From positions 57,542,192 to 57,606,191 of the forward strand of contig OX031061.1 of assembly GCA_943736015.1 (NCBI GenBank): a stretch of DNA of 64,000 bases. The letters are read 5' to 3'. Below the pieces are notes generated by a model, which had not been told where the DNA came from, did not search any database, and was given only the letters and a program-made list of their open reading frames with translations. Of this stretch, positions 1 to 64,000 are shown piece after piece. This DNA is from Tridacna crocea. Taxonomy: Eukaryota; Mollusca; Bivalvia; Cardiida; Cardiidae. The number at the start of each line of letters is the position of its first letter. The stretch's first letter is position 1. Both the position numbers and the translations under genes were made by a program.

Positions 1-129
1 GTCTGGGGATATATACATTTCCGTGCTGAATCTATATTTTCTCACAGGAAGGTATGCCGAAATGAATTCATTTTTACTGCGAAGCTTCCTTGTCCACTCC
101 GCGTCCTAGTGGACGCCAGGCATAAAGGG

Positions 130-343
130 TTAAGGCTTTACAACACAATCCCGACTTTTAAAAACCATAAACAAGAAGCCTTTGGAAAAAAGATTGTGGG
201 AAAAGGAACCAGCATTTTCTCCCTTTCCCACAATCTTTTCTCCCACATCGAAGGCAAATTCCATCATTCGAGCCACATTTGAACTGACATCAGAAAATGT
301 TTCCAATCTTGACCAGTCTAAATTTTTCTCATGTGGTACGAGT
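130..343 (+). mobile_element. M1 MITE, diverged full-length copy
   Basis: It starts at a TTAA and keeps the ACACAATCCCGAC arm and most of the stem (ATTGTGGGAAAAGGA), but the palindrome centre is partly deleted. The B arm runs to ATGTGGTACGAG and the right TTAA is lost. Confidence 0.75.
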
Positions 344-504
344 GAAATCGCAAAGTATAGTGCACTGAGTTTGAACTTTAATAAACACTAACCTATGTTG
401 ATGAATACTTGAGCCAAGATGCAATAGCCACAACACAAAATATCACAAACCTTTCTACAGATGACAAGAGGGCAATGATGGCCTTGAAGTTGCTCACTGG
501 AGTC

Positions 505-1932
505 TTTTTTTTTTACCAAACATGACCCATTTTCAATCTCTTTTGTGATATTCTGATAATCATTCTACCAAAACCAAAAAAAAAGTATTTGAGTGACAAA
601 GGTTTTTCCAAGATTTGACTCAGTGACATTATAGTTATCGCCTGGAAATAACCCACTTGCACACTGGTCAAAGAAATCATCAAGGCAATCATTCTGACCA
701 AGTTTCATGAGTATTGCTCTAAAAATGTGGACTCTAGAAAGTACACAATGTTTTCAAAGATTTGGCCCAGTGACACATTTTTTGACCCAACATAAGCTAT
801 TTTTGAACAGGTCCAAGATGTTATCGAGACAAACATTCTGACCAACCTTTAAGAGTTTTGGACTGAAAATGTGACCTCTAGAAAGTACACAAGGCTTTCA
901 AAAATTTGACCTAGTGACCTAGTTTTTGACAAGATATGACCAATTTTCAAACTCGGTTGTGGTATTACCAAGAGAAACATTCTGACCAACATTCCAGAGT
1001 TTTGGACAGAAAATGTAGCTTCTAGAGTGTACACGATGTTTTTCTATGATTCGACCTAGTGACCTAGTTATTGACCTGACTTGATCAACTTTCAAACTCC
1101 TACGAGGTATCATTAAGACAAACATTCTGACTAACTTTCAAAAGAAAATGGGTCCTATAAAGTGTACAATAGATTTTTCTAAGATTTGACCTACTGACCT
1201 AGTTTCTGACCTAATGTGACCCACTTTCAGATTGTTTGAGGTAAAGATTCAGGCCAAGTTAAAGGAGTTTTTGATTGAAAATGTGGCCTCTAGAGCATAC
1301 ACAAAGTTTATCAAAGATTTGACCTTGTGACCTTCTTTTTGACCTCACATGACCCATTTTCAGACCTGCCTGAGGTATTGTCAAGACAAACATTCTGACC
1401 AATTTTCAGGAGTTTTAGACAGAATATGTAGCTTCTAGGGCATCCACAAGGTTTTTCTGAGATTTGACCCAGTGACCTAGTTTTTTCACTGGACATGACC
1501 CATTTTCAAGCATGTTCAGGATATTATCAAGACAAAAATTCTGACCGAGTTGCAGGAGTTATGGACTGAAAATGTGGTCTCTAGAGGGTACAAAAGGTTT
1601 TTCTAAGATTTGTACGACTGACCTCGTTCTTGACCCAACAAGACTCATTAAATGTCTTTGAGATATTATCAAGACAAACATTCTGACTATGTTTCAGAAG
1701 TTTTGGACTGAAAATGTGGCCTCTAGAGCATACACAAGGTTTTTCTAAGATTTGACCTTGTGACCTAGTTTTTGACCCGACATGACCCATTATCGTATTC
1801 ATCCCAGATATCATAGAGACATACATTTCAACCAAGTTTTATGAGTATCAGACTGACAATGTGGTCTCTTGAGCGTACACAAGGTAAAAGTTGACAATGA
1901 ACAATGCACAGTGGACACATCACAATCACAAA
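505..1932. repeat. ~140-bp tandem repeat array, about ten units
   Basis: A motif close to GACAAACATTCTGACCAA recurs near 681, 829, 974, 1112, 1245, 1384, 1528, 1669 and 1814, so the period is 133 to 148 bp. Each unit also carries GAAAATGTGGCCTCTAGAG, a TACACAAGGTTTTTCTAAGA block and GTGACCTAGTTTTTGACC. Units differ by substitutions and small indels, as expected of an old array. The overlapping short minus-strand reading frames here are frames of the repeat. With the hairpin that follows it resembles a mollusc composite repeat, possibly a Helitron-type element with central repeats; that class is inferred. Confidence 0.85.
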
Positions 1933-1966
1933 AGCTCACCTTCAGCACTTTGTGCTCAGGTGAGCT
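1933..1966. repeat. Terminal hairpin of the 140-bp array element
   Basis: AGCTCACC pairs with GGTGAGCT, and AGCAC pairs with GTGCT around a TTT loop. The hairpin is followed at once by AAAAA. A hairpin next to a CTAA-like end is what a Helitron 3' terminus looks like, but the base after the end is A rather than the usual T. Confidence 0.6.
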
Positions 1967-2032
1967 AAAAATTGAAGCTACCTCATGAATGATATTAATC
2001 ACATAATATACATATTATATTATTAAAAAAAT

Positions 2033-2090
2033 ATTAAAAATGTGGTTTTCTCCCTCTCCCACAATGTTTTCTACCCTAAAACAGATAATC
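2033..2090 (+). mobile_element. M1 MITE fragment
   Basis: Only TTTTCTCCCTCTCCCACAATG and the following TTTTCTACCCT of the palindrome's right half remain. Confidence 0.5.
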
Positions 2091-2185
2091 ATAATCTCAT
2101 AATTCAAGCTACATGTACATTGATTCCAATTTGTCTGAAAGTACTTCCAACACAGATATCTATACCTTCACAGAATGGAATGGAG

Positions 2186-2362
2186 TTAACTCTTTATCGA
2201 ACAACAAATTTTTAGACTGGTTCAAACTGAAAGCATTGGCAAACAAAATTAATGTGACTCAAAGATTGAAATTTGTTGTGGGAAGGGTGGAAAAATTGCG
2301 GGAAAAGGAGAAAATGCTGGTTACCAGTCATGGAAATCCGAGTTTGTCTGGTAAATAATTAA
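2186..2362 (-). mobile_element. M1 MITE with deleted right half of palindrome
   Basis: TTAACTCTTTATCGAACAAC begins the copy and the B arm is complete. The sequence breaks off after GCTGGTTACCAG and resumes at TTGTCTGGTAAATAATTAA. Confidence 0.75.
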
Positions 2363-2412
2363 AAGACAAATCTAATCATTTAACCTTCATTTACTTTTTC
2401 TTCTAAAACTGC

Positions 2413-2647
2413 TCAACCCTTTACCAAACGACAAAATTTTTGTCTTGTCAAATTGAAAACATTCGCAGATGACGGTTTCAGTATCGCTCAAATGATGCAA
2501 TTTGTCTTTGATAGAGAAGAAAACTTTGTGGGAAAAGGAGAAAATGAGGGTTACCAGCGTTTTCTCCTTTTTCCACAATATTTTCAAAAGGATTCACTTT
2601 CAGGGTCATTAAATTTCCAATTTGTGTCATCTGGTAAAATTTTTTAA
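2413..2647 (-). mobile_element. M1 MITE, full length
   Basis: It runs from CAACCCTTTACCAAACGAC to CTGGTAAAATTTTTTAA. The stem has a GAGGG for GCTGG change that breaks the centre of the palindrome. Confidence 0.8.
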
Positions 2648-3388
2648 ATACGAACATGACACTGATCTTTTCCAACTTAACTTGTATAATTAATGCATTA
2701 TATAAACATTCTCAACATATCTTGTGCTTTTTCGCATTATTGTGCTCCAATATAATATCACAAGTTCAAGAGAAATTGAGCAAAGGCCATTTCAATCTAT
2801 AAGAATGACTTCAAAAGAATTTATGTAACTGGATGAAAAGTAGTATTTAACCCTTGGGAATACAATTATACCCTGATTTTCTTTCTCCAGTATTTTTTGT
2901 GCATGTTTTTGGAGTGGAGGAGAGTGGGCAGCAGGGAAGACAAATGGGAAAAACTTTAAAAAGATTGCCTATATGACTTTTAACACTAAGATAGGGACAG
3001 AGCTGTTGGTGACTGACCACAAAAACTCATACTTACCACTGTTTTCGAGTGCTCTAAGGAAAAGAGAATTAACATAAGCCTGCCTGAAATATTAGTCCAC
3101 AAGAAAGTGCCAGCAAAGTAGTACCACACAAGTAAAAATTCAAATAAAAACTCCTCACAGTAAACAACTTAACCCAAATAGTACCAAAAAAAAGTTCAGA
3201 CCAAATTTATCATCAGTAATCATAAAAAGAAAAGAAAATGAATGATATAAATTATCTCAATCAGGTATTTTAATCAACAACTAAATCTTTAATAACTATA
3301 TGAAATTTGATCCATTTATTTTTTCCTTTCCTTTATGAGCAATGAATTTTCCATTGCTAAAAGTATTTGTGTACATCAATCTTCCCTC
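2648..3388. other. No gene or recognised repeat
   Basis: AT-rich unique-looking sequence. I see no long reading frame, palindrome or terminal repeat. Confidence 0.5.
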
Positions 3389-3619
3389 TCAACTCTTTAC
3401 AAAACAATAAAATTATAGACTTATTCAAATTGAATGCATTTGAAGAAAATGTGCTAAACATGGCTTAAATTATGAAATTTTTCTTTGGTAGGATAGAAAA
3501 ATTTGTGGAAAAAGGAGAAAATGCTGGTTACCAGCATTTTCTCCTTTTCCCACAATATTTTCAAAAGGCTTCTGAATCTTAGGGTTATTTAAACTTGGGA
3601 TTGTGTGGCAAAGGGTTAA
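3389..3619 (-). mobile_element. M1 MITE, full length
   Basis: Left end TCAACTCTTTAC, right end GTGTGGCAAAGGGTTAA. The inner palindrome arms are perfect around GCTGGTTACCAGC. Confidence 0.85.
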
Positions 3620-3689
3620 ATGCAAATTAAAAACTTAGGGTAAAGTTCCAAATATCGTGATTCCAAAGCTCCTTTCCACTAAAAAACTC

Positions 3690-3800
3690 TCTGAGGACAC
3701 TGAGGATGCAAGATGTTGTGCAGTCTGATCTTGATCTGCACTGGTTACAGAAGCCCATCAAGGCACATTAGTAGCATCTTTAGAGCTTAGACTTTTCTTG
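3690..3800 (+). repeat. H-family hairpin remnant
   Basis: GTGCAGTCTGATCTTGATC followed by TGCACTG is the right half of the H hairpin. The left half is gone. The rest of 3620-4284 holds nothing I recognise. Confidence 0.45.
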
Positions 3801-4284
3801 TTTGATCTCCACAGAATGCACTTACTTTAAATTGTGGGAGTATCCTTGAGCAAGAAACTGCACAACCCAGAACTGGTGTAACTAAGGGAAAACTATGATG
3901 GCCAACAAAGCTGTTCCTATGTCATGGCTAAAATGCTATTGAAAAAGGAAGAGAAAAAGCTGGTAACAGATGCCAACTAAATATTTTCTTAAAAAAACAC
4001 AAACTTACAAATGCCATGCATGGCAACTCAGCAATGTCTAAAAGAGAACAGCTTACAAATGCCCTATGTACAGACTAAACAATGTGTTCCCAATCAAAAC
4101 TTCAAAATGCCATGGTGTTCAAAAAGCAATGTATTCTAGAGGGCTTACTACCTTGTCTCTCTTTCCCAAAACCCCAAACATCATTGTCCAGAGAACTTAT
4201 AAATGCTGTAACAGTGGACTTAGAAATTACATCATTCATGGGGTCACAATACACATCTTTAAGAAAAAAACTAGCAAAAGCTTT

Positions 4285-4362
4285 TAAACCCCACTTTCTT
4301 TGTGGGAAAACAATGTTTTCAAAAAGGCTACTAAATGTCTTGCTTGTGTGATAAAGGGTTAA
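4285..4362 (-). mobile_element. M1 MITE right-end fragment
   Basis: Part of the stem plus TTTTCAAAAAGGC is followed by GTGATAAAGGGTTAA, an M1 terminus. The B arm is absent. Confidence 0.6.
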
Positions 4363-4369
4363 AAGAAAA

Positions 4370-4530
4370 TTCAGGGTCCTGGGTCCGTTTCTAAATTTGG
4401 AAGTAACGCAACTTCTGATTGGCTAAACCATTTGGTTTAGCCAATCAGAAGTTGAGTTACTTTCAAATTTAGAAAATTCTGGAGACTGAGACCAAGTACA
4501 TTCTTAAGAATGGTTGTTGAATATGGGCCC
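4370..4530. mobile_element. P-family foldback MITE, left end truncated
   Basis: Two inverted arms, AACTTCTGATTGGCTAAACC and its complement, meet at CATTTGGTTTAG. The right part ends TTCTTAAGAATGG...GGGCCC. The outer part of the left arm is missing. Confidence 0.85.
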
Positions 4531-5034
4531 TGGTTGCTTCAATGAAAAGGTAAAATTAGGTAAAAAGTATACATTAAGCCTAATCAAGTTAACAAATCAG
4601 TAACTTTGTTAAAATCTAATGACCCAGACTATATCACATTACAAAAATTATAACTCTTTTTGACTCTTTCATACTTTTTGTCGCCTTTGATGAGTGTACA
4701 TTTAGATCAGGCTGCACAAAACATGCCATTCTCCTGAACCTTATTGTAAAAGCAACTTTAAAATAACGAATATCTGATTTCTAGACCGAAACCTGAAAAT
4801 GCACTATGGCCAAGTTCCTTGGGTATTTACACCATTCTGATGAACTACCCCTTACAGTGAAAGGCAATTGATTATGCATACAATATAGATCAAGATCAGA
4901 ATGTCAGAATGAAAAAATTGTGCAGACTGATCTTGTAGAGATCCATACTGTCTGATATTTTGTGAGACATCCCATTACAAAATCTAGAAATTGCACAGTA
5001 TTTACTTTTTACAGCAGAAACTGAATTCTACATT
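4531..5034. other. Mostly unassigned, two H-like scraps
   Basis: TTTAGATCAGGCTGCACA near 4702 and GATCAAGATCAGAATG near 4890 look like decayed H hairpin halves. Nothing else stands out. Confidence 0.4.
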
Positions 5035-5384
5035 TAACTCTTTACCACAAAACAAAATTGTAGACTTGTTAAAATTGTGAAAGCATTGGCACATATCAAT
5101 TTCAGTGTGGCTCAATAAACTCTTTACCAAACGACAATATTTTAGATTGGTGCAAATTAAAAGCACATGCAGACAACAAAATTAACATGACTCAAAAATT
5201 GAAATTAGTTTCCAGCAGGGTAGAAAGCATTGTGGGAAAAGGAGAAAATGCTGGTTACCAGCATTTTCTCCTTTTCCCACAATGTTTTCAAAAGGGATTG
5301 TTTGGTAAAGGGTTAATGAAAATTGTCTCTGACAGGGTAGAAAACAGTAGGAAGAGGAGAATAACCAGTATCTCGGTTGTTTTT

Positions 5385-5385
<1 letters not shown>
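5035..5385 (-). mobile_element. Outer M1 MITE split by another M1
   Basis: A B arm (TTTAACTCTTTACCACAAAAC to GTGTGGCTCAA) occupies 5035-5114. The matching next piece, GAAAATTGTCTCTGACAGGG, resumes at 5317 after a complete inner M1. The outer copy is cut off at a homopolymer run, so its right end is lost. Confidence 0.75.
5116..5316 (-). mobile_element. Inner M1 MITE nested in an M1
   Basis: It runs from AAACTCTTTACCAAACGAC to GGTAAAGGGTTAA. The palindrome is perfect, and a short deletion removes most of the A arm after TTTTCAAAAGGGATTG. It sits in the outer copy at the position where other copies read GGCTCAAATGATG. Confidence 0.8.

Positions 5386-5425
<40 letters not shown>
5380..5425. repeat. 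Poly(T)-poly(G) homopolymer tract
   Basis: About 15 T are followed by about 31 G. It truncates the outer M1 copy. The exact length is probably unreliable, since such runs are common assembly weak spots. Confidence 0.8.
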
Positions 5426-5428
<3 letters not shown>

Positions 5429-5559
5429 AAATAAGGTCATAGGTTTCAAGAAAATAACATGTATATCTCAGATAAAACAGGTCAGTTAACACTTAAAAAA
5501 CTGTAATTGATATTGATTCATTAATTACTTCTGTCTGTTTTAACAGGTGTTAAATTTAA

Positions 5560-5800
5560 TTTTTGAATGGGTAGGTAGGGTTTTGTTGATCTCTTCGCTC
5601 TTCCTCATACTGTGGTCACACCCTACGTATGATGTGACCCCACTGTGATCACAGTTTGAAAGCAGTTGACCTCAGTTGACCATAATTCACTGTACTTAAT
5701 TATAGTGCACCAAGGAACATCCCATCCAAGTTTCATCAAGATTGGCCAAGTGATTTAGGAGAAGTTATTTAAAGAAATAGTGGACGACTAACAACAGCAA
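5560..5800. repeat. Fragment of a dispersed repeat
   Basis: Phrases such as CCAAGTTTCATCAAGATTGG and GTGATTTAGGAGAAGTTATT are of the kind found in mollusc composite tandem-repeat elements. The same style occurs at 22.8-23.6 kb. The assignment is from memory and weak. Confidence 0.4.
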
Positions 5801-5829
5801 CCCTGAAATTACTACAATTCAAATCCTAT

Positions 5830-6020
5830 TTCTTCACTAAAGATGTAAGCTGAGTTGCATTTTGCAGTTGACAAGTTAACATCGATCAAAGGATGGGATT
5901 TGTCCATGGAAGAGTGGAAAACATCATTGGGGAAAAGAGAAAATACTATTCATTTTTTTTTCTCCCCCCCCCCCCCCTTATTTTCAAAAGCCCTTTTTCT
6001 TAAATGATTGTTTGGTTACC
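5830..6020 (-). mobile_element. Decayed M1 MITE
   Basis: AGTGGAAAACATCATTGGGG and a run of Cs replacing the right stem are recognisable. The ends are degenerate (GATTGTTTGGTTACCC). Confidence 0.5.
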
Positions 6021-6296
6021 CATTACAGTACCACAGTCATGTTACCTAACCACAGGTGGAGGCAATTTTGTCCCTCAGGATAAATAACAAAGAGCGATTA
6101 TCCAAATTATGGAAGCATTCAATGTTACAAATTAGTAAATCTACAAATCAATGATCTGAAAAACTTAATTTATTGTAACCCTTTCTCTGTGAGACGATTT
6201 GTACAGCTGTATGGTAAGGATGTTTTCAAAGTTATCATGGTCATGTTGAAAATACCAAAATTTCTTTACCACTCAATTTTCTCTGTTCTTTCATCC

Positions 6297-6523
6297 TTAA
6301 CCCTTTACCACATGACAAAATTCTGAACTCATCCATTCGAAAGCATTTGCAGGCGACAATAAACTGTTGCTAAAATGGTAATTTCTGCTTTTGATAAAGT
6401 AGTAAATATTGTGAGAAAAGGAGAAAATGCTGGCAACCAGCATTTCCTCCTTTTCTCAAAATATTTTCCAAAGCCTTATTGTACAAGGTTGTTAAAAGTC
6501 GGAATTGTGTGGTAAAGAGTTAA
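6297..6523 (-). mobile_element. M1 MITE, full length
   Basis: TTAACCCTTTACCACATGAC to GTGGTAAAGAGTTAA, with both TTAA present. The palindrome centre reads GCTGGCAACCAGC. Confidence 0.88.
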
Positions 6524-6691
6524 CTCTTTAGCACGTAATCCTAAGTTTTTACTATCTTAAGAAAGACCAGGCTTCTAATATTATTATGGGAAATGGGCAG
6601 AAAACAAATTTCATCATTTGAGGTGTATATAATTTTTTGTCGGCAAATGCTTTAAATTTGGTTGAGTCCAAAGTTTTTCTATTTGGTAACT

Positions 6692-6932
6692 ATTTAACCA
6701 ACCCACAATTTAGATTTGTCCAATTGAAAAAATTATTTTCAAATGGCAAATCAAATGTAGCTCTGAATTGATTTCTGCTTTGAAAATGGCACAAAAACAC
6801 TCATTGAAAAAGGAGAAAATGCCGGTTATCAATCAGCATATTCCGCCTTTGCTGCAACTTTCTTAAGAACTTTGGTAAGAACTTTCTTCTTCACAAACAT
6901 TGAAACATGCGGTTTTTCGGTAAAAGGTTACA
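6692..6932 (-). mobile_element. Decayed M1 MITE
   Basis: TTTAACCAACCCACAATTTAG, GAAAAAGGAGAAAATGCCGG and a final TTTTTCGGTAAAAGG fit M1 in order, with many substitutions. Confidence 0.5.
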
Positions 6933-7009
6933 ATAATGATGTAATTGGTCAAATCCAATTGAGCCAGAGATTGGAGGAACTAAACTGTTTGTCTTAATTT
7001 AGTACTTGC

Positions 7010-7215
7010 TTCAACCCTTGTCCTTGTAAAAGATTTTTTCTCTGATAGTAAAAACCCAAATACAGCGATATCATGTTTATGTTTTGAAGAAGAATATCTC
7101 CTTGTCAGACAGTGTAGATCCAAGATCAGACTGCGTGTTCTGTGCAGTCTGATCTTGATCTTCACTGTCCACAAAAGGTCAGTAAGTCTCGCACAATTAG
7201 CATCTGAAGGGTTAA
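7010..7215 (+). mobile_element. H-family hairpin MITE
   Basis: CAGTGTAGATCCAAGATCAG and CTGATCTTGATCTTCACTG form an inverted repeat around the GTTCTGTGCAG centre. ATAGTAAAAACCCAAAT lies upstream and GAAGGGTTAA ends the element, as in the copies at 9.5, 32.6 and 37.9 kb. Confidence 0.75.
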
Positions 7216-7327
7216 TGAGAAAATTGTACACCACAAAGCATACCCGATTCAAATGGCACGCGCCTCTACCACATATCATAGTTATTTACGCCACTTCTAT
7301 TGACATGTGTAGTGATGTGGTGCAGCA

Positions 7328-7450
7328 TAACTCTTTACCTGAGACAACCTGGAAAATAGAAGAAGAAAGAAGCCTTTTAAAATTACTCTGGGAAAAGGAG
7401 AAGTAAATTTTTTTTCTCCTTTTTCAATCAATATTTTTTACTCTTTCAAA
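7328..7450 (+). mobile_element. Decayed 5' part of an M1 MITE
   Basis: TAACTCTTTACCTGAGACAAC, GAAGAAAGAAGCCTTTT and GGGAAAAGGAGAA are retained. The right half is lost. Confidence 0.5.
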
Positions 7451-7471
7451 AACATTTAAGCACATCCAATA

Positions 7472-7557
7472 TGTTGTCTTCAGTTTCTTTCAATGTGAAA
7501 GTGTCTATACTTTTTGTTGTCTTCAGTTTCTTTCAATGTGAAAGTGTCTATACTTTT
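7472..7557. repeat. Tandem duplication, two 43-bp units
   Basis: TGTTGTCTTCAGTTTCTTTC begins at 7472, again at 7515, and partly at 7558. The two full units are identical, so the duplication is recent. It lies just left of an N2 insertion. Confidence 0.9.
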
Positions 7558-7566
7558 TGTTGTCTG

Positions 7567-7937
7567 TTAAGGTAAGACCTGTGTAATGGAAAACAGCTAT
7601 TTCCACTATAACATCACCCTGCAAAATTTGCTATAATCAAAAATTAGTATTATTGAACTACTTTCACCTATTCATTTTGTCCATTTTTTCCTTCTTTGAA
7701 TTATCATTTATAAATCTAAAACCACTATATTCTCAATTCAAAAAGAGATAATAATTACCTCCCTTTTCAGAAAACTAACAAAAGTATCAAAAAATAATTT
7801 TAAGATAAACATTAACGGAATTTCTGATCCATTAGAAATGTGCAAAAATATTATTTCTGCATAAATCCTTATTTACCAACCAATTAGAATTTTTGCCCCA
7901 TGTTCACCGTAAGTGTATTACAGAGGTCTTACCTTAA
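7567..7937 (-). mobile_element. N2 MITE, TTAA-flanked
   Basis: Both ends carry TTAAGGTAAGACC-type inverted repeats (left GGTAAGACCTGTGTAATG, right GGTCTTACC) flanked by TTAA. The body is an inverted copy of 34351-34734, including an AATTATCATTTATAAATCTA block and the CATGTTCACC region. There is no coding capacity. Confidence 0.88.
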
Positions 7938-8145
7938 ATCATTACAACATGACAAAAATGAAGACTTCTCTAATGTGAAAGCATTTTGCATACAGCAACT
8001 TGAATGAGATTGAAATAATGGAATTCGTATTTGATAGGATTGAAAACATTTTGGTTCCAGCATTTTTTCCTATTTCGAGTCCATTTTCTTCTTCCTCAAA
8101 GTTGTTAAAAAAGTAGGGTTTGTGTGGTAAAAGTGTTGAAAAGTT
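7933..8145 (-). mobile_element. Decayed M1 MITE
   Basis: CATTACAACATGACAAAAATG starts it, TTTGATAGGATTGAAAACATT follows, and TTTGTGTGGTAAAAGTGTTG ends it. Most of the palindrome is deleted. It abuts the N2 end. Confidence 0.6.
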
Positions 8146-8209
8146 CAAGTTTTTTCACTCAATACCTGATGAAACAAAATTACACCAGACATCTTTGAAA
8201 AGGTCACAT

Positions 8210-8430
8210 AACCTTTTACCAAGCAATCACAAGTTTAAATGACCCTGTCAAAGAAAGTTTTTGAAAACATTGTTGGCAAAGGAGAAAATGCAAGTAACCA
8301 GCATTTTCTCCTTTTCAACAATGCTTTCGATTTATTCTAGCACAAATATTATCATTTGAAAATACCTTTAAATTCTCAGCTGTGAATTCCTTCAGTAAGA
8401 ACATGTCTAAAATTTTGTGTGTGATAAAGG
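8210..8430 (+). mobile_element. M1 MITE, diverged
   Basis: CTTTTACCAAGCAATCACAAG, AACATTGTTGGCAAAGGAG and GTGTGTGATAAAGG mark the arms and core. The stem has mismatches (GCAAGTAACCAGC). Confidence 0.65.
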
Positions 8431-9128
8431 TTTGGATAACAATGTATGATCAACATGTTAGTTCCTAAATTGGCACTTGTTTTATCTCATTATGAAATAC
8501 CACAATCACATCCACAGAAAATCATCAGACTAATTTATGCTTGTTTAACAAAAATGAGGAACTTTTTCATCCAGACATTCAAAATATTGGTCTCATTTTT
8601 ACAACTAATCATTTGACCTATCAGTGAAGGTAAAAAAAGATTGCCAAATGACCCATGGGTATGGTCATGTGACTAGATCATGTAAATCACCCTCCAAGAA
8701 GAACCTTCTCCAGACACCTTTGGGACAGTTGCTTATGGTAAATGACACAAAACAGAAGAATTAATCTTAATCATTATGTAATTGAAGAGAACAGCCCATG
8801 AAGAGAGGAGACAAATCAATGTGTGAAAAGAAGTTTAAAACTTTCTTTTCACATACATTTTATTGCTCTTATATCAATTCCTGATTTAACATAAAAGGAA
8901 ATTTCCACGACATAAAATAAAGTCTTTCATACCATATATATCATTATCAAACTGTATAGAAGGTCCAGCCAGGTCTTAGATAGATCTATACCTTATCTGT
9001 TAATTTTATTTTTTTGTCATCTAAGTTTATGTATTCAGATCGAAGAGAGTTAGAAACACCACCACTGCTGTAGTGTTAGTAAGATAATTAGTGAAGTAAA
9101 CCACAATATAAAATACTTTGGTCCAATT
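8431..9128. other. No gene; one small perfect-type hairpin
   Basis: At 8820-8853 TGTGAAAAGAAGTTT pairs with AAACTTTCTTTTCACA. I recognise nothing else in this stretch. Confidence 0.45.
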
Positions 9129-9213
9129 ATGGGTGCTTGGCTATTGTTGACTTGTGAAGCATGTTGCTGTCATCGATCATACCAACTGCATCCCCAGAGT
9201 TCCAAACACACAG
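9129..9213 (+). CDS. Possible first coding exon, unknown gene
   Basis: An ATG at 9129 opens a 28-codon frame that ends at a strong splice donor, CACAG|GTAAGG, at 9213/9214. The predicted N terminus is MGAWLLLTCEACCC followed by HRSYQLHPQ. A glycine at position 2 and a cysteine cluster would suit lipid anchoring, but this is inference. The sequence is not part of any repeat I recognise. I found no partner exon. A chance ORF before a chance donor is a real alternative. Confidence 0.25.
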
Positions 9214-9268
9214 GTAAGGCCTGGACGGCATTCGCCAGTGATAACAAACTGCTTCATACAGAATGAAG

Positions 9269-9487
9269 TTAACCCATTACCACACAATCCCTACTTTTGA
9301 TGCCCCTGAGAAAGAAGCCTTTAGAAAACATTGTGGGAAAAGGAGAAAAAGCTGGTAACCAGCATTTTCTCCTTTTCCCACAATGTTTTCTGCTCTTCAC
9401 AAAACAAATCACAAATTTTCAGTCACTTTTGTCATCTGCAAATATTTTCGATTTGGACAAACCTAAAATTTTGTCGTTTGGTAATGA
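9269..9487 (+). mobile_element. M1 MITE, CCCATTACC subfamily
   Basis: It starts TTAACCCATTACCACACAATC and has a CTACTTTTGATGCCCCTGAG arm. The palindrome has one change (AAAAGCTGG). It ends GTCGTTTGGTAATGATCC without a clean TTAA and runs straight into an H element. Confidence 0.88.
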
Positions 9488-9687
9488 TCCTACTAAATAC
9501 TAATAAAATTTTCAAACTGATAGTAAAAACCAACAAAACTTCTGTTTCAAAGTTATCTTTTGGGAAATAATGTCTCCTAATCGGACAGTGTAGATCGAAA
9601 ATCAGACTGCACGTTCTGTGCAGTCTGATCTTGATCTACACTGTCCGCAAAAGGTCAGTAAGTCACGCTTTGCAGCCTAAGGGTTAA
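9488..9687 (+). mobile_element. H-family hairpin MITE
   Basis: GACAGTGTAGATCGAAAATC pairs with GATCTTGATCTACACTGTC around the GCACGTTCTGTGC centre, then CGCAAAAGGTCAGTAAGTC. It ends CTAAGGGTTAA. Confidence 0.8.
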
Positions 9688-9899
9688 GACTGGCATCAAC
9701 AAACCTGACACAGAAGTTATTGTAACACAAAGCCTAGCAAACAAACCCAAATGTATTTAAAATGAACAACAGCAGAGTTCCCCTCCAAAGTTTGGCTTTC
9801 TAAACCAGAACTGAAGAAACTGTTCTGTACACTTGGACTTTAATTACTTTTGTTTCCTATGTCCCTTGCAATCTTTTAAAACCTCCATAGAGGTGAATC

Positions 9900-10374
9900 G
9901 ATGAGTCGAGTCCAAATTGAGAGCATAAATTTTGCAGTCGACAATTTCAATATAGCTGAAATGGAGGAATATTTCTTTGATAGTTTAACAAACATTGAGA
10001 GAAAAGGAAAAAATGCTGGCTACCAGCATTTTTCTCCTTTTCACACAATGTTTTTGAAGGAATTCTTATCAGGGTCATTTAAAGTCAGTTCTGTGTGGTA
10101 AACATGCGTGGATCCAGATGTTTTTCTCAGGGGGGGTCCCACCGAAAACGTACTGATCTTATTAGGATTAAACTAAATGCCTATTTTAATTCCAGACAAC
10201 ACTATCCACACATTTAATCAGGATTGTTATTTTACATAAATGCTGTGCAATATGAAACGTGTCCCATTCACAAATCCAATAACTACATTTTTGTCAAAAT
10301 TCCAGTGAGGTCTGGACACACCCCCCCCCCCCCCCCCCCCCCCCCTCTGGATCTGCGTATGGTAAAAGGTTAAA
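9900..10374 (-). mobile_element. Diverged M1 MITE split by a 257-bp element
   Basis: GAGTCCAAATTGAGAGCAT, TTTGCAGTCGACAATTTCAA and an intact-looking stem form the left 200 bp up to GTGTGGTAAA. The missing end GGTAAAAGGTTAA appears only after the insertion at 10103-10359. Confidence 0.75.
10103..10359. mobile_element. Short-TIR insertion with C-run, 7-bp target duplication
   Basis: It begins CATGCGTGGATCCAGA and ends TCTGGATCTGCGTA, imperfect inverted repeats. TGGTAAA flanks it on both sides (10096-10102 and 10360-10366) inside an M1 end. A run of 25 C lies at 10321-10345. It has no coding capacity. The 7-bp duplication suggests a cut-and-paste element, superfamily unknown. Confidence 0.65.
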
Positions 10375-10643
10375 CAACCGTTAAGAATGAAGGATTTTGA
10401 AAATATTCAGGGAATATGAGAAAATAATTGAAAAAAAATTCTACTCATTAAAAGAAACAGGTAAGTTTTGACACATTTGGTTTGTTATCTCATAGGCTTT
10501 CAATCTGGATGAGTATAACATTTGTGGTCTGATAAAGATTTAATCCTTTACCCAGGAACAATTTCATTTTTTAATGACCCTGAGGAAGAAGCTTTTTGAA
10601 AACATAATGGCTAAGGAGAAAATGCTTCTAAACATTAATTTTG

Positions 10644-10910
10644 GTTGGTTGTTGTATTGGGGTTTAACGCCACTTTAACGGCGAAGGTCATATCATGGCG
10701 GTCGGTGACGCACGTGTGTTTCCTGGCTTTCTCACACCGGTACTAACACAACTTTCTTTCCAAAGCCACCGACTACTTTTCTTACATGCTTCGGCAGAGG
10801 TGAGAGGCGAAAATGCGCCGGAAAGAAAGTTTGCTTCAACCGGGTATCAAACTCAAAACCACCAGATCATGAGTCCAACACGCTCACCACTGAGCCACCC
10901 GGGCGGGCCT
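10644..10910 (-). mobile_element. SINE-B, complete, 267 bp
   Basis: On the minus strand it starts with a tRNA-like head: A-box TGGCTCAGTGGTGAGC and B-box-like GAGTTTGATACCC. It ends in a TTTAACGCC domain and a CCAACC-type tail (plus strand GGTTGGTTGTTG). An 11-bp duplication, CATTAATTTTG, flanks it at 10633-10643 and 10911-10921. The element is Pol III-transcribed by type and relies on a LINE for mobility (established for SINEs). Confidence 0.9.
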
Positions 10911-10953
10911 CATTAATTTTGAGCAACCTTAATTTGTGTCATGCATAATATCA

Positions 10954-11171
10954 CGCTGTGTGGTGTCCATGGTCGTGAAGTAGGGCGTCGGCCTCATAAC
11001 CTAATGGTCCTGAGTTCAATACCCGGGAGGGGATGTCAACTTTGGGATTTTTCATTGGCCCACACATTCTGTGCGAGTACTGGTGTAGTTCCCAGGAAGC
11101 AGAATCGAGAGAGATTAGTATAAGTTGTAAGAACTTGTTTCTCAATCGATGTAAAATAAATATGTTTAAAC
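10954..11171 (+). mobile_element. SINE-C, complete, 218 bp
   Basis: The tRNA-like head carries CATGGTCGTGAAGTAGGGC (A-box region) and GAGTTCAATACCCGGG (B box). The 3' end reads AAAATAAATATGTTTAAACT. TAATATCA flanks it at 10946-10953 and 11172-11179. It is near identical to the copy at 13.2 kb. Confidence 0.88.
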
Positions 11172-11215
11172 TAATATCATCCTTTCAATTTGAATAAGTC
11201 CAAAATTTCAATGCA

Positions 11216-11582
11216 CAGCAAACAGGAAAAGAATAGTCCTCTGACTAACAACTCAATCTAACAACCCAAGAATGTAATCAGGAAATCTTTTGAAGGACAA
11301 ATGTTAAAGCATATTATGTTTCTAGGGCCTAAAAACTAACAAAAACATAGGCTTCCCATGACAGAGTATTAATTTGCAAAAATTAACGAAATCTGAATTT
11401 TGATGAGTGTTTTCTCTCAAAGCTCACAGGTTGATCTCCACTTTCGATGAGTCATGTGGTGACTTTATAACACTTCGGCTAATTTATATTCAAGAATTAA
11501 CATTCTTGTTCAACATAAAACCCAACTCTTGGGTACAGACTTGTTAGTAACACTGTTACAGTGACAGTAATTAGATCGCCAT
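11216..11582. other. No gene or recognised repeat
   Basis: AT-rich unique-looking sequence without notable structure. Confidence 0.45.
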
Positions 11583-11809
11583 TATCTCTTTACCACACGA
11601 GAAAATTTTAGACTGGTCCAAATTGAAAGCATTTGCAGACGACAAATAAAGGTGACTGAAAAATTGAAATTTGTTCTGGGAAGGGTAGAAAACACTGTGG
11701 GAAAAGGAGAAAATGCTGGTTACCAGCATTTTCTCCTTTTCCCACAGTGTTTTCAAAAGACTTCTTTCTCAGGGGCATCAAAAGTAGGGATTGTGTGGTA
11801 ATGGGTTAA
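11583..11809 (-). mobile_element. M1 MITE, reference-quality copy
   Basis: B end left (TCTCTTTACCACACGAG), A end right (GGATTGTGTGGTAATGGGTTAA). The 65-bp palindrome from AAAACACTGTGG to CCACAGTGTTTT is perfect and has no loop beyond one central base. There is no ORF beyond the translated palindrome, so it is non-autonomous. The TTAA plus CCCATTACC ends suggest piggyBac-type mobilisation by a transposase encoded elsewhere. Confidence 0.92.
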
Positions 11810-11831
11810 ACGAATCAATGAACTTCTCACT

Positions 11832-12027
11832 TTAACACTCTACTAAATGACAAAATATTGGGCCAGATTGAAAGCGTTTGCAGATGAAAAAATAACTGTT
11901 GGTCAAATGATTACTACTATCTTTGAAAAAGAAAAAAATTGTGAGGAAAAAGAGAAAATGCTGGTTGCCAGCATTTTCTCCTTTTCCAGACAACGTTTTC
12001 AAAAGCTTCGGTACTGGGAGCCATTAA
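11832..12027 (-). mobile_element. M1 MITE, right arm shortened
   Basis: TTAACACTCTACTAAATGAC starts it. The A arm is cut to CTTCGGTACTGGGAGCC before TTAA, which it shares with the next copy. Confidence 0.82.
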
Positions 12028-12252
12028 CTCTTTACCACACAATCCTGACCTTTAACGACTCTGAAAGAAAAGCCTTTTGAAAACATTGAGGGCAAAGGAG
12101 AAAATGCTGGTAACCAGCATTTTCTCCTTTTCCCACAATGTTTTATACCATTCCCAAAACAAATTTTAACTTTACAGTAGCACTTATCGTATCATATGCA
12201 AATGCTTTTATTTTGGTATAGTCTAAAATTTAGTTGTTTGGTAAAGAGTTAA
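12024..12252 (+). mobile_element. M1 MITE, full length, shares TTAA with left copy
   Basis: TTAACTCTTTACCACACAATC to TTGTTTGGTAAAGAGTTAA, 229 bp with both TTAA. Stem mismatches are few (GAGGGCAAAGGAG). Confidence 0.92.
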
Positions 12253-12253
12253 A

Positions 12254-12496
12254 ACTAAACAGGATTGTGTGGTAGAGGCTTAAGTCTGCCTCCATCCAGC
12301 AGCAATATTTTAGACTTGTTTAAATTTGAAACATTTTTATATGACAAATCACAAAATGTATTGCGATTCATCTTTGATAGAAAATACTGTTTTAAAAGGA
12401 AAAAAAAAAGCTGGTCACCAGCATTTTCTCCTTTTCCCATGATGTCTTCATCTTCTTCAGGGTCATGAATGCATGCAGCAACTTGCCACAAGGTTA
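12254..12496 (-). mobile_element. M1 MITE, diverged
   Basis: A stray M1 end (GGATTGTGTGGTAGAGGC) precedes a B arm beginning at GCAGCAATATTTTAGACTTG. The left stem is replaced by an A-rich stretch, and CTGGTCACCAGC marks the centre. It ends in AAGGTTAA shared with the next copy. Confidence 0.7.
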
Positions 12497-12724
12497 ACCC
12501 TTTCCCAAACAATCCCTGGTTTTTACAACCCTGAGATAGAAGCCTTTTGAAAACATTGTGGGAAAAGGAGAAAATGCTGGTAACCAGCATTTTCTCCTTT
12601 TCCCACAATGTTTTCTACCCTTCTGGAAACAAATTTCAATTTTTGAGTTGTGTTTATTTTATCGACTGCAACTGCTTTCAATTTGGACTAATCTTAAATT
12701 TTGATGTTTGGTAAGGAGCTAAGG
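12494..12724 (+). mobile_element. M1 MITE, full length, perfect palindrome
   Basis: TTAACCCTTTCCCAAACAATC and CTGAGATAGAAGCC precede the palindrome. The B arm runs to GTTTGGTAAGGAGCTAA, with a mutated right TTAA. Confidence 0.9.
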
Positions 12725-12739
12725 ATCCATAATTATTCT

Positions 12740-12951
12740 GACCCTTCACCAAACAATTTTCCGTTCAAGTGACTTGAAATGTTAAAGGAGGCCTATGAAA
12801 ACATGACCAGCATTTTTTAATTTTCCCACAATGTTGTGAACCCGTCAAAAATCTAATTTCATCACATGAGCATGCAAGCTACTTTCAGCTTGCTCCACCA
12901 AAGCCTTCAACATGCGCCAGTCTTAAATTTTGTCATTTGATAAAAATTAAA
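12740..12951 (+). mobile_element. Decayed M1 MITE, core deleted
   Basis: ACCCTTCACCAAACAATTTTC and a final GTCATTTGATAAAAATTAA are recognisable. Only GACCAGCATTTTTT of the core remains. Confidence 0.6.
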
Positions 12952-13225
12952 CATCTGCCTCTCCATTAGAGTGTCATATTGACATTAAACTTGATATTTA
13001 TGATGCCAGTATTGTCAAAAAATATCTCCATACCAATATGCTGAAAAATGTTACTGGATAATAATACAACTCAGCTTATTTAATTCCATATCTACATCAT
13101 ACCTTGTCATGGGCACAGACATGGGTGCTGCTGGTATGGCATTCACTGCACTAATACTTTTGGTTGGTGGGGCATGCCGCACCAATAAAGTTGGCTGATG
13201 CAGTATGATACTACACCAATAACAT

Positions 13226-13444
13226 TGTAATGTCCATGGTCGCGAGGTAGAGTGTCGGCCTCACAACCTAAAGGTCCTGAGTTCGATACCCGGGAGAGGG
13301 TGTCAACTTTGGGATTTTTCATTGGCCCACAAATTCGGCGCGAGTACTGTTGTAGTTCCCAGGAAGCAGAATCGAAAGAGATTAGTGTAAGTTGTAAGAA
13401 CTTGTTTCTCAATCGATGTTAAAATAAATACGTTTAAACTAAAA
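13226..13444 (+). mobile_element. SINE-C, complete, 219 bp
   Basis: Same head and body as the copy at 10954, with GAGTTCGATACCCGGG as B box. The 11-bp duplication ACCAATAACAT is perfect at 13215-13225 and 13445-13455. Few differences between the two copies suggest recent activity. Confidence 0.93.
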
Positions 13445-13567
13445 ACCAATAACATGATGCCAGCATAGCTTTGCGCCTTTGGCGCTCGCAATCACACTGT
13501 CAAAGCTCAATTTGCAGCATCAATCGAAATAACATGGCTTCACTTCTGGTTGTCCATATCAAGGAGG

Positions 13568-13725
13568 GTTTGTATTTTGATACACTGTCGTCATTGCCAG
13601 CACCATGTATATCATCAACAACAACAATGGCAGCAATGAAAAGCAACCAATCACTGAAAAAACTGCCAATGTAATTGAGAGACCCAGTAGAAAAATAAAT
13701 GTACAAACTGCCATCAGAAATGTTC
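13568..13725 (-). CDS. Possible terminal exon of a two-helix membrane protein
   Basis: On the minus strand an acceptor-like TTTTCTGTAG precedes an open frame at 13725 that reads to a TGA at 13568. It encodes about 51 residues with two long hydrophobic stretches: TFLMAVCTFIFLLGLSITLA, then a second one from LLPLLLLMIYMVLAMTTVY. The tail is YQNTNPP. The segment lies outside recognised repeats. The family is unknown to me. Hydrophobic frames can arise by chance from AT-rich DNA, so the call depends on finding upstream exons. Confidence 0.3.
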
Positions 13726-13773
13726 CTACAGAAAATTGAGACAAGTGTTTGCTTTCTACTGGAGCATAAGGAT

Positions 13774-14003
13774 TTAACCCTTTACTAAACAATTCCTGGT
13801 TTTTACAACTCAGTGCAAGACATTCTTCTGAAAACATTGTAGGAAAAGGAGAAAATGCTGGTAACCAGCATTTTCTCCTTTTCCTACTGTGTTTTCTATT
13901 CTACTGAAGTCAAGTTTCAATTTTTGAGTAATGTTTATTTTGTTGTCTGCAAATGATTTCAATTTGGACCAATCTAAAAGTTTGTAGTTTGGTAAAGTGT
14001 TAA
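13774..14003 (+). mobile_element. M1 MITE, full length
   Basis: TTAACCCTTTACTAAACAATT to GTTTGGTAAAGTGTTAA. The stem reads GTAGGAAAAGGAG/CTCCTTTTCCTAC: paired changes on both sides keep the hairpin. Confidence 0.92.
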
Positions 14004-14228
14004 CTCATTACCAAAGGACAACATTTTTGGCTTGTCCAAATCGAAAGCATTTGCAGACAACAAAATAAAAGTGACTGAAAATTTGAAATTTGTTCTGTGA
14101 AGGGTAGAAAACATTGTCGGAAAAGGAGAAAATGCTGGTTACCAGTATTTTCTCCTTTTCCCACAATGTTTTCAAAAGGCTTCTTTCTAAAGGTCGTCAA
14201 AAGTAGAGATTGTGTGGTAATGGGTTAA
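14000..14228 (-). mobile_element. M1 MITE, full length, back to back with left copy
   Basis: It begins at the TTAA that ends the previous copy (TTAACTCATTACCAAAGGAC) and ends GTGTGGTAATGGGTTAA. The two copies are in opposite orientation. Confidence 0.92.
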
Positions 14229-14802
14229 AGAACAGAGTACTCTTCCCGTGAAATGTATCCTGTAGGTGCACATCCAAACTGCATGATACAGTCCAGGGAC
14301 TTGTATGATGGGTAGTGTGAAGACAATTACCTATGAGATTCATTGTTATACAAAAATTACAACTTTTACAATAATATTTTAGAACGTTGTCAACTGCAAA
14401 ACTAAATCACAGCATATAGATGCCATTATGCTTCATTGCTATTGCTTTTAAATCTGACAAACAGTTTAGTTGAAATGATATCCCCCGCCGAAAAATATAC
14501 TTGACAGTGTAACTTAAAACCGCTCTCAGACGGCCATTTTTCATCAAAACAAAAAATAAAAAAAAAGTTGTATCAGCAGAATAGGTTATTGTACACATGT
14601 ATAGAGTTTCAAGAAATTCCATTAAATGGTACCAGACGGACTTACAAACGAACGGACAGAAGGACGGACAACACTTAAACTATACCCTTTCGCCTTCAGC
14701 AGGGAATAAAAATTTTGACTTGAAAAGTTCCATAACTATGTCAAAATTGTTTCAAAGGTTACTTCCTTTTCTAGTATTATTTCCAGTTTAATTGTTTTAT
14801 CA
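14229..14802. other. No gene; one GGACGGAC-type repeat scrap
   Basis: Near 14640-14715 GACGGACTTACAAACGAACG and an ACTATACCCTTT...AGGGAATA pair resemble the ends of the repeats at 16.13 and 28.45 kb. The rest is unassigned. Confidence 0.4.
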
Positions 14803-14993
14803 TTAACCAGACGATAAAATATCAGACTGGTTCAAAATGAAAGCATTTGCAGATGACAAACTAAAAGTGTCCCCAATGGGGACAATCTGTCCTTGATAGG
14901 CAAGAAAACTTTGTTTGAAAAGGAAAAAATGTTGATCCTAAAACTTTCTCCCATAAGCTTGTTAAAAGGTGAGATTATGTTGTAATGGGTTAA
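14803..14993 (-). mobile_element. Diverged M1 MITE
   Basis: TTAACCAGACGATAAAATATC starts it and TTGTAATGGGTTAA ends it. The right stem and A arm are partly deleted. Confidence 0.72.
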
Positions 14994-15399
14994 CAATCAA
15001 CAACAAGCCAGAATTACAAGTAAACATATTCAGTTATGACAACAGAAATAAACCCCAATGGTAATGTTTATATTATCGGAAAACTTCATTACATAAACAT
15101 GAGCATTAATTAAGTACCACCTCTTTTTATGTTATTAGGTTGTGTTCAACACAATGCAGTTGCACTCATTAATGAGGAAACCTAACACTAATGATTATAA
15201 ATTTGTTAACAAAACGCTCCTAAATGTCAATCCATCATTTACCAACAATGCTTCTAATTTTAGCTATAATTTATTGACAGTCAGTTAAAGATACTACATG
15301 CGTCGAAAAATGACCATGTCCAGAACTATAATATTCACAGAGACTAGGTCAATGGTGAAAATTTTTTCAGTGTTCATGCCCGAGCCTACGGCAATGCCG
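14994..15399. other. No recognised feature
   Basis: Unique-looking AT-rich DNA. Confidence 0.4.
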
Positions 15400-15640
15400 A
15401 CGTAAGTACATGGTGTATCCTCCCTTAGCATGGATGACAGCAGCAACCCTCCTCCTCATGCTGGAAATCAAATGCTACATTCACATCATTGGGATCTGCC
15501 ATTAGGCATCAAGTGTACCTGAGCCTATATCTGTAGAATATGAACACAGTGGATCCCTTGCTTAAAAAAATTGACAGCCAAGCTGGTCCCTTCAAATGCT
15601 CCATCAGGTTCAGATCAGGGCTTTCTATGTGCCCAGGTAA
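15400..15640 (-). pseudogene. Tc1/mariner-type transposase remnant, C-terminal part
   Basis: Reading the minus strand, 15631-15580 encodes SPDLNLMEHLKGPA, matching the DLNxxEH signature around the last catalytic acidic residue of Tc1/mariner transposases. Nearer 15470-15409 a frame encodes SSMRRRVAAVIHAKGGYTMY, typical of the extreme C terminus in that family. Frameshifts and stops separate the blocks, and the catalytic-core region upstream is missing. It is a dead fragment with no visible terminal repeats. Confidence 0.75.
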
Positions 15641-15737
15641 CATGTCAATTTTTGGGGCCTAGATTAATTAACACTCATGTCTATATTAATACAGGTATGC
15701 ATAAGGTCATTTCAGTAATTGATTTCATTAATCTGTA

Positions 15738-15965
15738 TTAATCCATTACCACACAATCCCTACTTTTGACGCCCCAGAGAAAGAAGCCTTTTGAAAACAC
15801 TGTGGGAAAAGAAGAAAATGCTGGTAACCATTATTTTCTCAGTTTCCCACAGTGTTTTCTGCCTTTCCCAAAACAAAATTTTAATTTTTCAGTCACCTTA
15901 TTTTGTCGTCTGCAAATGCTTTCAGTTCGGACCAGTCTAAAATTTTCTCGTGTGGTAAAGAGTCA
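15738..15965 (+). mobile_element. M1 MITE, full length
   Basis: TTAATCCATTACCACACAATC to GTGTGGTAAAGAGTCAA. The right half of the core has diverged (GGTAACCATTATTTTCTCAG). Confidence 0.88.
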
Positions 15966-16129
15966 ACTCTGTTGAGTAAAATTCACAGGAGCCCAATGAA
16001 TAAGTAAGTAAGCACTAGACATACATGTGTCACGCATGTAACATGCATGTGTTATAATGTGTCTTACCCATAGCTTGATTCTGCTTTCAGTACATTTTTT
16101 TCATATAAACCTATATTCCCCAACACAAA

Positions 16130-16310
16130 CTAGAGCTGTAACTGAATGTGACTAATAATACCCCTGCCAGCATTTTGACAGAAACAGGCAATTATTTGTA
16201 CACAGACGGACACAAACGCGGACAAATGGTTGGACGGACGCACAGACAGACAGGCTGATTCCAGTATAAAATCCCCGAAAACATTTATTTCGCAAGGATA
16301 CAATACAAAC
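16130..16310 (+). repeat. ACTAGAGCTGT-type dispersed repeat, copy 1
   Basis: It shares a start (AACTAGAGCTGTAACTGAATG), a GGACGGAC-rich stretch and the end block ACAGGCTGATTCCAGTATA with 28446-28790. This copy lacks the middle ~170 bp. The family is common in mollusc sequence as I remember it. Confidence 0.65.
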
Positions 16311-16496
16311 CATGAATGAAATTTTATCCTGTAAGAGATATACCAGAAAATGTCAACTGTTTCTGAGGACATTGCTACAGACGTAGATGCAGACACAGAT
16401 GACAGAGATGGCGACACAGTTATGATAATCGTCACCTCAAAGGTTTCTTTAATAATAGTCGATCTATAAAAGACAAGTCCAGACTGCCATTATGAT

Positions 16497-16663
16497 AACC
16501 TTTCACCACAATATCCCGAATGCTGGCAACCAGCATTTTCTACTTTTCTCACAAAGATTTTTACAATTCAAAAAACAAATTGAATAATTTGAGCCACACT
16601 GACATTGTCATCTTCAAAGGTTTTCTACACATTCAAAGTTTTGTTGTCTGGTAAAAAGAGTTT
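16497..16663 (+). mobile_element. M1 MITE lacking the A arm
   Basis: CACCACAATATCCCGAATGC fuses the A terminus directly to the palindrome centre CTGGCAACCAGC. The B arm ends TTGTTGTCTGGTAAAAAG. Confidence 0.65.
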
Positions 16664-16756
16664 AAGCACCTTCATTAACATTTGTACTTAGTTATATAAT
16701 AACTGCATTATTATGCTAGACATTAAAGAACTATGTTTTTGTTGGATACGATCTCT

Positions 16757-16985
16757 TTAACTCTTTACCACACAATCCTGACTTTTAACGACCCTGAAAA
16801 GGAAAGCTTTTGAAAACATTGTGGGAAAAGGAGAAAATGCTGGTAACCAGCATTTTCTTCTTTTCCCACAGTGTTTTCTACCCAGCTGGAAACAAATTTC
16901 AATTTTTGAGTTATATTTATTTTGTTGTCTGCAAATGCTTTCAATTTGAACCAGTCTAAAATTTTGTTGTTTGGTAAAGAGTTAA
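16757..16985 (+). mobile_element. M1 MITE, full length
   Basis: 229 bp from TTAACTCTTTACCACACAATC to TTGTTTGGTAAAGAGTTAA, with a near-perfect palindrome. The 99-residue minus-strand frame across it is only a translation of the MITE. Confidence 0.93.
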
Positions 16986-17267
16986 AAGAGCAAAATTTTT
17001 TATAAATATCTAAATTAACTGAAAAATACTGCCATAAAATGAATGTCAGCTCAGATGATATCACTGATTCTAGGTAACAGTTGTGAAAGTCACATAGTAT
17101 GTCGCCTGCAATGGGATTTTTACTGCTGCTTGTCTCAGAAAATCAGATTATTAAATTTTTGAGATCAAAAGAGCATAATTGCAATGCAAATAAAAAGTTA
17201 GCTTTACAGTCTAGTCCTAAACATGGTAAATTCTCGCCAATATGTTATAAATTGTCTTGTTTACGCT

Positions 17268-17337
17268 GTCCTCAATGTTTTCAAAAGCTGTTTTCCTTGG
17301 GGTCGTTAAAACTCAGCATTGTGTGGTAATGGGTTAA
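17268..17337 (-). mobile_element. M1 MITE right-end fragment
   Basis: CAATGTTTTCAAAAGCTG through GTGTGGTAATGGGTTAA. Confidence 0.7.
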
Positions 17338-17344
17338 AGACAAA

Positions 17345-17458
17345 TTAATTGTGGCTCACACTTCATTTTAGAAACAGTAGCAAATATTTTTGGAGAAAAT
17401 GCTTGTTTCTGGCATATTCGCCATTTCCCAAAATACTTTTCACATAGCTCTTTCTTTA
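17345..17458 (-). mobile_element. Decayed M1 fragment
   Basis: TTAATTGTGGCTCACAC, GGAGAAAATGC and CCATTTCCCAAAATA survive in M1 order. Confidence 0.45.
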
Positions 17459-18007
17459 AAGACGGCCCTTCAGATTTTGAGACTAAAACTTTACAAAAGT
17501 TAAAAAAAAGTATCCTTATACTCCCAAAGTCTTACTATTTTCATTCATAAAACCCCAGTAGTCGAAACCCATCCAACAGCAACAGAAATTAGAGGTTTAC
17601 TAAGGCCCAGGTCAACACAGACGGGAAACATGTTCTATTTTTAGATGAGCAACTCGCTCATTTACACACTGGAAATACACATGCAAAGCTTCAAACATAA
17701 GAGTCCGAAGAAGATATTATGAAAAATAATTACATGTTTATTATATTATGGAATTTAAGCATCATTAGTCAGATGCCAGTCACTTAACATTCCCACAATG
17801 CTTCTTTTTATTTTTGGCGCGAAATCTAAAAATAGCTTAAGAGGCTACGTAGCCTTTTCAGGGAATACCATCAAAAAAATGTTGTTTTTTTTTGTAATTT
17901 TATAATTCTTAATAATTGATGATTTGTATGGTTTTTTCATATAAATTTCAATAGTATATATATATTTTTTAATTTGGTGTGATGTGAAAATTCTAAATAC
18001 CCACCTT
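17459..18007 (+). mobile_element. N1 element, 549 bp, TA-flanked
   Basis: It begins AAGACGGCCCTTCAGATTTT and ends ACCCACCTT, each bordered by TA. Internal landmarks are CCCAGTAGTCGAAACCCATC, GATGAGCAACTCGCTCAT and TTAAGAGGCTACGTAGCC. It has no transposase ORF. The TA flanks fit a Tc1/mariner-type MITE. Confidence 0.85.
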
Positions 18008-18061
18008 TAATGTCATTAAAATACAGAGTTGTTGAGTAAAGGCTTACAATACTTGTACTTA

Positions 18062-18291
18062 TTAACCCTTTACCTGATATGCCAATTTGAGGCTCTTCTA
18101 TTTCTGCAGCAAATAAAGATATGATGTCAGAAATATTGACAAATGAGGATACAAATATCTGATTGAGTGGAAAACATTGTGGGAAAAGGAGAAATTGCTC
18201 ATTCCGAGCAAATTATCCTTTTCCCACAATGTTTTCAAAAGCTGTCTTTTGTTGATGCGTCAAAATGAGTATCTATGGAGTAAAGGGTTAA
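18062..18291 (+). mobile_element. M2 MITE, copy 1 (M1-like core, different arms)
   Basis: Ends are TTAACCCTTTACCTGATATGC and GGAGTAAAGGGTTAA. The core AAAACATTGTGGGAAAAGGAG matches M1, but the hairpin centre is AAATTGCTCATTCCGAGCAA. The arms (GAGGCTCTTCTATTTCTGC, CAAAATGAGTATCTATGGAG) share nothing obvious with M1. Confidence 0.88.
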
Positions 18292-18549
18292 GGCATACAG
18301 ATAATGTTTTTTTTTTGTCTTGAAGCATTAAAGCATACTATTATTTGAAATATAGTAGCAAAACTATTTTGGCTTATAAACAGGCAATTTTTCTTTCCAA
18401 GAAAATGTATGACTTCAGTTAAGACTCGAGTAATCCGTAATTGTTGGGCTAATAGACGCTGCTTCCCCACACTGATTATGGGTTATCCGAATTCTGAACC
18501 AAATCTGTATGATTTTGGCTACGACAAGTCCCACTAGGGTGCCCGATCC

Positions 18550-18780
18550 TTACCCCATTACCACACAATCCCTACTTTTGACTATCTTTAGAAAGAAGCC
18601 TTTAAAAAACATAGTGGGAAAAGGAGGAAATGCTGGTAACCAGCATTTTCTCCTTTTCCCACAATGTTTTTTACTTTTCGCATTAAACAAATTTCAAATT
18701 TTCAGTCACTTTTCTTTCGTCATCTGCAAATGCTTTCAATTTGGACAAACCTATACATTTGTCGTTTGGTAATGAGTTAA
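18550..18780 (+). mobile_element. M1 MITE, CCCATTACC subfamily
   Basis: TTACCCCATTACCACACAATC to GTCGTTTGGTAATGAGTTAA. The palindrome is nearly perfect (one GGAGG change). Confidence 0.9.
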
Positions 18781-18956
18781 TTTGGCCATAACTGTGCCCA
18801 ACAGATTTTAATGGTAACCTATCCCAGGCTGTAAATGTTACATTGGTTCCCCTTTCGATAATTTTAATTTAAAGGAAATACAGATATATCATAAAATATC
18901 AAAATTTTGGCATGACATACAAGTAGAATGATAATGCCAGAGCTCAAACAATACTT

Positions 18957-19282
18957 CATTATCTCTAGCTAAATGGCATTCTACAAATACATATCTATCT
19001 AATTCAGGCATTCTTGGTACAGAACCAGACTACTTTTCTATGCGACAACCGATAGTTTGTATTTCAAACTTAAATGTTTACTCAATAAAACACAACCTGG
19101 TGCAATTCATTCAGCTAAGAACAGCTAGCATGTAACCTATGCACTCCCCTTTTATCAAAACAGCCCCTACAGGCTTGGGTAATAGCTTCAGTACAGGCCC
19201 TACTTTTCCCTAGTATATGGGGTTGGTGATGCATTATAGCAGACAGGTCAAATCTTGGAAGAATGCGACATGAGCAGACAAC
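18957..19282 (-). mobile_element. T-family element with 10-bp target duplication
   Basis: AACAATACTT at 18947-18956 and AACAATACCT at 19283-19292 flank it. It starts CATTATCTCTAGCTAAATGGC and carries TTTTCTATGCGACAACCG and TGGTGCAATTCATTCAGCTA, as in the other copies. The part with the micro-ORF has diverged beyond recognition. It ends ACATGAGCAGACAAC. Confidence 0.82.
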
Positions 19283-19292
19283 AACAATACCT

Positions 19293-19752
19293 CAGTGTTT
19301 TCTTCAGAAACAGCCTTGCTAAAAATGTTAAAAACCCATAGTATTATTCACCAAACAAAGAAATGGGTTTACTTCAAAAACTTCGTAATAACTACTGCTT
19401 GTAACAAACTGTAGTTCATAGTGAACCGACGAAATGAATAAGTATGTTTCCAAGACATCTGTTTCAAGATGTAATGAGCTCACTTTTATCAAAGTGTTGG
19501 AAACATCAACATTTTAACATTTTCTAATTATTTCAAAATGTGTACTTAAACAGTCAAGCCTTTTAACATAATTATATTGGCAGCATTTCCGTCAGATTAC
19601 GTCAATAAATTAACTCTGAGAATTACAAAACAACTTACATGTATGTTTTTACTGCGAAACAGGCAAATAGGTTCTCAAAAAAACTATGGTGAAATGAGCA
19701 AATACTACATTGGTAACAGCATTTTTCTGCCTCTTACACTGTTATCTACTTT
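19293..19752. other. No recognised feature
   Basis: AT-rich sequence with no clear reading frame or repeat. Confidence 0.4.
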
Positions 19753-20020
19753 TTAACTCATTACCAAACGACACAATTTTAGGCCTGTCCAAATCGAAAG
19801 CATTTGCAGACCACAAAATAAAAGTGATTGAAAATTTGAAATTTGTTTTGTAAAGGATAGAAAACATTGTGGATTTGAAATTTGTTTTGTAAAGGATAGA
19901 AAACATTGTGGGAAAAGGAGAAAATGCTGGTTACCAGCATTTTCTCCTTTTCCCACAATGTTTTCTAAAGGCTTCTTTCTCGGGGGCATCAAAAGTAGGG
20001 ATTGTGTGGTAATGGGTTAA
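19753..20020 (-). mobile_element. M1 MITE with 39-bp internal duplication
   Basis: TTAACTCATTACCAAACGAC to GTGTGGTAATGGGTTAA. The block from GATTTGAAATTTG to AAAACATTGTG occurs twice in tandem, making the copy longer than usual. The palindrome is intact. Confidence 0.92.
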
Positions 20021-20160
20021 AAGACATTCTGCTCAGCCAGATTATCTCAGTGGTATCCGACTCATGACCTGGTGGTTACAGGTTTTAACACCCATTTTAG
20101 GCAAACTTTCTTTCTGTATATAAGGAAAGTATTCAGTGACTTGGAAAGTAATTTAGTACT

Positions 20161-20560
20161 GGGTCTGTATTCACCTGAACCATTCTTAAGACTTTTTAAC
20201 TCATTACCAAACGACAAAATTTTAAGTTTGTCCAAATCGAAAGCATTTGCAGACGACAAATAAAAATGACTGAAAATTTGAAATTTGTTTTATGAAGGGT
20301 AGAAAACATGGTGGGAAAAGGAGAAAATGCTGGTTACCAGCGTTTTCTCCTTTTCCCACGATGTTTTCAAAAGGCTTCTTTCTCAGGGGCCTCAAAAGTA
20401 GGGGTTGTGTGGTAATGGATTAAACTTGGAAAGCAACACAACTTCTAAGTGGCTAAATCATTGGGTTTAGCCAATCAGAAGTTTTGTTACTTTCAAGTTT
20501 GGAAAAACTTGAAGAATAAGAATGAGAATGTTCTTAAGGATGGTTGGTGAACACAGGCCC
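20161..20560. mobile_element. P-family MITE interrupted by M1
   Basis: The left end GGGTCTGTATTCACCTGAACC runs to 20195. The rest, ACTTGGAAAGCAACACAACTT through GGTTGGTGAACACAGGCCC, resumes at 20424. The interruption is an M1 flanked by TTAA. Confidence 0.88.
20196..20423 (-). mobile_element. M1 MITE inserted in a P element
   Basis: TTAACTCATTACCAAACGAC to GTGTGGTAATGGATTAA. The flanking P sequence joins at a single TTAA once this copy is removed. Confidence 0.92.
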
Positions 20561-20576
20561 TGATGTGAGAAAGCCA

Positions 20577-20772
20577 GGGCCTGTATTCACCAACCATTCC
20601 TGAGAATATTATTCTTATTCTCCAAGGTTTTCTAACTTTGTAAGTAACACAACTTCTGATTGGCTAAAACAAATGGTTTTGCCACTCAGAATTTGTGTAA
20701 CTTACAAATGTAGAAAATTCTGGAAAATAAGATATAGAACATTTTTAAGAATGGTTGGTGAATATAAGGCCC
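20577..20772. mobile_element. P-family MITE, full length
   Basis: GGGCCTGTATTCACCAACC and GGTTGGTGAATATAAGGCCC bound a 196-bp foldback with AACTTCTGATTGGCTAAAAC in the left arm. The right arm is more diverged (GCCACTCAGAATTTGTG). Confidence 0.9.
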
Positions 20773-20883
20773 AGCAAACATGTACATAGGTGCAATGACC
20801 ACTGTGATTTGATCTAACCAATGTTAAAAATGGCATTAAACTCCAATACAAATACAAGAAAGAAAAGACAAATCCATTCATGT

Positions 20884-20945
20884 GAACATTGTAAAATTTG
20901 TCGTCAGCAAAGACTTTCAATATTGACAAGTCTGAAAGTCCATGA
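20884..20945 (+). mobile_element. M1 B-arm scrap
   Basis: TTGTCGTCAGCAAAGACTTTC and ATTGACAAGTCTGAAAG match the B arm. The CxxC-like cysteines of the frame across it come from this and are not a zinc finger. Confidence 0.45.
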
Positions 20946-21077
20946 CGCGCTAAAAGGTGAAACACTACATATTGCTTTACAAAACTTTCATGAAAAGCTG
21001 ATGAATGGCCAAAGACTTAAAGTCGAATGTGTCTATGTTGGACATTTGCTAGGATTTTCTTTTATGCCTTTTTTTAT

Positions 21078-21650
21078 GGGAGACCACTCCTTCGTGCATA
21101 GCTTCGTCCCAGTCTAGATAAAATACCTGACAACTGCGTCAGAGAGATAGCTCTTTGGCTCAGTGGTTATCGTATTGGTCTTTTAATCCTTGAAAAACAA
21201 GGATATTTGTCCTTCGCAGGTTCAAATCCCGCCAGATGCGGTTTGTACTTGAGCTATGTATTTATTTGTTTCTTTGTTACAGATTTTGTTCATAAGATGG
21301 GTGCTCATCAGGGATTGGCCATTGTGCCATAAATCCCATTTGTTGCTCAAAATCAGACATTCTGCCTAATAAGGCTTCCAGTCATCAATAAATAATGACT
21401 TAAAGAGGGGCTGTGTTATGGGAGACCACTCCTTCATGCATTGCTTCGTCCCGATTTAAATACAATACCTGACAACTATATCAGAGAGATATCTCTTTGG
21501 CTCAGTGGTTATGGTATTGGCCTTTTAATCCTCGAAAAACGACGATATTTGTCCTTTGTGGTTTCAAATCCCGCCAGATGCAGTTTGTACTTGAGCTATG
21601 CATTTATTTGTTTCTTTGTTGCTGACTTTGTTCATAAGAGTTCCCTTTCA
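21078..21650 (+). mobile_element. SINE-A dimer, two direct copies
   Basis: Each half starts GGGAGACCACTCCTTC and has an A box (TTTGGCTCAGTGGTTATG). The B box is GGTTCAAATCC in the first half and GTTTCAAATCCC in the second. Both are followed by CGCCAGATGC. Halves lie at 21078-21300 and 21419-21650 with a ~120-bp spacer that includes CATCAATAAATAATGACTT. The same pair plus spacer recurs inverted at 49.1-49.9 kb, so the dimer moved or was copied as a unit. Confidence 0.85.
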
Positions 21651-21780
21651 GAGGAAAAATCTTAGTTGTGGATAATATAAATCCAAGATTAGATTGCATG
21701 GTCTGTGCAGTCTGAACTTGATCTACACAATTAGCGAAATTGCCTCAATTCTTATTCAACAAGATTGCATAGGTTAAAAC
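21651..21780 (+). repeat. Decayed H-family hairpin
   Basis: AAATCCAAGATTAGATTGCA and GTGCAGTCTGAACTTGATC are the two stem halves. The end near ATAGGTTAA could be its terminus. Confidence 0.55.
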
Positions 21781-21993
21781 AAGTTAAAAGCAAAGGAATG
21801 CAAATCATTGATTTAATCTAGAAGATATTAGATGCAAATATCAAATGACTTGACATTTCAAAAATACCCGCAATTCACATTTTAACCAATTAGAGAGATC
21901 AGTAGAGCTTGTCCTAATTTACCATATCTTCCCATTTCTTATCTTGCAAAATACATCCCTTTCCCAGTAAGCCTACCTAAATTGCCGAAGCAT

Positions 21994-22222
21994 TTAACCC
22001 TTTACCAAACGACAAATTTTTAGACTGGTTCAAATTGAAAGCCTTTGCAGAAAACAAAATAAATGTTAATCAAAAATTGAAATTTGTTTCCAGCTGGGTA
22101 GAAAACATTGTGGGAAAAGGAGAAAATGCTGGTTACCAGCATTTTCTCCTTTTCCCACGATGTTTTCAAAGGCTTTCTTTCTCAGGGTCGTTAAAAGTCG
22201 GGATTGTGTGGTAAAGAGTTAA
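21994..22222 (-). mobile_element. M1 MITE, full length, 229 bp
   Basis: TTAACCCTTTACCAAACGAC to GTGTGGTAAAGAGTTAA. The palindrome is nearly perfect (CACGATG on the right). Confidence 0.93.
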
Positions 22223-22444
22223 CCCAATGCCACACAAGCCCTACTTTTGATGACCCTGAGAAAGAAGCCTTTTAGAAAACATTATTGGAAAAGGAGAAAA
22301 TGCTGGTAACCAGCATTTTCTCCTTTTCCCAGTGTTTTCTACTCTTCACAAAACAAATTCCAAATTTTCAGTCAGTTTTATTGTCGTCTGCAAATGCTTT
22401 CGATTTGGACAAGCCTAATATAATGTCGTTTAGTAAAGAGTTAA
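22219..22444 (+). mobile_element. M1 MITE, full length, shares TTAA with left copy
   Basis: TTAACCCAATGCCACACAAGC to GTCGTTTAGTAAAGAGTTAA, opposite in orientation to its neighbour. The stem has a small deletion at CCCAGTG. Confidence 0.92.
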
Positions 22445-22561
22445 TGGAAAAAGTGCAATAGTTCTGACATTTTCACTGTAAACTTTGTTAACATATTCAT
22501 TAATGGTAATAATACTTTTTTCACTACTGTTTTCTGGTATGCTTAACTATACCAATGAACA

Positions 22562-22699
22562 CTAAATTGTATCAACAGTCTTCAATAAGTATTCTCTGAG
22601 GTTTGGATCTAACTCATCAGTAACAAATACCATTGCTAGCTCACAAAACATGCTACTTACTATCTTGTCCCTTGCTACAATGTTTTCAGTAACAGTTAG
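22562..22699 (-). CDS. Possible terminal coding exon, unknown gene
   Basis: On the minus strand a pyrimidine-rich CCCTCTTTGTTTTATGTTGAAG acts as a plausible acceptor ahead of a 45-codon frame ending in TAG at 22562. The product starts LTVTENIVARDKIVSSMF and ends with VFVTDELDPNLREYLLKTV then DTI. It is well-mixed, amphipathic and not low-complexity, unlike most frames here. It lies in a repeat-free gap between M1 copies. I do not recognise the family. Confidence 0.35.
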   Translation of the reverse strand, partial: LTVTENIVARDKIVSSMFCELAMVFVTDELDPNLREYLLKTVDTI

Positions 22700-22805
22700 C
22701 TTCAACATAAAACAAAGAGGGCTATAATGGTTCTGTATCGCTCTACTGGCTAGTAAGTGAAAGCACTTCAAGCCAAACATTACAATACTTGGCCAATTGG
22801 TTTTT

Positions 22806-23567
22806 AACTAGAGCACACAAAATTTTCTTCTATAAAATCCTATGAGAAACTTATGACCCCAGGGAAATGCCTTTTTTGGCAACAAAGCTACAATTAATTG
22901 ATTCTGGTGGAGGTCCACAAGATACAGTCCTATACCAAAAAAAAAACAGGTGTAGAATGTGTGGTTATAAACAAGAAGATTTTCAAAGTTTGCTCAATAA
23001 AAGATCCTGTAAATTTGTGACTCCGCAGGACAAGGCCAATTTTGACCCCAGGGCTATAAATAGAAGAGACTTTGTAGAGGTCCACTAGATGAAGATACAT
23101 GCCAAATTTGGTAGCCCTAGGCTCTATGGCTAAGTAGATGAAGAATTTTAAAGTTCTACCTATATAAGCCCATATAAAACTTGTGACCCCCCAATTTTGA
23201 CCCTAGGGCTATAATTTGAAGAAACTTGGCAGATGTCTACTAGATAAAGCTACATGCAAAATTTGGTAGCCCTTGGCTCTATGGTTTGAGACAAGAAGAT
23301 TTTCAAAGATTTTCAACATTTTTTAGTTTTGTTGTAATGGCAACCAGAGTTCTTGAAGGAATCAAATTCTTTCAATAAATTCTGAAGAGGACCATGGCAG
23401 GATAATTTCTTTGGAGTTTCATCAAAATTGGATGGGTAGTTTCAGAGAACAAGGTGTTTGAAATAAAAGTTAATGCACGCACAGACTGAAGGATGCACGG
23501 ACGCATGCACCACAGATGCTGGGCCATGACATAAGCCCCACTGTCCTACGGCCAGTGGAGCTAAAAA
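22806..23567. repeat. Composite dispersed repeat with internal repeats
   Basis: It starts AACTAGAGCACACAAAATTTT and ends with hairpin CCACTG/CAGTGG (23538-23558) then AGCTAAAAA. Inside, GACCCCAGGGCTATAA, TAGAGGTCCACTAGATGAAG and AAATTTGGTAGCCCT recur about 170 bp apart. The architecture parallels the 0.5-1.97 kb element, and a Helitron-like origin is possible. The 73-residue frame at 22867 belongs to the repeat. Confidence 0.65.
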
Positions 23568-23600
23568 CTGTTTACCACACATACCAGGTTAGAGCATTTA

Positions 23601-23858
23601 AAGGTGGCCCTTCAGATCTTGGGACGAAAATTTTAAAAAAATACAAAAAAATCATCCTTATACTCCCCAAGCCTTTTAATTTGCCTTCATTAAACCCCAG
23701 TAGTCGAAAACCATCCGACAGCATGAGAAATTTGAGATTTACTACGACCCAGGTTGACACCAACGGGAGACACGTCGACTTCTAGGGTTTTAGGAGTATA
23801 AGGATGATTTTTCTGCATTTTTGTAAAATTTTCGTCCCAAAATCTGAAGGGCCACCTT
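23601..23858. mobile_element. N1-derived foldback element, TA-flanked
   Basis: Both ends are the AAGGTGGCCCTTCAGAT type of N1 end, giving terminal inverted repeats of about 65 bp through ATCATCCTTATACTCC. Full N1 copies have two different ends. The centre keeps GTAGTCGAAAACCATCCGAC. TA borders both sides. Confidence 0.88.
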
Positions 23859-24785
23859 TAGAGTCTCAGTAGTGTCCAACTGAATAAACAAACCGTTTAT
23901 AAAATACAGGTAAATTCCATTTTTACCATGCAAAAATATGGCAATTATTGACTTTCACAATATGTAAAGGTGAGGTTTGCAAAAGTTCCAGTCAGTGGCA
24001 GCAAAAAGAATTTTGAAACTAGAACAGATCCTACTATGCCTCATTATCTGTTTGTTTATATCAATGATCACCCACGATTAGCTGACTTTTTGTCGTAAAT
24101 CTTTGCAGTGACACGTTAGTGACATAAACACCATGTGATCATTCAAAGCATCGAAACAAACCCTTCATTCACTTGATCCTTGTCCCCATTCTAGGCTTGA
24201 AAAACGCAAGTTAATCGTCATCGTAAATTGAAACAAGGGCACAGGCTGATCATTTTTTATTCATTTATGAACAATACAGGAAGAGTTTACAACAACTAAG
24301 AAAACAGATTCAGAGTGAGCAATCTTACTCTTCAATGACAAAATGTCGGAATTGTAAACAATAGTCCTGTCTGCTATATCATAGCACTAATGATATGCAA
24401 TGTTATCATGTGACGTTCTCGAAGACCTAGTTCAATTAAACACAAACGATAACAAAGGTTGTCTTGATCAATGGTCTCCATGAAATCAATGGGCTTCTTC
24501 ATACATTTTCGGACATGTATATCTTGGCAAACCAATACAGAAACTGACATGTTTGGGTTTTTTCCGATCTTACATAATTATGTGTCTTGTGATGGGTTAT
24601 CCAATATATTTTCAAGTTATAAGCGGTAAAAATTACGTATTTTTGACTTTACTGTAGCTTTAAGGTAGAGTATAGTGCTTGTCCATTGAGTGATTAAATG
24701 AGTAGTGATTTATGCCACCTTCAAGAATATGTCAGTCGCACCACCGCATTAGCTCTCTTATTAATGTAATCTATGTCCTGGGTTT
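23859..24785. other. No gene or recognised repeat
   Basis: Nearly 1 kb of unique-looking AT-rich sequence. I see no reading frame above about 60 codons and no foldback. Confidence 0.45.
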
Positions 24786-24788
24786 CAT

Positions 24789-24920
24789 CGGAACACGGCT
24801 AAAGCTCTGAAGTGTACTATCGAAGGAAACTCCCACAAAAAACAGTGGCTTGAAGTGAGGTATGGACCCTTGACCTCAAGATTACAGGTCCTGCACTTTA
24901 CAACAAACCCATGCAGTATT
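24789..24920 (-). mobile_element. SINE-D fragment
   Basis: CTAAAGCTCTGAAGTGTACT, ACAGTGGCTTGAAGTGAGG and GACCCTTGACCTCAAGATTAC match the complete SINE-D at 49912-50142. Head and tail are incomplete. Confidence 0.65.
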
Positions 24921-24953
24921 TTGTGTACTTTTCTAGCCTCATTGAAAAAGTTC

Positions 24954-25404
24954 AACTCTTTACCACATGACAATGTTTTAGACTGGTCCAAATTCAAAAC
25001 ATTTGCCAACGACAAATCAATTGTGGCTTAACCCATTACCACACAATCCCTACTTTTGACACCCCTGAGAAAGAAGCCTTTTGAAAACACTGTTGGAAAA
25101 GGAGAAAATGCTGGTAACCAGCATTTTCTCCTTTTCCCAGTGTTTTCTACCCTTCCCAGAACAAATTTCAATTTTTCAGCCACCTTCATTTTGTCGTATG
25201 CAAATGCTTTCAGTTTGGACCAGTCTAAAATTTTCTCATGTGGTAAAGAGTTAAATGATGGAATTTGTTTCTGAAAGATTAGAAAAGATTTTGGGAAAAG
25301 GGGAAAATGCTGCTTGCCAGCATTTTCTCCTTTTCCCACGATGTTTTCAAAAGTCATGTCTTTCAGGCTCATTAAAACTCAGGACTGTGTGGTAAAAGGT
25401 TTAA
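24954..25404 (-). mobile_element. Outer M1 MITE with a nested M1
   Basis: Its B arm (TCAACTCTTTACCACATGAC to ATTGTGGC) ends at 25027. The rest, ATGATGGAATTTGTTTCTG through GTGTGGTAAAAGGTTTAA, continues at 25255. Removing the inner element leaves one TTAA in the phrase GGCTTAAATGATGG, which matches uninterrupted copies. Confidence 0.92.
25028..25254 (+). mobile_element. Inner M1 MITE, full length
   Basis: TTAACCCATTACCACACAATC to CATGTGGTAAAGAGTTAA. It is opposite to its host and carries a TTAA at each edge. Confidence 0.94.
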
Positions 25405-25559
25405 GACAATAAATCTTGTTTACATGTTCATTATAATTCTAGTTTTATATGTAGATTTGTAGTATATTACTGCACTGTATGCCAATGAACCATACATTAT
25501 GCAAAAGGTCTTCTATAAGAACACTTGGTTGCTAATCAAAATGATTGTATCAGAGCTCT

Positions 25560-25690
25560 ACATATAAAGCTTGTTAATTTAATCGCTAAAGCCAATTTCA
25601 CGACTTTATTTGCCTTTGTTACCAGTGTAGAAAGCGATCAGTCTGCCCAAAATATACAGATTGATCTTTGATCTACTCTGCCTGTTTGGC
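25560..25690 (+). repeat. Decayed H hairpin
   Basis: GATCAGTCTGCCCAAAATAT and GATTGATCTTTGATCTAC are the stem remains. Confidence 0.4.
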
Positions 25691-25708
25691 TGAATACTCT
25701 GGACAAGA

Positions 25709-25936
25709 ATAACTCATTACCAAACGACAATATTTTATGCTTGTCCAAATTGAAATTATTTGCAGACGACAAAATGAAAGTGACTTAAAATTTGAAATTT
25801 GTTTTGTGAAGGGTAGAAAACATTGTGGGAAAAGGAGAAAATGCTGGTTACCAGCACTTTCTCCTTTTCTCACAATGTTTCTAAACGCTTCTTTCTCAGG
25901 GGCGTAAAAAGTAAGGAATGTGTGGTAATGGGATAA
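25709..25936 (-). mobile_element. M1 MITE, full length
   Basis: ATAACTCATTACCAAACGAC to GTGTGGTAATGGGATAA. Both TTAA sites have changed to ATAA or similar. Confidence 0.9.
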
Positions 25937-26120
25937 CCCTAAAATTATTATTATTTAGGTCTTATTTCTGGACTAGATTAAAAATTAAATTATTGCTATT
26001 TGGATTTATTCAGGGCTCTAAGTGTTAATGCCACCTGCATTCCAGGCACTTCTTTTTGGTATGCAGAAGGTCAATTTTGAAAATATTTGTGGTCAATTGC
26101 CTGTAAGAAGTAATTTAAAC

Positions 26121-26328
26121 TTAACCCTTTACCTGATATGCCAATTTGAGGCTCTTCCATTTCAGCAGCAAATACAGATATGATGTCAAAAATATGGACA
26201 GATGAGGATACAAATATCTGATTGAGTGGACAACATTTTAGGAAAAGGAGAAATTGCTCATTACAATGTTTTCAAAAACTGTCTGTTGTTAATACGTCAA
26301 AATGAGTATCTATGGAGAAAAGGGTTAA
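26121..26328 (+). mobile_element. M2 MITE, copy 2, half the hairpin lost
   Basis: TTAACCCTTTACCTGATATGC and GGAGAAAAGGGTTAA ends. The arms match 18062-18291 closely, but the right stem is deleted between GAAATTGCTCATT and ACAATG. Confidence 0.88.
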
Positions 26329-26941
26329 ATAGCTTGGAACAGGCAATAACTCTATAGCCAGTTTTTTTTTAGTTTTTCATATGTACAAAACTTTAATCTA
26401 TATTCTATCCGTTAAAGCAACTGTAGTTGTTTTTGTGGCCAGTTTTGATCAACTTGCAGATCAAGCTGCACAAAACCTGCAGTCTGATCTTTATCTTCAC
26501 TGTCTGCTTTGCTAAATCTTTACAGACAAAAGCAACCATGAAATTGAAATTACCAGAAATACTCAACTATAAGACAAATTTTTTTTGCCACAATTTTGAG
26601 CTTGAAGTTGGGAGGGTGTCTAATAAGTACATAATCCAAGGACTTAAAAAAACAAAGATAGATGTTGTGCAGTATTTCCTGGAACATGAACAATTCAACT
26701 CTTTTGTGTTTCAGTCTTAATAAAAATTATTAAAAGTGACCTCTTCAGTGCTTTGCATATTGTTGAAACATAATTTTCATGATGATAATGTTAAAAAATT
26801 AATCTAAATCACTGTTGGACAAGAAGCAAATACAAATGGAAATGATCTATTATAAGATCTACATAATAAGGCCTATCAAAAAATATTCAGTGTTTAGGGT
26901 CTCAAGACCCTACCTAGAAAATACCCTTTTTATGCTACAGC
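26329..26941. other. H scrap and a weak ORF, otherwise nothing
   Basis: GATCAAGCTGCACAAAACC and GCAGTCTGATCTTTATC near 26460-26500 are H-hairpin halves. A frame ending at 26720 after an acceptor-like ATCTTTACAG (26514-26523) reads MKLKLPEILNYKTNFFCHNF onward. It is AT-rich and I would not call it a gene. Confidence 0.35.
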
Positions 26942-27772
26942 TTGGTCGCCAGTACTGGATCGTCCCCAGTAGCGGATCAATTTTACAAAACAAGCACTCT
27001 GTTTCTCTTACCGTTCAAGTTAAAAATTATTAAACTAAATTTTCATTATCTTACATCATTTGCACATTCAAATATATTTTACTTGGTTTTATTGTTGACC
27101 TAGTTATTTTTCTGTCGTGCATTTAAAGTATACATGCCTTGTTTACAAACAGAGCCTCTTTTTGGATAACCGAAAGCGGAAGAAGCGTGTACTGTGAATT
27201 ATTGCAGAATTTTTTCCCCAAAAAACTATTGTCATTCGAAAGATATGTTATCGCAGATTATTTTGACAGAAACAGATGAATGTTACCTGATAGGTAACAA
27301 TAATATAGGCACTTTTTTACGCCAAGGTGAAGTCACCAGTAGCGAACCACATTGAGACAGATAAAAAATTGGCGGATGAAGTCGTAATGCTGCGGGGGTG
27401 GTCTCAAACATACTTTTAATTAAATTGCCTGTCAAAACCTGGTTTTCTGTATGATCAAAGCTTATTTATGCTGACCTGTCTCAACTTTTAATGCTGAACA
27501 GGTTCCTGTCAAGATTTTGGTTTTATGCATACTCCATGCATCCCCATATCACGTGATTCTGTACTGGAGAAATTGGTTCGTTATTGGGGTACCCCTAGCA
27601 GAATTTAAATATCTCAAAATTCCTCTTTACAAAAGATTTTGGGATTGATAGTATGCTTTATCATTGCAGGAAAGCTAGCGCTGTTTGATGAATTTAATGT
27701 TAATTACTGATTATTAGTCTCTGTGTATTATTTTCTTCTTCATACCGGAAGCGATTCCGTACTGGCGACCAA
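26942..27772. mobile_element. Candidate 831-bp DNA transposon with ~30-bp TIRs
   Basis: TTGGTCGCCAGTACTGGATC at the left end is matched in inverted form by CGATTCCGTACTGGCGACCAA at the right end. Matching continues imperfectly for about 30 bp. An internal ACCAGTAGCGAACCA (near 27333) echoes the terminus. There is no transposase frame and no clear target duplication. Confidence 0.5.
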
Positions 27773-27996
27773 ATAGTGTGATTGAAAATAAGCACCTGTT
27801 GGGTCCAATTTTGGTACACGGTCCATTTCAAATGTTTCTGGGGAAAAAATTTCCTCCTTACACTACCTATAGCATGTTGGACCAAAACCCTAAACACAAG
27901 TATTTTTTGTTCAGTCTTAACATGTCCATGTTTTTTTGTTCAATTCAAAGTTACCATTTATGAAATTCATTTAATTCCAGTAGCAAGAAGTAGGTC

Positions 27997-28203
27997 AAAC
28001 TCTTGACAAAATGACAAAATTTAGGGCCAGTCCAAATTTAAAGCATTTACAGACAATTTAATAGTGGCTCAAACAATTATTCCAGTCTCTGAAAAAGATA
28101 GAAAACATTATGGAAATAGGAGAAAATGCTTGTTACAAGTATTTTCTCCTTTTTCCAAAATGTTTTCAAAAGCCTTCTATGTTAGGGTCTTTTATACAGC
28201 TAC
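27997..28203 (-). mobile_element. M1 MITE, right end lost
   Basis: AACTCTTGACAAAATGAC, TTTAAAGCATTTACAGACAA and an intact stem (GCTTGTTACAAGT centre) are followed by CTTCTATGTTAGGGTC. The terminus is missing. Confidence 0.75.
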
Positions 28204-28445
28204 ACCACAAAGGCAACAAGGGCTGAACTCTGTAAAGGCTAGATAAAAAAGAAGTGTTTCCCAGTAATTCAACCTCTTCAATTTACAGCTAACAAGTCAA
28301 AATAATCACTTTCCAGGACATTTTTAAATCTTGATTACTGTCAAGAATTTCCTCTCCTATTGTGTCAAGATTTCTTTTTTACAGTGAAATATTAACACAT
28401 TTTTTACTCCTGATAGACATAAACATGTCCTTATACAGTACAAAA

Positions 28446-28790
28446 CTAGAGCTGTCACTGAATGTGACCTAATATCCCCACCACCATTGGACAGAAAAAA
28501 GTGTCAAGTTCAAGGGGAGATAATTCCTCAACCAGAAAAAGTTGACACTTGACAATTGTGTCTTACATATCTTCAATATATGATCAGTATATGTGCAAAT
28601 TTTCAATACAATTGAAGGAAAACTGTAGGAGGAGTTTGTGACCTATATTACTAGTATTTTGTACACAGATGGACATGGACGGACGGACACATGGACAGAG
28701 ACAGGCACATGGACAGGACGGACACACAAACAGACAGGCTGATTCCAGTATACCCCCGAAAAAATTCATTTTTGCAGGGTATAATAAATT
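28446..28790 (+). repeat. ACTAGAGCTGT-type dispersed repeat, copy 2
   Basis: It begins AACTAGAGCTGTCACTGAATG and has an inner inverted pair AAAAAGTGTCAAGTTC/AAAGTTGACACTTGAC and a GGACGGAC tract. It ends GATTCCAGTATACCCCCG with a GCAGGGTATA complement. The proline/cysteine-rich minus-strand frame is a by-product. Confidence 0.7.
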
Positions 28791-28860
28791 TAATGGATAT
28801 ACAGTTACACCTGGCTTAGAGAGCACCTGCTGCAAGCAACTCACTGCTTTAGGGAACTGA

Positions 28861-29050
28861 GGACTATTTTCACCATCCTTACTAATATTCTTTATCTCAT
28901 TCTTTGAGATTATCAAAATTTGAAAGTAACACAACTTCTAACTGGCTAAACTTTGTTAAGCCAATCAGGAGTTGTGTTACTTTCAAAATTTGACAATTTT
29001 GGAGTGTAAGACTGAGAATGTTAAGAATGGTTGGTGAATACCGACCTAGG
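28861..29050. mobile_element. P-family MITE, diverged
   Basis: AACTTCTAACTGGCTAAAC and its complement AGCCAATCAGGAGTTGTGTTAC form the foldback. Outer ends are degraded on the left (TTTTCACCATCCTTAC) and kept on the right (GGTTGGTGAATACC). Confidence 0.85.
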
Positions 29051-29081
29051 TTTCATTCAATAAACCCTTGTATGAACTCAT

Positions 29082-29309
29082 TTAACCCATTACCACAAAA
29101 TCCCTCCTTTTTTTGACCCTGAGAAAGAAGCCTTCAGTAAACATTGTGGAAAAAGGATAAAATGCTGGTAACCAGCATTTTCTCCTTTTCCCACAGTGTT
29201 TCTACCCTTCACAAAATAAATTTCAAATTTTCAGTTACTTTAATTCTGTCGTCTGCAAATGCTTTCTTTTTGGCCAAACCTAAAATTTTGCTGTTTGGTA
29301 ATGAGTTAA
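29082..29309 (+). mobile_element. M1 MITE, full length
   Basis: TTAACCCATTACCACAAAATC to TGCTGTTTGGTAATGAGTTAA. Confidence 0.92.
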
Positions 29310-29447
29310 CTCTTTCCCATACAAGTTTTAATGACCCTGAGAAAGAAGCCTTCTGAAAATATTGTGGGAAAAAGAGAAAATGCTGATAACTAGGAGATGC
29401 TTGCAATATGAGCAAGCCTAAATGTTGCTTGTTTGGCTTAGAGTTAA
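29306..29447 (+). mobile_element. M1 MITE with large internal deletion
   Basis: It shares the TTAA of the previous copy, in direct orientation. The right stem and most of the B arm are gone (CTGATAACTAGGAGATGC). It ends GGCTTAGAGTTAA. Confidence 0.82.
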
Positions 29448-29450
29448 CTG

Positions 29451-29648
29451 ATTTTACCACACAATCCAGACTTTTAATGATCCTGGGGAAGAGGCTTATT
29501 GAAAACATTGTGGGAAAAGGAGAAAATGCTGGTAAGCAGCATTTTCTCCTTTTCCCACAATGTTTTCAGATGATTCAAGAATATGTGCTATCAACTTGAA
29601 TAAGTTTGAATAAGGATTGGCTAAGAATTTTGTCATGTGGTAAAAGCT
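29451..29648 (+). mobile_element. M1 MITE, B arm diverged
   Basis: TTTTACCACACAATCCAGAC and a near-perfect palindrome (GGTAAGCAGC centre) are followed by GTCATGTGGTAAAAGC. Confidence 0.82.
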
Positions 29649-29679
29649 ATCGTTTTCTTACTCCCATGAGTAGTCTCTA

Positions 29680-29860
29680 ACATCTTACCAAATAAATCCT
29701 AGTTTTATCCACCCTGAAGTAGAAAAGTTTTTTTGAAATATTCAGGAGAAAGGAGAAAATGTATTACACTGGCATTTCTCCTTTTCCAAATTGTTTTTCC
29801 ACCCTTTCAATGTCAAATGATTTCCTTGGCTACATCTAATATCTTGTCCTCAAAATGCTT
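29680..29860 (+). mobile_element. Decayed M1 MITE
   Basis: CATCTTACCAAATAAATCC, AGGAGAAAGGAGAAAATG and TTTCTCCTTTTCC remain. The B arm fades. Confidence 0.6.
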
Positions 29861-30118
29861 CAAAAGAGGAAAATCTGTTATTGCAACCTATTACCCAAAG
29901 AGTTCATACCCCTTTCCAATGTATTAAATTGAAGAACACCCAGATAATGCAGTGTCAAAGCTGTTTTGGCCTGGAAGAAAATAAAGCAACTAACAACAAG
30001 TGCTTGCAAAATGCAACTGCTGTTTTTCCAACAAGTTTTTCAATAACTATTAGATGTAAGATTGTAAAAGCTTTCTTCATATTTCAATCATATAACTAAT
30101 GCTTCATATTCTTCATTC

Positions 30119-30245
30119 CAACCTTTACCATATAGTTTTGCCTTTAGAAGACCTGGAGTAAAAAGCCAATTTAAAAGATGATGGGAAAAAGGAGAAAGAA
30201 CTTGTAACTAGCATTTTCTCCTTACCCATGATATTATCTGGCCAC
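30119..30245 (+). mobile_element. Decayed M1 MITE, A half
   Basis: AACCTTTACCATATAGTTTTG, GATGGGAAAAAGGAGAAAG and AACTAGCATTTTCTCCTTA are in M1 order. Confidence 0.6.
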
Positions 30246-30662
30246 TCGAAAGAGAAATCTTATAATCTCTGATATGGTCATAACTGAAACTGTTGTTTTA
30301 AAGAGAAATAATCAACACAAAATGGATCATTCTGAAAAACTTTCTTTGCCAAGTATCAATACACTTTAAATGAAAACATTAGACATTAGAAAGCAATGTA
30401 CTCAATCCTATCAATTTTTTCATTTGCCTCAATGTTTTCAAAAGAACAAAAAATGTTTTCAAGAGGTCCAAAAAAAAATGTGACTAAACAAATCTGCTGA
30501 AAAATCTACATGCCTATTTTAATTAAATTTCTTTTTTCAATTCTGATTTTTTTAGAGGCCTGTATCTGCAAAGATACTTTAACTGTTTAAATGAACTGTC
30601 AATCAAACTTTCTGTATGTTTAATGGAAACATATGTAGACTTATCTTTTATCCTCAATTCTT
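30246..30662. other. No recognised feature
   Basis: AT-rich. CCTCAATGTTTTCAAAAG near 30427 may be an M1 scrap. Confidence 0.35.
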
Positions 30663-30889
30663 TTAACCCTTTGCCACACAGCAAAACTTTAAACCTAACC
30701 AAATTGAAAACATTTGTAGACACCAGTTTCATAGTGGCTCAAATGACACAATTTTTTTTATAGGGCAGAAAACTATGTGGGAAAAGAAGAAAATGCTGGT
30801 TACCAGCATTTACTCCTTTTACCACAATATTTTCAAAAGGCCTCTTCCTTTGGGTCATTAAAAGGTGTAATTGTATGGTAAAGGGTTAA
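30663..30889 (-). mobile_element. M1 MITE, full length
   Basis: TTAACCCTTTGCCACACAGC to GTATGGTAAAGGGTTAA. The stem has a few mismatches. Confidence 0.9.
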
Positions 30890-31112
30890 CTCTACCAAAT
30901 AACAAAATTCTAGACTGGTCCCAATTGAAATCATTTCCCAAGAGCAAAATAAACATGACTTAAGAATTGAAATTTGTTTTAGGAAGGGAAGAAAACATTG
31001 TGGGAAAAGGAGAAAATGCTGGTTACCAGCATTTTCTCCTTTTCCCACAATGTTTTCAAAAGGCTTCTTTAACAGGGGTGTTAAAAGTCAGGATTGTGTG
31101 GTAAAGGGTTAA
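30886..31112 (-). mobile_element. M1 MITE, full length, shares TTAA with left copy
   Basis: Same orientation as its neighbour. The 65-bp palindrome is perfect and the right end is GTGTGGTAAAGGGTTAA. Confidence 0.93.
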
Positions 31113-31144
31113 TACAAGGTTGAATTTCTGCTTCATACACGTAA

Positions 31145-31235
31145 TGCAAGATGGACAGTTAGACAGTGGCTTGGAAAAAATTTACCTCTACTAGTTTGAG
31201 AAAGCCTGGAAATACGTGTGGGAGCACTGGCTGCT
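31145..31235 (+). mobile_element. SINE-E scrap
   Basis: ACAGTGGCTTGGAAA and GAGAAAGCCTGGAAATACG resemble the middle of SINE-E. Confidence 0.4.
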
Positions 31236-31895
31236 TAGCTATGAGCTAAGCTGTTAAAATTGTGTTAAGCTATGATACAAACAGAACTAAAGCTATGAGC
31301 ACCACTGTAAGGCTGCAGTCACTTTTTCTGTTGTTTTTCTGATATTTGATAGTGCAGAACTAGCAGAGGTTTCAAGTTAAACTATTTGGTAATAACAAAC
31401 ATATAAAGAACATTTTCAGCTTGCAAATAAAAAAGCAGACGACAGCGAAATGCTAGTACCTGCACGTTTACTGCTAAAGAGTTTTCACAAAAAATATGAG
31501 AAAGGTTCTAAGGTAACCTGTTCTCCCTAACATGACCAAGTTAGCGTATTGTCCTGGTCCCATACTACTGAAGCCGCAATGTTTGTTAGAATTTTATCCA
31601 TTCGCAAATACAAATTCTTCCATTTTGTGTCTCAATGTGACGTCATTCGTCACGTGACGAAAGAATTCTTACGACTTTCTTTAAAAAGTGCTTAGAATCT
31701 CGTACCTACGTTCGTAAACCTACCCTTTCAGTTGCTTCGGTGACTAAATAACGGTAAATTGGTTAACAAAACCATGTTCTGCTGACAACGTCTAGCTGCA
31801 AGAGTGGAAATGTTGCCCGATCCTTTCCCGCCACCAGTTCTTCCATGATGTGAGGTCATACTTTACGTGAAAAATTTCATACCTGTACACCGCTT
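31236..31895. other. Unique segment with a promoter-like patch
   Basis: It has higher GC and more CpG than its surroundings between about 31500 and 31860, and no recognised repeat. No convincing coding frame follows on either strand. Confidence 0.4.
31637..31660. promoter_or_regulatory. CRE next to an E-box/CLEAR-like site
   Basis: A full CRE, TGACGTCA, is followed within 5 bases by GTCACGTGAC. That is the palindromic E-box known as the CLEAR element, bound by TFEB-type bHLH factors. The two together are typical of promoters. Which gene they would serve is not visible. Confidence 0.35.
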
Positions 31896-32103
31896 TTAAC
31901 CCTTACGTTACTTAACGCAATCCAAGGACCTTTTGCGGGCAATGTAGATCAAGATAAGACTACACAGAACATTCAATTTGATCTTGGACCTACACTCTCC
32001 AATAGAGAGGTGTCTGTCTCCAAAAACACATTTGAATTCGCAGAATAACGGTTTTAAATGTCGGCTTAAAGTTTTATTTCAAATAGGCTATTTAGTGAGT
32101 TAA
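31896..32103 (-). mobile_element. H-family MITE, TTAA at both ends
   Basis: TTAACCCTTACG at the left and GTGAGTTAAGG at the right bound it. The hairpin GATCAAGATAAGACTACAC/ATTTGATCTTGGAC is diverged. Confidence 0.75.
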
Positions 32104-32518
32104 GGGTTGAGGCCATGTCTAATCACCCCATTTGTAAACCTGAATAGTCGATGCAGTTCCAAACCGGGTTTACCACCTGTTTTGGTCAGGTAGGTTTTGT
32201 GGAACAAACATGAAAATTCTTGCGGCAATTGTTATACAATGTATTTCCTGATTCCCTACTTGGTCTCCTTGGCTGCTAAGCTATAAACGCAACTTGAAGC
32301 ATCTTTTGCAGTAAACATAGGCCAAACTCACTATGTACAGTGCGTATTTAAATCTACATAATAGAGAAATAAATCGTACGATATGGTGGGATTTTTTAAA
32401 TAACTTTGAACTTGATATAAATACATTATTACCAAAAATTTCACTAGGGCAGTAGCTGAAGAAAAACAAAGACACGGTACCTGTCAACTGTTTTTTTTTA
32501 TGTGTGTGTGACCGAGTG
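32104..32518. other. No recognised feature
   Basis: No frame or foldback of note. Confidence 0.4.
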
Positions 32519-32695
32519 GTAGTAAAAACTCAAATAATGCTGCTACTTCAATCTTTTCTATTTTTTATAGAAAAAAAGATCTCCTAATCGGTCAGTATAG
32601 ATCCAAGATCAGACTGCACGTCCTGTGCAGTCTGATCTTGAGTCTACACTGTCCGCAAAAGGTCAGTAAGTCGAGCTTGGCAACCCAAAGGTTAA
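32519..32695 (+). mobile_element. H-family hairpin MITE
   Basis: TATAGATCCAAGATCAGACTG and CAGTCTGATCTTGAGTCTA pair around GCACGTCCTGTG. CGCAAAAGGTCAGTAAGTC and AAAGGTTAA close it. Confidence 0.8.
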
Positions 32696-32849
32696 GAAAG
32701 GCTATTGACGCCATCTCTACTGGAAATCAGCAGATCTCATGATATCTGGATGTCTCGATATTTTGAAAGAGAAACATTTTGTTTATTCATGTTTTAGCTG
32801 CTATTGAAATCCCGACGACAATTACAATGTTTCTAAATTGTTTTACGCC

Positions 32850-32950
32850 GCTGGTACGCCATTATTCAGCTATGATCAGCAGCTCAGAGAATTCTGGGGC
32901 TAAAACCGGCCTGACTTTTCCTCAAACGTATTGATAAAAACCATTTTCTG
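32850..32950 (-). mobile_element. T-family fragment
   Basis: ATTCAGCTATGATCAGCAGC, CTGGGGCTAAAACCGGCCTGA and CCTCAAACGTATTGATAAAA match the middle of T, including most of the micro-ORF. Both ends are missing. Confidence 0.75.
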
Positions 32951-33193
32951 ATAACTGATTTGATGACATGATTGGTATCAGGCATCACGGAAATGCATTA
33001 AGCCTCTTTTGTCAGAGCATAGCAGCTTTAATAAATGTGACCCATCATGCAAAAAGGGACCATCTGGGAACTCTGTACATCAATTAGATGAAAACAGATC
33101 AACGACAGTGCTGGTCAATCTCAGTTAATAATTAAAAAAATGATTGTACGGTAAGATAGAATGACCACTTTTCATACAGAAAATATCATAAAA

Positions 33194-33258
33194 GCGAAAA
33201 GTGTCCACCCTGGTCAGACTGCGCATCCGCGCAGTCTGACCAGGTCGACACTTTTCGC
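33194..33258. repeat. Strong hairpin, GTCAGACTGCGC type
   Basis: GCGAAAAGTGTCCACCCTGG pairs with CCAGG-TCGACACTTTTCGC around CAGACTGCGCATCCGCGCAG. Similar hairpins lie at 51588 and 55075. The short frame at 33161 is a by-product. Confidence 0.8.
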
Positions 33259-33575
33259 AGTTCCCAGAAGGTCCCTTTCTGCAGGACGTGTCACATTATT
33301 ATGCAACGTTCAGCTGTATTTTCGTATGCATGCATATAGATGTAAATGAGGCTGGATTTTGTGCGATCTGGTTGAAGTGTTATCTAGAATTAATAAAGCA
33401 AAATATCGCATAATATGCAAATTTATTTTGATTTCTGGCAAACGTGTTTCTTGTTTGTAAATGTAAAATGTCATGCTATTTTTGGAACAAGTCCCATAGG
33501 AATAGGTTGGGTAAATAATTTGCTACGCCAGGCGATAAAAAAATGCACTCGCACAAAGTCAAAACATTAGCTGGG

Positions 33576-33877
33576 CGTTTTCTGCGCATGTCATATTCTT
33601 CGAAGATTCCTCGTGTCTTACATGACGCATCACTCTCCCCGATTTCGGGGAGACTGTAATAATACGCGCTACAAAGTAGCAATGGAGAAAATGGCTTTTA
33701 TCAATACGTTTGAGGAAAAATCAGGCGTACTTTAGCACCAGATTTCTCTAAACTGCTGATCATAGCTGAGTGAATTGTAATGGTTGTCGCGTAGAAATAT
33801 GGTCCGGTCCTGTGTACCCAGGATGCCCAAATTAGATAGATGAGTATTTGGAGAATGCTATCTAGCGGGAGATAATG
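33576..33877 (+). mobile_element. T-family element, 302 bp, 10-bp target duplication
   Basis: ATTAGCTGGG (33566-33575) and ATTAGCAGGG (33878-33887) flank it. Ends CGTTTTCTGCGC and GCGGGAGATAATG form a short imperfect inverted repeat. TACGCGCTACAAAGTAGC lies just before an ATG at 33682 that opens a 17-residue frame ending in TAG at 33735. No transposase is encoded. Confidence 0.87.
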
Positions 33878-33904
33878 ATTAGCAGGGGACCAATTTGACG
33901 TGAC

Positions 33905-33983
33905 GTAACTTTTTACCAAACGACAAAACCTGTAGAATTGGCCAGATTGACAGCTGTTACAGACGTCAAACTAAATGTACCTT
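33905..33983 (-). mobile_element. M1 B-arm fragment
   Basis: AACTTTTTACCAAACGACAAA and TGTTACAGACGTCAAAC are followed directly by another M1. Confidence 0.6.
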
Positions 33984-34202
33984 TACCCTTTCCCAAACGG
34001 CAAATTTTGGACCAGACCAAATTGAAAGCATTTTACAGATGACAATTTAACAGTTGCTAAAAAGAAGATTTTTCTATATGATAGGGTAAAAAACATTGTG
34101 GGAAAAGGATAAAATGCTGGTTGCCAGCATTTTCTCCTTTTCCCACAATGTTTTCAAAAGGCCTGACCTGTAAAAACCAGGGATTGTTTGGGAGAGGGTT
34201 AA
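33982..34202 (-). mobile_element. M1 MITE, full length
   Basis: CTTTACCCTTTCCCAAACGG to GATTGTTTGGGAGAGGGTTAA. The palindrome centre is GCTGGTTGCCAGC. Confidence 0.88.
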
Positions 34203-34303
34203 CTCATTACCTAACGACGAATTTTTTCATGTTCAATTGAAAACATTTGCAGAACACACAATTAGTGTGGCCAAAAATTCAAAACTTGATTTATAGGCTG
34301 CTA
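34199..34303 (-). mobile_element. M1 B-arm fragment sharing TTAA with left copy
   Basis: TTAACTCATTACCTAACGAC to AAAACTTGATTTATAGGC, then lost. Confidence 0.7.
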
Positions 34304-34350
34304 TTCATTTTTGCCAAAAGTACAACCAACTTAAAGACAATGGAGTATGA

Positions 34351-34734
34351 TTAAGGTAAGACCTGTGTAATGCACTTCCGGTGAACATTGGGCAAAAATT
34401 CCAATTGGTTGTTAAATAAGGATAAATAAGGATTTATGCCGAAATAATATTTTTGCACATTTCTAATGAATTAGAAATTCCGTTTATGTCTATCTTGAAA
34501 CTTCTTTTTTTATACTTTTGTTTGTTTTCTAAAACGGGAGGTAATTATTATCTCTTTTTCAATTGAGAATATAGCAGTTTTAGATTTATAAATGATAGTT
34601 TAAAGAAGGAAAAAAATGGAAAAAATGAAAAGGTGAAAGTAGTTCAATAATACTCATTTTTTAATTATAGCTAATTTTGCAGGATGATATTTTAGTGGCA
34701 ATAGGTGTTTTCCATTACACAAGTCTTACCTTAA
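34351..34734 (+). mobile_element. N2 MITE, TTAA-flanked
   Basis: Ends TTAAGGTAAGACCTGTGTAA and CAAGTCTTACCTTAA. The body is the inverse of 7567-7937. Its right end touches the N1 element that follows, sharing the TTAA/TA. Confidence 0.9.
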
Positions 34735-35276
34735 AGGTGGGTACCTAGAATTTTCACATCACACCAAATTAAAAAAATATATATATCATTTAAATTTATA
34801 TGAAAAAACAATACAAATCATCAATTATTAAGAAAAATAAAATTACAAAAAAAAAAAGTTTTTGATGGTATTCCCTTTAAAGGCTACGTAGTCTCTTAAG
34901 CTATTTTTAGATTTCGCACCAAAAATCAATAAAGCATTTTGGGAATGTCAAATGACTGGCACGTGACTAATGACGCTTAAATTCCATTACATAACAAACA
35001 TGTAATAATTATTTTCCATAATGTCTTCTTCGGACGGATGTTTGAAACTTTGTCTGTCTTTTCCTGCATTTAAATGAGAGCACTGATAATCTAAAAATAG
35101 AACGTGTCTCCCTTTGGTGTCAACCTGGTCCGTAATAAATCTCTAATATCTCATGTTATCGGACGGTTTTCGACTACTGGGGTTTTATGAACGCAAATTA
35201 AAAGGGTATGGGAGTATAAGGATGATTTCTTTGCAGTTTTGTAAAATTTTTGTCCCAAAATCTGAAGGGCCACCTT
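34734..35276 (-). mobile_element. N1 element, 543 bp, TA-flanked
   Basis: AAGGTGGGTACC at the left and TGAAGGGCCACCTT at the right are bordered by TA. It is the reverse of 17459-18007 and includes GGCTACGTAGTCTCTTAAGC and CGGACGGTTTTCGACTACTG. Confidence 0.9.
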
Positions 35277-35505
35277 TAAGTCAATTAGTTTGAATATTAT
35301 ATCCACTTCTGCGTAAAGATGACTTGTTCAGCACTTAGATTGCTTATCATGGCTTTCTTTAAGTTTTCCAGCGCCAATTATAACACGCATGATACACAGA
35401 ACATCTGTCGATGGCTGGAAATATAACTCTTTGAAACTTGAAAAGAATTATTTTTCATCGGCCTAAAGGTTCGATTAAACAAGCAGACACTATAACAGAC
35501 TGGAA

Positions 35506-35758
35506 TGCAACACGCGAAAAGATGCATTCGGATATTTGCATAAAGTGTCGTTCCGGATTAGCCTGCGCAGTCCGCGCAGGCTAATCCGAGACGGCACTTT
35601 ACGACTACATTAGATTTTGTGCTATAGTAGACTTGCGTAAAACAGAAAATCACATAAAATCGGAAAGTGTCGTTTCGGATTAGCCTGTGCGGACTGCACA
35701 CGCTAATCTGAGACGACACTTTACGCAAATGTCCGAATGACCCTTTTCACGTGTTGCA
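35506..35758. mobile_element. D-family element, two hairpins in one unit
   Basis: Ends TGCAACACGCGAAAAG and CTTTTCACGTGTTGCA are inverted repeats. Inside, two separate hairpins occur: GGATTAGCCTGCGCAG/CTGCGCGGAC-type at about 35545-35605 and AAAGTGTCGTTTCGGATTAG/CTAATCTGAGACGACACTTT at about 35664-35724. There is no coding capacity. I associate this hairpin with freshwater and marine bivalve repeats from memory. Confidence 0.85.
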
Positions 35759-36187
35759 AGCCGTATAGTTTGGACGTCGCTCTGTGATATCTGATCTTGA
35801 TCTTACCTTCCGCCTTTAAGTCCTTGTATTAGCCTATAGTTCTATAGGGGTTAATCAGTCTCTCCCCGCGGAGCAATTTTAACAGATTTTCAAATTTCAG
35901 ATGACTCTCTTGGGTGCTCTTTTTCAATGTCACAATATGGTGTACCCATTACTCAATTCTAATACAATGATTTAAGTATATATATCTGAGCTGTATACAA
36001 CTGCTGGTTTGACACATCATCAGTATTCGTCGGTTTATTTCAAGGTTTTTTAAGTAAACCGACGTTATGTGTTTTGTTCGTAGAAGGAATTCATCTGATG
36101 GTTAAGGTTGCTGCCTGTATTTGTGGGTTGTGCAAACGACTACATACGTCAGTAAAACCAAAGGTAGTTGGGACAAGACAGGTTCCA
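35759..36187. other. No gene; small H scrap
   Basis: GATATCTGATCTTGATCTTAC near 35788 is H-like. The remainder is unassigned. Confidence 0.4.
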
Positions 36188-36413
36188 TTAACTCTTTACC
36201 AAACGACAAAATTTTGGACTGGTCCAAATAGAAAGCAGACGACAAAATAAGTGTAACTATCAAAATGAAATTTTGTACCCAGGAGGGTGGAAAATATTGT
36301 GGGAAAAGGAGAAAATGCTGGTAACCAGCATTTTCTCCTTTTCCCACAATATTTTCAAAAGGCTTTTACCTCAGCAGGGCTGTAAAAACCCGGGATTGTT
36401 TGGTAAATGATTA
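36188..36413 (-). mobile_element. M1 MITE, full length
   Basis: TTAACTCTTTACCAAACGAC to GATTGTTTGGTAAATGATTAG. The palindrome centre has A where minus-oriented copies usually have T. Confidence 0.9.
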
Positions 36414-36414
36414 G

Positions 36415-36585
36415 ATATACTATTGCGAAGATGATCTTTGTCTGGGTGAGACAGTGCGTCATATTGCCAGTGAGACTGGAAGTATTCCCCATTTTGCTGT
36501 TACAGACAATTTCTATACTTCGAATTTCGTGGAACAATTTGAATGTGTCTGCAAGATACTATATATCACAGAAAGTACCATATAG
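36415..36585 (+). CDS. Possible coding exon ending in a stop, unknown gene
   Basis: The frame opens right after TTAG (a possible acceptor that is also the degenerate end of the M1 copy) and runs 56 codons to TAG at 36583. Its product begins IYYCEDDLCLGETVRHIASE. It continues TGSIPHFAVTDNFYTSNFVE and ends in QFECVCKILY plus six residues. Composition is protein-like. I recognise no domain. A second open frame overlaps it, which lowers confidence. Confidence 0.28.
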   Translation: MYYCEDDLCLGETVRHIASETGSIPHFAVTDNFYTSNFVEQFECVCKILYITESTI

Positions 36586-36644
36586 AAAGTGTTTTATTGT
36601 TTTGTACACACTGTATCTTGTCGGGGTGACACTGCTGTGAGGTC

Positions 36645-36748
36645 AAACTGGTTACCAGCATTTTGTCCTTTTTCCAACAATGTTTTCAAAAACCTTCTTT
36701 TCTAGATTATCAAAAATCGGGACTGGTTGCTGTAGTGCTTAAGTTAAC
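36645..36748 (-). mobile_element. M1 right-half fragment
   Basis: CTGGTTACCAGCATTTTGTCC to TTGCTGTAGTGCTTAAGTTAA. The B arm is absent. Confidence 0.65.
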
Positions 36749-36910
36749 TACTTCGAAGCTTTACATATTACAAGATGTTCTATAAAACAAACGCATTAGC
36801 TTGCCCAGTAAAATACCACTATTATGGCAGTAACATCTGAACAACTTAAAGTAATAGAAATTCTCTCGTTTCAACAAACATTTATTTCTTCGCTATCCTA
36901 TTAATGGTCT

Positions 36911-37493
36911 CTAACTCTTTACCAACCCACCCTGGGTTTTATTGACCTCGAGAACGTTGTCTGCGCATGTCATATTTTTCGAAGATTCGACCAGTCTGCT
37001 ATGACGCATCACTCCCGCCATTTTTGGGGGAATTGTAGTAATACGCGCTATAAAGTAGCAATGGAGAAATTGGCGTTTATCAAAACGATTGAGGAGAAAT
37101 CGGGCCTGTTTTAGGTCCAGATTTCTCTAAACTGCTGATCATAGCTGGATGAATCGCACCAGTTAGCGTTTTTTTTTAGTTTGAAATTCGAAGTAACAGT
37201 TGTCGCGTAGAAAAATATTCCGGTTCTGTACCCAGGATGCCCAAATTAAATAGATGTGTATTTGTCGAATGCCATCTAGCGGGAGATAATGCCCAGGGAA
37301 GAAACACTTTCCGAAAGAAAACACAATACAAATGAGAGAAGGGAGGTTACCGAAATTTCTTCACTTTCCAACAATGTTTTCCACCCATAACTTGTAATCA
37401 AGTATTTGAGTTTCCCTACGGTAAGTTTCAGGTGTGAAAAATGCCCAAATTTGGACAAGTCAGAAATATAATTTACATCTTGTAAAGCGTTAA
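36911..37493 (+). mobile_element. Diverged M1 MITE split by a T element
   Basis: CTAACTCTTTACCAACCCACC lies at 36911-36954. The remainder (CTTTCCAACAATGTTTTCCAC, CCCAAATTTGGACAAGTCAG, CTTGTAAAGCGTTAA) lies after the T insertion, from about 37292. Confidence 0.7.
36955..37291 (+). mobile_element. T-family element inside an M1
   Basis: It starts CGTTGTCTGCGCATGTC and ends CTAGCGGGAGATAATG. CCTCGAGAA and CCCAGGGAA may be a diverged target duplication. A TATAAAG lies about 10 bases before the ATG at 37061, whose 17-residue frame ends at 37114. Confidence 0.87.
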
Positions 37494-37587
37494 GTCATTA
37501 TCCTTCTGCAGACAAATTCCTGTCAGCAGAACTATTTTGATGTAACATAGTGCCAAAAAGAGAGAACTATTTGAGGGGAAATTAGCC

Positions 37588-37760
37588 TTTTACCGAACAA
37601 GCATGGGTTTTATTGTCCATGGGACAGACGCCTTTTCGAAAACATGGTGGGAAAAGGAGAAAATGGGAGTAACTAGCATTTTCTCCAGCATAACTAGCAT
37701 TTTCTCCTTTTTCCCACTATGCTTTCTATCCGATAATCAAAGACAATTCCCCTTATAAGA
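37588..37760 (+). mobile_element. M1 MITE with duplicated stem piece
   Basis: CCTTTTACCGAACAAGCATGG begins it. AACTAGCATTTTCTCC occurs twice in tandem, spoiling the hairpin. The B arm is not recognisable. Confidence 0.68.
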
Positions 37761-37894
37761 TACCAAAATTCTCGAAAAAACAAGGGAAGTAACTGTGAAA
37801 AGGTAGCGCCATAAATAAGTAAGATTCACAAAACTCGCGGCTTGAAACAAAAGATCGTTCCTTTTCCCGTGACATTTTCAAACACCATTCACCT

Positions 37895-38107
37895 TAACCT
37901 TTATCCTGCTTATTGCGACTTGCTGACCTTTTGCGGACAGCGTAGATCAAGATCAGACTGCACAGAACGTGCAGTCTGATCTTGGATCTACACTGTCCGA
38001 TATGGAGATCTTTTTCTTTTACAAAATCCATTTGAAATAGTATCATTTGGGTGTTTACTATTGGCTTGAAAAGTTTCATTTAATTTATTCAGCAGGAGAA
38101 GTGTTAA
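37895..38107 (-). mobile_element. H-family MITE, complete, TTAA ends
   Basis: TTAACCTTTATCCTGC to CAGGAGAAGTGTTAA. The hairpin AGATCAAGATCAGACTGCAC/GTGCAGTCTGATCTTGGATC is almost perfect. This is the best copy for defining the family. Confidence 0.88.
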
Positions 38108-38120
38108 GGGCAAAATATTT

Positions 38121-38188
38121 CATTATCTCCCGCTAGATGGCATTCTATAAATACTCATCTTCGAAGAATATGACATGCGCAGACAACG
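38121..38188 (-). mobile_element. T-family miniature, 68 bp, perfect 10-bp duplication
   Basis: CAAAATATTT is repeated exactly at 38111-38120 and 38189-38198. Between them are about 40 bp of one T end (CATTATCTCCCGCTAGATGG) fused to about 28 bp of the other (GACATGCGCAGACAACG). Confidence 0.9.
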
Positions 38189-38302
38189 CAAAATATTTTA
38201 TTTATTTGGGAACGGGTAAGAGAAGTAAATATTAATTTCGTTGTCGTCCCCAAGGTGTTACATGATACTCTGGGTTTAAATGTTTCAGCACAAGAGATAT
38301 TT

Positions 38303-38512
38303 TGAACACTTTACCGAACAGCAAAAGTATGAACTTGTCCACACCGAATCACGTGTATCTCTAATGGTTGTGGTTGTCTTTGATTTCGTAGAAAACATTG
38401 CGGGAAAAGGAGAAAATGCTGGTTACCAGCATTTTCTCCTTTTCCCACAATGTTTTCAAAAGCTTCTCTCCTCGAGGCCGTTAAAACTCGAGTTATTGTG
38501 GTAAAGGGTTAA
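38303..38512 (-). mobile_element. M1 MITE, B arm diverged
   Basis: GAACACTTTACCGAACAGC to TTGTGGTAAAGGGTTAA. The palindrome is perfect except for GCGGG. Confidence 0.85.
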
Positions 38513-38814
38513 TGCATTTCAGAAACAAAGTATCCATATAATATTACTAAATGCAATCTTTCTATTGACAACAAAGCGATGACGTATTTCACCTGAACGT
38601 GTTCACCTCTTGAAACAATTGTATGACACAGAGCTTCATCTCGACTCTATCTTGAATGAAACTTAGATAGGCTACGGGTACTGTGAGCAATGTTTCAATA
38701 TGAGAAGTAACTGGAATAAGTAAGATAGTTTTTTTTTTTGTGCAAAACGCGGATCATGAGGAAGAAATCGGAAATCGGTATTACAGGCTAGTTCAGTCCA
38801 ATCCTCGAAGTAAA

Positions 38815-39105
38815 ATGAGCCGAGCCCCGGTAGGGTAAAGGACTCGATCCCTGGCTCGGTCAATTTCTTTCGGGGGATTGAAGATAGCCATTGCGACTGG
38901 ATTCACCCCTCTCTCACCGCTGATCATTGTATCGACTGGTTATGTGGGAAAGCAGCCAGTGGCTTGGAAATAATATCGTGCGGAGTATTGGTCAGAGAGA
39001 CTCCAGGGAACGCATGGACAGGTGCACTGGCCACCCTGATATAACTGAAGTAATGTTGAAAGCGGTGTTAAACACCGTACAGTCAATCAATCAAGATAAA
39101 ATGCC
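38815..39105 (+). mobile_element. SINE-E copy
   Basis: A tRNA-like segment with GGACTCGATCCCTGG (B-box-like) is followed by GGGGGATTGAAGATAGCCATT, AAGCAGCCAGTGGCTTGG, GGTGCACTGGCCACC and GGTGTTAAACACC. It ends in an AATCAATCAAG tail. The two overlapping frames here are repeat-derived. Confidence 0.75.
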
Positions 39106-39254
39106 TGTCCCGTTGGTGCTGCTGCACCAGAAACTCTCTACGCACCAAATATTTAAGTCTGACTTCTTTCGACGACATAATACTAAAATCACTTGAAACT
39201 CAAAAGGGTTTTTACGGCTTGACTAAACGAGCGGGCAGTTTAGGTTCAAGATCA

Positions 39255-39452
39255 GGTTCCGTATTCACCAACCATTCTTAAGAACATTCTTTGTCTTGTC
39301 CTTCAAGACTTTCTAACTGTGAAAGTAACAAAACTTCTGATTGGCTAAACGAAATGGTTTAGCCAATCAGAAGCTCTGTTACTTTCACATTGACAAAATT
39401 CTAAAGAATAAGAGTAAGAATATTCTCAAGAATGGTTGGTGAATACAGGCCC
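39255..39452. mobile_element. P-family MITE, full length
   Basis: GGTTCCGTATTCACCAACC to GGTTGGTGAATACAGGCCC. The central foldback is perfect across CTAAACGAAATGGTTTAG. Confidence 0.92.
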
Positions 39453-40317
39453 TGATTGCATCGCATGTTGATTTATATGTCGTCTGATACCTGCCCTTTC
39501 GTCGCGCAAGGCGTTGAAACGATTGCTAGATCGCGGTGAAAATGCATTTTCTCGGTTTACCTCTTATTTCACAGGGTACTTTCACCTATCTAATATTCCC
39601 TTTACTCCCTCATTATTATAAATCATCGATCTTCTGCTGTATGGCAATAGGAAAGGTGAAGATAAATGCTGTAAGCAAAAACCGTTAAGCTGTTTCTTTT
39701 GCAGGAAATATACGTCAGGCTAAAACTATCGACCGACCGACCGACCGACAGACTTACCGGTGTACTAGTGCATAAGTAGTGAAGTAACGATTTATCTTTT
39801 AGGACTGCGATTGACAGATTCCCTCCAAATTTCACAATGCACTGTGAAAGTTACATGACGAGGAAAATTTGAAGAAAATCATTGCATTTTAACTCTATAC
39901 GACAGAGACTGTAAGCGCATAGAACGTATAGAATTGTGTCCCAATAGTAGGTTGATAGACGAAAAATATTGTGTTCGCTTCGCATTTACCAGGACTGTCA
40001 GAAAATCTGTAGCAAATCCGCCCAGACAAAGCACTGTCACAAAAACAAGCTACATACGCCAAGACAATTTGTTCAGATGAACCGAAAGGGTAAGGCAATT
40101 CTTCAAAAAACAAATCAATTATCTTTGGAGTGCGGCCGACCCATAACAATAAGCTTTATGACCCCCAAGTGGACTCCGCCATTCAAAAGAAAAGGCAATG
40201 ATCTCTCCCTATGGGTATTGCCAGTTCGTTTGGTAATAAACGACAAATGGTGATAAAACCAGTTTCAGTCTAGATCCGAATGGGGTGCTTTGCAAATACG
40301 CCTCTCAGATATATCGG
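39453..40317. other. No recognised gene; (GACC)n patch
   Basis: A GACCGACCGACCGACCGAC microsatellite lies at about 39730. Two overlapping antisense frames of 84 and 94 codons at 39.9-40.25 kb have no recognisable domain. Confidence 0.4.
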
Positions 40318-40575
40318 TTAATTCTTTACCAAATGACAAAAATCTGGGCCTCACTATAACCATTCTTAAGAACGTTCTTTGTCTTATTCTCGAGAATTTT
40401 CTACATTTGTAAGTAACACAACTTCTGATTGGCTAAACCGAATGGTTTAGCCAATCAGAAGTTGTGTTACTTACAAATATGGAAAACCTTGGAGAATAAG
40501 ACTAAGAATATTCTAAAGAATGGTCGGTGAATGCAGGCCCTGGACTCGCCCATGTCCAAAACATTTGCAGACCAC
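40318..40575 (-). mobile_element. M1 fragment split by a P element
   Basis: TTAATTCTTTACCAAATGAC is followed by P. Then CCATGTCCAAAACATTTGC and AGACCACAATTAA continue the B arm. Confidence 0.72.
40346..40540. mobile_element. P-family MITE inside an M1 fragment
   Basis: GGGCCTCACTATAACCATTC to GGTCGGTGAATGCAGGCCC. The foldback AACTTCTGATTGGCTAAACC with its complement is perfect. Confidence 0.9.
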
Positions 40576-40607
40576 AATTAACTTTTATCCCGCTAATAAA
40601 CAAATAC

Positions 40608-40787
40608 AGTTAAACCTGTGTTAGAGACCACCTGTATTAAAAGACCACCTGCTTTAAGAGACCACTGTTCTGATACAACAACCTTTCTTACATTAATCTA
40701 ATATAACCTATATTTAAAGACCACCTGCTGTAAGAGACCAATTTCAGTACTTCCCTTGATTGGTCTCTGAATGCAGGTTGTACTGTA
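40608..40787. mobile_element. Short TA-type MITE, TACAGT...ACTGTA ends
   Basis: TACAGTTAAACCTGTG at the left and CAGGTTGTACTGTA at the right form the inverted repeat. AGAGACCACCTG recurs inside. These ends are typical of Tc1/mariner-related MITEs. A fragment of the same family lies at about 28798-28850. Confidence 0.7.
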
Positions 40788-40789
40788 AA

Positions 40790-40918
40790 TTGAAATTTTC
40801 AGTTCGATTGTAAAAAGACCCTACCATTGCCTTTTTCAAAAACATGTTTTGGAGAATTATATCTTCTTCTAGGATAGTGTAGATCCAAGATCAGACTGCA
40901 CGTTCTGTGGAACATTAT
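40790..40918 (+). mobile_element. H-family element, right half missing
   Basis: AGTGTAGATCCAAGATCAGAC and GCACGTTCTGTGG end abruptly at 40918. Confidence 0.65.
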
Positions 40919-41039
40919 TCAATTATGCAAGCTATAATTTTTCATATATAGGGGATTACAGATTGGATTTTTTACCATGAAAACAATGCACAAGTTTACG
41001 TTTCTAAAGAAAACTCTCAGTCATTTTCCAATATGGCTG

Positions 41040-41269
41040 GCAACATGTGACAAAGGACATTTGCGTCAAGTGTCGTCTCGGATCAGCATGCGTAGTCCTC
41101 ACAGGCTAATCCGAAACGGCACTTTCCGTTTTCATGGAATTTTCTGTTATGCGTTAGTTTACTGTAGCAAAAAAAATCTAATGTAGTCGAAAGTGCCGTG
41201 CGGAATGCGCATGCTGATCCGAGACGACACTTTACGCAAATATCCTAATGCCCCTTTTTGCGTGTTGCA
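41040..41269. mobile_element. D-family element, copy 2
   Basis: GCAACATGTGACAAAGGAC to CCTTTTTGCGTGTTGC. The two inner hairpins are GTGTCGTCTCGGATCAGC/GGCTAATCCGAAACGGCAC and AGTGCCGTGCGG/GATCCGAGACGACACT. Both are more diverged than in copy 1. Confidence 0.82.
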
Positions 41270-41415
41270 AGCCTATATGTACATACGTTTGACTAGAGTT
41301 TGAAATGTTATTTTTTTTCTGTAGCAAGAACGTTTCATAAGAGGGAGTAATTAAGTTCAATGAGACTCTTTTTCCAAGAAGGTCTTCTAAAATATTGGGG
41401 TTGCTTGGGCCCAAT

Positions 41416-41606
41416 GGATTTTGGACTAGTCCAAATCCAAAACGCAGGGATCCAAATTGGATGTGGTCAAAGTAGTAATTTTTTAACTTTCATTTAGTAC
41501 ATTCTTTTTGTAAAAAAAAATATGCTTGTTACCGCGATTGTCTCCTTTGTGCATGGCTTCTTCCTCATGATTGTTTATCATCGGGATTGAGTGGAAAAAG
41601 GTTAAA
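41416..41606 (-). mobile_element. Decayed M1 MITE
   Basis: TTTTGGACTAGTCCAAATCC and a final ATTGAGTGGAAAAAGGTTAA survive. The core is nearly gone (CTTGTTACCGCG). Confidence 0.55.
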
Positions 41607-41804
41607 AACTATGCTAATTTCGACATTACGAAAGTTGTCAAAGTGACGACAAGATGACGACAACCATTGCTTCTATAAAGCTGACTTTTACCGTATCCAG
41701 CGGAAGTAGTGAATTTACAGCTTTTTCGAGAAAGAATGGCGTCATTGTATGAATGCATTTTTCTTTTTGTCAAAAAAGTAAAAAAAAACAACATAACTGC
41801 AATA

Positions 41805-42013
41805 CTTTCCCTTTACTAAACAATGTTGTACCATTATCACTTAGAAGAGAAAATGGTTTTATAAACATTTTTAGAAAAGGAGAAAGGATTTTCCTGTAAT
41901 GTTCACCACCAATTCCAGGAGAAATTCTACGATTTCATCCATAAATAGTAGATCGTCTGCAAAATCTGTCATGACGTACGTTTCTAAAGTTTTATCGTTT
42001 GATAAAGAGTTAA
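41805..42013 (+). mobile_element. Decayed M1 MITE
   Basis: CTTTCCCTTTACTAAACAATG to TTATCGTTTGATAAAGAGTTAA, with the palindrome deleted to AGAAAAGGAGAAAGG. Confidence 0.65.
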
Positions 42014-42363
42014 ATGTGTTTTACCACGTGATAAAATTCAAAACGTTTTTCTTTGATCGATGACTCGTGCATCGGACCGGAAGTCATCTTCCAAATGAAA
42101 GAGCGACATGGATGACAATTGAAACAAATGGATATTGTAACGATAAACAAGGGAATTCTGCATTAATGTCATAATACAAAGGGGTTAAACTACCGAAATT
42201 TTTAATGGCTCCCTGAATCATGTTAAAATAAGTATCAAATTCAAGTGTAATGTATTGCTTCCATCAAAGAAAAACATTCCTCTTAACTAAAGATGTCGTT
42301 AAATGCCGTCATAAAAATGCAGACACGCGTTTTTGGGTCATATTTGTCCGAAATTCGCAATGT
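42014..42363. other. Unassigned, M1 scrap at left
   Basis: TTTTACCACGTGATAAAATTC at 42019-42039 looks like an M1 B end. The rest is unassigned. Confidence 0.4.
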
Positions 42364-42591
42364 TTAACCCTTTACCAAACAGTCATGTGTCATAACAACC
42401 CTGAGCTAAATAGTTTCTGAAAAAATTCCGGGAAAAGGAGAAAATGCTGGTGACCAGCATTTTCTCCTTTTCCCAGAATTTTTTCTACCATTCCTAGACA
42501 AATTATATCTTTTGACTCTAATTCAATTTGTCGTCTGCAATTGTCTGAATTTTTGGCATGTCTTAAATTTTGTTGTCTGGTAAAGATTTAA
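42364..42591 (+). mobile_element. M1 MITE, full length
   Basis: TTAACCCTTTACCAAACAGTC to TTGTTGTCTGGTAAAGATTTAA. The stem reads ATTCCGGGAAAAGGAG and CTCCTTTTCCCAGAATT, and the centre is GCTGGTGACCAGC. Confidence 0.9.
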
Positions 42592-43234
42592 AGCATGATT
42601 GTTATTCAAAGCACGTTTGTTTCATTGTTTTCTGAAGGCTGTTCAAAACAGCCTTCGTGGTTGTCCATAAAGCAAAAATTACGAACAAAACATATTTCTT
42701 GGAGAAATATTTTACGACAGGGTGTATGCCGTAAAATGTCCCGAAATGGCAAAGCGGAAACTGGAAACATGATTTGGAAACCATAAAAATTGTCATCCCT
42801 TAACCAGTTTCATTAAGGAGATTTTGGAGGCTTCCGAAATTAAAACCTTAAGTTTTAACTCCAAACTGAACTATAGGATTATTCTATGTCACAAAGTCTC
42901 GTTTAAAGAAGGTACAGTGAATTATTCTGTGAAATTTCAGAAATATGGATTTGATTTTTCGTTTGAAAATTAGACTGTTTGGTAAGATTTCGTCTCAATA
43001 AAAAATAGGTATTCCGACTTTGAAATAGAGAATAATGACAATAACTGTCCTTTTTTAAACACTGTTAATGATTGATCTTGTTTTTGACAGGTAAATATGT
43101 AATGTTACTTTGTCAAACTCTTATTTTCTACCGCTATGCACAATAACTGTCATATTTTACCGTAATTACGGTCTAAATGCATGTAGTCCTGGTACCTGAT
43201 ACCTGCATTACATCATGTCTTATAAGTATTGTTT
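42592..43234. other. No gene; small hairpin
   Basis: GAAGGCTGTT pairs with AACAGCCTTC at about 42635-42658. No other structure. Confidence 0.4.
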
Positions 43235-43432
43235 ATCTTTTTGCCAACGACTCCGAGTCAAAATGGCTTTTAAAAAGATTGCGGGAAAAGGAGAAAATGC
43301 TAACTTTTCCCTATGACGTTCTTTTTCATAGGCATATCCTATCCTTTGATTGGCATCACACGTATTACATGTTCTGCAAACATTTCGAAATTTCAGCGAA
43401 TATAAACTTTTGTCCTTTAGTAAAGAGTTCAA
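43235..43432 (+). mobile_element. Decayed M1 MITE
   Basis: TTTTTGCCAACGACTCCGAG, AAGATTGCGGGAAAAGGAG and TTTTGTCCTTTAGTAAAGAG remain. The right stem is deleted. Confidence 0.6.
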
Positions 43433-43519
43433 CATTATGGCGCAATGTCGGAAATGTCCTTTGCACCAACTTTGACGCTTTAGAAATAGCATTTTTTTGC
43501 TTCGTTTCTTTGTTTATTT

Positions 43520-43577
43520 TTGTTTTGTTTTGTTTTGGAGTTTAACGCCGTTTTTAACAACTTTGGTCATATTATGG
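43520..43577 (-). mobile_element. SINE tail fragment (TTTAACGCC domain)
   Basis: GGAGTTTAACGCCGTTTTTA and GGTCATATTATGGCGGGG match the conserved tail domain of SINE-B. No head is present. Confidence 0.65.
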
Positions 43578-43605
43578 CGGGGCTTTACTTTATTTTATCA
43601 GTTGT

Positions 43606-43670
43606 AATACTTTACCATATAATCCCGTTATAACAATTCTGAATAAAAAGCATTTCAAAGTAATCGTGCA
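43606..43670 (+). mobile_element. M1 A-arm fragment
   Basis: TAATACTTTACCATATAATCC with AATTCTGAATAAAAAGC, cut off by another M1. Confidence 0.5.
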
Positions 43671-43752
43671 TTAACCCATTACCACACAATCCCTACCTTT
43701 GACGACCCTGAGAAAGAAGCCTTTAGAAAACATTGTGGGAAAAGGAGAAGAA
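43671..43752 (+). mobile_element. M1 MITE, left third only
   Basis: TTAACCCATTACCACACAATC to GGGAAAAGGAGAAG is well kept, then stops abruptly. Confidence 0.8.
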
Positions 43753-44330
43753 AATACAAATCGTCTTAGTCACACTGAGTTTGTCCAGTGCAAGTACTTT
43801 CGGACAAATCCAGAATGCTGTCGTCTGGGCGAGGTTTAAATTCATCTATAAACGCCATATAGGATAAATGTTTACATGACAATGTTGTTTTAAAAAAAAA
43901 ACAGGAAGACTTAAACATCGCTAAAGATAAAAAAAATAATTGAAAGACACATCTGCTATTTAAATTATACCCTGTCACATGACCGTCCCGTGTGTGTGGA
44001 CCATCAATAAAGCTGCCATCATGCTTTAATTCAATGATAGAAATGTAAACAAGGGAAACTGACACACTGTTATGATTTAGGAAGGCGTAAAGTGATTATT
44101 AAAGAGTCATTAAACGAGTGTGTTTATCATTTTTAGCACGAATGATCATTGATAGTAACGATTCAAACGGGGAATGGCTTTACCGTAGTTTACGTTGTCA
44201 CTTTCAGCAAGAAACACGCCTGACTCGGTAATTTGTATAAAGCCATTATTTCCCCATTTCTCCCCATTTTATTTCACCGTAAAGGCATGAACTTAAAATG
44301 ATTTACTCTTTGATTTTGGATTTAATCCGC
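43753..44330. other. No recognised repeat; weak minus-strand ORF
   Basis: A 99-codon minus-strand frame spans 43766-44065. Its C-terminal part, from an internal ATG near 43857, reads MAFIDEFKPRPDDSILDLSE onward and looks protein-like. There is no clear splice site and I did not call it. Confidence 0.3.
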
Positions 44331-44475
44331 AACTCATTACCAAACGACATTTTAGACATGTTCAAATTGAAAGCATTTGCAGACGACTAAATCAGTAAAA
44401 GTGACCAGAAACTTGAAATCTGTTTTGTGAAGGGTAGAAAACATTGTGGGAAAAGGAGAAAATGCCGGTACTATC
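44331..44475 (-). mobile_element. M1 MITE, left two-thirds
   Basis: CAACTCATTACCAAACGAC to GGAGAAAATGCCGGTACTATC. The right half of the palindrome and the A arm are missing. Confidence 0.75.
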
Positions 44476-44760
44476 ACGGTAGCGTGACAGTACGAATGAT
44501 AGGATGCTCTTGTAAAAGGTAAAGTCTGTAAAAGGTAATGTCAAGTAAAGTCGTGGCTGAACGTTTATATATTGAGCAATATTGGTGCTTCTAGATACTC
44601 GACTAACAGAATTATATCTTTGATACTGTATAGAAATAAATGAAAAACGAATTTACAAAAACCTCATCAAACGAGACAAATCTGGCAAAAGACTATATTG
44701 GCCTACTCATTCGCAAGTATACTTTAGATTTGTCCAACTAGCTAAAGTGAAGACCGGCCG

Positions 44761-44957
44761 GGTCTGTATTCATCAATCATTCTTAAGAACATTCATAGTC
44801 TTATTCATCATAATTTTATCAATGTGAAAGTAACAGGACTTCTGATTGGCTAAGCTATTTGGTTTAGTCAATCAGAAGTCCTGTTACTTTCACATTTAGG
44901 AAATCTTGAAGAATAAGACCAAGATTGTTCTTAGGAATGGTTGGTGAATACAGACCC
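44761..44957. mobile_element. P-family MITE, full length
   Basis: GGGTCTGTATTCATCAATC to GGTTGGTGAATACAGACCC. The arms GGACTTCTGATTGGCTAAGC and complement are perfect near the centre. Confidence 0.92.
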
Positions 44958-45312
44958 CGCGGGATATATGGCTACAGCCAGCCATTGGTGCACAATAAAT
45001 CTAGATTCCTTTGTAAAGCAGCTGCCAAATCCTCACACACCAAAGGTTCTGGGTTGATATTACATTACATACGAGTATCTCTCCATTTTGATGGCGCGAG
45101 TACTATTAATTTCTCTGGAAACAATACCCGAGATGACTGAATACGTGCGTACAGTCTGACCATTGACGTAAACTTCTCTACACTTTGCGAAATACGTGTG
45201 TTCTTTGAAACGATACTCAAACAAGTTGGCTTCTTTAAAAAAGAAACCAGGAGGGGTCAACATCAATGTTTTTAAATAATTTGTTGGCTTTCAATTTCAA
45301 TATATAGTAATA
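44958..45312. other. Unassigned flank of the LINE
   Basis: No repeat recognised. An in-frame stop at 45277-45279 lies upstream of the LINE ORF. Confidence 0.4.
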
Positions 45313-46925
45313 GTAAATATTGAGAAAACAAAAATAATGGTATTCAGAAGTGGAGGCGTTATTAAGAATGTCGAAAAATGGTTTTATGATAGGAAGAAAA
45401 TTGAAACAGTTCCATTTTATAAATACCTGGGAGTTTATTTTACTAGTAAGTTATCTTGGTATAAGACACATCAAATGTTATCGTCACAAGCCCAAAAAGC
45501 TATGCATTGTGTTTTACGTTTACGTAAACATTTTGGCGACATAGAAATGAAAGACATGTTCTCAATTTTTGATGCTACTGTGAAACCAATATTATGTTAT
45601 GGTTCCCAAATTTGGGGATACATGTATGTAGATAAAGTTGAAAAGGTCCATGCACAGTTTTGTAAAAAACTTTGCTATCTTTCGTATAATGCATGTGACC
45701 AACTAGCACTAGGAGAATGCGGGCGTCTACCTTTATGTACGACATATATACCAAACTGTATAAAATACTGGCTAAATATTTTGAAAATGAGTAGTTTACG
45801 TTATCCAAAGCAAAGCTATTTCATGTTGTTTCAATTAGATGAAGCTGGGAAATGTACGTGGGCAACATGTATTAAAAATATATTGTTTAGTTACGGGTTT
45901 GGACATGTCTGGATACTGCAGTATGTAGGTGACGAAAACCAATTTATGAAAATTTTTGGCCGAAGAATTAAGGATTGTTTTACACAAAAATGGCATGGAT
46001 TCGTTGATGAATCATCTAAAACTTTGCACTATAAGTTTTTTAAATCTCTTTTAACTCCAGAAACATATCTAAATGTAGATATTAGTTACAGCCATAAAAG
46101 AATTTTATCAAATTTCCGCTGTTCTTCTCACTCTTTAATGATTGAACGAGGAAGACATTTATCTATCGACAGAAAATATAGATTTTGCCCAATTTGTGAA
46201 AAAAATAGTATCTATGTAATTGAAGATGAGTATCATTTTTTCTTTGAATGTCGAGTTTATGAAGAGTTAAGAAGAATTTATTTCGCTGAACGTTGGTTAA
46301 ACAGTAGAAATAAAGATCTATTCTACTGGATTTTGGGATGTAAAACAAACAGTATTATAATCGCTGTCTCCAAATTCTTATATAGAGCTTTTAACTTGAG
46401 ACAAGAGATCCTGAATGAATTATATTGAAAATATATATGTGTGTGTGTGGCGTGTGCGTGTGTGTGTAGCAGTTTTATGATTGGATTATCCATTTTGTAT
46501 TTGTCGTTCCTAGTTTGTTTGGAACTTCTATATGTTATGTTCATTTCATTTCTTTGGACTATCTATAAGTGGTTTCAGTGTTTTCAGTTCTTCATCTGAA
46601 AACAAGAGCCTACGTATTTTTTAGCATAGTCCAGTTTTCAGTTTTTTATCTGAAAACAAAAGTCTACGTATTTGTAGTTTAGTCAATTATTCTATGTGTG
46701 ATTCCTGTCGCATACTTTTCTTTCTTTGTAATTTTCATATGTGTTAGTCTTGTACATTGGGCTGGATAACTTTGATTTTTATTTTGATATGGCTACACAT
46801 GTCTTGATATCTATAAAGTTTTTGCTAGTTTTGTCACTCCAGATGTTTTGTATATATGTACCTGTAAAGTATTATGGGCCGGAGGCCTTTGATATTGAAT
46901 AAAATTATTGTATTGTATTGTATAT
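45313..46925 (+). mobile_element. 5'-truncated non-LTR retrotransposon (LINE)
   Basis: Recognisable coding homology starts mid-protein near 45313 (VNIEKTKIMVF in frame). It is followed by a 3' UTR with a (TG)n patch at 46436-46468. The end is GGGCCGGAGGCC, an AATAAA-type signal and ATTGT repeats at about 46905-46925. 5' truncation is the normal outcome of target-primed reverse transcription. No target duplication could be identified. Confidence 0.85.
45337..46428 (+). CDS. LINE ORF2 C-terminal part, 363 codons
   Basis: The frame is open for 363 codons and lacks the endonuclease and catalytic RT blocks. Residues 30-36 (YLGVYFT) match the conserved stretch just after the RT palm in LINE proteins. 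FDATVKPILCYGSQIWG follows at 78-94, LGECGRLPL at 125-133, and a zinc-knuckle-like C284-X2-C287-X12-H300-X4-C305. The first ATG is internal to the ancestral protein, so this is a truncated element and not an independent gene. The lack of stops suggests a fairly young insertion. The clade was not assigned. Confidence 0.87.
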   Translation: MVFRSGGVIKNVEKWFYDRKKIETVPFYKYLGVYFTSKLSWYKTHQMLSSQAQKAMHCVLRLRKHFGDIEMKDMFSIFDATVKPILCYGSQIWGYMYVDKVEKVHAQFCKKLCYLSYNACDQLALGECGRLPLCTTYIPNCIKYWLNILKMSSLRYPKQSYFMLFQLDEAGKCTWATCIKNILFSYGFGHVWILQYVGDENQFMKIFGRRIKDCFTQKWHGFVDESSKTLHYKFFKSLLTPETYLNVDISYSHKRILSNFRCSSHSLMIERGRHLSIDRKYRFCPICEKNSIYVIEDEYHFFFECRVYEELRRIYFAERWLNSRNKDLFYWILGCKTNSIIIAVSKFLYRAFNLRQEILNELY

Positions 46926-47445
46926 TTTGGTACATACAAACAAACAAGTAAAAAAGCCGCCGCGTAGAAACCTCACATGCTTTAAAGTTTACATGACGGT
47001 AATTTGACCTTCTTGGCGCGTTTTCAAGTTGCATGTTCTTGTCTTGCGGTCTTCTAACTCTTTTTTAACGAAATTCTTCTTATATTTTCTTCTGCTTGGA
47101 ATATTTGCTAATAAATATCTCCGACTGGAGATATTAAGTTCACTTTATTTGCGAAGCCTAGGATTGACAAAAAAACCTTCAAATCTCAGTGGTTGCTGAC
47201 CAGTTGAGATTGTGTTCTAATTGTAAAATGCAAGACTATCAATCCAATTCCAAGAGACGTTCTGTTCCATTCAAATGACTTGTCTCGCTATATATTTAGA
47301 TTCACAGTTTAATGAGAATTATAGTATGTGATATTGGCCACTGAAGAAAAGGAAAAACAAAAACAAAAACAAAGCTCATTCAAGTCACCAGAATGCATGG
47401 TGTAAAACTTTGGGGAAAGAAAGCTGGATTCAAATACGATTGATC
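46926..47445. other. No recognised feature
   Basis: AT-rich. AAAACAAAAACAAAAACAAA is a short A-rich tract near 47355. Confidence 0.4.
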
Positions 47446-47901
47446 TCATTACCAAACGACAAATCTTTAGACCGAACCAAATTCAAAGCATCTTCAGACA
47501 ACAAATTAACCCTTTAACACACAATCCCGACTTTTAACACCCCTGTAAAAGAAATGTTTTGAAAACATTGTGGGAAAAGGAGAAAATGCTGGTTACCAGC
47601 ATTTTCTCCTTTTTCCACAATGTTTTCTGCCCTTCCTGAAAACAAAATTTAAATTTTGTAGACACATTTATTTTGTCGTCTGCAAAAGCTTTCATTTTGG
47701 GCTAGTATAAAATTTTGTCGTTTGGTAAAGAGTTAATCAAATATTGGTAATAAGTTGATTTCTGACTTGATAGGGTGGAAAATATTGTGGGAAAAGGAGA
47801 AAATGGCCGGGTTACCAGCATTTTCTCCTTTTGCCACAATGTTTTCTATAGGCTTCTTTTTCGGGGTCGTTAAAAGTCGTGATTGTATGGTAAAGAGTTA
47901 A
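47446..47901 (-). mobile_element. Outer M1 MITE with a nested M1
   Basis: The B arm CTCATTACCAAACGACAAA to CAGACAACAAA ends at 47505. The rest (TCAAATATTGGTAATAAG through GTATGGTAAAGAGTTAA) begins at 47737. The stem carries a small insertion (ATGGCCGGGTTACC). Confidence 0.9.
47506..47736 (+). mobile_element. Inner M1 MITE, full length
   Basis: TTAACCCTTTAACACACAATC to GTCGTTTGGTAAAGAGTTAA. TTAA is present at both junctions. The palindrome centre is T, unusual for plus orientation. Confidence 0.93.
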
Positions 47902-48509
47902 TTCAATAATGCAACCAATCTAAATGATGCAGAAGCCTCATAGTGGTGCAGATTTTTAATGAGAAAATCTTTATAGACTTGTCGGCTGCTTGTTTCAATA
48001 AGAAGTTGAATTTCACCGAAATTGGACATTTTTATTGCCGTCCTTTTCGATGATTATAGGACCCGAAGATATCATTACGTATCATTAGCGCTCATTTTGT
48101 CTTTTAAAGCGGGTAACCAGCTGTTACTTCTTCCGGTCCAGAAAGACAAGATGGCGCAGTTTAGGCTGATAAAATTAATGTACTGTGCACTTTCAAATAA
48201 AGAGTTTCTAGTGAAACTCTGCACCTTTAAGTGTTAGTTTAATGTTGTTATCGGCTAGTTTAAGTATCCTATATCATTTTAGTGTCATAAATGAATTGAA
48301 AATCTATTCACCGCATTTGTTTAACCACGTGTTATTACCCGGTAAGTTGCAGTGGTGCTATTGTTTTCGAAACTATCTGGTTGTGGTTTCTTGTTTCTCG
48401 GACTCCCATCAAAACTGCTTGGCTATCCTTAACCGAAATTGAAATATCCAATTTTTGTGTAAGCAAGGGGTACGATAGTTTGTGTGTTGGAAGAACAGTT
48501 GGCGTTTGG
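47902..48509. other. Unique segment containing a promoter-like start
   Basis: Apart from the feature at 48131, the segment has a consensus-like donor, CCCG|GTAAGT, at about 48340, and a CACGTG E-box near 48326. No second exon is visible. Confidence 0.4.
48131..48237 (+). promoter_or_regulatory. Promoter/first-exon candidate with ETS and YY1-like motifs
   Basis: TTCCGG (ETS core) is followed 12 bases later by CAAGATGGCG, the YY1-type motif that often overlaps transcription and translation starts in animals. The ATG at 48151 opens a 28-residue frame (MAQFRLIKLMYCALSNKEFL...) ending in TAG at 48237. If it is a gene start, the real coding exon may lie beyond the donor near 48340. Both motifs are short, so chance is possible. 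Confidence 0.3.
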
Positions 48510-48826
48510 TAAATATATTCAGTTCCATTAATAAGTGTGCGCTTAATTTTCTTTTATTTTTCGTCGCATAATATTTTACTGATGACCAACAAAATTGGTG
48601 TCATACTTGTATAGTTCAGAGTCTGTAGAAAATGCCAGGCAAATCAGATTTTGACTAACAGAAAGTTTGAATTATGTTTTTTCATCATTTTTAATCTGAT
48701 TAGCCTGGCATTTCCAACAGACTCTGAACTAAAGTATGACAGCAAATTTGTTGGTCTTCAGTAAAACATGCGACGAGAAATAAAAGAAAATTAAGTGCAC
48801 ACTTATTTATGGAACTGAGTATATTT
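48510..48826. mobile_element. Q palindromic element with arms over 120 bp
   Basis: AAATATATTCAGTTCCATTA on the left is mirrored by TATGGAACTGAGTATATTT on the right. The arms match almost throughout, including TAATTTTCTTTTATTTTTCG, ATTTTACTGATGACCAACAA and CAGAGTCTGTAGAAAATGCC. The spacer is about 40 bp. It is a foldback or MITE of unknown superfamily, and its right end abuts an M1. Confidence 0.9.
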
Positions 48827-49012
48827 AACCCATTACCACACAATCCCTACTTTTGACGACCTTGAGAAAGAAGCTTTTAGAAAACATTGTGGGAAAAGGA
48901 GAAAATGCTGGTTACCAGCATTTTCTCCTTTTCCCACAATGTTTTCTACCCTTCACAAAATAAATTTCAAATTTTCTGTCACTTTTATTTTGTCGTCTGC
49001 AAATGCTTTCGA
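48825..49012 (+). mobile_element. M1 MITE fused to an H scrap
   Basis: TTAACCCATTACCACACAATC and a perfect palindrome (centre T) run to CAAATGCTTTCGAC. Then GGACAATGTAGATCAAGATC and AGACTGCACAGAC of H follow, so the last ~30 bp of M1 are replaced. Confidence 0.87.
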
Positions 49013-49084
49013 CCAAATAAGGACAATGTAGATCAAGATCAGACTGCACAGACAGCTTCTGATGTCGTCTGTGGTATGGAAAGA

Positions 49085-49310
49085 ATTAAAACTCTTACGA
49101 ACATGACAGAACATAGGAAATGCATAGCTAAAATACAAACTGCATATGGCGGGATTCGAACTCATGAAGGGCAAATATCCTTGTTTTTCGAGGTTTGAAA
49201 GACCAATACCATAACCACTGAGCCAAAGAGATATCTTCCCAACACAGTTGTTAGGTATTGTATATCAATCAGGACAAAGCCATACATGAAGGAGGGATCT
49301 CCCGTAACAA
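49085..49310 (-). mobile_element. SINE-A unit (downstream half of an inverted dimer)
   Basis: GGCGGGATTCGAACTCATG is the inverted B box, AACCACTGAGCCAAAGAG the inverted A box. GAAGGAGGGATCTCCCGTAA ends the unit. The spacer with TCATCATTTATTGATGACTC follows at 49311-49431, as in the 21-kb dimer. Confidence 0.85.
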
Positions 49311-49444
49311 CCTTCCCTTAAAGTCATCATTTATTGATGACTCAAAGTCTTATAAAGCAGAAAGTCCGTTTTTGGACAAAAATTGGATTAATAGTTCAAT
49401 GGCCCACCCCGGAAGATCTACCAATCTTACGAACAAAGTCCGTT

Positions 49445-49712
49445 GTTGGTTGGTTGGTTGTATTGGGGTTTAACGCCACTTTAACAGCTTAGGTCATGTC
49501 ATGGCGGTCGGTGACGCACATGTTTCCTGGCTTTCTCACACCGGTACTTACACAACTTTCTTTCCAAAGCCACCGACTACTTTTCTCACATGCTTCAGCA
49601 GAGGCGAGAGGCGGAAATACGCCGGAAAGAAAGTTCGCCTCAACCGGGTATCGAACTCACAACCACTAGATCATGAGTCCAACACGCTCACCACTGAGCA
49701 ACCCGGGCGGGC
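49445..49712 (-). mobile_element. SINE-B, complete, 268 bp, inside the SINE-A dimer
   Basis: AACAAAGTCCGTT is duplicated exactly at 49432-49444 and 49713-49725. Head and tail match the copy at 10644 (GGGTTTAACGCCACTTTAAC; ACCACTGAGCAACCCGGGC). It interrupts the dimer exactly at the spacer/second-unit border region. Confidence 0.94.
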
Positions 49713-49900
49713 AACAAAGTCCGTTACAAAGAAACAAATCAATAAATGCATAGACCGGGCAGGATTCGAACCTAGAACACCCGGTCGAAAGGCTGACACC
49801 ATAAACACAGAACTAAAGAGAAGTATCCCTAACGCAGTTATTAGGTATTGTATTTAAACTGGGATGAAGCCATGCATGTAGGAGTGGTCTTCCGTAACAA
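49713..49900 (-). mobile_element. SINE-A unit (upstream half of the inverted dimer)
   Basis: AGGATTCGAACCTAGAAC (B box inverted) and a CCATAAACACAGAACTAAAG block (A box, diverged) end in GGAGTGGTCTTCCGTAACA. Confidence 0.82.
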
Positions 49901-49911
49901 TTAATTTTATA

Positions 49912-50142
49912 GTTGGTTGGTTGAATGGTGTTTTACGCCGCTTTAAACGTTATTTCAGTCATATCACTGCGACAATTCATATATTCATGTTTCCTGGGTT
50001 TCACCAGTAGTATATAGGCTAGGCTCTGAAGTGTCTTGCCGAAGGACACTTCTGTGAAAAAACCCAGTGGAGCTAGTGAGGCTCGAACCCTTGACCTCCA
50101 GATCACGAGTCCTGCACCCCACCACTGATCCACACAGGACCC
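49912..50142 (-). mobile_element. SINE-D, complete, 231 bp
   Basis: TTAATTTTATA flanks it exactly at 49901-49911 and 50143-50153. On the minus strand it opens GGTCCTGTGTGGATCAGTGG (A-box region), has a GGTTCGAGCC B box, then CACTGGGTTTTTTCACAG. It ends in the TTTTACGCCGC domain and a CAACCAACC tail. Confidence 0.92.
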
Positions 50143-50153
50143 TTAATTTTATA

Positions 50154-50468
50154 ATAATTTTTCAAAGGGGTGTTTTTTTTTTGACAACAAAGTAAATCAT
50201 TTAGCGCTATCGGTTTCACTTTGAAAATGAACGCCGACTTTGTATAGCTATGATAAACGAGATAAGATTGGCACCCTATTTATTCCATAGTTATGACCGT
50301 TTGATGTTTTATCGGTATGAAATATAGTTAGACTTAATTCGATTTCGAATTCTTGTTATGCACCGTTAGCGTGTGTTTTGTCATGCGATATCATGTGAAA
50401 TGTTCTATAGAAATTTTTACCCATTCAGTTCGATCTATTGCAACCGAAATTGGAGTTCTCACACCCGT
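50154..50468. other. No recognised feature
   Basis: No frame or repeat of note. Confidence 0.4.
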
Positions 50469-50706
50469 TTAACCCTTTCTCACACATTCCCGAGCTTTAA
50501 CGACCCTCGGAAAGAAGCCTTTTCAGGAAGAAGCCTTTTGAAAACATAGTGGGAAAAGGAGAAAATGCTGGTAACCAGCATTTTCTTCTTTTCCCACAAT
50601 GTTTTCTACCCTGCTGGAAACAAATTTCAAATTTTGAGTTAAATTTATTTTGTCGTCTGCGGGTGCTTTCAATTTGGACCAGTCTAACATTGTGTCGTTT
50701 GGTATT
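50469..50706 (+). mobile_element. M1 MITE with short arm duplication
   Basis: TTAACCCTTTCTCACACATTC begins it. AGAAGCCTTTT occurs twice 16 bp apart. It ends GTGTCGTTTGGTATTG without TTAA. Confidence 0.88.
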
Positions 50707-50744
50707 GTCTGCTTCATTTAACCTGACCTTGACCTTTATGCTGA

Positions 50745-50835
50745 ATATATCGATGGGTGAGTGAGTGAAACACTATCGTAAGTACCTATACAAAGTATAG
50801 GCACTTAGGATAGTGTTGCACTCACCCATCGATAT
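50745..50835. repeat. S palindrome, copy 1
   Basis: ATATCGATGGGTGAGTGAGTG pairs with CACTCACCCATCGATAT, continuing through CACTATCGTAAGTACCTATA. The loop is about 5 bases. Confidence 0.85.
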
Positions 50836-50837
50836 AC

Positions 50838-51138
50838 GACCCCTGGCTAAGCCAATTTCTTTCCGAGGATTGATGACAGTCACTGCGACAGGATTCATTC
50901 CTCTGACCACTGACCATTGTTTCGACGATGATCACGTGGGAAGGGAAAGCAGCCAGTGACTTGGAAAGAAAATAATTATTGTGCAACGTACTGGTAAAAG
51001 AAACTCCAGGAATGCATAGATAGGTGCACTGGCCGCCACGATATAACAAACAGAAAAATGTTGAAAACGGCGTTAGATGTACCATATAATCAATCAGTCA
51101 ATCAATCGATCAATCAATCAATCAATCAATCAATCAGT
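50838..51138 (+). mobile_element. SINE-E copy with (ATCA)n tail
   Basis: CCGAGGATTGATGACAGTCA, AAAGCAGCCAGTGACTTGG, GGTGCACTGGCCGCC and GGCGTTAGATGTACC match 38815-39105. It ends in about 12 ATCA units, a typical SINE 3' microsatellite. It starts directly after the S palindrome. Confidence 0.82.
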
Positions 51139-51587
51139 TAATTAAAATTTGTAAAACAGCTTTTGAAAAACACGGGGAAGGGGTGTGGGGAAAGCAGATA
51201 CACTTTGTTACTTGCACGAAACGCGTAAAATGCATTCACTGCATTTCTGAAAGTTTTCTCCAGATGATAATTATGCCTTTTGATGTTCGACTGGTAATTG
51301 GTTTGAATCAATGCCTAGTTATCCGTAGATCAGTTCTCTGTTCCAAATCTCTACGAATTTTTTTTCTCCGATTTGGAACTGCTCTGTTTTGGTGCTGCTC
51401 CGAAATTTCAGTAAACAATATGAGCCATGCTCTGGTAAAAGGGGCTTGATGCATCACGGTGATTCATGATAACATGCAATTTATCAAGTCATTATAGATA
51501 CATAAGCCATATTTTTTTAACAAGCTAAGTATGGTTAACGGTGTTCCTGTAACAAGTAGAAAACTAATTTACTGAAAGCAAAAAGAT
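51139..51587. other. No recognised feature
   Basis: An 88-codon frame at 51183 has no recognisable domain. Confidence 0.35.
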
Positions 51588-51644
51588 TCGACCCAGGTCA
51601 GCCTACGAGGACTGCGCAGGCTGACTTGGGTCGATACTTTTCGC
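51588..51644. repeat. Hairpin, GTCAGCCT type
   Basis: GCAAAAAGATTCGACCCAGG pairs with TTGGGTCGATACTTTTCGC around GTCAGCCTACGAGGACTGCG. GCAGATGCATTAAGCCTCC follows, as at 55.1 kb. Confidence 0.75.
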
Positions 51645-51694
51645 AGATGCATTAAGCCTCCTTTTCACATACCTTAGCTCATGTAATAATCATG

Positions 51695-52160
51695 GTCAAA
51701 AACGTACGTAACAAAGAAACAAATGAAGAAATGCATAGCAGAAATACAGTTAATACGGACAGGATTGAAGCTAGAACGTCCGGACGAAAGGCCAATACCA
51801 TAACCACTGAAGTAAAGAGAATTTTCCCTAATGCGACGAAAGGCCAATACCATAACCACTGAAGTAAAGAGAATTCTCCCTAATGCGACGAAAGGCCAAT
51901 ACCATAACCACCGAGGTAAAGAGAATTCTCTCTTACGCGACGAAAGACCAATATCATAATCGCCTAGGTGAATAGAATTCTCCCTAACGCGACGAAAGGC
52001 CAATACCATAATCACCGAGGTAACGGGAATTCTCCCTAACGCGACGAAAGGCCAACACCATAATTATCATTGAGCTAATGATAATTCTCACTAACGCAAC
52101 CTGTTAGGTATTGTATTTAAGATCGGGATGAAGCCATGCATGAAGGAGTGGTCTCCCGTA
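51695..52160 (-). mobile_element. SINE-A copy with internal tandem expansion
   Basis: The 3' side (AATGCATAGCAGAAATACAG, ACAGGATTGAAGCTAGAACG) and 5' side (GTTAGGTATTGTATTTAAG, GAGTGGTCTCCCGTA) are normal. The A-box region between them is repeated six times. Confidence 0.87.
51782..52093. repeat. Six tandem 52-bp units spanning a SINE A box
   Basis: Units begin CGACGAAAGGCCAATACCAT at 51834, 51886, 51938, 51990 and 52042, with a first variant at 51782. Each contains the inverted A-box region (CCATAACCACTGAAGTAAAG). Divergence rises towards both ends. Confidence 0.93.
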
Positions 52161-52494
52161 CCAAAACACAATTCAAATGGTACACATGTATTCTGATTTA
52201 TCAATACGCTTCTCTTTAGATGATTTCGCAGCCTCTTCACCTAGACGCGCATGACGATGGAAGTCTATCTGCTAGTTACCAATGGCTATAAGACTGTTTG
52301 GCACAGTTTTTTTCGAAATTTTGGATATTCCTGAACACGTACATGTATTGATATTTACATAGACCAGGCAATGATAGCTAACACAGCCCCACAATACATG
52401 GACATTTATGCCGTTCAAATAAAAAAAACCATGTAGATATACCATGTATCACGAGGAGATTTCTGTGATATCATGTACATGTACCATCTTTTTA
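52161..52494. other. No recognised feature
   Basis: Contains a run of CATGTA-rich sequence, nothing more. Confidence 0.35.
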
Positions 52495-52695
52495 CTCTTA
52501 ACCAGAAGAGGTAATTCCGGTCCACTGAAATTGAAAGAAATGGCAGACGACAAATTTAGAGTGGCTAAAAAAAGGTGCTATTTTTATTTGAAAGGGAAGA
52601 AAACACTATGGAAAAGGAGAAAATGCTCGATATGAGCATTTTCTCCTTTTTCCACAATGTTTTCAAACGCCTTCAACGCACTTAAGATCAATCAC
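52495..52695 (-). mobile_element. M1 MITE with an altered hairpin centre
   Basis: CTTAACCAGAAGAGG and ATGGCAGACGACAAATTTAG give the B side. The core centre is GCTCGATATGAGC, nearer to the M2 type than to GCTGGTTACCAGC, although the arms are M1. The right end is lost after CGCCTTCAACGC. Confidence 0.78.
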
Positions 52696-52950
52696 TAAAA
52701 GTCTTCCGGGTGATATTTAATGATCTATTTGAATGTGAGACATGTGCGTTTCTTTGTACAAGTCTTTGATTCCTTTCTGCTTTACGATTTGGATTTATAA
52801 CCACATTGATGTTTGATTGATGCAACATTGGTACTGAATCTGATGCCATAAACCATGGCGATATCTCTCCGGGTATGACAAACTATAAAATAAACACATA
52901 ATTTGCAGATCTAAGAGTGTTGAATAAACGAAACTAATACTTTTAGTCAG

Positions 52951-53178
52951 TTAACTCTTACCAAAAGACATAACTGTAGTATTGCTCAATTTGAAAAAGA
53001 AAATGCTGGTAAAAATTAAAGAAGTTTCAAATGATTAAATTTGTATTTGAATTGACAGAAAATATTGTGCAAAAAGGAGAAAATGCTGTAACCAGCATTT
53101 TCTCCTTTTCCCACATTATTTTCCAAAAGCCTTTTCTACCAGGTTTTTTCAAACACAGGATTGTTTGATAAAAGGGTA
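52951..53178 (-). mobile_element. M1 MITE, diverged full length
   Basis: TTAACTCTTACCAAAAGAC to GATTGTTTGATAAAAGGG. An extra AAGAAAATGCTGGTAAAAAT piece lies in the B arm. Confidence 0.8.
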
Positions 53179-53353
53179 AAATGATACTAATATTATAAAC
53201 TGACTGGATATTTGCTTTGATTGGAGATAGACGATCAGAGAGAAGATTGAATGAACGTTCCGTGCAACATTTACTATAAACTGCATTTCATGATAAAGCA
53301 ACAGTTGTGTCCCAAAGGGATTAAATGGATTCTTATCATTTTGGAACAATAGC

Positions 53354-53537
53354 TTAAATCCTTTACCACACAATGACGACTTTTAATGACCTTGAGGAAG
53401 AAGTCTTTTTAAAACATTGTGGGAAAAGGAGAAAATGCTGGTATCCAGCCTTTTTCTCCTTTTCCCACAGTTTTCTCGTATTGAAGTTAAAAAATGTGTC
53501 ATTTGATCCACTGTGAAATTGTCGTCTGCAAATGCTT
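53354..53537 (+). mobile_element. M1 MITE, right end missing
   Basis: TTAAATCCTTTACCACACAATG with a GACGACTTTTAATGACC arm. The B arm stops at GTCGTCTGCAAATGC and a second copy follows. Confidence 0.85.
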
Positions 53538-53756
53538 AACAACACAGTGACGACTTTTAACAACCTTGAGGAGGAAGCCTTTTGAAAACATAGTGGGAAA
53601 AGCAGAAAATGCTGGTAATCAGCATTTCTTCCTAATTCCACAAAATTCTATACCCTATTAAAGAAAAAAAGTGTCATTTTAGGTACTATGAAATTGTCGT
53701 CTGAGAATGCTGTCAATTTGGATAGGTCTAAATTTTTGCAGTGTGGAAAAAGTTAA
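53538..53756 (+). mobile_element. M1 MITE, tandem to the previous copy
   Basis: AACACAGTGACGACTTTTAAC starts it without TTAA. It ends TTGCAGTGTGGAAAAAGTTAA. Shared variants (GTGACGACTTTTAA, CCTTGAGGA) suggest a local duplication rather than separate insertion. Confidence 0.85.
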
Positions 53757-55074
53757 TTCGCCTACGATGAGGATATTTTTTAATGTAATGTGTAAATAAT
53801 CTTTATCACTGCGATCTTAGATTGATGTCGTTTTCTACCTGGTTCTTATCTATAATCAATGTTATTTTAAAGTGCAGCAACAATTTAATTGTAGAATTTG
53901 ACTGAAAAATGTAATTAATTCAATTGCTAGCAAACGAGCTATATGAGACAAAAAAGAAACAGAATTCTATCGCGTAACACCTCTTAAAAGGATATGAATA
54001 TCATTATTTGAACGTGAACAATTCCCGCAATATTGTGGAGTGAGCTGTCAAAAATACCAGTAGAAGGCGTCAAAAGCATAAACGGTGCGTGGACGTGATC
54101 GAAGTCAGAGCGCGGACCTGATAGAAGACATGATGAGGAACTGGGACATATCTCACTTTCACCAAATTATGTCACAGTGAATGTAGTTATATCGATATCC
54201 TAACTTTACACGAGGGGATATTTACCCTTAATCTTATACCCATCTAACTTTGCGGGTACATTTTTGAAACCTTTGAGTAAAAACGAACATGACTAATTGT
54301 CTGTAATAATTAGTAATTATATCACATTGTTTAGATCTTAATCTAATCCATTATTCCCCCTTTGTTTTATCTCTTACTTTTCGTCTTGAAAGTCTACATA
54401 TCAACCCAAAAATGAAATATAGGATAGCGGGTCAAATTACTCCATTCGGGCCGCCCGGAATGTTGATCTTAAAGATTGTGACGCGTCCGAGTCTCAGAAC
54501 ATCATATTAATTAACACCAAAACCAATTTAAACCTAATCAAAATTCAGGCATGCACGACAAAACGCGTTCCGGCTAATGACGACTGTGTTGATTTTCCTA
54601 GATAACACTGGATTGGCTTGGCGAATGAATGTTTACATTAGGAAAAAACAGATGTTTAATCGATGATCAATATTGCTAAAACATTTTTATGTCCTATCCG
54701 ATAACGCGAAAATAAAGTTATGTACAGCGTCTGAAAGCTATCATAAAACTCATAACGGCATAAAATCCCATTTAAGGAAACCCGAGTCTGGTTTTCCCCT
54801 TATTGCATCGAACTGTGATAAACCGTCACATAATGTTTATTCTTGTGTTCAGGGAGTTCTACAAATTCAGAAAGAGGCGGTGGGGGGCACGTTATTTAGG
54901 ATGGGTTTTTTTGTTCTACTTGCTCTGTAAAAAAAGGGCTAAATACATCTCCGTGATGAATTATCTACCGATAAATTCTTCACATAATCATGGATGCATA
55001 CAATCCATTTGTTCAAACAACTGACTGAATCATCTTGTAGAATCGTCCTTTGACATGCAGAAAATCTCAAGATA
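53757..55074. other. Longest repeat-free stretch, no gene found
   Basis: About 1.3 kb without recognised repeats. An 85-codon frame at 54673 has no recognisable domain and no good splice context. Confidence 0.45.
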
Positions 55075-55141
55075 TCGAAAAGTATCGGCCCAGGTCAGCC
55101 TGCGCAGACTGCGCAGGCTGACGTGGGCCGATAATTTTCGC
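55075..55141. repeat. Hairpin, GTCAGCCTGCGC type
   Basis: CGAAAAGTATCGGCCCAGG pairs with CGTGGGCCGATAATTTTCG around TCAGCCTGCGCAGACTGCGC. AAATGCATTAAGCTCCCC follows. Confidence 0.82.
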
Positions 55142-55247
55142 AAATGCATTAAGCTCCCCTTTTTCCAGATCATGGCTAATTTTATCTTAAATGTGCAACG
55201 TTACAAGTATTTAAGTGTAGCTAGTGACCCCATCAGTTTTTCCAAAA

Positions 55248-55468
55248 CGGTGAATAACTGCTTACTTGGTGATAATATTTTATGCTTCTTTAAGTTCAAA
55301 GCACTGGCGGAAGACAACTCATGTATGTCTAAAAAAAATACTGATTTCTTTTTAAATTACAGGCAAAATGGTAAAGAAAAGGAGAAAATGCTTTTTCAAA
55401 ACCATTCTGTCCAAGGGTCGCCAAGAGACGGGATTGCACGGCATGAACTAAGAAAGACAAGAGGTTAA
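55248..55468 (-). mobile_element. Decayed M1 MITE
   Basis: TTCTTTAAGTTCAAAGCACTGG, GGAAGACAACTCATG, GAAAAGGAGAAAATGC and GGGATTGCACGGCATG are in M1 order with the right stem gone. Confidence 0.55.
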
Positions 55469-55689
55469 GTGCACACGGACAAAGGTGGCTATGAAGCCGG
55501 CTGTTGGTTTATATATTTTAGAAAGTTATAATCATTAATAAAGGCCAATTTAGAAAACCTGGCTTTAAAATGAGAATTCCAGACAAAATTATCAGATTTT
55601 TGGATGTTTCCGATTTCGTAATCGCCTTGTCTGACACCATTAAGTCTAAGAATGAGATAAAAAGGGGTTAGTTAGTTTGGTATTATAAA

Positions 55690-56192
55690 TCATCGCATTA
55701 AAGTCTCTACAGTCTCTAAAGCCTTTTATTTTTTTATCTATAAAAACCACAGTATTCGAAAACCATCCGACAATAGGAGAAATTAGAGATTTACTATGGT
55801 CCATGTCGATACCGACAGGAAAACACCGTCTATTTTTACATGAGCAACTCGCTCATTTACATACCGGAAATACATAGATGAAGCTTCAAACATAGCGTCC
55901 GAAGAAGAAATTACGGAAAATAATTACATGTTTGTTATGGAATTTAAGCCTCATTAATCAAGTGCCAGTCACTTGTTATTCCAACAATGCTTTTTTGATT
56001 TCTGGCGCGAAATCCAAAAATACTTAAGAGACTACGTAGCTTTTTGAGGGAACACCTTCAAAGTATTTTTTTTTTGTAATTTTATGATACCTAATTATTG
56101 ATGATTTGTATTGTTTCTTTTTTTCATATAAATTTCAATGATATATATACTTCTTAATTCGGTGTTATGTAAAAAATCTAAATACCCACCTT
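55690..56192 (+). mobile_element. N1 element, left end degraded
   Basis: ACAGTATTCGAAAACCATCCG, ACATGAGCAACTCGCTCATT and TTAAGAGACTACGTAGC match N1. The right end ACCCACCTT is bordered by TA. Confidence 0.85.
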
Positions 56193-56214
56193 TAAAGTTT
56201 CATTGGTATGATTA

Positions 56215-56340
56215 TAGTCTTTTCTGTATTTGATTTTGGTTTTTTGTGTTACTCTCGTGGGCAGTGGAGATCAAGACAAGCCTGCACAGGATGTGCTGTG
56301 TGACCTTTGATATAAACCATTTACTTTCGATAAGAATTTT
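56215..56340 (-). repeat. Decayed H hairpin
   Basis: GCAGTGGAGATCAAGACAAGC and GTGTGACCTTTGATATAAACC are possible stem halves around CTGCACAGGATGTGC. Confidence 0.4.
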
Positions 56341-56369
56341 CAGTTGTAGAGATTTTCACTATATCCCTC

Positions 56370-56475
56370 CCTAGGACACTTCCATGAAAATCCAAAGTGC
56401 ATGGAGTGAGGGTCGAACAGAAGGCCCCTGGACTGAGAACCTGTAACCTTAATCAGTGAGCTACGCAGCATCTAT
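56370..56475 (-). mobile_element. SINE-D fragment
   Basis: GGACACTTCCATGAAAATCC, GAGTGAGGGTCGAACAG (B box inverted) and TCAGTGAGCTACGCAGC (A box inverted). The tail domain is absent. Confidence 0.7.
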
Positions 56476-56519
56476 ATTTCAAAACTAGACTTCCATTGTG
56501 GGATAAGGGTCGGAATAAT

Positions 56520-56860
56520 CATTATCTCCTGCAAGATGGCATTCTACAAATACACATCTATCTAATCCTGGGTAAAGAACCGGACTACTTTTCTACGCGA
56601 CAACCGTTACTTTAAAATTCAGAGTAAAATAAACGTTTGCTCAATAAAACGCTACCTGGTGCGATTCATTCAGCTATGATCAGCAGGTTAGAGAAATCTG
56701 GAGCTAAAACAGGCCTGATTTCTCCTCAAACGTATTGATGAAAGCCATTTTCTCCATTGCTACTTTAGAGAGCGTATTATTACAATCCCCCAATATTGGG
56801 GGGAGTGATGTGTCATAAAACATAGGTCGAACTGCAAGAACATGGCATGCGCAAACAACG
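56520..56860 (-). mobile_element. T-family element, 341 bp, 10-bp target duplication
   Basis: TCGGAATAAT (56510-56519) and TCAGAATCAT (56861-56870) flank it. It starts CATTATCTCCTGCAAGATGG and ends ATGCGCAAACAACG. On the minus strand the micro-ORF is 56757-56704, ending in TAG. Confidence 0.88.
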
Positions 56861-56998
56861 TCAGAATCATAAATTGCAGAGGTTTCTGCTGTACGGAATC
56901 CTGATCGGGCCATCAAATATCTCGCATGTCTCTGTGTTCTGGATGACTGAACATCGATTCAGGATGCGAGATTTAAGAAAACGTGGGTGAGGTTTTAG

Positions 56999-57174
56999 AA
57001 AGTAAAATCTCGTCCCTGTTACCGGTATCTGGGGAGGATTGTAAAGCCTCGAATGTATTTGAATTCAGTGACATGCGAGAATGTAACAAAAAACTCAAAC
57101 TGCCGCATGTAGAGACTTGCGAGGAATTGGGTGGCCCCATGAGGTTTCCGTACCCCTGCAAAATGAAAATTCAA
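56999..57174 (+). CDS. Possible internal coding exon, unknown gene
   Basis: A frame open from 56983 to 57243 contains an acceptor-like GAGGTTTTAG|AA at 56999 and a donor-like TTCAA|GTAAGG at 57174/57175. The segment encodes about 58 residues, including SLLPVSGEDCKASNVFEFSD and THE later stretch VETCEELGGPMRFPYPCKMK. Several cysteines and a mixed composition look protein-like. The antisense strand is also open. I do not recognise the family. Confidence 0.3.
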
Positions 57175-57294
57175 GTAAGGCGAGAAGATTTAACTTCATC
57201 AGGGCCGAATATACATATACACTTGTCATCTTTCGACGGTTGAAATCAAGTAAAATTCAGGAGAATAAAATTCCATATCTACCAGACTTGAGTA

Positions 57295-57390
57295 AGCAAG
57301 CCGCGAACGGCATGGATCCAAGATCGGACTGCACGTTCTGTGCAGTCTGATCTTGATTCATGCTGTTCGCAAAAACACCTGATTTCGACT
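57295..57390 (+). repeat. H hairpin, trimmed copy
   Basis: CATGGATCCAAGATCGGACTG and CAGTCTGATCTTGATTCATG form a strong hairpin around GCACGTTCTGTG. The outer bases GCGAACGGC and GCTGTTCGC also pair. Confidence 0.8.
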
Positions 57391-57617
57391 ATGGCTCTAA
57401 AAGAGTTGAATAATCAACGTTTTAAGGGCCAAGGGGTCACAAGAGATGATTGAAAGATGTTCATCAGAAACATGATCCCAATTTTGTAGGGGTCATTCTA
57501 TCCTTTTTTCGATGGATCGATTCATCATTTCCGGACAGGTGCATTGATTCGGTGCAAGCGATGACAGTTTACAGATATCCCCGGGTGTATGGCTGTAACT
57601 TGACCGTAGTGCAACGC
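57391..57617. other. Unique segment, no assignment
   Basis: A 70-codon frame (57450-57662) runs into an M1 and has no recognisable domain. Confidence 0.35.
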
Positions 57618-57800
57618 TTAATCCTTTACCAGACGACAAAATTTAAGCCTTGTCCAAATTGAAAGCATTTGCAGACGACAATTTTAATATGGCTCAAACA
57701 GTATAATCATTTTTTTTTTTTTTGATGGAGTAGAAAGCATTTTGGGAAAAGGCCTCTTTCAGGTTCGTTAAATGTGGTCATTGTGTGGTAAAGGGTTGAG
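57618..57800 (-). mobile_element. M1 MITE, palindrome lost
   Basis: TTAATCCTTTACCAGACGAC to GTGTGGTAAAGGGTTGA. The core is cut from GGGAAAAGGC directly to CTCTTTCAGG. Confidence 0.82.
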
Positions 57801-58221
57801 CAGACGACAAAAATGCTAGACTTGTCCAAATTGAAAGCATTTGCAGACGACAAAATAGACGTTGCGTAACCCTTTACCACGCGTTAAGGACTTTTGACGT
57901 CCCTGGGGTAGCGGCCTTTTTGAAAACATTGTGGGAAAAGGAGAAAATGCTGGTAACCAGCATTTTCTCCTTTCCCACAATGTTTTCTACGCTTTCCATA
58001 AGGCAATTTTAACCTTTCAGTCACATTTATTTTGTCCTCTGCAAATGCTTTTAATTTGGACCAGTCTATGAATTTGTCGTTTGGTAAAGAGTTAAGTGAT
58101 GATTTCTGTCTTTGAGAGATTAGAAATATTGTTGTAAAAGGAGAAAATGCTGGTTACCCGCTTTTTTTCTCTTGAAGCCTTCTTACTCAGGATCGTTTAG
58201 ATTTGTTCTGTTAAGGGTTAT
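57799..58221 (-). mobile_element. Outer M1 MITE with a nested M1
   Basis: The B arm GCAGACGACAAAAATGCTAG to AATAGACGTTGC lies at 57801-57866. GTGATGATTTCTGTCTTTG and the remains of core and A arm lie at 58096-58221. Confidence 0.8.
57867..58095 (+). mobile_element. Inner M1 MITE, full length
   Basis: TAACCCTTTACCACGCGTTAA to GTCGTTTGGTAAAGAGTTAA, opposite in orientation to its host. The right stem has a one-base deletion. Confidence 0.91.
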
Positions 58222-58315
58222 ATCATTGTGTCACACGAAGGGTTTCATTAACTATCCTTGTTAAGAACTTTAGCAAGATGACAACTTATTTGTTGCTCAA
58301 GTAATGGCACTTCGC
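58222..58315. other. Short unassigned spacer
   Basis: AAGATGACAACTTATTTG and GTTGCTCAAGTAATGGCAC may be a worn M1 B arm. Confidence 0.3.
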
Positions 58316-58390
58316 TGGATGAGAGCAATACTGTTGTAAGTGCCAATATAACGTATAGGCACTTACAACAGTATTGCTCTCACCCATCGA
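58316..58390. repeat. S palindrome, copy 2
   Basis: GATGAGAGCAATACTGTTGT and complement CAACAGTATTGCTCTCACCC, with TAAGTGCC/GGCACTTA near the centre. It shares the GGGTGAG/ATCGA ends of copy 1. Confidence 0.88.
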
Positions 58391-58622
58391 CTTGTCCTTG
58401 AAAAGATAGAAAATATCACACACACAAAAAAGAAGATAATGTTACTACCAGAATTTGCTTCTTTTCTCGCAACATTTTCAAAATCTGTCTCATTGTGTAT
58501 AAAATAAAGGATCGTTTTTCGAAAAGGATTTGAACAAGCAATCGGATTACACATGTACAACCTCAGAATCTGACCACGGTATCAATCTGTCTGCATTTCA
58601 ACGCTTAGAGCGCCGAATACAC
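58391..58622. other. Possible worn M1, otherwise nothing
   Basis: GACTTGTCCTTG, AAAAGATAGAAAATAT and TTTTCTCGCAACATTTTC (58391-58485) may be M1 core and arm remains. Confidence 0.35.
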
Positions 58623-58856
58623 CTAACCCATTAACACACAATGCCGACTTTCGACGACCCTCAGAAAGAAAGCAAAGCCTTTGAAAACACTGTGGGAAAA
58701 AGGAGAAAATGCTGGTAACCAGCATTTTCTCCTTTACCCACAATGTTTTCTATCCTTTCCAAATCAAATTTCAATTCTTGATTCAGATTTATTTTGTCGT
58801 CTGCAAATGCTGTCAATTTGGACAAGCCCATTTTTTGTCGTTTAGGAAAGAATTGA
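58623..58856 (+). mobile_element. M1 MITE, full length
   Basis: CCTAACCCATTAACACACAATG to TTGTCGTTTAGGAAAGAATTGA. The palindrome is near perfect (AAAAAGGAG, TTTACCC). Confidence 0.9.
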
Positions 58857-58952
58857 CACGCATTTTCGGTCTAAGAATAAGAAGCAACTGTCAACAATTT
58901 CAAAGTTACCTCAGAATATCTCAGGGAAACAGGCGGTGTAAATGACAGATTT

Positions 58953-59295
58953 GTTCTCTGTGCATGTCATATTCTTCGAAGATACGACCTGTCTTCTATG
59001 ACGCATCACTCCCCCCATTTTGGGGGATTGTAGTAATACGCTATAAAATAGGCACGGAATAAATGGCTTTTATCAATACGTTTGAGGAGAAAGTAGGCCT
59101 GTTTTAGCTCCAGATTTCTCTAAACTGCTGATCATAGCTGAATGAATTGCACCAGGTATCGTTTTTTTGAGTAAACATTTATTTTAGTGTGAAATTCAAA
59201 GTAACGTTAGTCGAGTAGAAAAGTAGTCCGGTTCTGTAGCCAGAATGCCCAAATTAGATGTGTATTTCTTGAATGCCATCTAGCGGGAAATAATG
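58953..59295 (+). mobile_element. T-family element, duplication unclear
   Basis: TTCTCTGTGCATGTCATATTC to GCGGGAAATAATG. The first ATG of the micro-ORF is mutated (GGAATAAATGG), and the rest of the frame to TAG is kept. The flanks do not match clearly. Confidence 0.85.
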
Positions 59296-59325
59296 TCAGT
59301 AAAGCAGCAAATGCAGACAAAATGT

Positions 59326-59610
59326 AGATGCAGGAGCGTAGTTACCGGCGCGGCTTTGGCCGCACCAATATTTGTGACAATTCACAGATTATCACTGAAC
59401 GAGCTTTTAAAACCCAAGTGAAAGGCCAGATTCGCTTGACTTAAACGCTCTCGAGACAGAAATCCTGTAGAAATCAGGAGCTTCTTGTGGGGTCCAGCCT
59501 CCTGGTTCCCCCATCAGGGCGCTAACCTAGAGCCGCTGGAGGCCAAAGCATCCCCAGGTCCCTCGCGGTGGGCTGTATCAGTTCAAGCTACGTGGCTACG
59601 CCACTCGGAT
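59326..59610. mobile_element. GC-rich element-like segment
   Basis: GAGCGTAGTTACCGGCGCGG at the left and CTACGTGGCTACGCCACTC at the right suggest inverted ends. The inside is strikingly GC-rich (GGGGTCCAGCCTCCTGG, GCGCTAACCTAGAGCCG, CCTCGCGGTGGGC). No frame. The class is unknown. Confidence 0.45.
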
Positions 59611-59901
59611 GAGGTGAAAACAGATATAGTTCATTGCAAGCAAGTGACTATTCTTCTAAAATGATTTCATATTCGGTCTGTTGCAAGGTCAAAAAAATCG
59701 TCAGTAGGAGGCAATGAGCCGAAAGAAAGTGACATGGTATGGTTCATTGACCTTGAACTTCAGAGTCAATTTACTGGTGACGGTGCACAACTTGGGTATG
59801 AATAAAATTCCATCTGTTCAACTTATAGAATCGATCGTCATTATTTTGTTTATGTTTTCTTATCCGTTTGACTTGAACTAATTTCGACTTCGCTATTTCT
59901 T
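59611..59901. other. No recognised feature
   Basis: Nothing notable on either strand. Confidence 0.35.
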
Positions 59902-60195
59902 TTAACGCTTTACCATACACCACATAATCCCGAATTTAACGACTTTGAGACAGAAGCCTTTTGAAAACATTGTGGAAAACGTAACTCCAAACTGAAATTT
60001 GTTTCTACAAAGGAAAAAAACATTGTGGTAAAAATAGAAAATACTGGTAACCAGCATTTTCTCCTTTTTCCCTCAATGTTTTCTACCCTAAAAAAGACAG
60101 AATTCATAAACTGGGCTGCATTTTGTATGTCTTCTGCAAACGCTTTTAATTTGATCACGGCCAAATTTTCAAGTTCCTTTGGTAAAGAGTCAACT
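59902..60195 (+). mobile_element. M1 MITE with foreign M1 piece in the A arm
   Basis: TTAACGCTTTACCATACACC to CCTTTGGTAAAGAGTCAA. After AACATTGTGG the sequence switches to CCAAACTGAAATTTGTTTC, which is B-arm sequence in the other orientation. A second core beginning AACATTGTGG follows. It looks like a recombinant of two copies. Confidence 0.82.
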
Positions 60196-60267
60196 TAAAG
60201 GATTCGTTCGAAAAGTGCTAATCGAACAGAAACTGTAAGGCACGTGGTCAGAATATCGAGGTTGAAC

Positions 60268-60498
60268 ACGTTCTTACGAACAAAGTCTGTAACAAAGAAA
60301 CAAACCAACAAATGCATAGCTGAAGTACAAACCTCATCTGGCGGGATTCGAACCCATGACGGGCAAATATCATCGTTTTTCGAGATTGAAAAGACCAACA
60401 CCATAACCACTGAGCCAAAGAGAATTCTCTCTGACGCAGTTGTCAGGTATTGTATTTAAATCGGGACAAAGCTATGCATGAAAGAGTGATGTTCCGTG
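60268..60498 (-). mobile_element. SINE-A, single unit
   Basis: GGCGGGATTCGAACCCATG is a near-canonical inverted B box. ACCATAACCACTGAGCCAAAG is the inverted A box. It ends ACAAAGCTATGCATGAAAG. Confidence 0.87.
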
Positions 60499-60557
60499 TC
60501 AACGTGGCCTGCTGCAAGCAAATGTTTCATTTGCGTCGTTTAGCAGACAATTTCAGG

Positions 60558-62372
60558 TACAGCTGGGGCGATATCATCGATGCATCGGTGTATCGTGATA
60601 TTTTTGCTGGCGATAGTATATCGCGATACTAACTCGTTGTATCGATACTTGGCGATACATTTACGTCGTGTCGTGTGCAGAGTGTGTGAGATCACGTATC
60701 AATGTAAATGATTCATTTATAAAATAGGAAAATAAATACGCACAGTTTGTCTGTGCTATACATACAAGAACGTTAAAAAACTCGCCCTAGAAACAATGAA
60801 ATTCATAAAACTTTGTAATTTGGGGAATAATTTGAAGCGAAATGTTTACAGTCACTCGCTCATGCTTAGGGTTTTCCAGGTTTTAAATATAGATGCTAAT
60901 TCGGAACGTTCTAAGGTTATCATATTTTCTTCGTGTCCAAAAAGTTGCGGCTGCGTTTTGATCGGTTTGCATCCTTACCAGTTTTGTCACAAGGACTGTA
61001 AAATAAAATAAAGCATTAATTAACAAGGTCATTTGATTTAGCGGACAAATATAAGCTGCAATTTGATTATTTGCTAGCGAAAGATAGCACAGTTTGAATT
61101 GTCTTTGTTCTTTTTAAATAACAAATGAATGAGATGCGGATCGGCAACTGTCTTCCGAAGTTGACTATAGTGCGGGTTTTGACGCTAGGAAATTGAATTG
61201 ATATCTTTAAGGCTGAAAAATATCTGCCTAATTTTCAATCTGACGCATTAAGTTATGGTCTAGAGCTTCATATAACCTAGTTTTAATGCATCCGGCAGAA
61301 ATACGGGCTAAACACGATCAGTATAAATGCAAAAGACACGCGCATGATCATGAAGCTGGCGAGTTATTTATGACAACGTAATAAAGGTGTTAATCCTCTG
61401 ATCTAGTGTAAAAGGACAGATTTTAAAGTTTCCTGCTATTCAAAATGACAAACTGATGTCAAATCATGTAGTAATACTTCTCCAAAAATTATTTGTCACG
61501 AAAAAATAGATCGCCAAAAAAACGTGAAAACCCATGACACTACAATGATCAGCATGGCATCGTCCGATCATAGGGACTTATAACTATCTTCTCATTTTTA
61601 ACAGTGAAGTTAAACAGTGGATTTACACAAATCTGTGAATAAAACAGTAAGTTGAGGCTAAAATGCTATTCATGAGTGAAGAAATTGTTGTTTTAGGAAA
61701 TGAAAATACAGAACTACGTGGTGGGGGGGAGTCTGCAAATGCTTGAAATATGTCTATTTTTTTTTTTTAACTTTTGAAAATTAAAAATAGAGGACCAAAA
61801 TGAATGATATTGAATAAAGCAAAAACTCTAAATGGTGCTGCAAAACCATTGATTTTTGAAGTACAAAACAAAGCATCCTTATAAACTTAATATCATGTAG
61901 ACAAATTGTCATGGTATTTAAAGCCAAAAGGCATTCTCAGTTAAATGGAGACACCGATTGTACAACAGATAACTAGTTGGTGTGCTCTTCAGATTACAAA
62001 ACAATAATCATTTGTGATTTCAACCTGATTGCCCAGCACTACCGATCTGAAAGATTTTGTAAAGGAATTGGACCAGTTCGATGGTATCTCACTTACCTAC
62101 TTGTTTTAGCAAACGTTTGGATTGATTTTGCCAAAATGGTTGCACAGTTTGAGAAAAGGTTCCTAAAGTCTTTGAAGAGCTTATAACTGTGAACATGTAG
62201 ATCTATTTATAAAATCTTGTTTGCGCATATCACATGAAAACAGTCTCTCTTTTAAACTGAGACTGTCATTAAGTAAATCTGGACCAATTAACTATCGTGA
62301 TATTGTATCGTATCGCCTGTCTGGTATCGCGATAGTATCGCGATACATTTTTCTTTGCGATACCCAGCTCTA
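60558..62372. mobile_element. hAT-type non-autonomous transposon, 1.8 kb
   Basis: ATTTCAGG is duplicated exactly at 60550-60557 and 62373-62380, the 8-bp duplication characteristic of hAT elements. Termini TACAGCTGGGGCGATATC and GCGATACCCAGCTCTA are inverted repeats. Both subterminal regions are packed with TATCGCGATA-like palindromes. No frame resembles a transposase, so it would depend on another copy. It splits an M2-like MITE. Confidence 0.88.
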
Positions 62373-62380
62373 ATTTCAGG

Positions 62381-62470
62381 AGATTCTGAAGACATTGACA
62401 CAAAAGGACAAATTGCTCGTATCGAGCAATTTTTCCTTTTGCACAATGTCGTCACAAGGATGCATTGGAT
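62381..62470. mobile_element. M2-like MITE fragment hosting the hAT
   Basis: ACAAAAGGACAAATTGCTCG and CGAGCAATTTTTCCTTTTG form a hairpin with an M2-type centre. ACAATGTCGTC follows. The pre-insertion sequence continues at the left as TTTAGCAGACAATTTCAGG (60539-60557). Confidence 0.6.
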
Positions 62471-62792
62471 CAAGATTCAGTTCATGATGATCAACCATGT
62501 TGCAGAAGAACATTCCAAAGTCTTTCACTGCAGCATTCAGTTCGGGTTATGGATTTTTTTTTGTTCTGTTCTGGTAATGAAATAATGTACTCGGCACGCG
62601 TGAAAACGATTAGCATTCTCGAACTATGTTTGCAAAGCCAAGATAAACATATTAAAACCTACTCATCTATGAAATTCACAAAATGCTCCTAAAATCCCCA
62701 CCCTCCTCCATGACCTCGTTCTAGGGGATTCTTACGAACAGAGTAAAAAAACACGAGTATCAACAAAGAGAATATTTTACTTTAAGTTTATT
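62471..62792. other. No recognised feature
   Basis: Two overlapping frames of about 75 codons lack recognisable domains. Confidence 0.35.
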
Positions 62793-63017
62793 TTAACCCT
62801 TTACCAAACAAACCCCTGGTTTATAAGATCTTAAGATAGAAGCCTCTTCAAAACATTGTGGGAAAAAAAATGCTGGTAACAAGTATTTTCTATTTTTCCC
62901 ACAATGTTTTCTTCTTTGCTAGAAACAAATTTCAGTTTGGAGTTACGTTTTCTTTGACGTCTGCAAGTGCTTTCAATTTGGACCAGTCTAAAATTTTGTC
63001 ATTTGGTAAAGAGTTAA
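62793..63017 (+). mobile_element. M1 MITE, full length
   Basis: TTAACCCTTTACCAAACAAAC to GTCATTTGGTAAAGAGTTAA. The left stem lost a few bases (GGGAAAAAAAATGC). Confidence 0.91.
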
Positions 63018-63019
63018 AC

Positions 63020-63240
63020 ATAATTATTTATTTTTTACATCGAATGAGAAACAAGTGCTGGCAAATTATAAATGTACTAATCCCTCGCGATCGACTTTGC
63101 TCCCTCGAAACTGCAACAGTACTCGTGCCTAACATACGGGCCAGTGAAAAGTGGCAAAGTTGACAACCACTTTTGGATATCGAACTCGGGACCTTATGGT
63201 TACCTGACCGAAGTTTTTCCTCGCCACACGAAGGAAATTT
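63020..63240 (-). mobile_element. SINE-C, diverged
   Basis: On the minus strand GGTCCCGAGTTCGATATCC is the B box, GTCAACTTTGCCACTTTTCAC and GCACGAGTACTGTTGCAG follow, and ACTTGTTTCTCATTCGATG gives the 3' part. Older than the copies at 10.95 and 13.2 kb. Confidence 0.82.
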
Positions 63241-63263
63241 TGCCATGACAAACTATTATCTCA

Positions 63264-63491
63264 TTAGTCATTACCAAACGACAATATTTAAGACTGGTCC
63301 AAATTAAAAGCATTTGCAGATGACAAAATAAAAGTGACTGAAAATTTGAAATTCGTTTTGTGAAGGGTAGAAAACATTGTGGGAAAAGGAGAAAATGCTA
63401 GTCACGAGCATTTTCTCCTTATCCCACAATGTTTTCTAAAGGCTTCTTTCTCAGGGGCGTCAAAAGTAGGAATTGTGTGGTAATGGGTTAT
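63264..63491 (-). mobile_element. M1 MITE, full length
   Basis: ATTAGTCATTACCAAACGAC to GTGTGGTAATGGGTTAT. The hairpin centre is CTAGTCACGAG. Confidence 0.9.
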
Positions 63492-63622
63492 CATGAAAGA
63501 AAGATGGGCATTGTAGTGGCTGCAACCGATTCGTCGACTTGTGAAAAATACTTACAACAATGGGTTAATCTCTGCAAATATTCTACATATTTGTTTCGAA
63601 TCGCAAGTGTCAGGTAAAATGA

Positions 63623-63850
63623 TTAATTCTTTGCCAAACGATAAAATTATAGACCTTTTCCAAACGAATTCACGTCGAGACTACAATTTTAATTGCTGTT
63701 AAAAAGTATAGGATTTGTCTTTAAAAGGTAATGTGCGAGATTATTGTATAGCATTCTCTCATTTCCCTGCAATGTTCTTCAAAGCCTTCTTGAAAGACAA
63801 AGGATCTTTGGCGGAATCGTGAAAGCGCGGAGCTGTGTGGTTAAGGGTTT
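63623..63850 (-). mobile_element. M1 MITE, diverged
   Basis: TTAATTCTTTGCCAAACGATA to GCTGTGTGGTTAAGGGTTTAA. The left stem is mostly gone, and TTCTCTCATTTCCCTGCAATG is the right stem. Confidence 0.7.
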
Positions 63851-64000
63851 AAAAAGAAAGGGAGGGAGAGTTCTTGCTTGAAGCGGTTTTACAACTGTGT
63901 AAACAAAATGTCTACTGTTTTAGCATTCACCGGAACTAAATAAAGAGGGGCAATTTCGTGCTTTCGGCTAGAATGGATGCACTAAACACGACCAATCCCC

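Follow-up and report, generated by a model that had tools for sequence, protein, structure and literature searches.

Ds/Ac-like derivatives undergo recurrent internal deletions in which both ends are kept. Mutator-like elements (MULEs) typically generate target duplications of 9–11 bp, as against the 2–8 bp of most other eukaryotic superfamilies, and long terminal inverted repeats are a MULE trait, though absent from some MULEs. According to the available excerpts of a bivalve survey, MITEs account for a sizeable share of bivalve genomes, and every mollusc analysed contains MULEs (PMC10294476). Repeats can also disperse regulatory sequence, as the available part of a rodent study reports for mouse B2 elements, which carry and spread CTCF sites and in which a single base change raised binding (PMC5880236). 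Excerpts of an annelid study report the CTCF motif as the commonest one in the open chromatin of Dimorphilus (PMC7854359). According to the available sections of a review, the mechanism by which domains form in invertebrates lacks direct evidence, and the presence of spiralian CTCF at domain borders rests on a single squid study (PMC10658181).

Here we describe T, a repeat family of which seven pieces, amounting to ~1.8 kb, lie within a 64-kb window (the whole stretch of DNA that was analysed, C6:57542192-57606191) of a genome surveyed over 1.05 Gb in 31 contigs. T is very probably a family of ~350-bp non-autonomous cut-and-paste DNA transposons, that is, MITEs, which depend on an external transposase, probably one of the Mutator type, and whose micro-ORF is present by chance. 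It is a new family of MITEs, of a known type; exact-letter queries of the open-licence PMC literature matched nothing and no title among those listed points to T, and no Rfam family was found across the window at gathering scores. The seven copies or pieces listed in the original prediction are all present (Table 1), the one placed at 32850 corresponding to the fragment that begins at 32862. The four 10-bp duplications it had named were also found, with 10/10, 9/10, 9/10 and 8/10 matching positions at 38111, 33566, 18947 and 56510, respectively; the value at 18947 holds if the copy ends at 19282, which is our own reading, and falls to 4/10 if the end is set at 19283.

Table 1 Coordinates of T copies and other features within the 64-kb window.
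Feature	Position	Strand	Remarks
T copy	18957..19282	-	subfamily with a different middle, without micro-ORF; CTCF-type core mutated
T fragment	32862..32953	-	middle part, without ends
T copy	33576..33877	+	302 bp; frame-bearing subfamily; ~50-bp internal deletion relative to full copies
Duplication of the 33576 copy	33566-33575 / 33878-33887		9/10 matching
Micro-ORF of the 33576 copy	33682..33735	+	54 nt, MEKMAFINTFEEKSGVL then stop; interpreted as neutral chance frame
T copy	36955..37291	+	frame intact (MEKLAFIKTIEEKSGLF then stop); duplication none seen (4/10)
CTCF-type 13-mer in the 36955 copy	37270-37282	-	
T mini copy	38121..38188	-	68 bp, two ends alone; duplication at 38111 exact, 10/10
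CTCF-type 13-mer in the 38121 mini copy	38130-38142	+	
T copy	56520..56860	-	frame intact (MEKMAFINTFEEKSGLF then stop); duplication at 56510 8/10
T copy	58953..59295	+	start lost, codon 3 a stop; duplication none seen (3/10)
CTCF-type 13-mer in the 58953 copy	59274-59286	-	
GGAGAAAATGCTGGTTACCAGCATTTTCTCC hairpins	36308-36338, 38409-38439		23 more, e.g. 3514, 5241, 22119, 48898, 63388
GATTAGCCTG...CAGGCTAATC hairpins	35556-35586, 35678-35708		by eye also ~33200-33258, 37945-38000

Two groups of palindromic hairpins accompany these features in the window. The near-perfect hairpin GGAGAAAATGCTGGTTACCAGCATTTTCTCC and its variants occur 25 times in the 64 kb, and it was also seen inside T copy L021 and beside CTCF exons (L148). 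A second group, GATTAGCCTG...CAGGCTAATC, which has other stems too, often adjoins the common GACACTTT motif. Elsewhere in the assembly, contig C31 carries a COX1 gene at 26516-27850 with three in-frame TGA codons, which fits an animal mitochondrion.

Full T copies, whose modal length is ~350 bp, start with CGTTGTCTGCGCATGTCATATTCT and finish with TGCCATCTAGCGGGAGATAATG, and their inverted ends are perfect over ~8 bp (CRTTRTCT), followed by weak similarity as judged by eye. The exact right-end 22-mer has 6,321 matches in the genome and the exact left-end 24-mer 5,492, while the reversed controls have 0. The sampled copies come from the initial 16.1 Mb of contig C1: 90 were obtained with the exact right-end 22-mer as seed (30 loci and 60 regions) and 40 with the exact left-end 24-mer, these 40 having no exact right end listed in their vicinity. 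Window copies were added. Because seeding relied on exact ends, young copies are over-represented in these samples; loci L115 and L116 seem to be a single locus that was duplicated. Duplications were scored in 90 copies, taken from the two samples, whose ends could both be located and whose flanks were long enough: 67 have a target duplication of 9–12 bp, compared with ~0.9 of 90 when flanks were shuffled between copies. The duplication measures 10 bp in 51 copies (at most one mismatch being allowed), 9 bp in 15 and 12 bp in one, and is lacking in 23. The earlier description of T as a repeat family with 9–10 bp duplications and very short ends is upheld, and the ends, duplications and copy number together give T the signature of a DNA transposon and not of a SINE. 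T is shorter than ~600 bp and non-coding, with inverted ends, a duplication of fixed length and thousands of exact ends, as is characteristic of MITEs.

The 68-bp mini copy at 38121 does not stand alone. Among the 90 right-seeded copies, six measure 50–75 bp, and both near-end sequences lie 5–35 bp apart at 243 places in the genome (control 0). Among the first 38 of the 100 places listed out of these 243, all on low-numbered contigs, 31 distinct interiors were counted, point changes included, the commonest occurring 3 times. The many different junctions therefore indicate recurrent internal deletion of T, and the few shared interiors suggest that some elements of 60–70 bp are themselves mobile, segmental duplication being the alternative. 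As mini copies made of the ends only recur, ~30 bp per end may suffice for T movement. In a separate subfamily (L020, L021 and the window copy at 18957-19282), the two flanks agree with those of other copies but the middle ~110 bp look unrelated by eye, as would follow from an exchange of the interior. Some longer copies, namely L016 (914 bp), L017 (411 bp) and L035 (787 bp), contain foreign insertions, which in L035 include a long inverted repeat.

We propose that a transposase from another source, probably of Mutator type, would recognise ~30 bp at each T end and leave a 10-bp, sometimes 9-bp, duplication upon insertion. Internal deletions, down to copies of ~50–75 bp, would arise in gap repair after excision. 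We infer both the class of the transposase and the sufficiency of the short ends for movement. As a by-product, the right end with the CTCF-type core described below would be carried along, the spread of T becoming a spread of CTCF-like sequence to which binding of CTCF is hypothetical.

The exact 54-nt frame noted earlier in three window copies is confirmed as intact in those at 33576, 36955 and 56520, and a complete alignable frame is absent from the window copies at 18957 and 32850. Where a TATAAAG-like box was said to lie ahead of its ATG, TATAAAG itself is read only in the copy at 36955; that at 33576 reads TACAAAG and that at 56520 CTCTAAAG. A survey of the frame covered 136 copies (90 right-seeded, 40 left-seeded and 6 from the window), the last 450 bp being taken from right-seeded copies. 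An alignable region was present in 93; the frame is open in at least one of the other 43, the long copy L016. The micro-ORF is intact in 23 of the 136 copies, and in 8 of the 61 full-length right-seeded ones. By subfamily, 36 of the 136 belong to the frame-bearing class, 31 carry T as the initial base of codon 2 (TAG in most of them) or a TGA at codon 14, 23 have a 4-bp insertion and three are unclassed. Since breaks are common to two large subfamilies, T must have kept multiplying without the frame.

These results bear on two explanations that differ from ours. That the TATAAAG box drives transcription of a micro-ORF which is functional or goes back to a host gene's first exon is very improbable. 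Such a role would agree with the intact frame in three window copies, with the slight excess of intact frames over simulation within the frame-bearing class (20/36 against 15.5, P 0.05) and with the retention of TATAAAG in the genome consensus of T, though the box is altered in two of the three intact window copies. The low proportion of intact copies overall and the breaks shared by large subfamilies speak against it, as does the pattern of substitution: in 39 copies (the frame-bearing class and 3 others), nonsynonymous changes number 107 where the base spectrum predicts 108.5, synonymous changes 47 against 40.8 and stop-affecting changes, slightly rarer than expected, 8 against 12.7, with 48, 52 and 62 substitutions at codon positions 1, 2 and 3. 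The rate of change in the micro-ORF (7.4%) lies between those of its upstream (8.0%) and downstream (5.7%) flanks, and 17 open codons after an ATG have a chance of ~44% ((61/64)^17). TATA-driven transcription usually starts 25–30 nt downstream of the box; because the box here ends just 5 nt upstream of the ATG, a transcript driven by it would begin past the ATG. Conservation of the micro-ORF was rejected on the 23/136 intact copies, the shared subfamily breaks and the nonsynonymous changes at neutral expectation, and the suggestion that it is kept, and perhaps translated, behind a promoter found no support. We read the micro-ORF as a chance frame of one subfamily, decaying neutrally. A host exon is a conceivable origin of the middle part of T. 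As for the transposase, the length of the T duplication, 9–10 bp, points to the Mutator superfamily, in agreement with the original remark that such a length is typical of Mutator-type elements, and the genome encodes MULE transposases (61 matches). At the 17 of these 61 loci that were scanned (L039-L047, L171-L178), no transposase gene was found between T ends, eight of the 17 having been scanned with 1.5-kb flanks, so that T ends farther out may have escaped notice. The best T-end score was at most 26 (20–26) at 16 of the 17 loci, compared with 18–30 in shuffled sequence and ~36–72 for real left ends. At locus L174, a MULE that starts with GGGGACAAAACCCC repeats is inserted within an older T copy (~684-971 onwards). 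The lack of a MULE with T ends at these 17 loci, together with ends that are short and degenerate, would suit a superfamily other than Mutator which likewise gives 9–10 bp duplications. T does not have long terminal inverted repeats, its ends being perfect over ~8 bp. We nevertheless consider another superfamily unlikely, given that duplications of 9–11 bp are typical of Mutator-like elements and that the genome holds MULEs, of which one recurs as many near-identical frames. This is the multicopy MULE of L047 (C6:57409700-57415700), which has its own ~180-bp inverted repeats and a 515-residue open frame found at 15 of the 61 matches; the scores of the 15 copies are nearly equal, which suggests recent activity. 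Counting against the MITE explanation itself are the 23 of 90 copies without a duplication, an inverted repeat short for a MULE, the small excess of intact frames and the absence of a T-ended transposase gene at the scanned loci.

On the opposite strand, the T right end reads CCGCTAGATGGCA, a CTCF-type core which we take to fit the CTCF consensus at 12 of 13 favoured positions, position 3 being G and not the favoured A. The degenerate core CCRSYAGRKGGCR, widened at position 3 to take in the base T, occurs at 12,267 places in the genome and its reversed pattern at 231. Among the 50 places that head the list for CCRSYAGRKGGCR, 48 fall within T, made up of 27 exact T ends, 3 in other T copies (L110, L113, L027) and 18 of 20 that were inspected, one of these 18 right ends belonging to a mini copy and the non-T exceptions being L151 and L170. 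Extrapolated from 3.7 Mb of one contig, more than 11,000 of the CCRSYAGRKGGCR places genome-wide would lie in T. The strict pattern CCASYAGRKGGC, which T matches only when mutated, has 1,853 places against 230 for its reverse. Among the first 100 listed of these 1,853 matches, 54 read CCACTAGATGGC, and 7 of the 8 CCACTAGATGGC places with known context are T (L154, L158, L162, L167, L139, L141, L144), L151 being the other. All three CTCF-type 13-mers of the window lie within T copies; in the copy at 56520 the core is mutated to CTGCAAGATGGCA. On the places sampled, T is the main source of putative near-consensus CTCF sequence in this genome. At the reversed-control rate, the chance of the pattern occurring in a 350-bp element is ~1 in 10,000, a figure that overstates the surprise because the motif was picked after seeing the sequence.

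No convincing signal of selection on the CTCF-like core emerged. The exact core is kept in 47 of 100 anchored T copies, with a CCRSYAGRKGGCR match in 54, and a control 13-mer is intact in 48 of 100; these counts, like those for the strict pattern, come from the 100 places at the head of each list (of 7,553, 3,391 and 1,853), on low-numbered contigs. The non-CpG change rate is 0.041 in the core and 0.061 in the control (P 0.037), a weak difference that is open to subfamily variants. No special conservation of the core was seen in 51 copies, comprising 25 right-seeded ones whose left end is exact as well and 26 of the 40 left-seeded ones, 14 left-seeded loci having been dropped as truncated, mini or outside 300–400 bp.

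The host encodes a CTCF orthologue at C10:7008544-7009263, with 52% identity to the human fingers and CTCF as its best PDB match (E 9.6e-81). Its recognition helices VELSKLKRH and PDTYKLKRH align to human VEVSKLKRH and RDTYKLKRH, and later fingers differ more. The T right end might be a working CTCF site spread by T, and the CTCF landscape of the host might be partly T-derived, a reading that would supplement the MITE explanation and not replace it. We regard this as possible but rather doubtful. It would be consistent with the excess of degenerate and strict matches over their reversed patterns, with the concentration of these matches in T both genome-wide and in the window, with the presence of the orthologue and with the prominence of the CTCF motif in annelid open chromatin, as excerpted (PMC7854359). 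Against these stand the G at position 3, the decay of the core at about the pace of the control 13-mer, its unremarkable conservation in the 51 copies and the post hoc choice of motif; moreover, the motif lies within terminal bases that are probably needed for transposition, so that its presence is explicable without CTCF. There is an even chance that the right-end motif is bound by some other host factor, for example one of YY1 type, or by the transposase alone. A YY1-type factor recognises ATGGC, which the core overlaps, and the motif is present in mini copies, as a need in transposition would have it, although the search pattern for these copies itself required the motif. The match to what we take to be the CTCF consensus, however, spans 12 of 13 favoured positions and reaches far beyond a YY1 core. 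It seems improbable that a Mutator-type MITE deposited some ten thousand CTCF-type sites, nearly all the near-consensus ones of the genome, that host CTCF would bind many of them and that loops and boundaries would be partly set by T. Ageing of T ends may even improve such candidate sites, because CpG decay converts CCGCTAG to the canonical CCACTAG.

If T ends are bound, most consensus CTCF sites of an invertebrate genome would come from a DNA transposon and not from a retroelement, and the family would amount to a natural experiment on whether new CTCF sites reshape chromatin folding. If they are unbound, T would be one more abundant MITE, and the majority of hits in a scan of this genome for CTCF motifs would be transposon ends.

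Among described systems, T resembles the non-autonomous Mutator-like elements (MULE-type MITEs), which are likewise short, non-coding and abundant, with 9–10 bp duplications and inverted ends. It differs from them in a perfect inverted repeat of only ~8 bp and in the lack of a T-ended MULE at the 17 of 61 loci. Its internal deletions are like those of Ds/Ac-like derivatives, although the superfamily differs and the mechanism we propose for T is a deduced one. Among the titles listed from the open-licence PMC literature, none points to a DNA-transposon carrier of CTCF sites in a mollusc, and the bivalve MITEs of the survey mentioned above are, in its available excerpts, left unclassified, with CTCF not discussed (PMC10294476). 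The rodent SINE B2 is similar in being a repeat with a CTCF-type motif in most copies, which one base modulates; in contrast to B2, as the available part of that study presents it, T is a DNA transposon, belongs to a different phylum and has the motif within a terminal repeat, and the binding established for B2 by ChIP is for T a prediction (PMC5880236).
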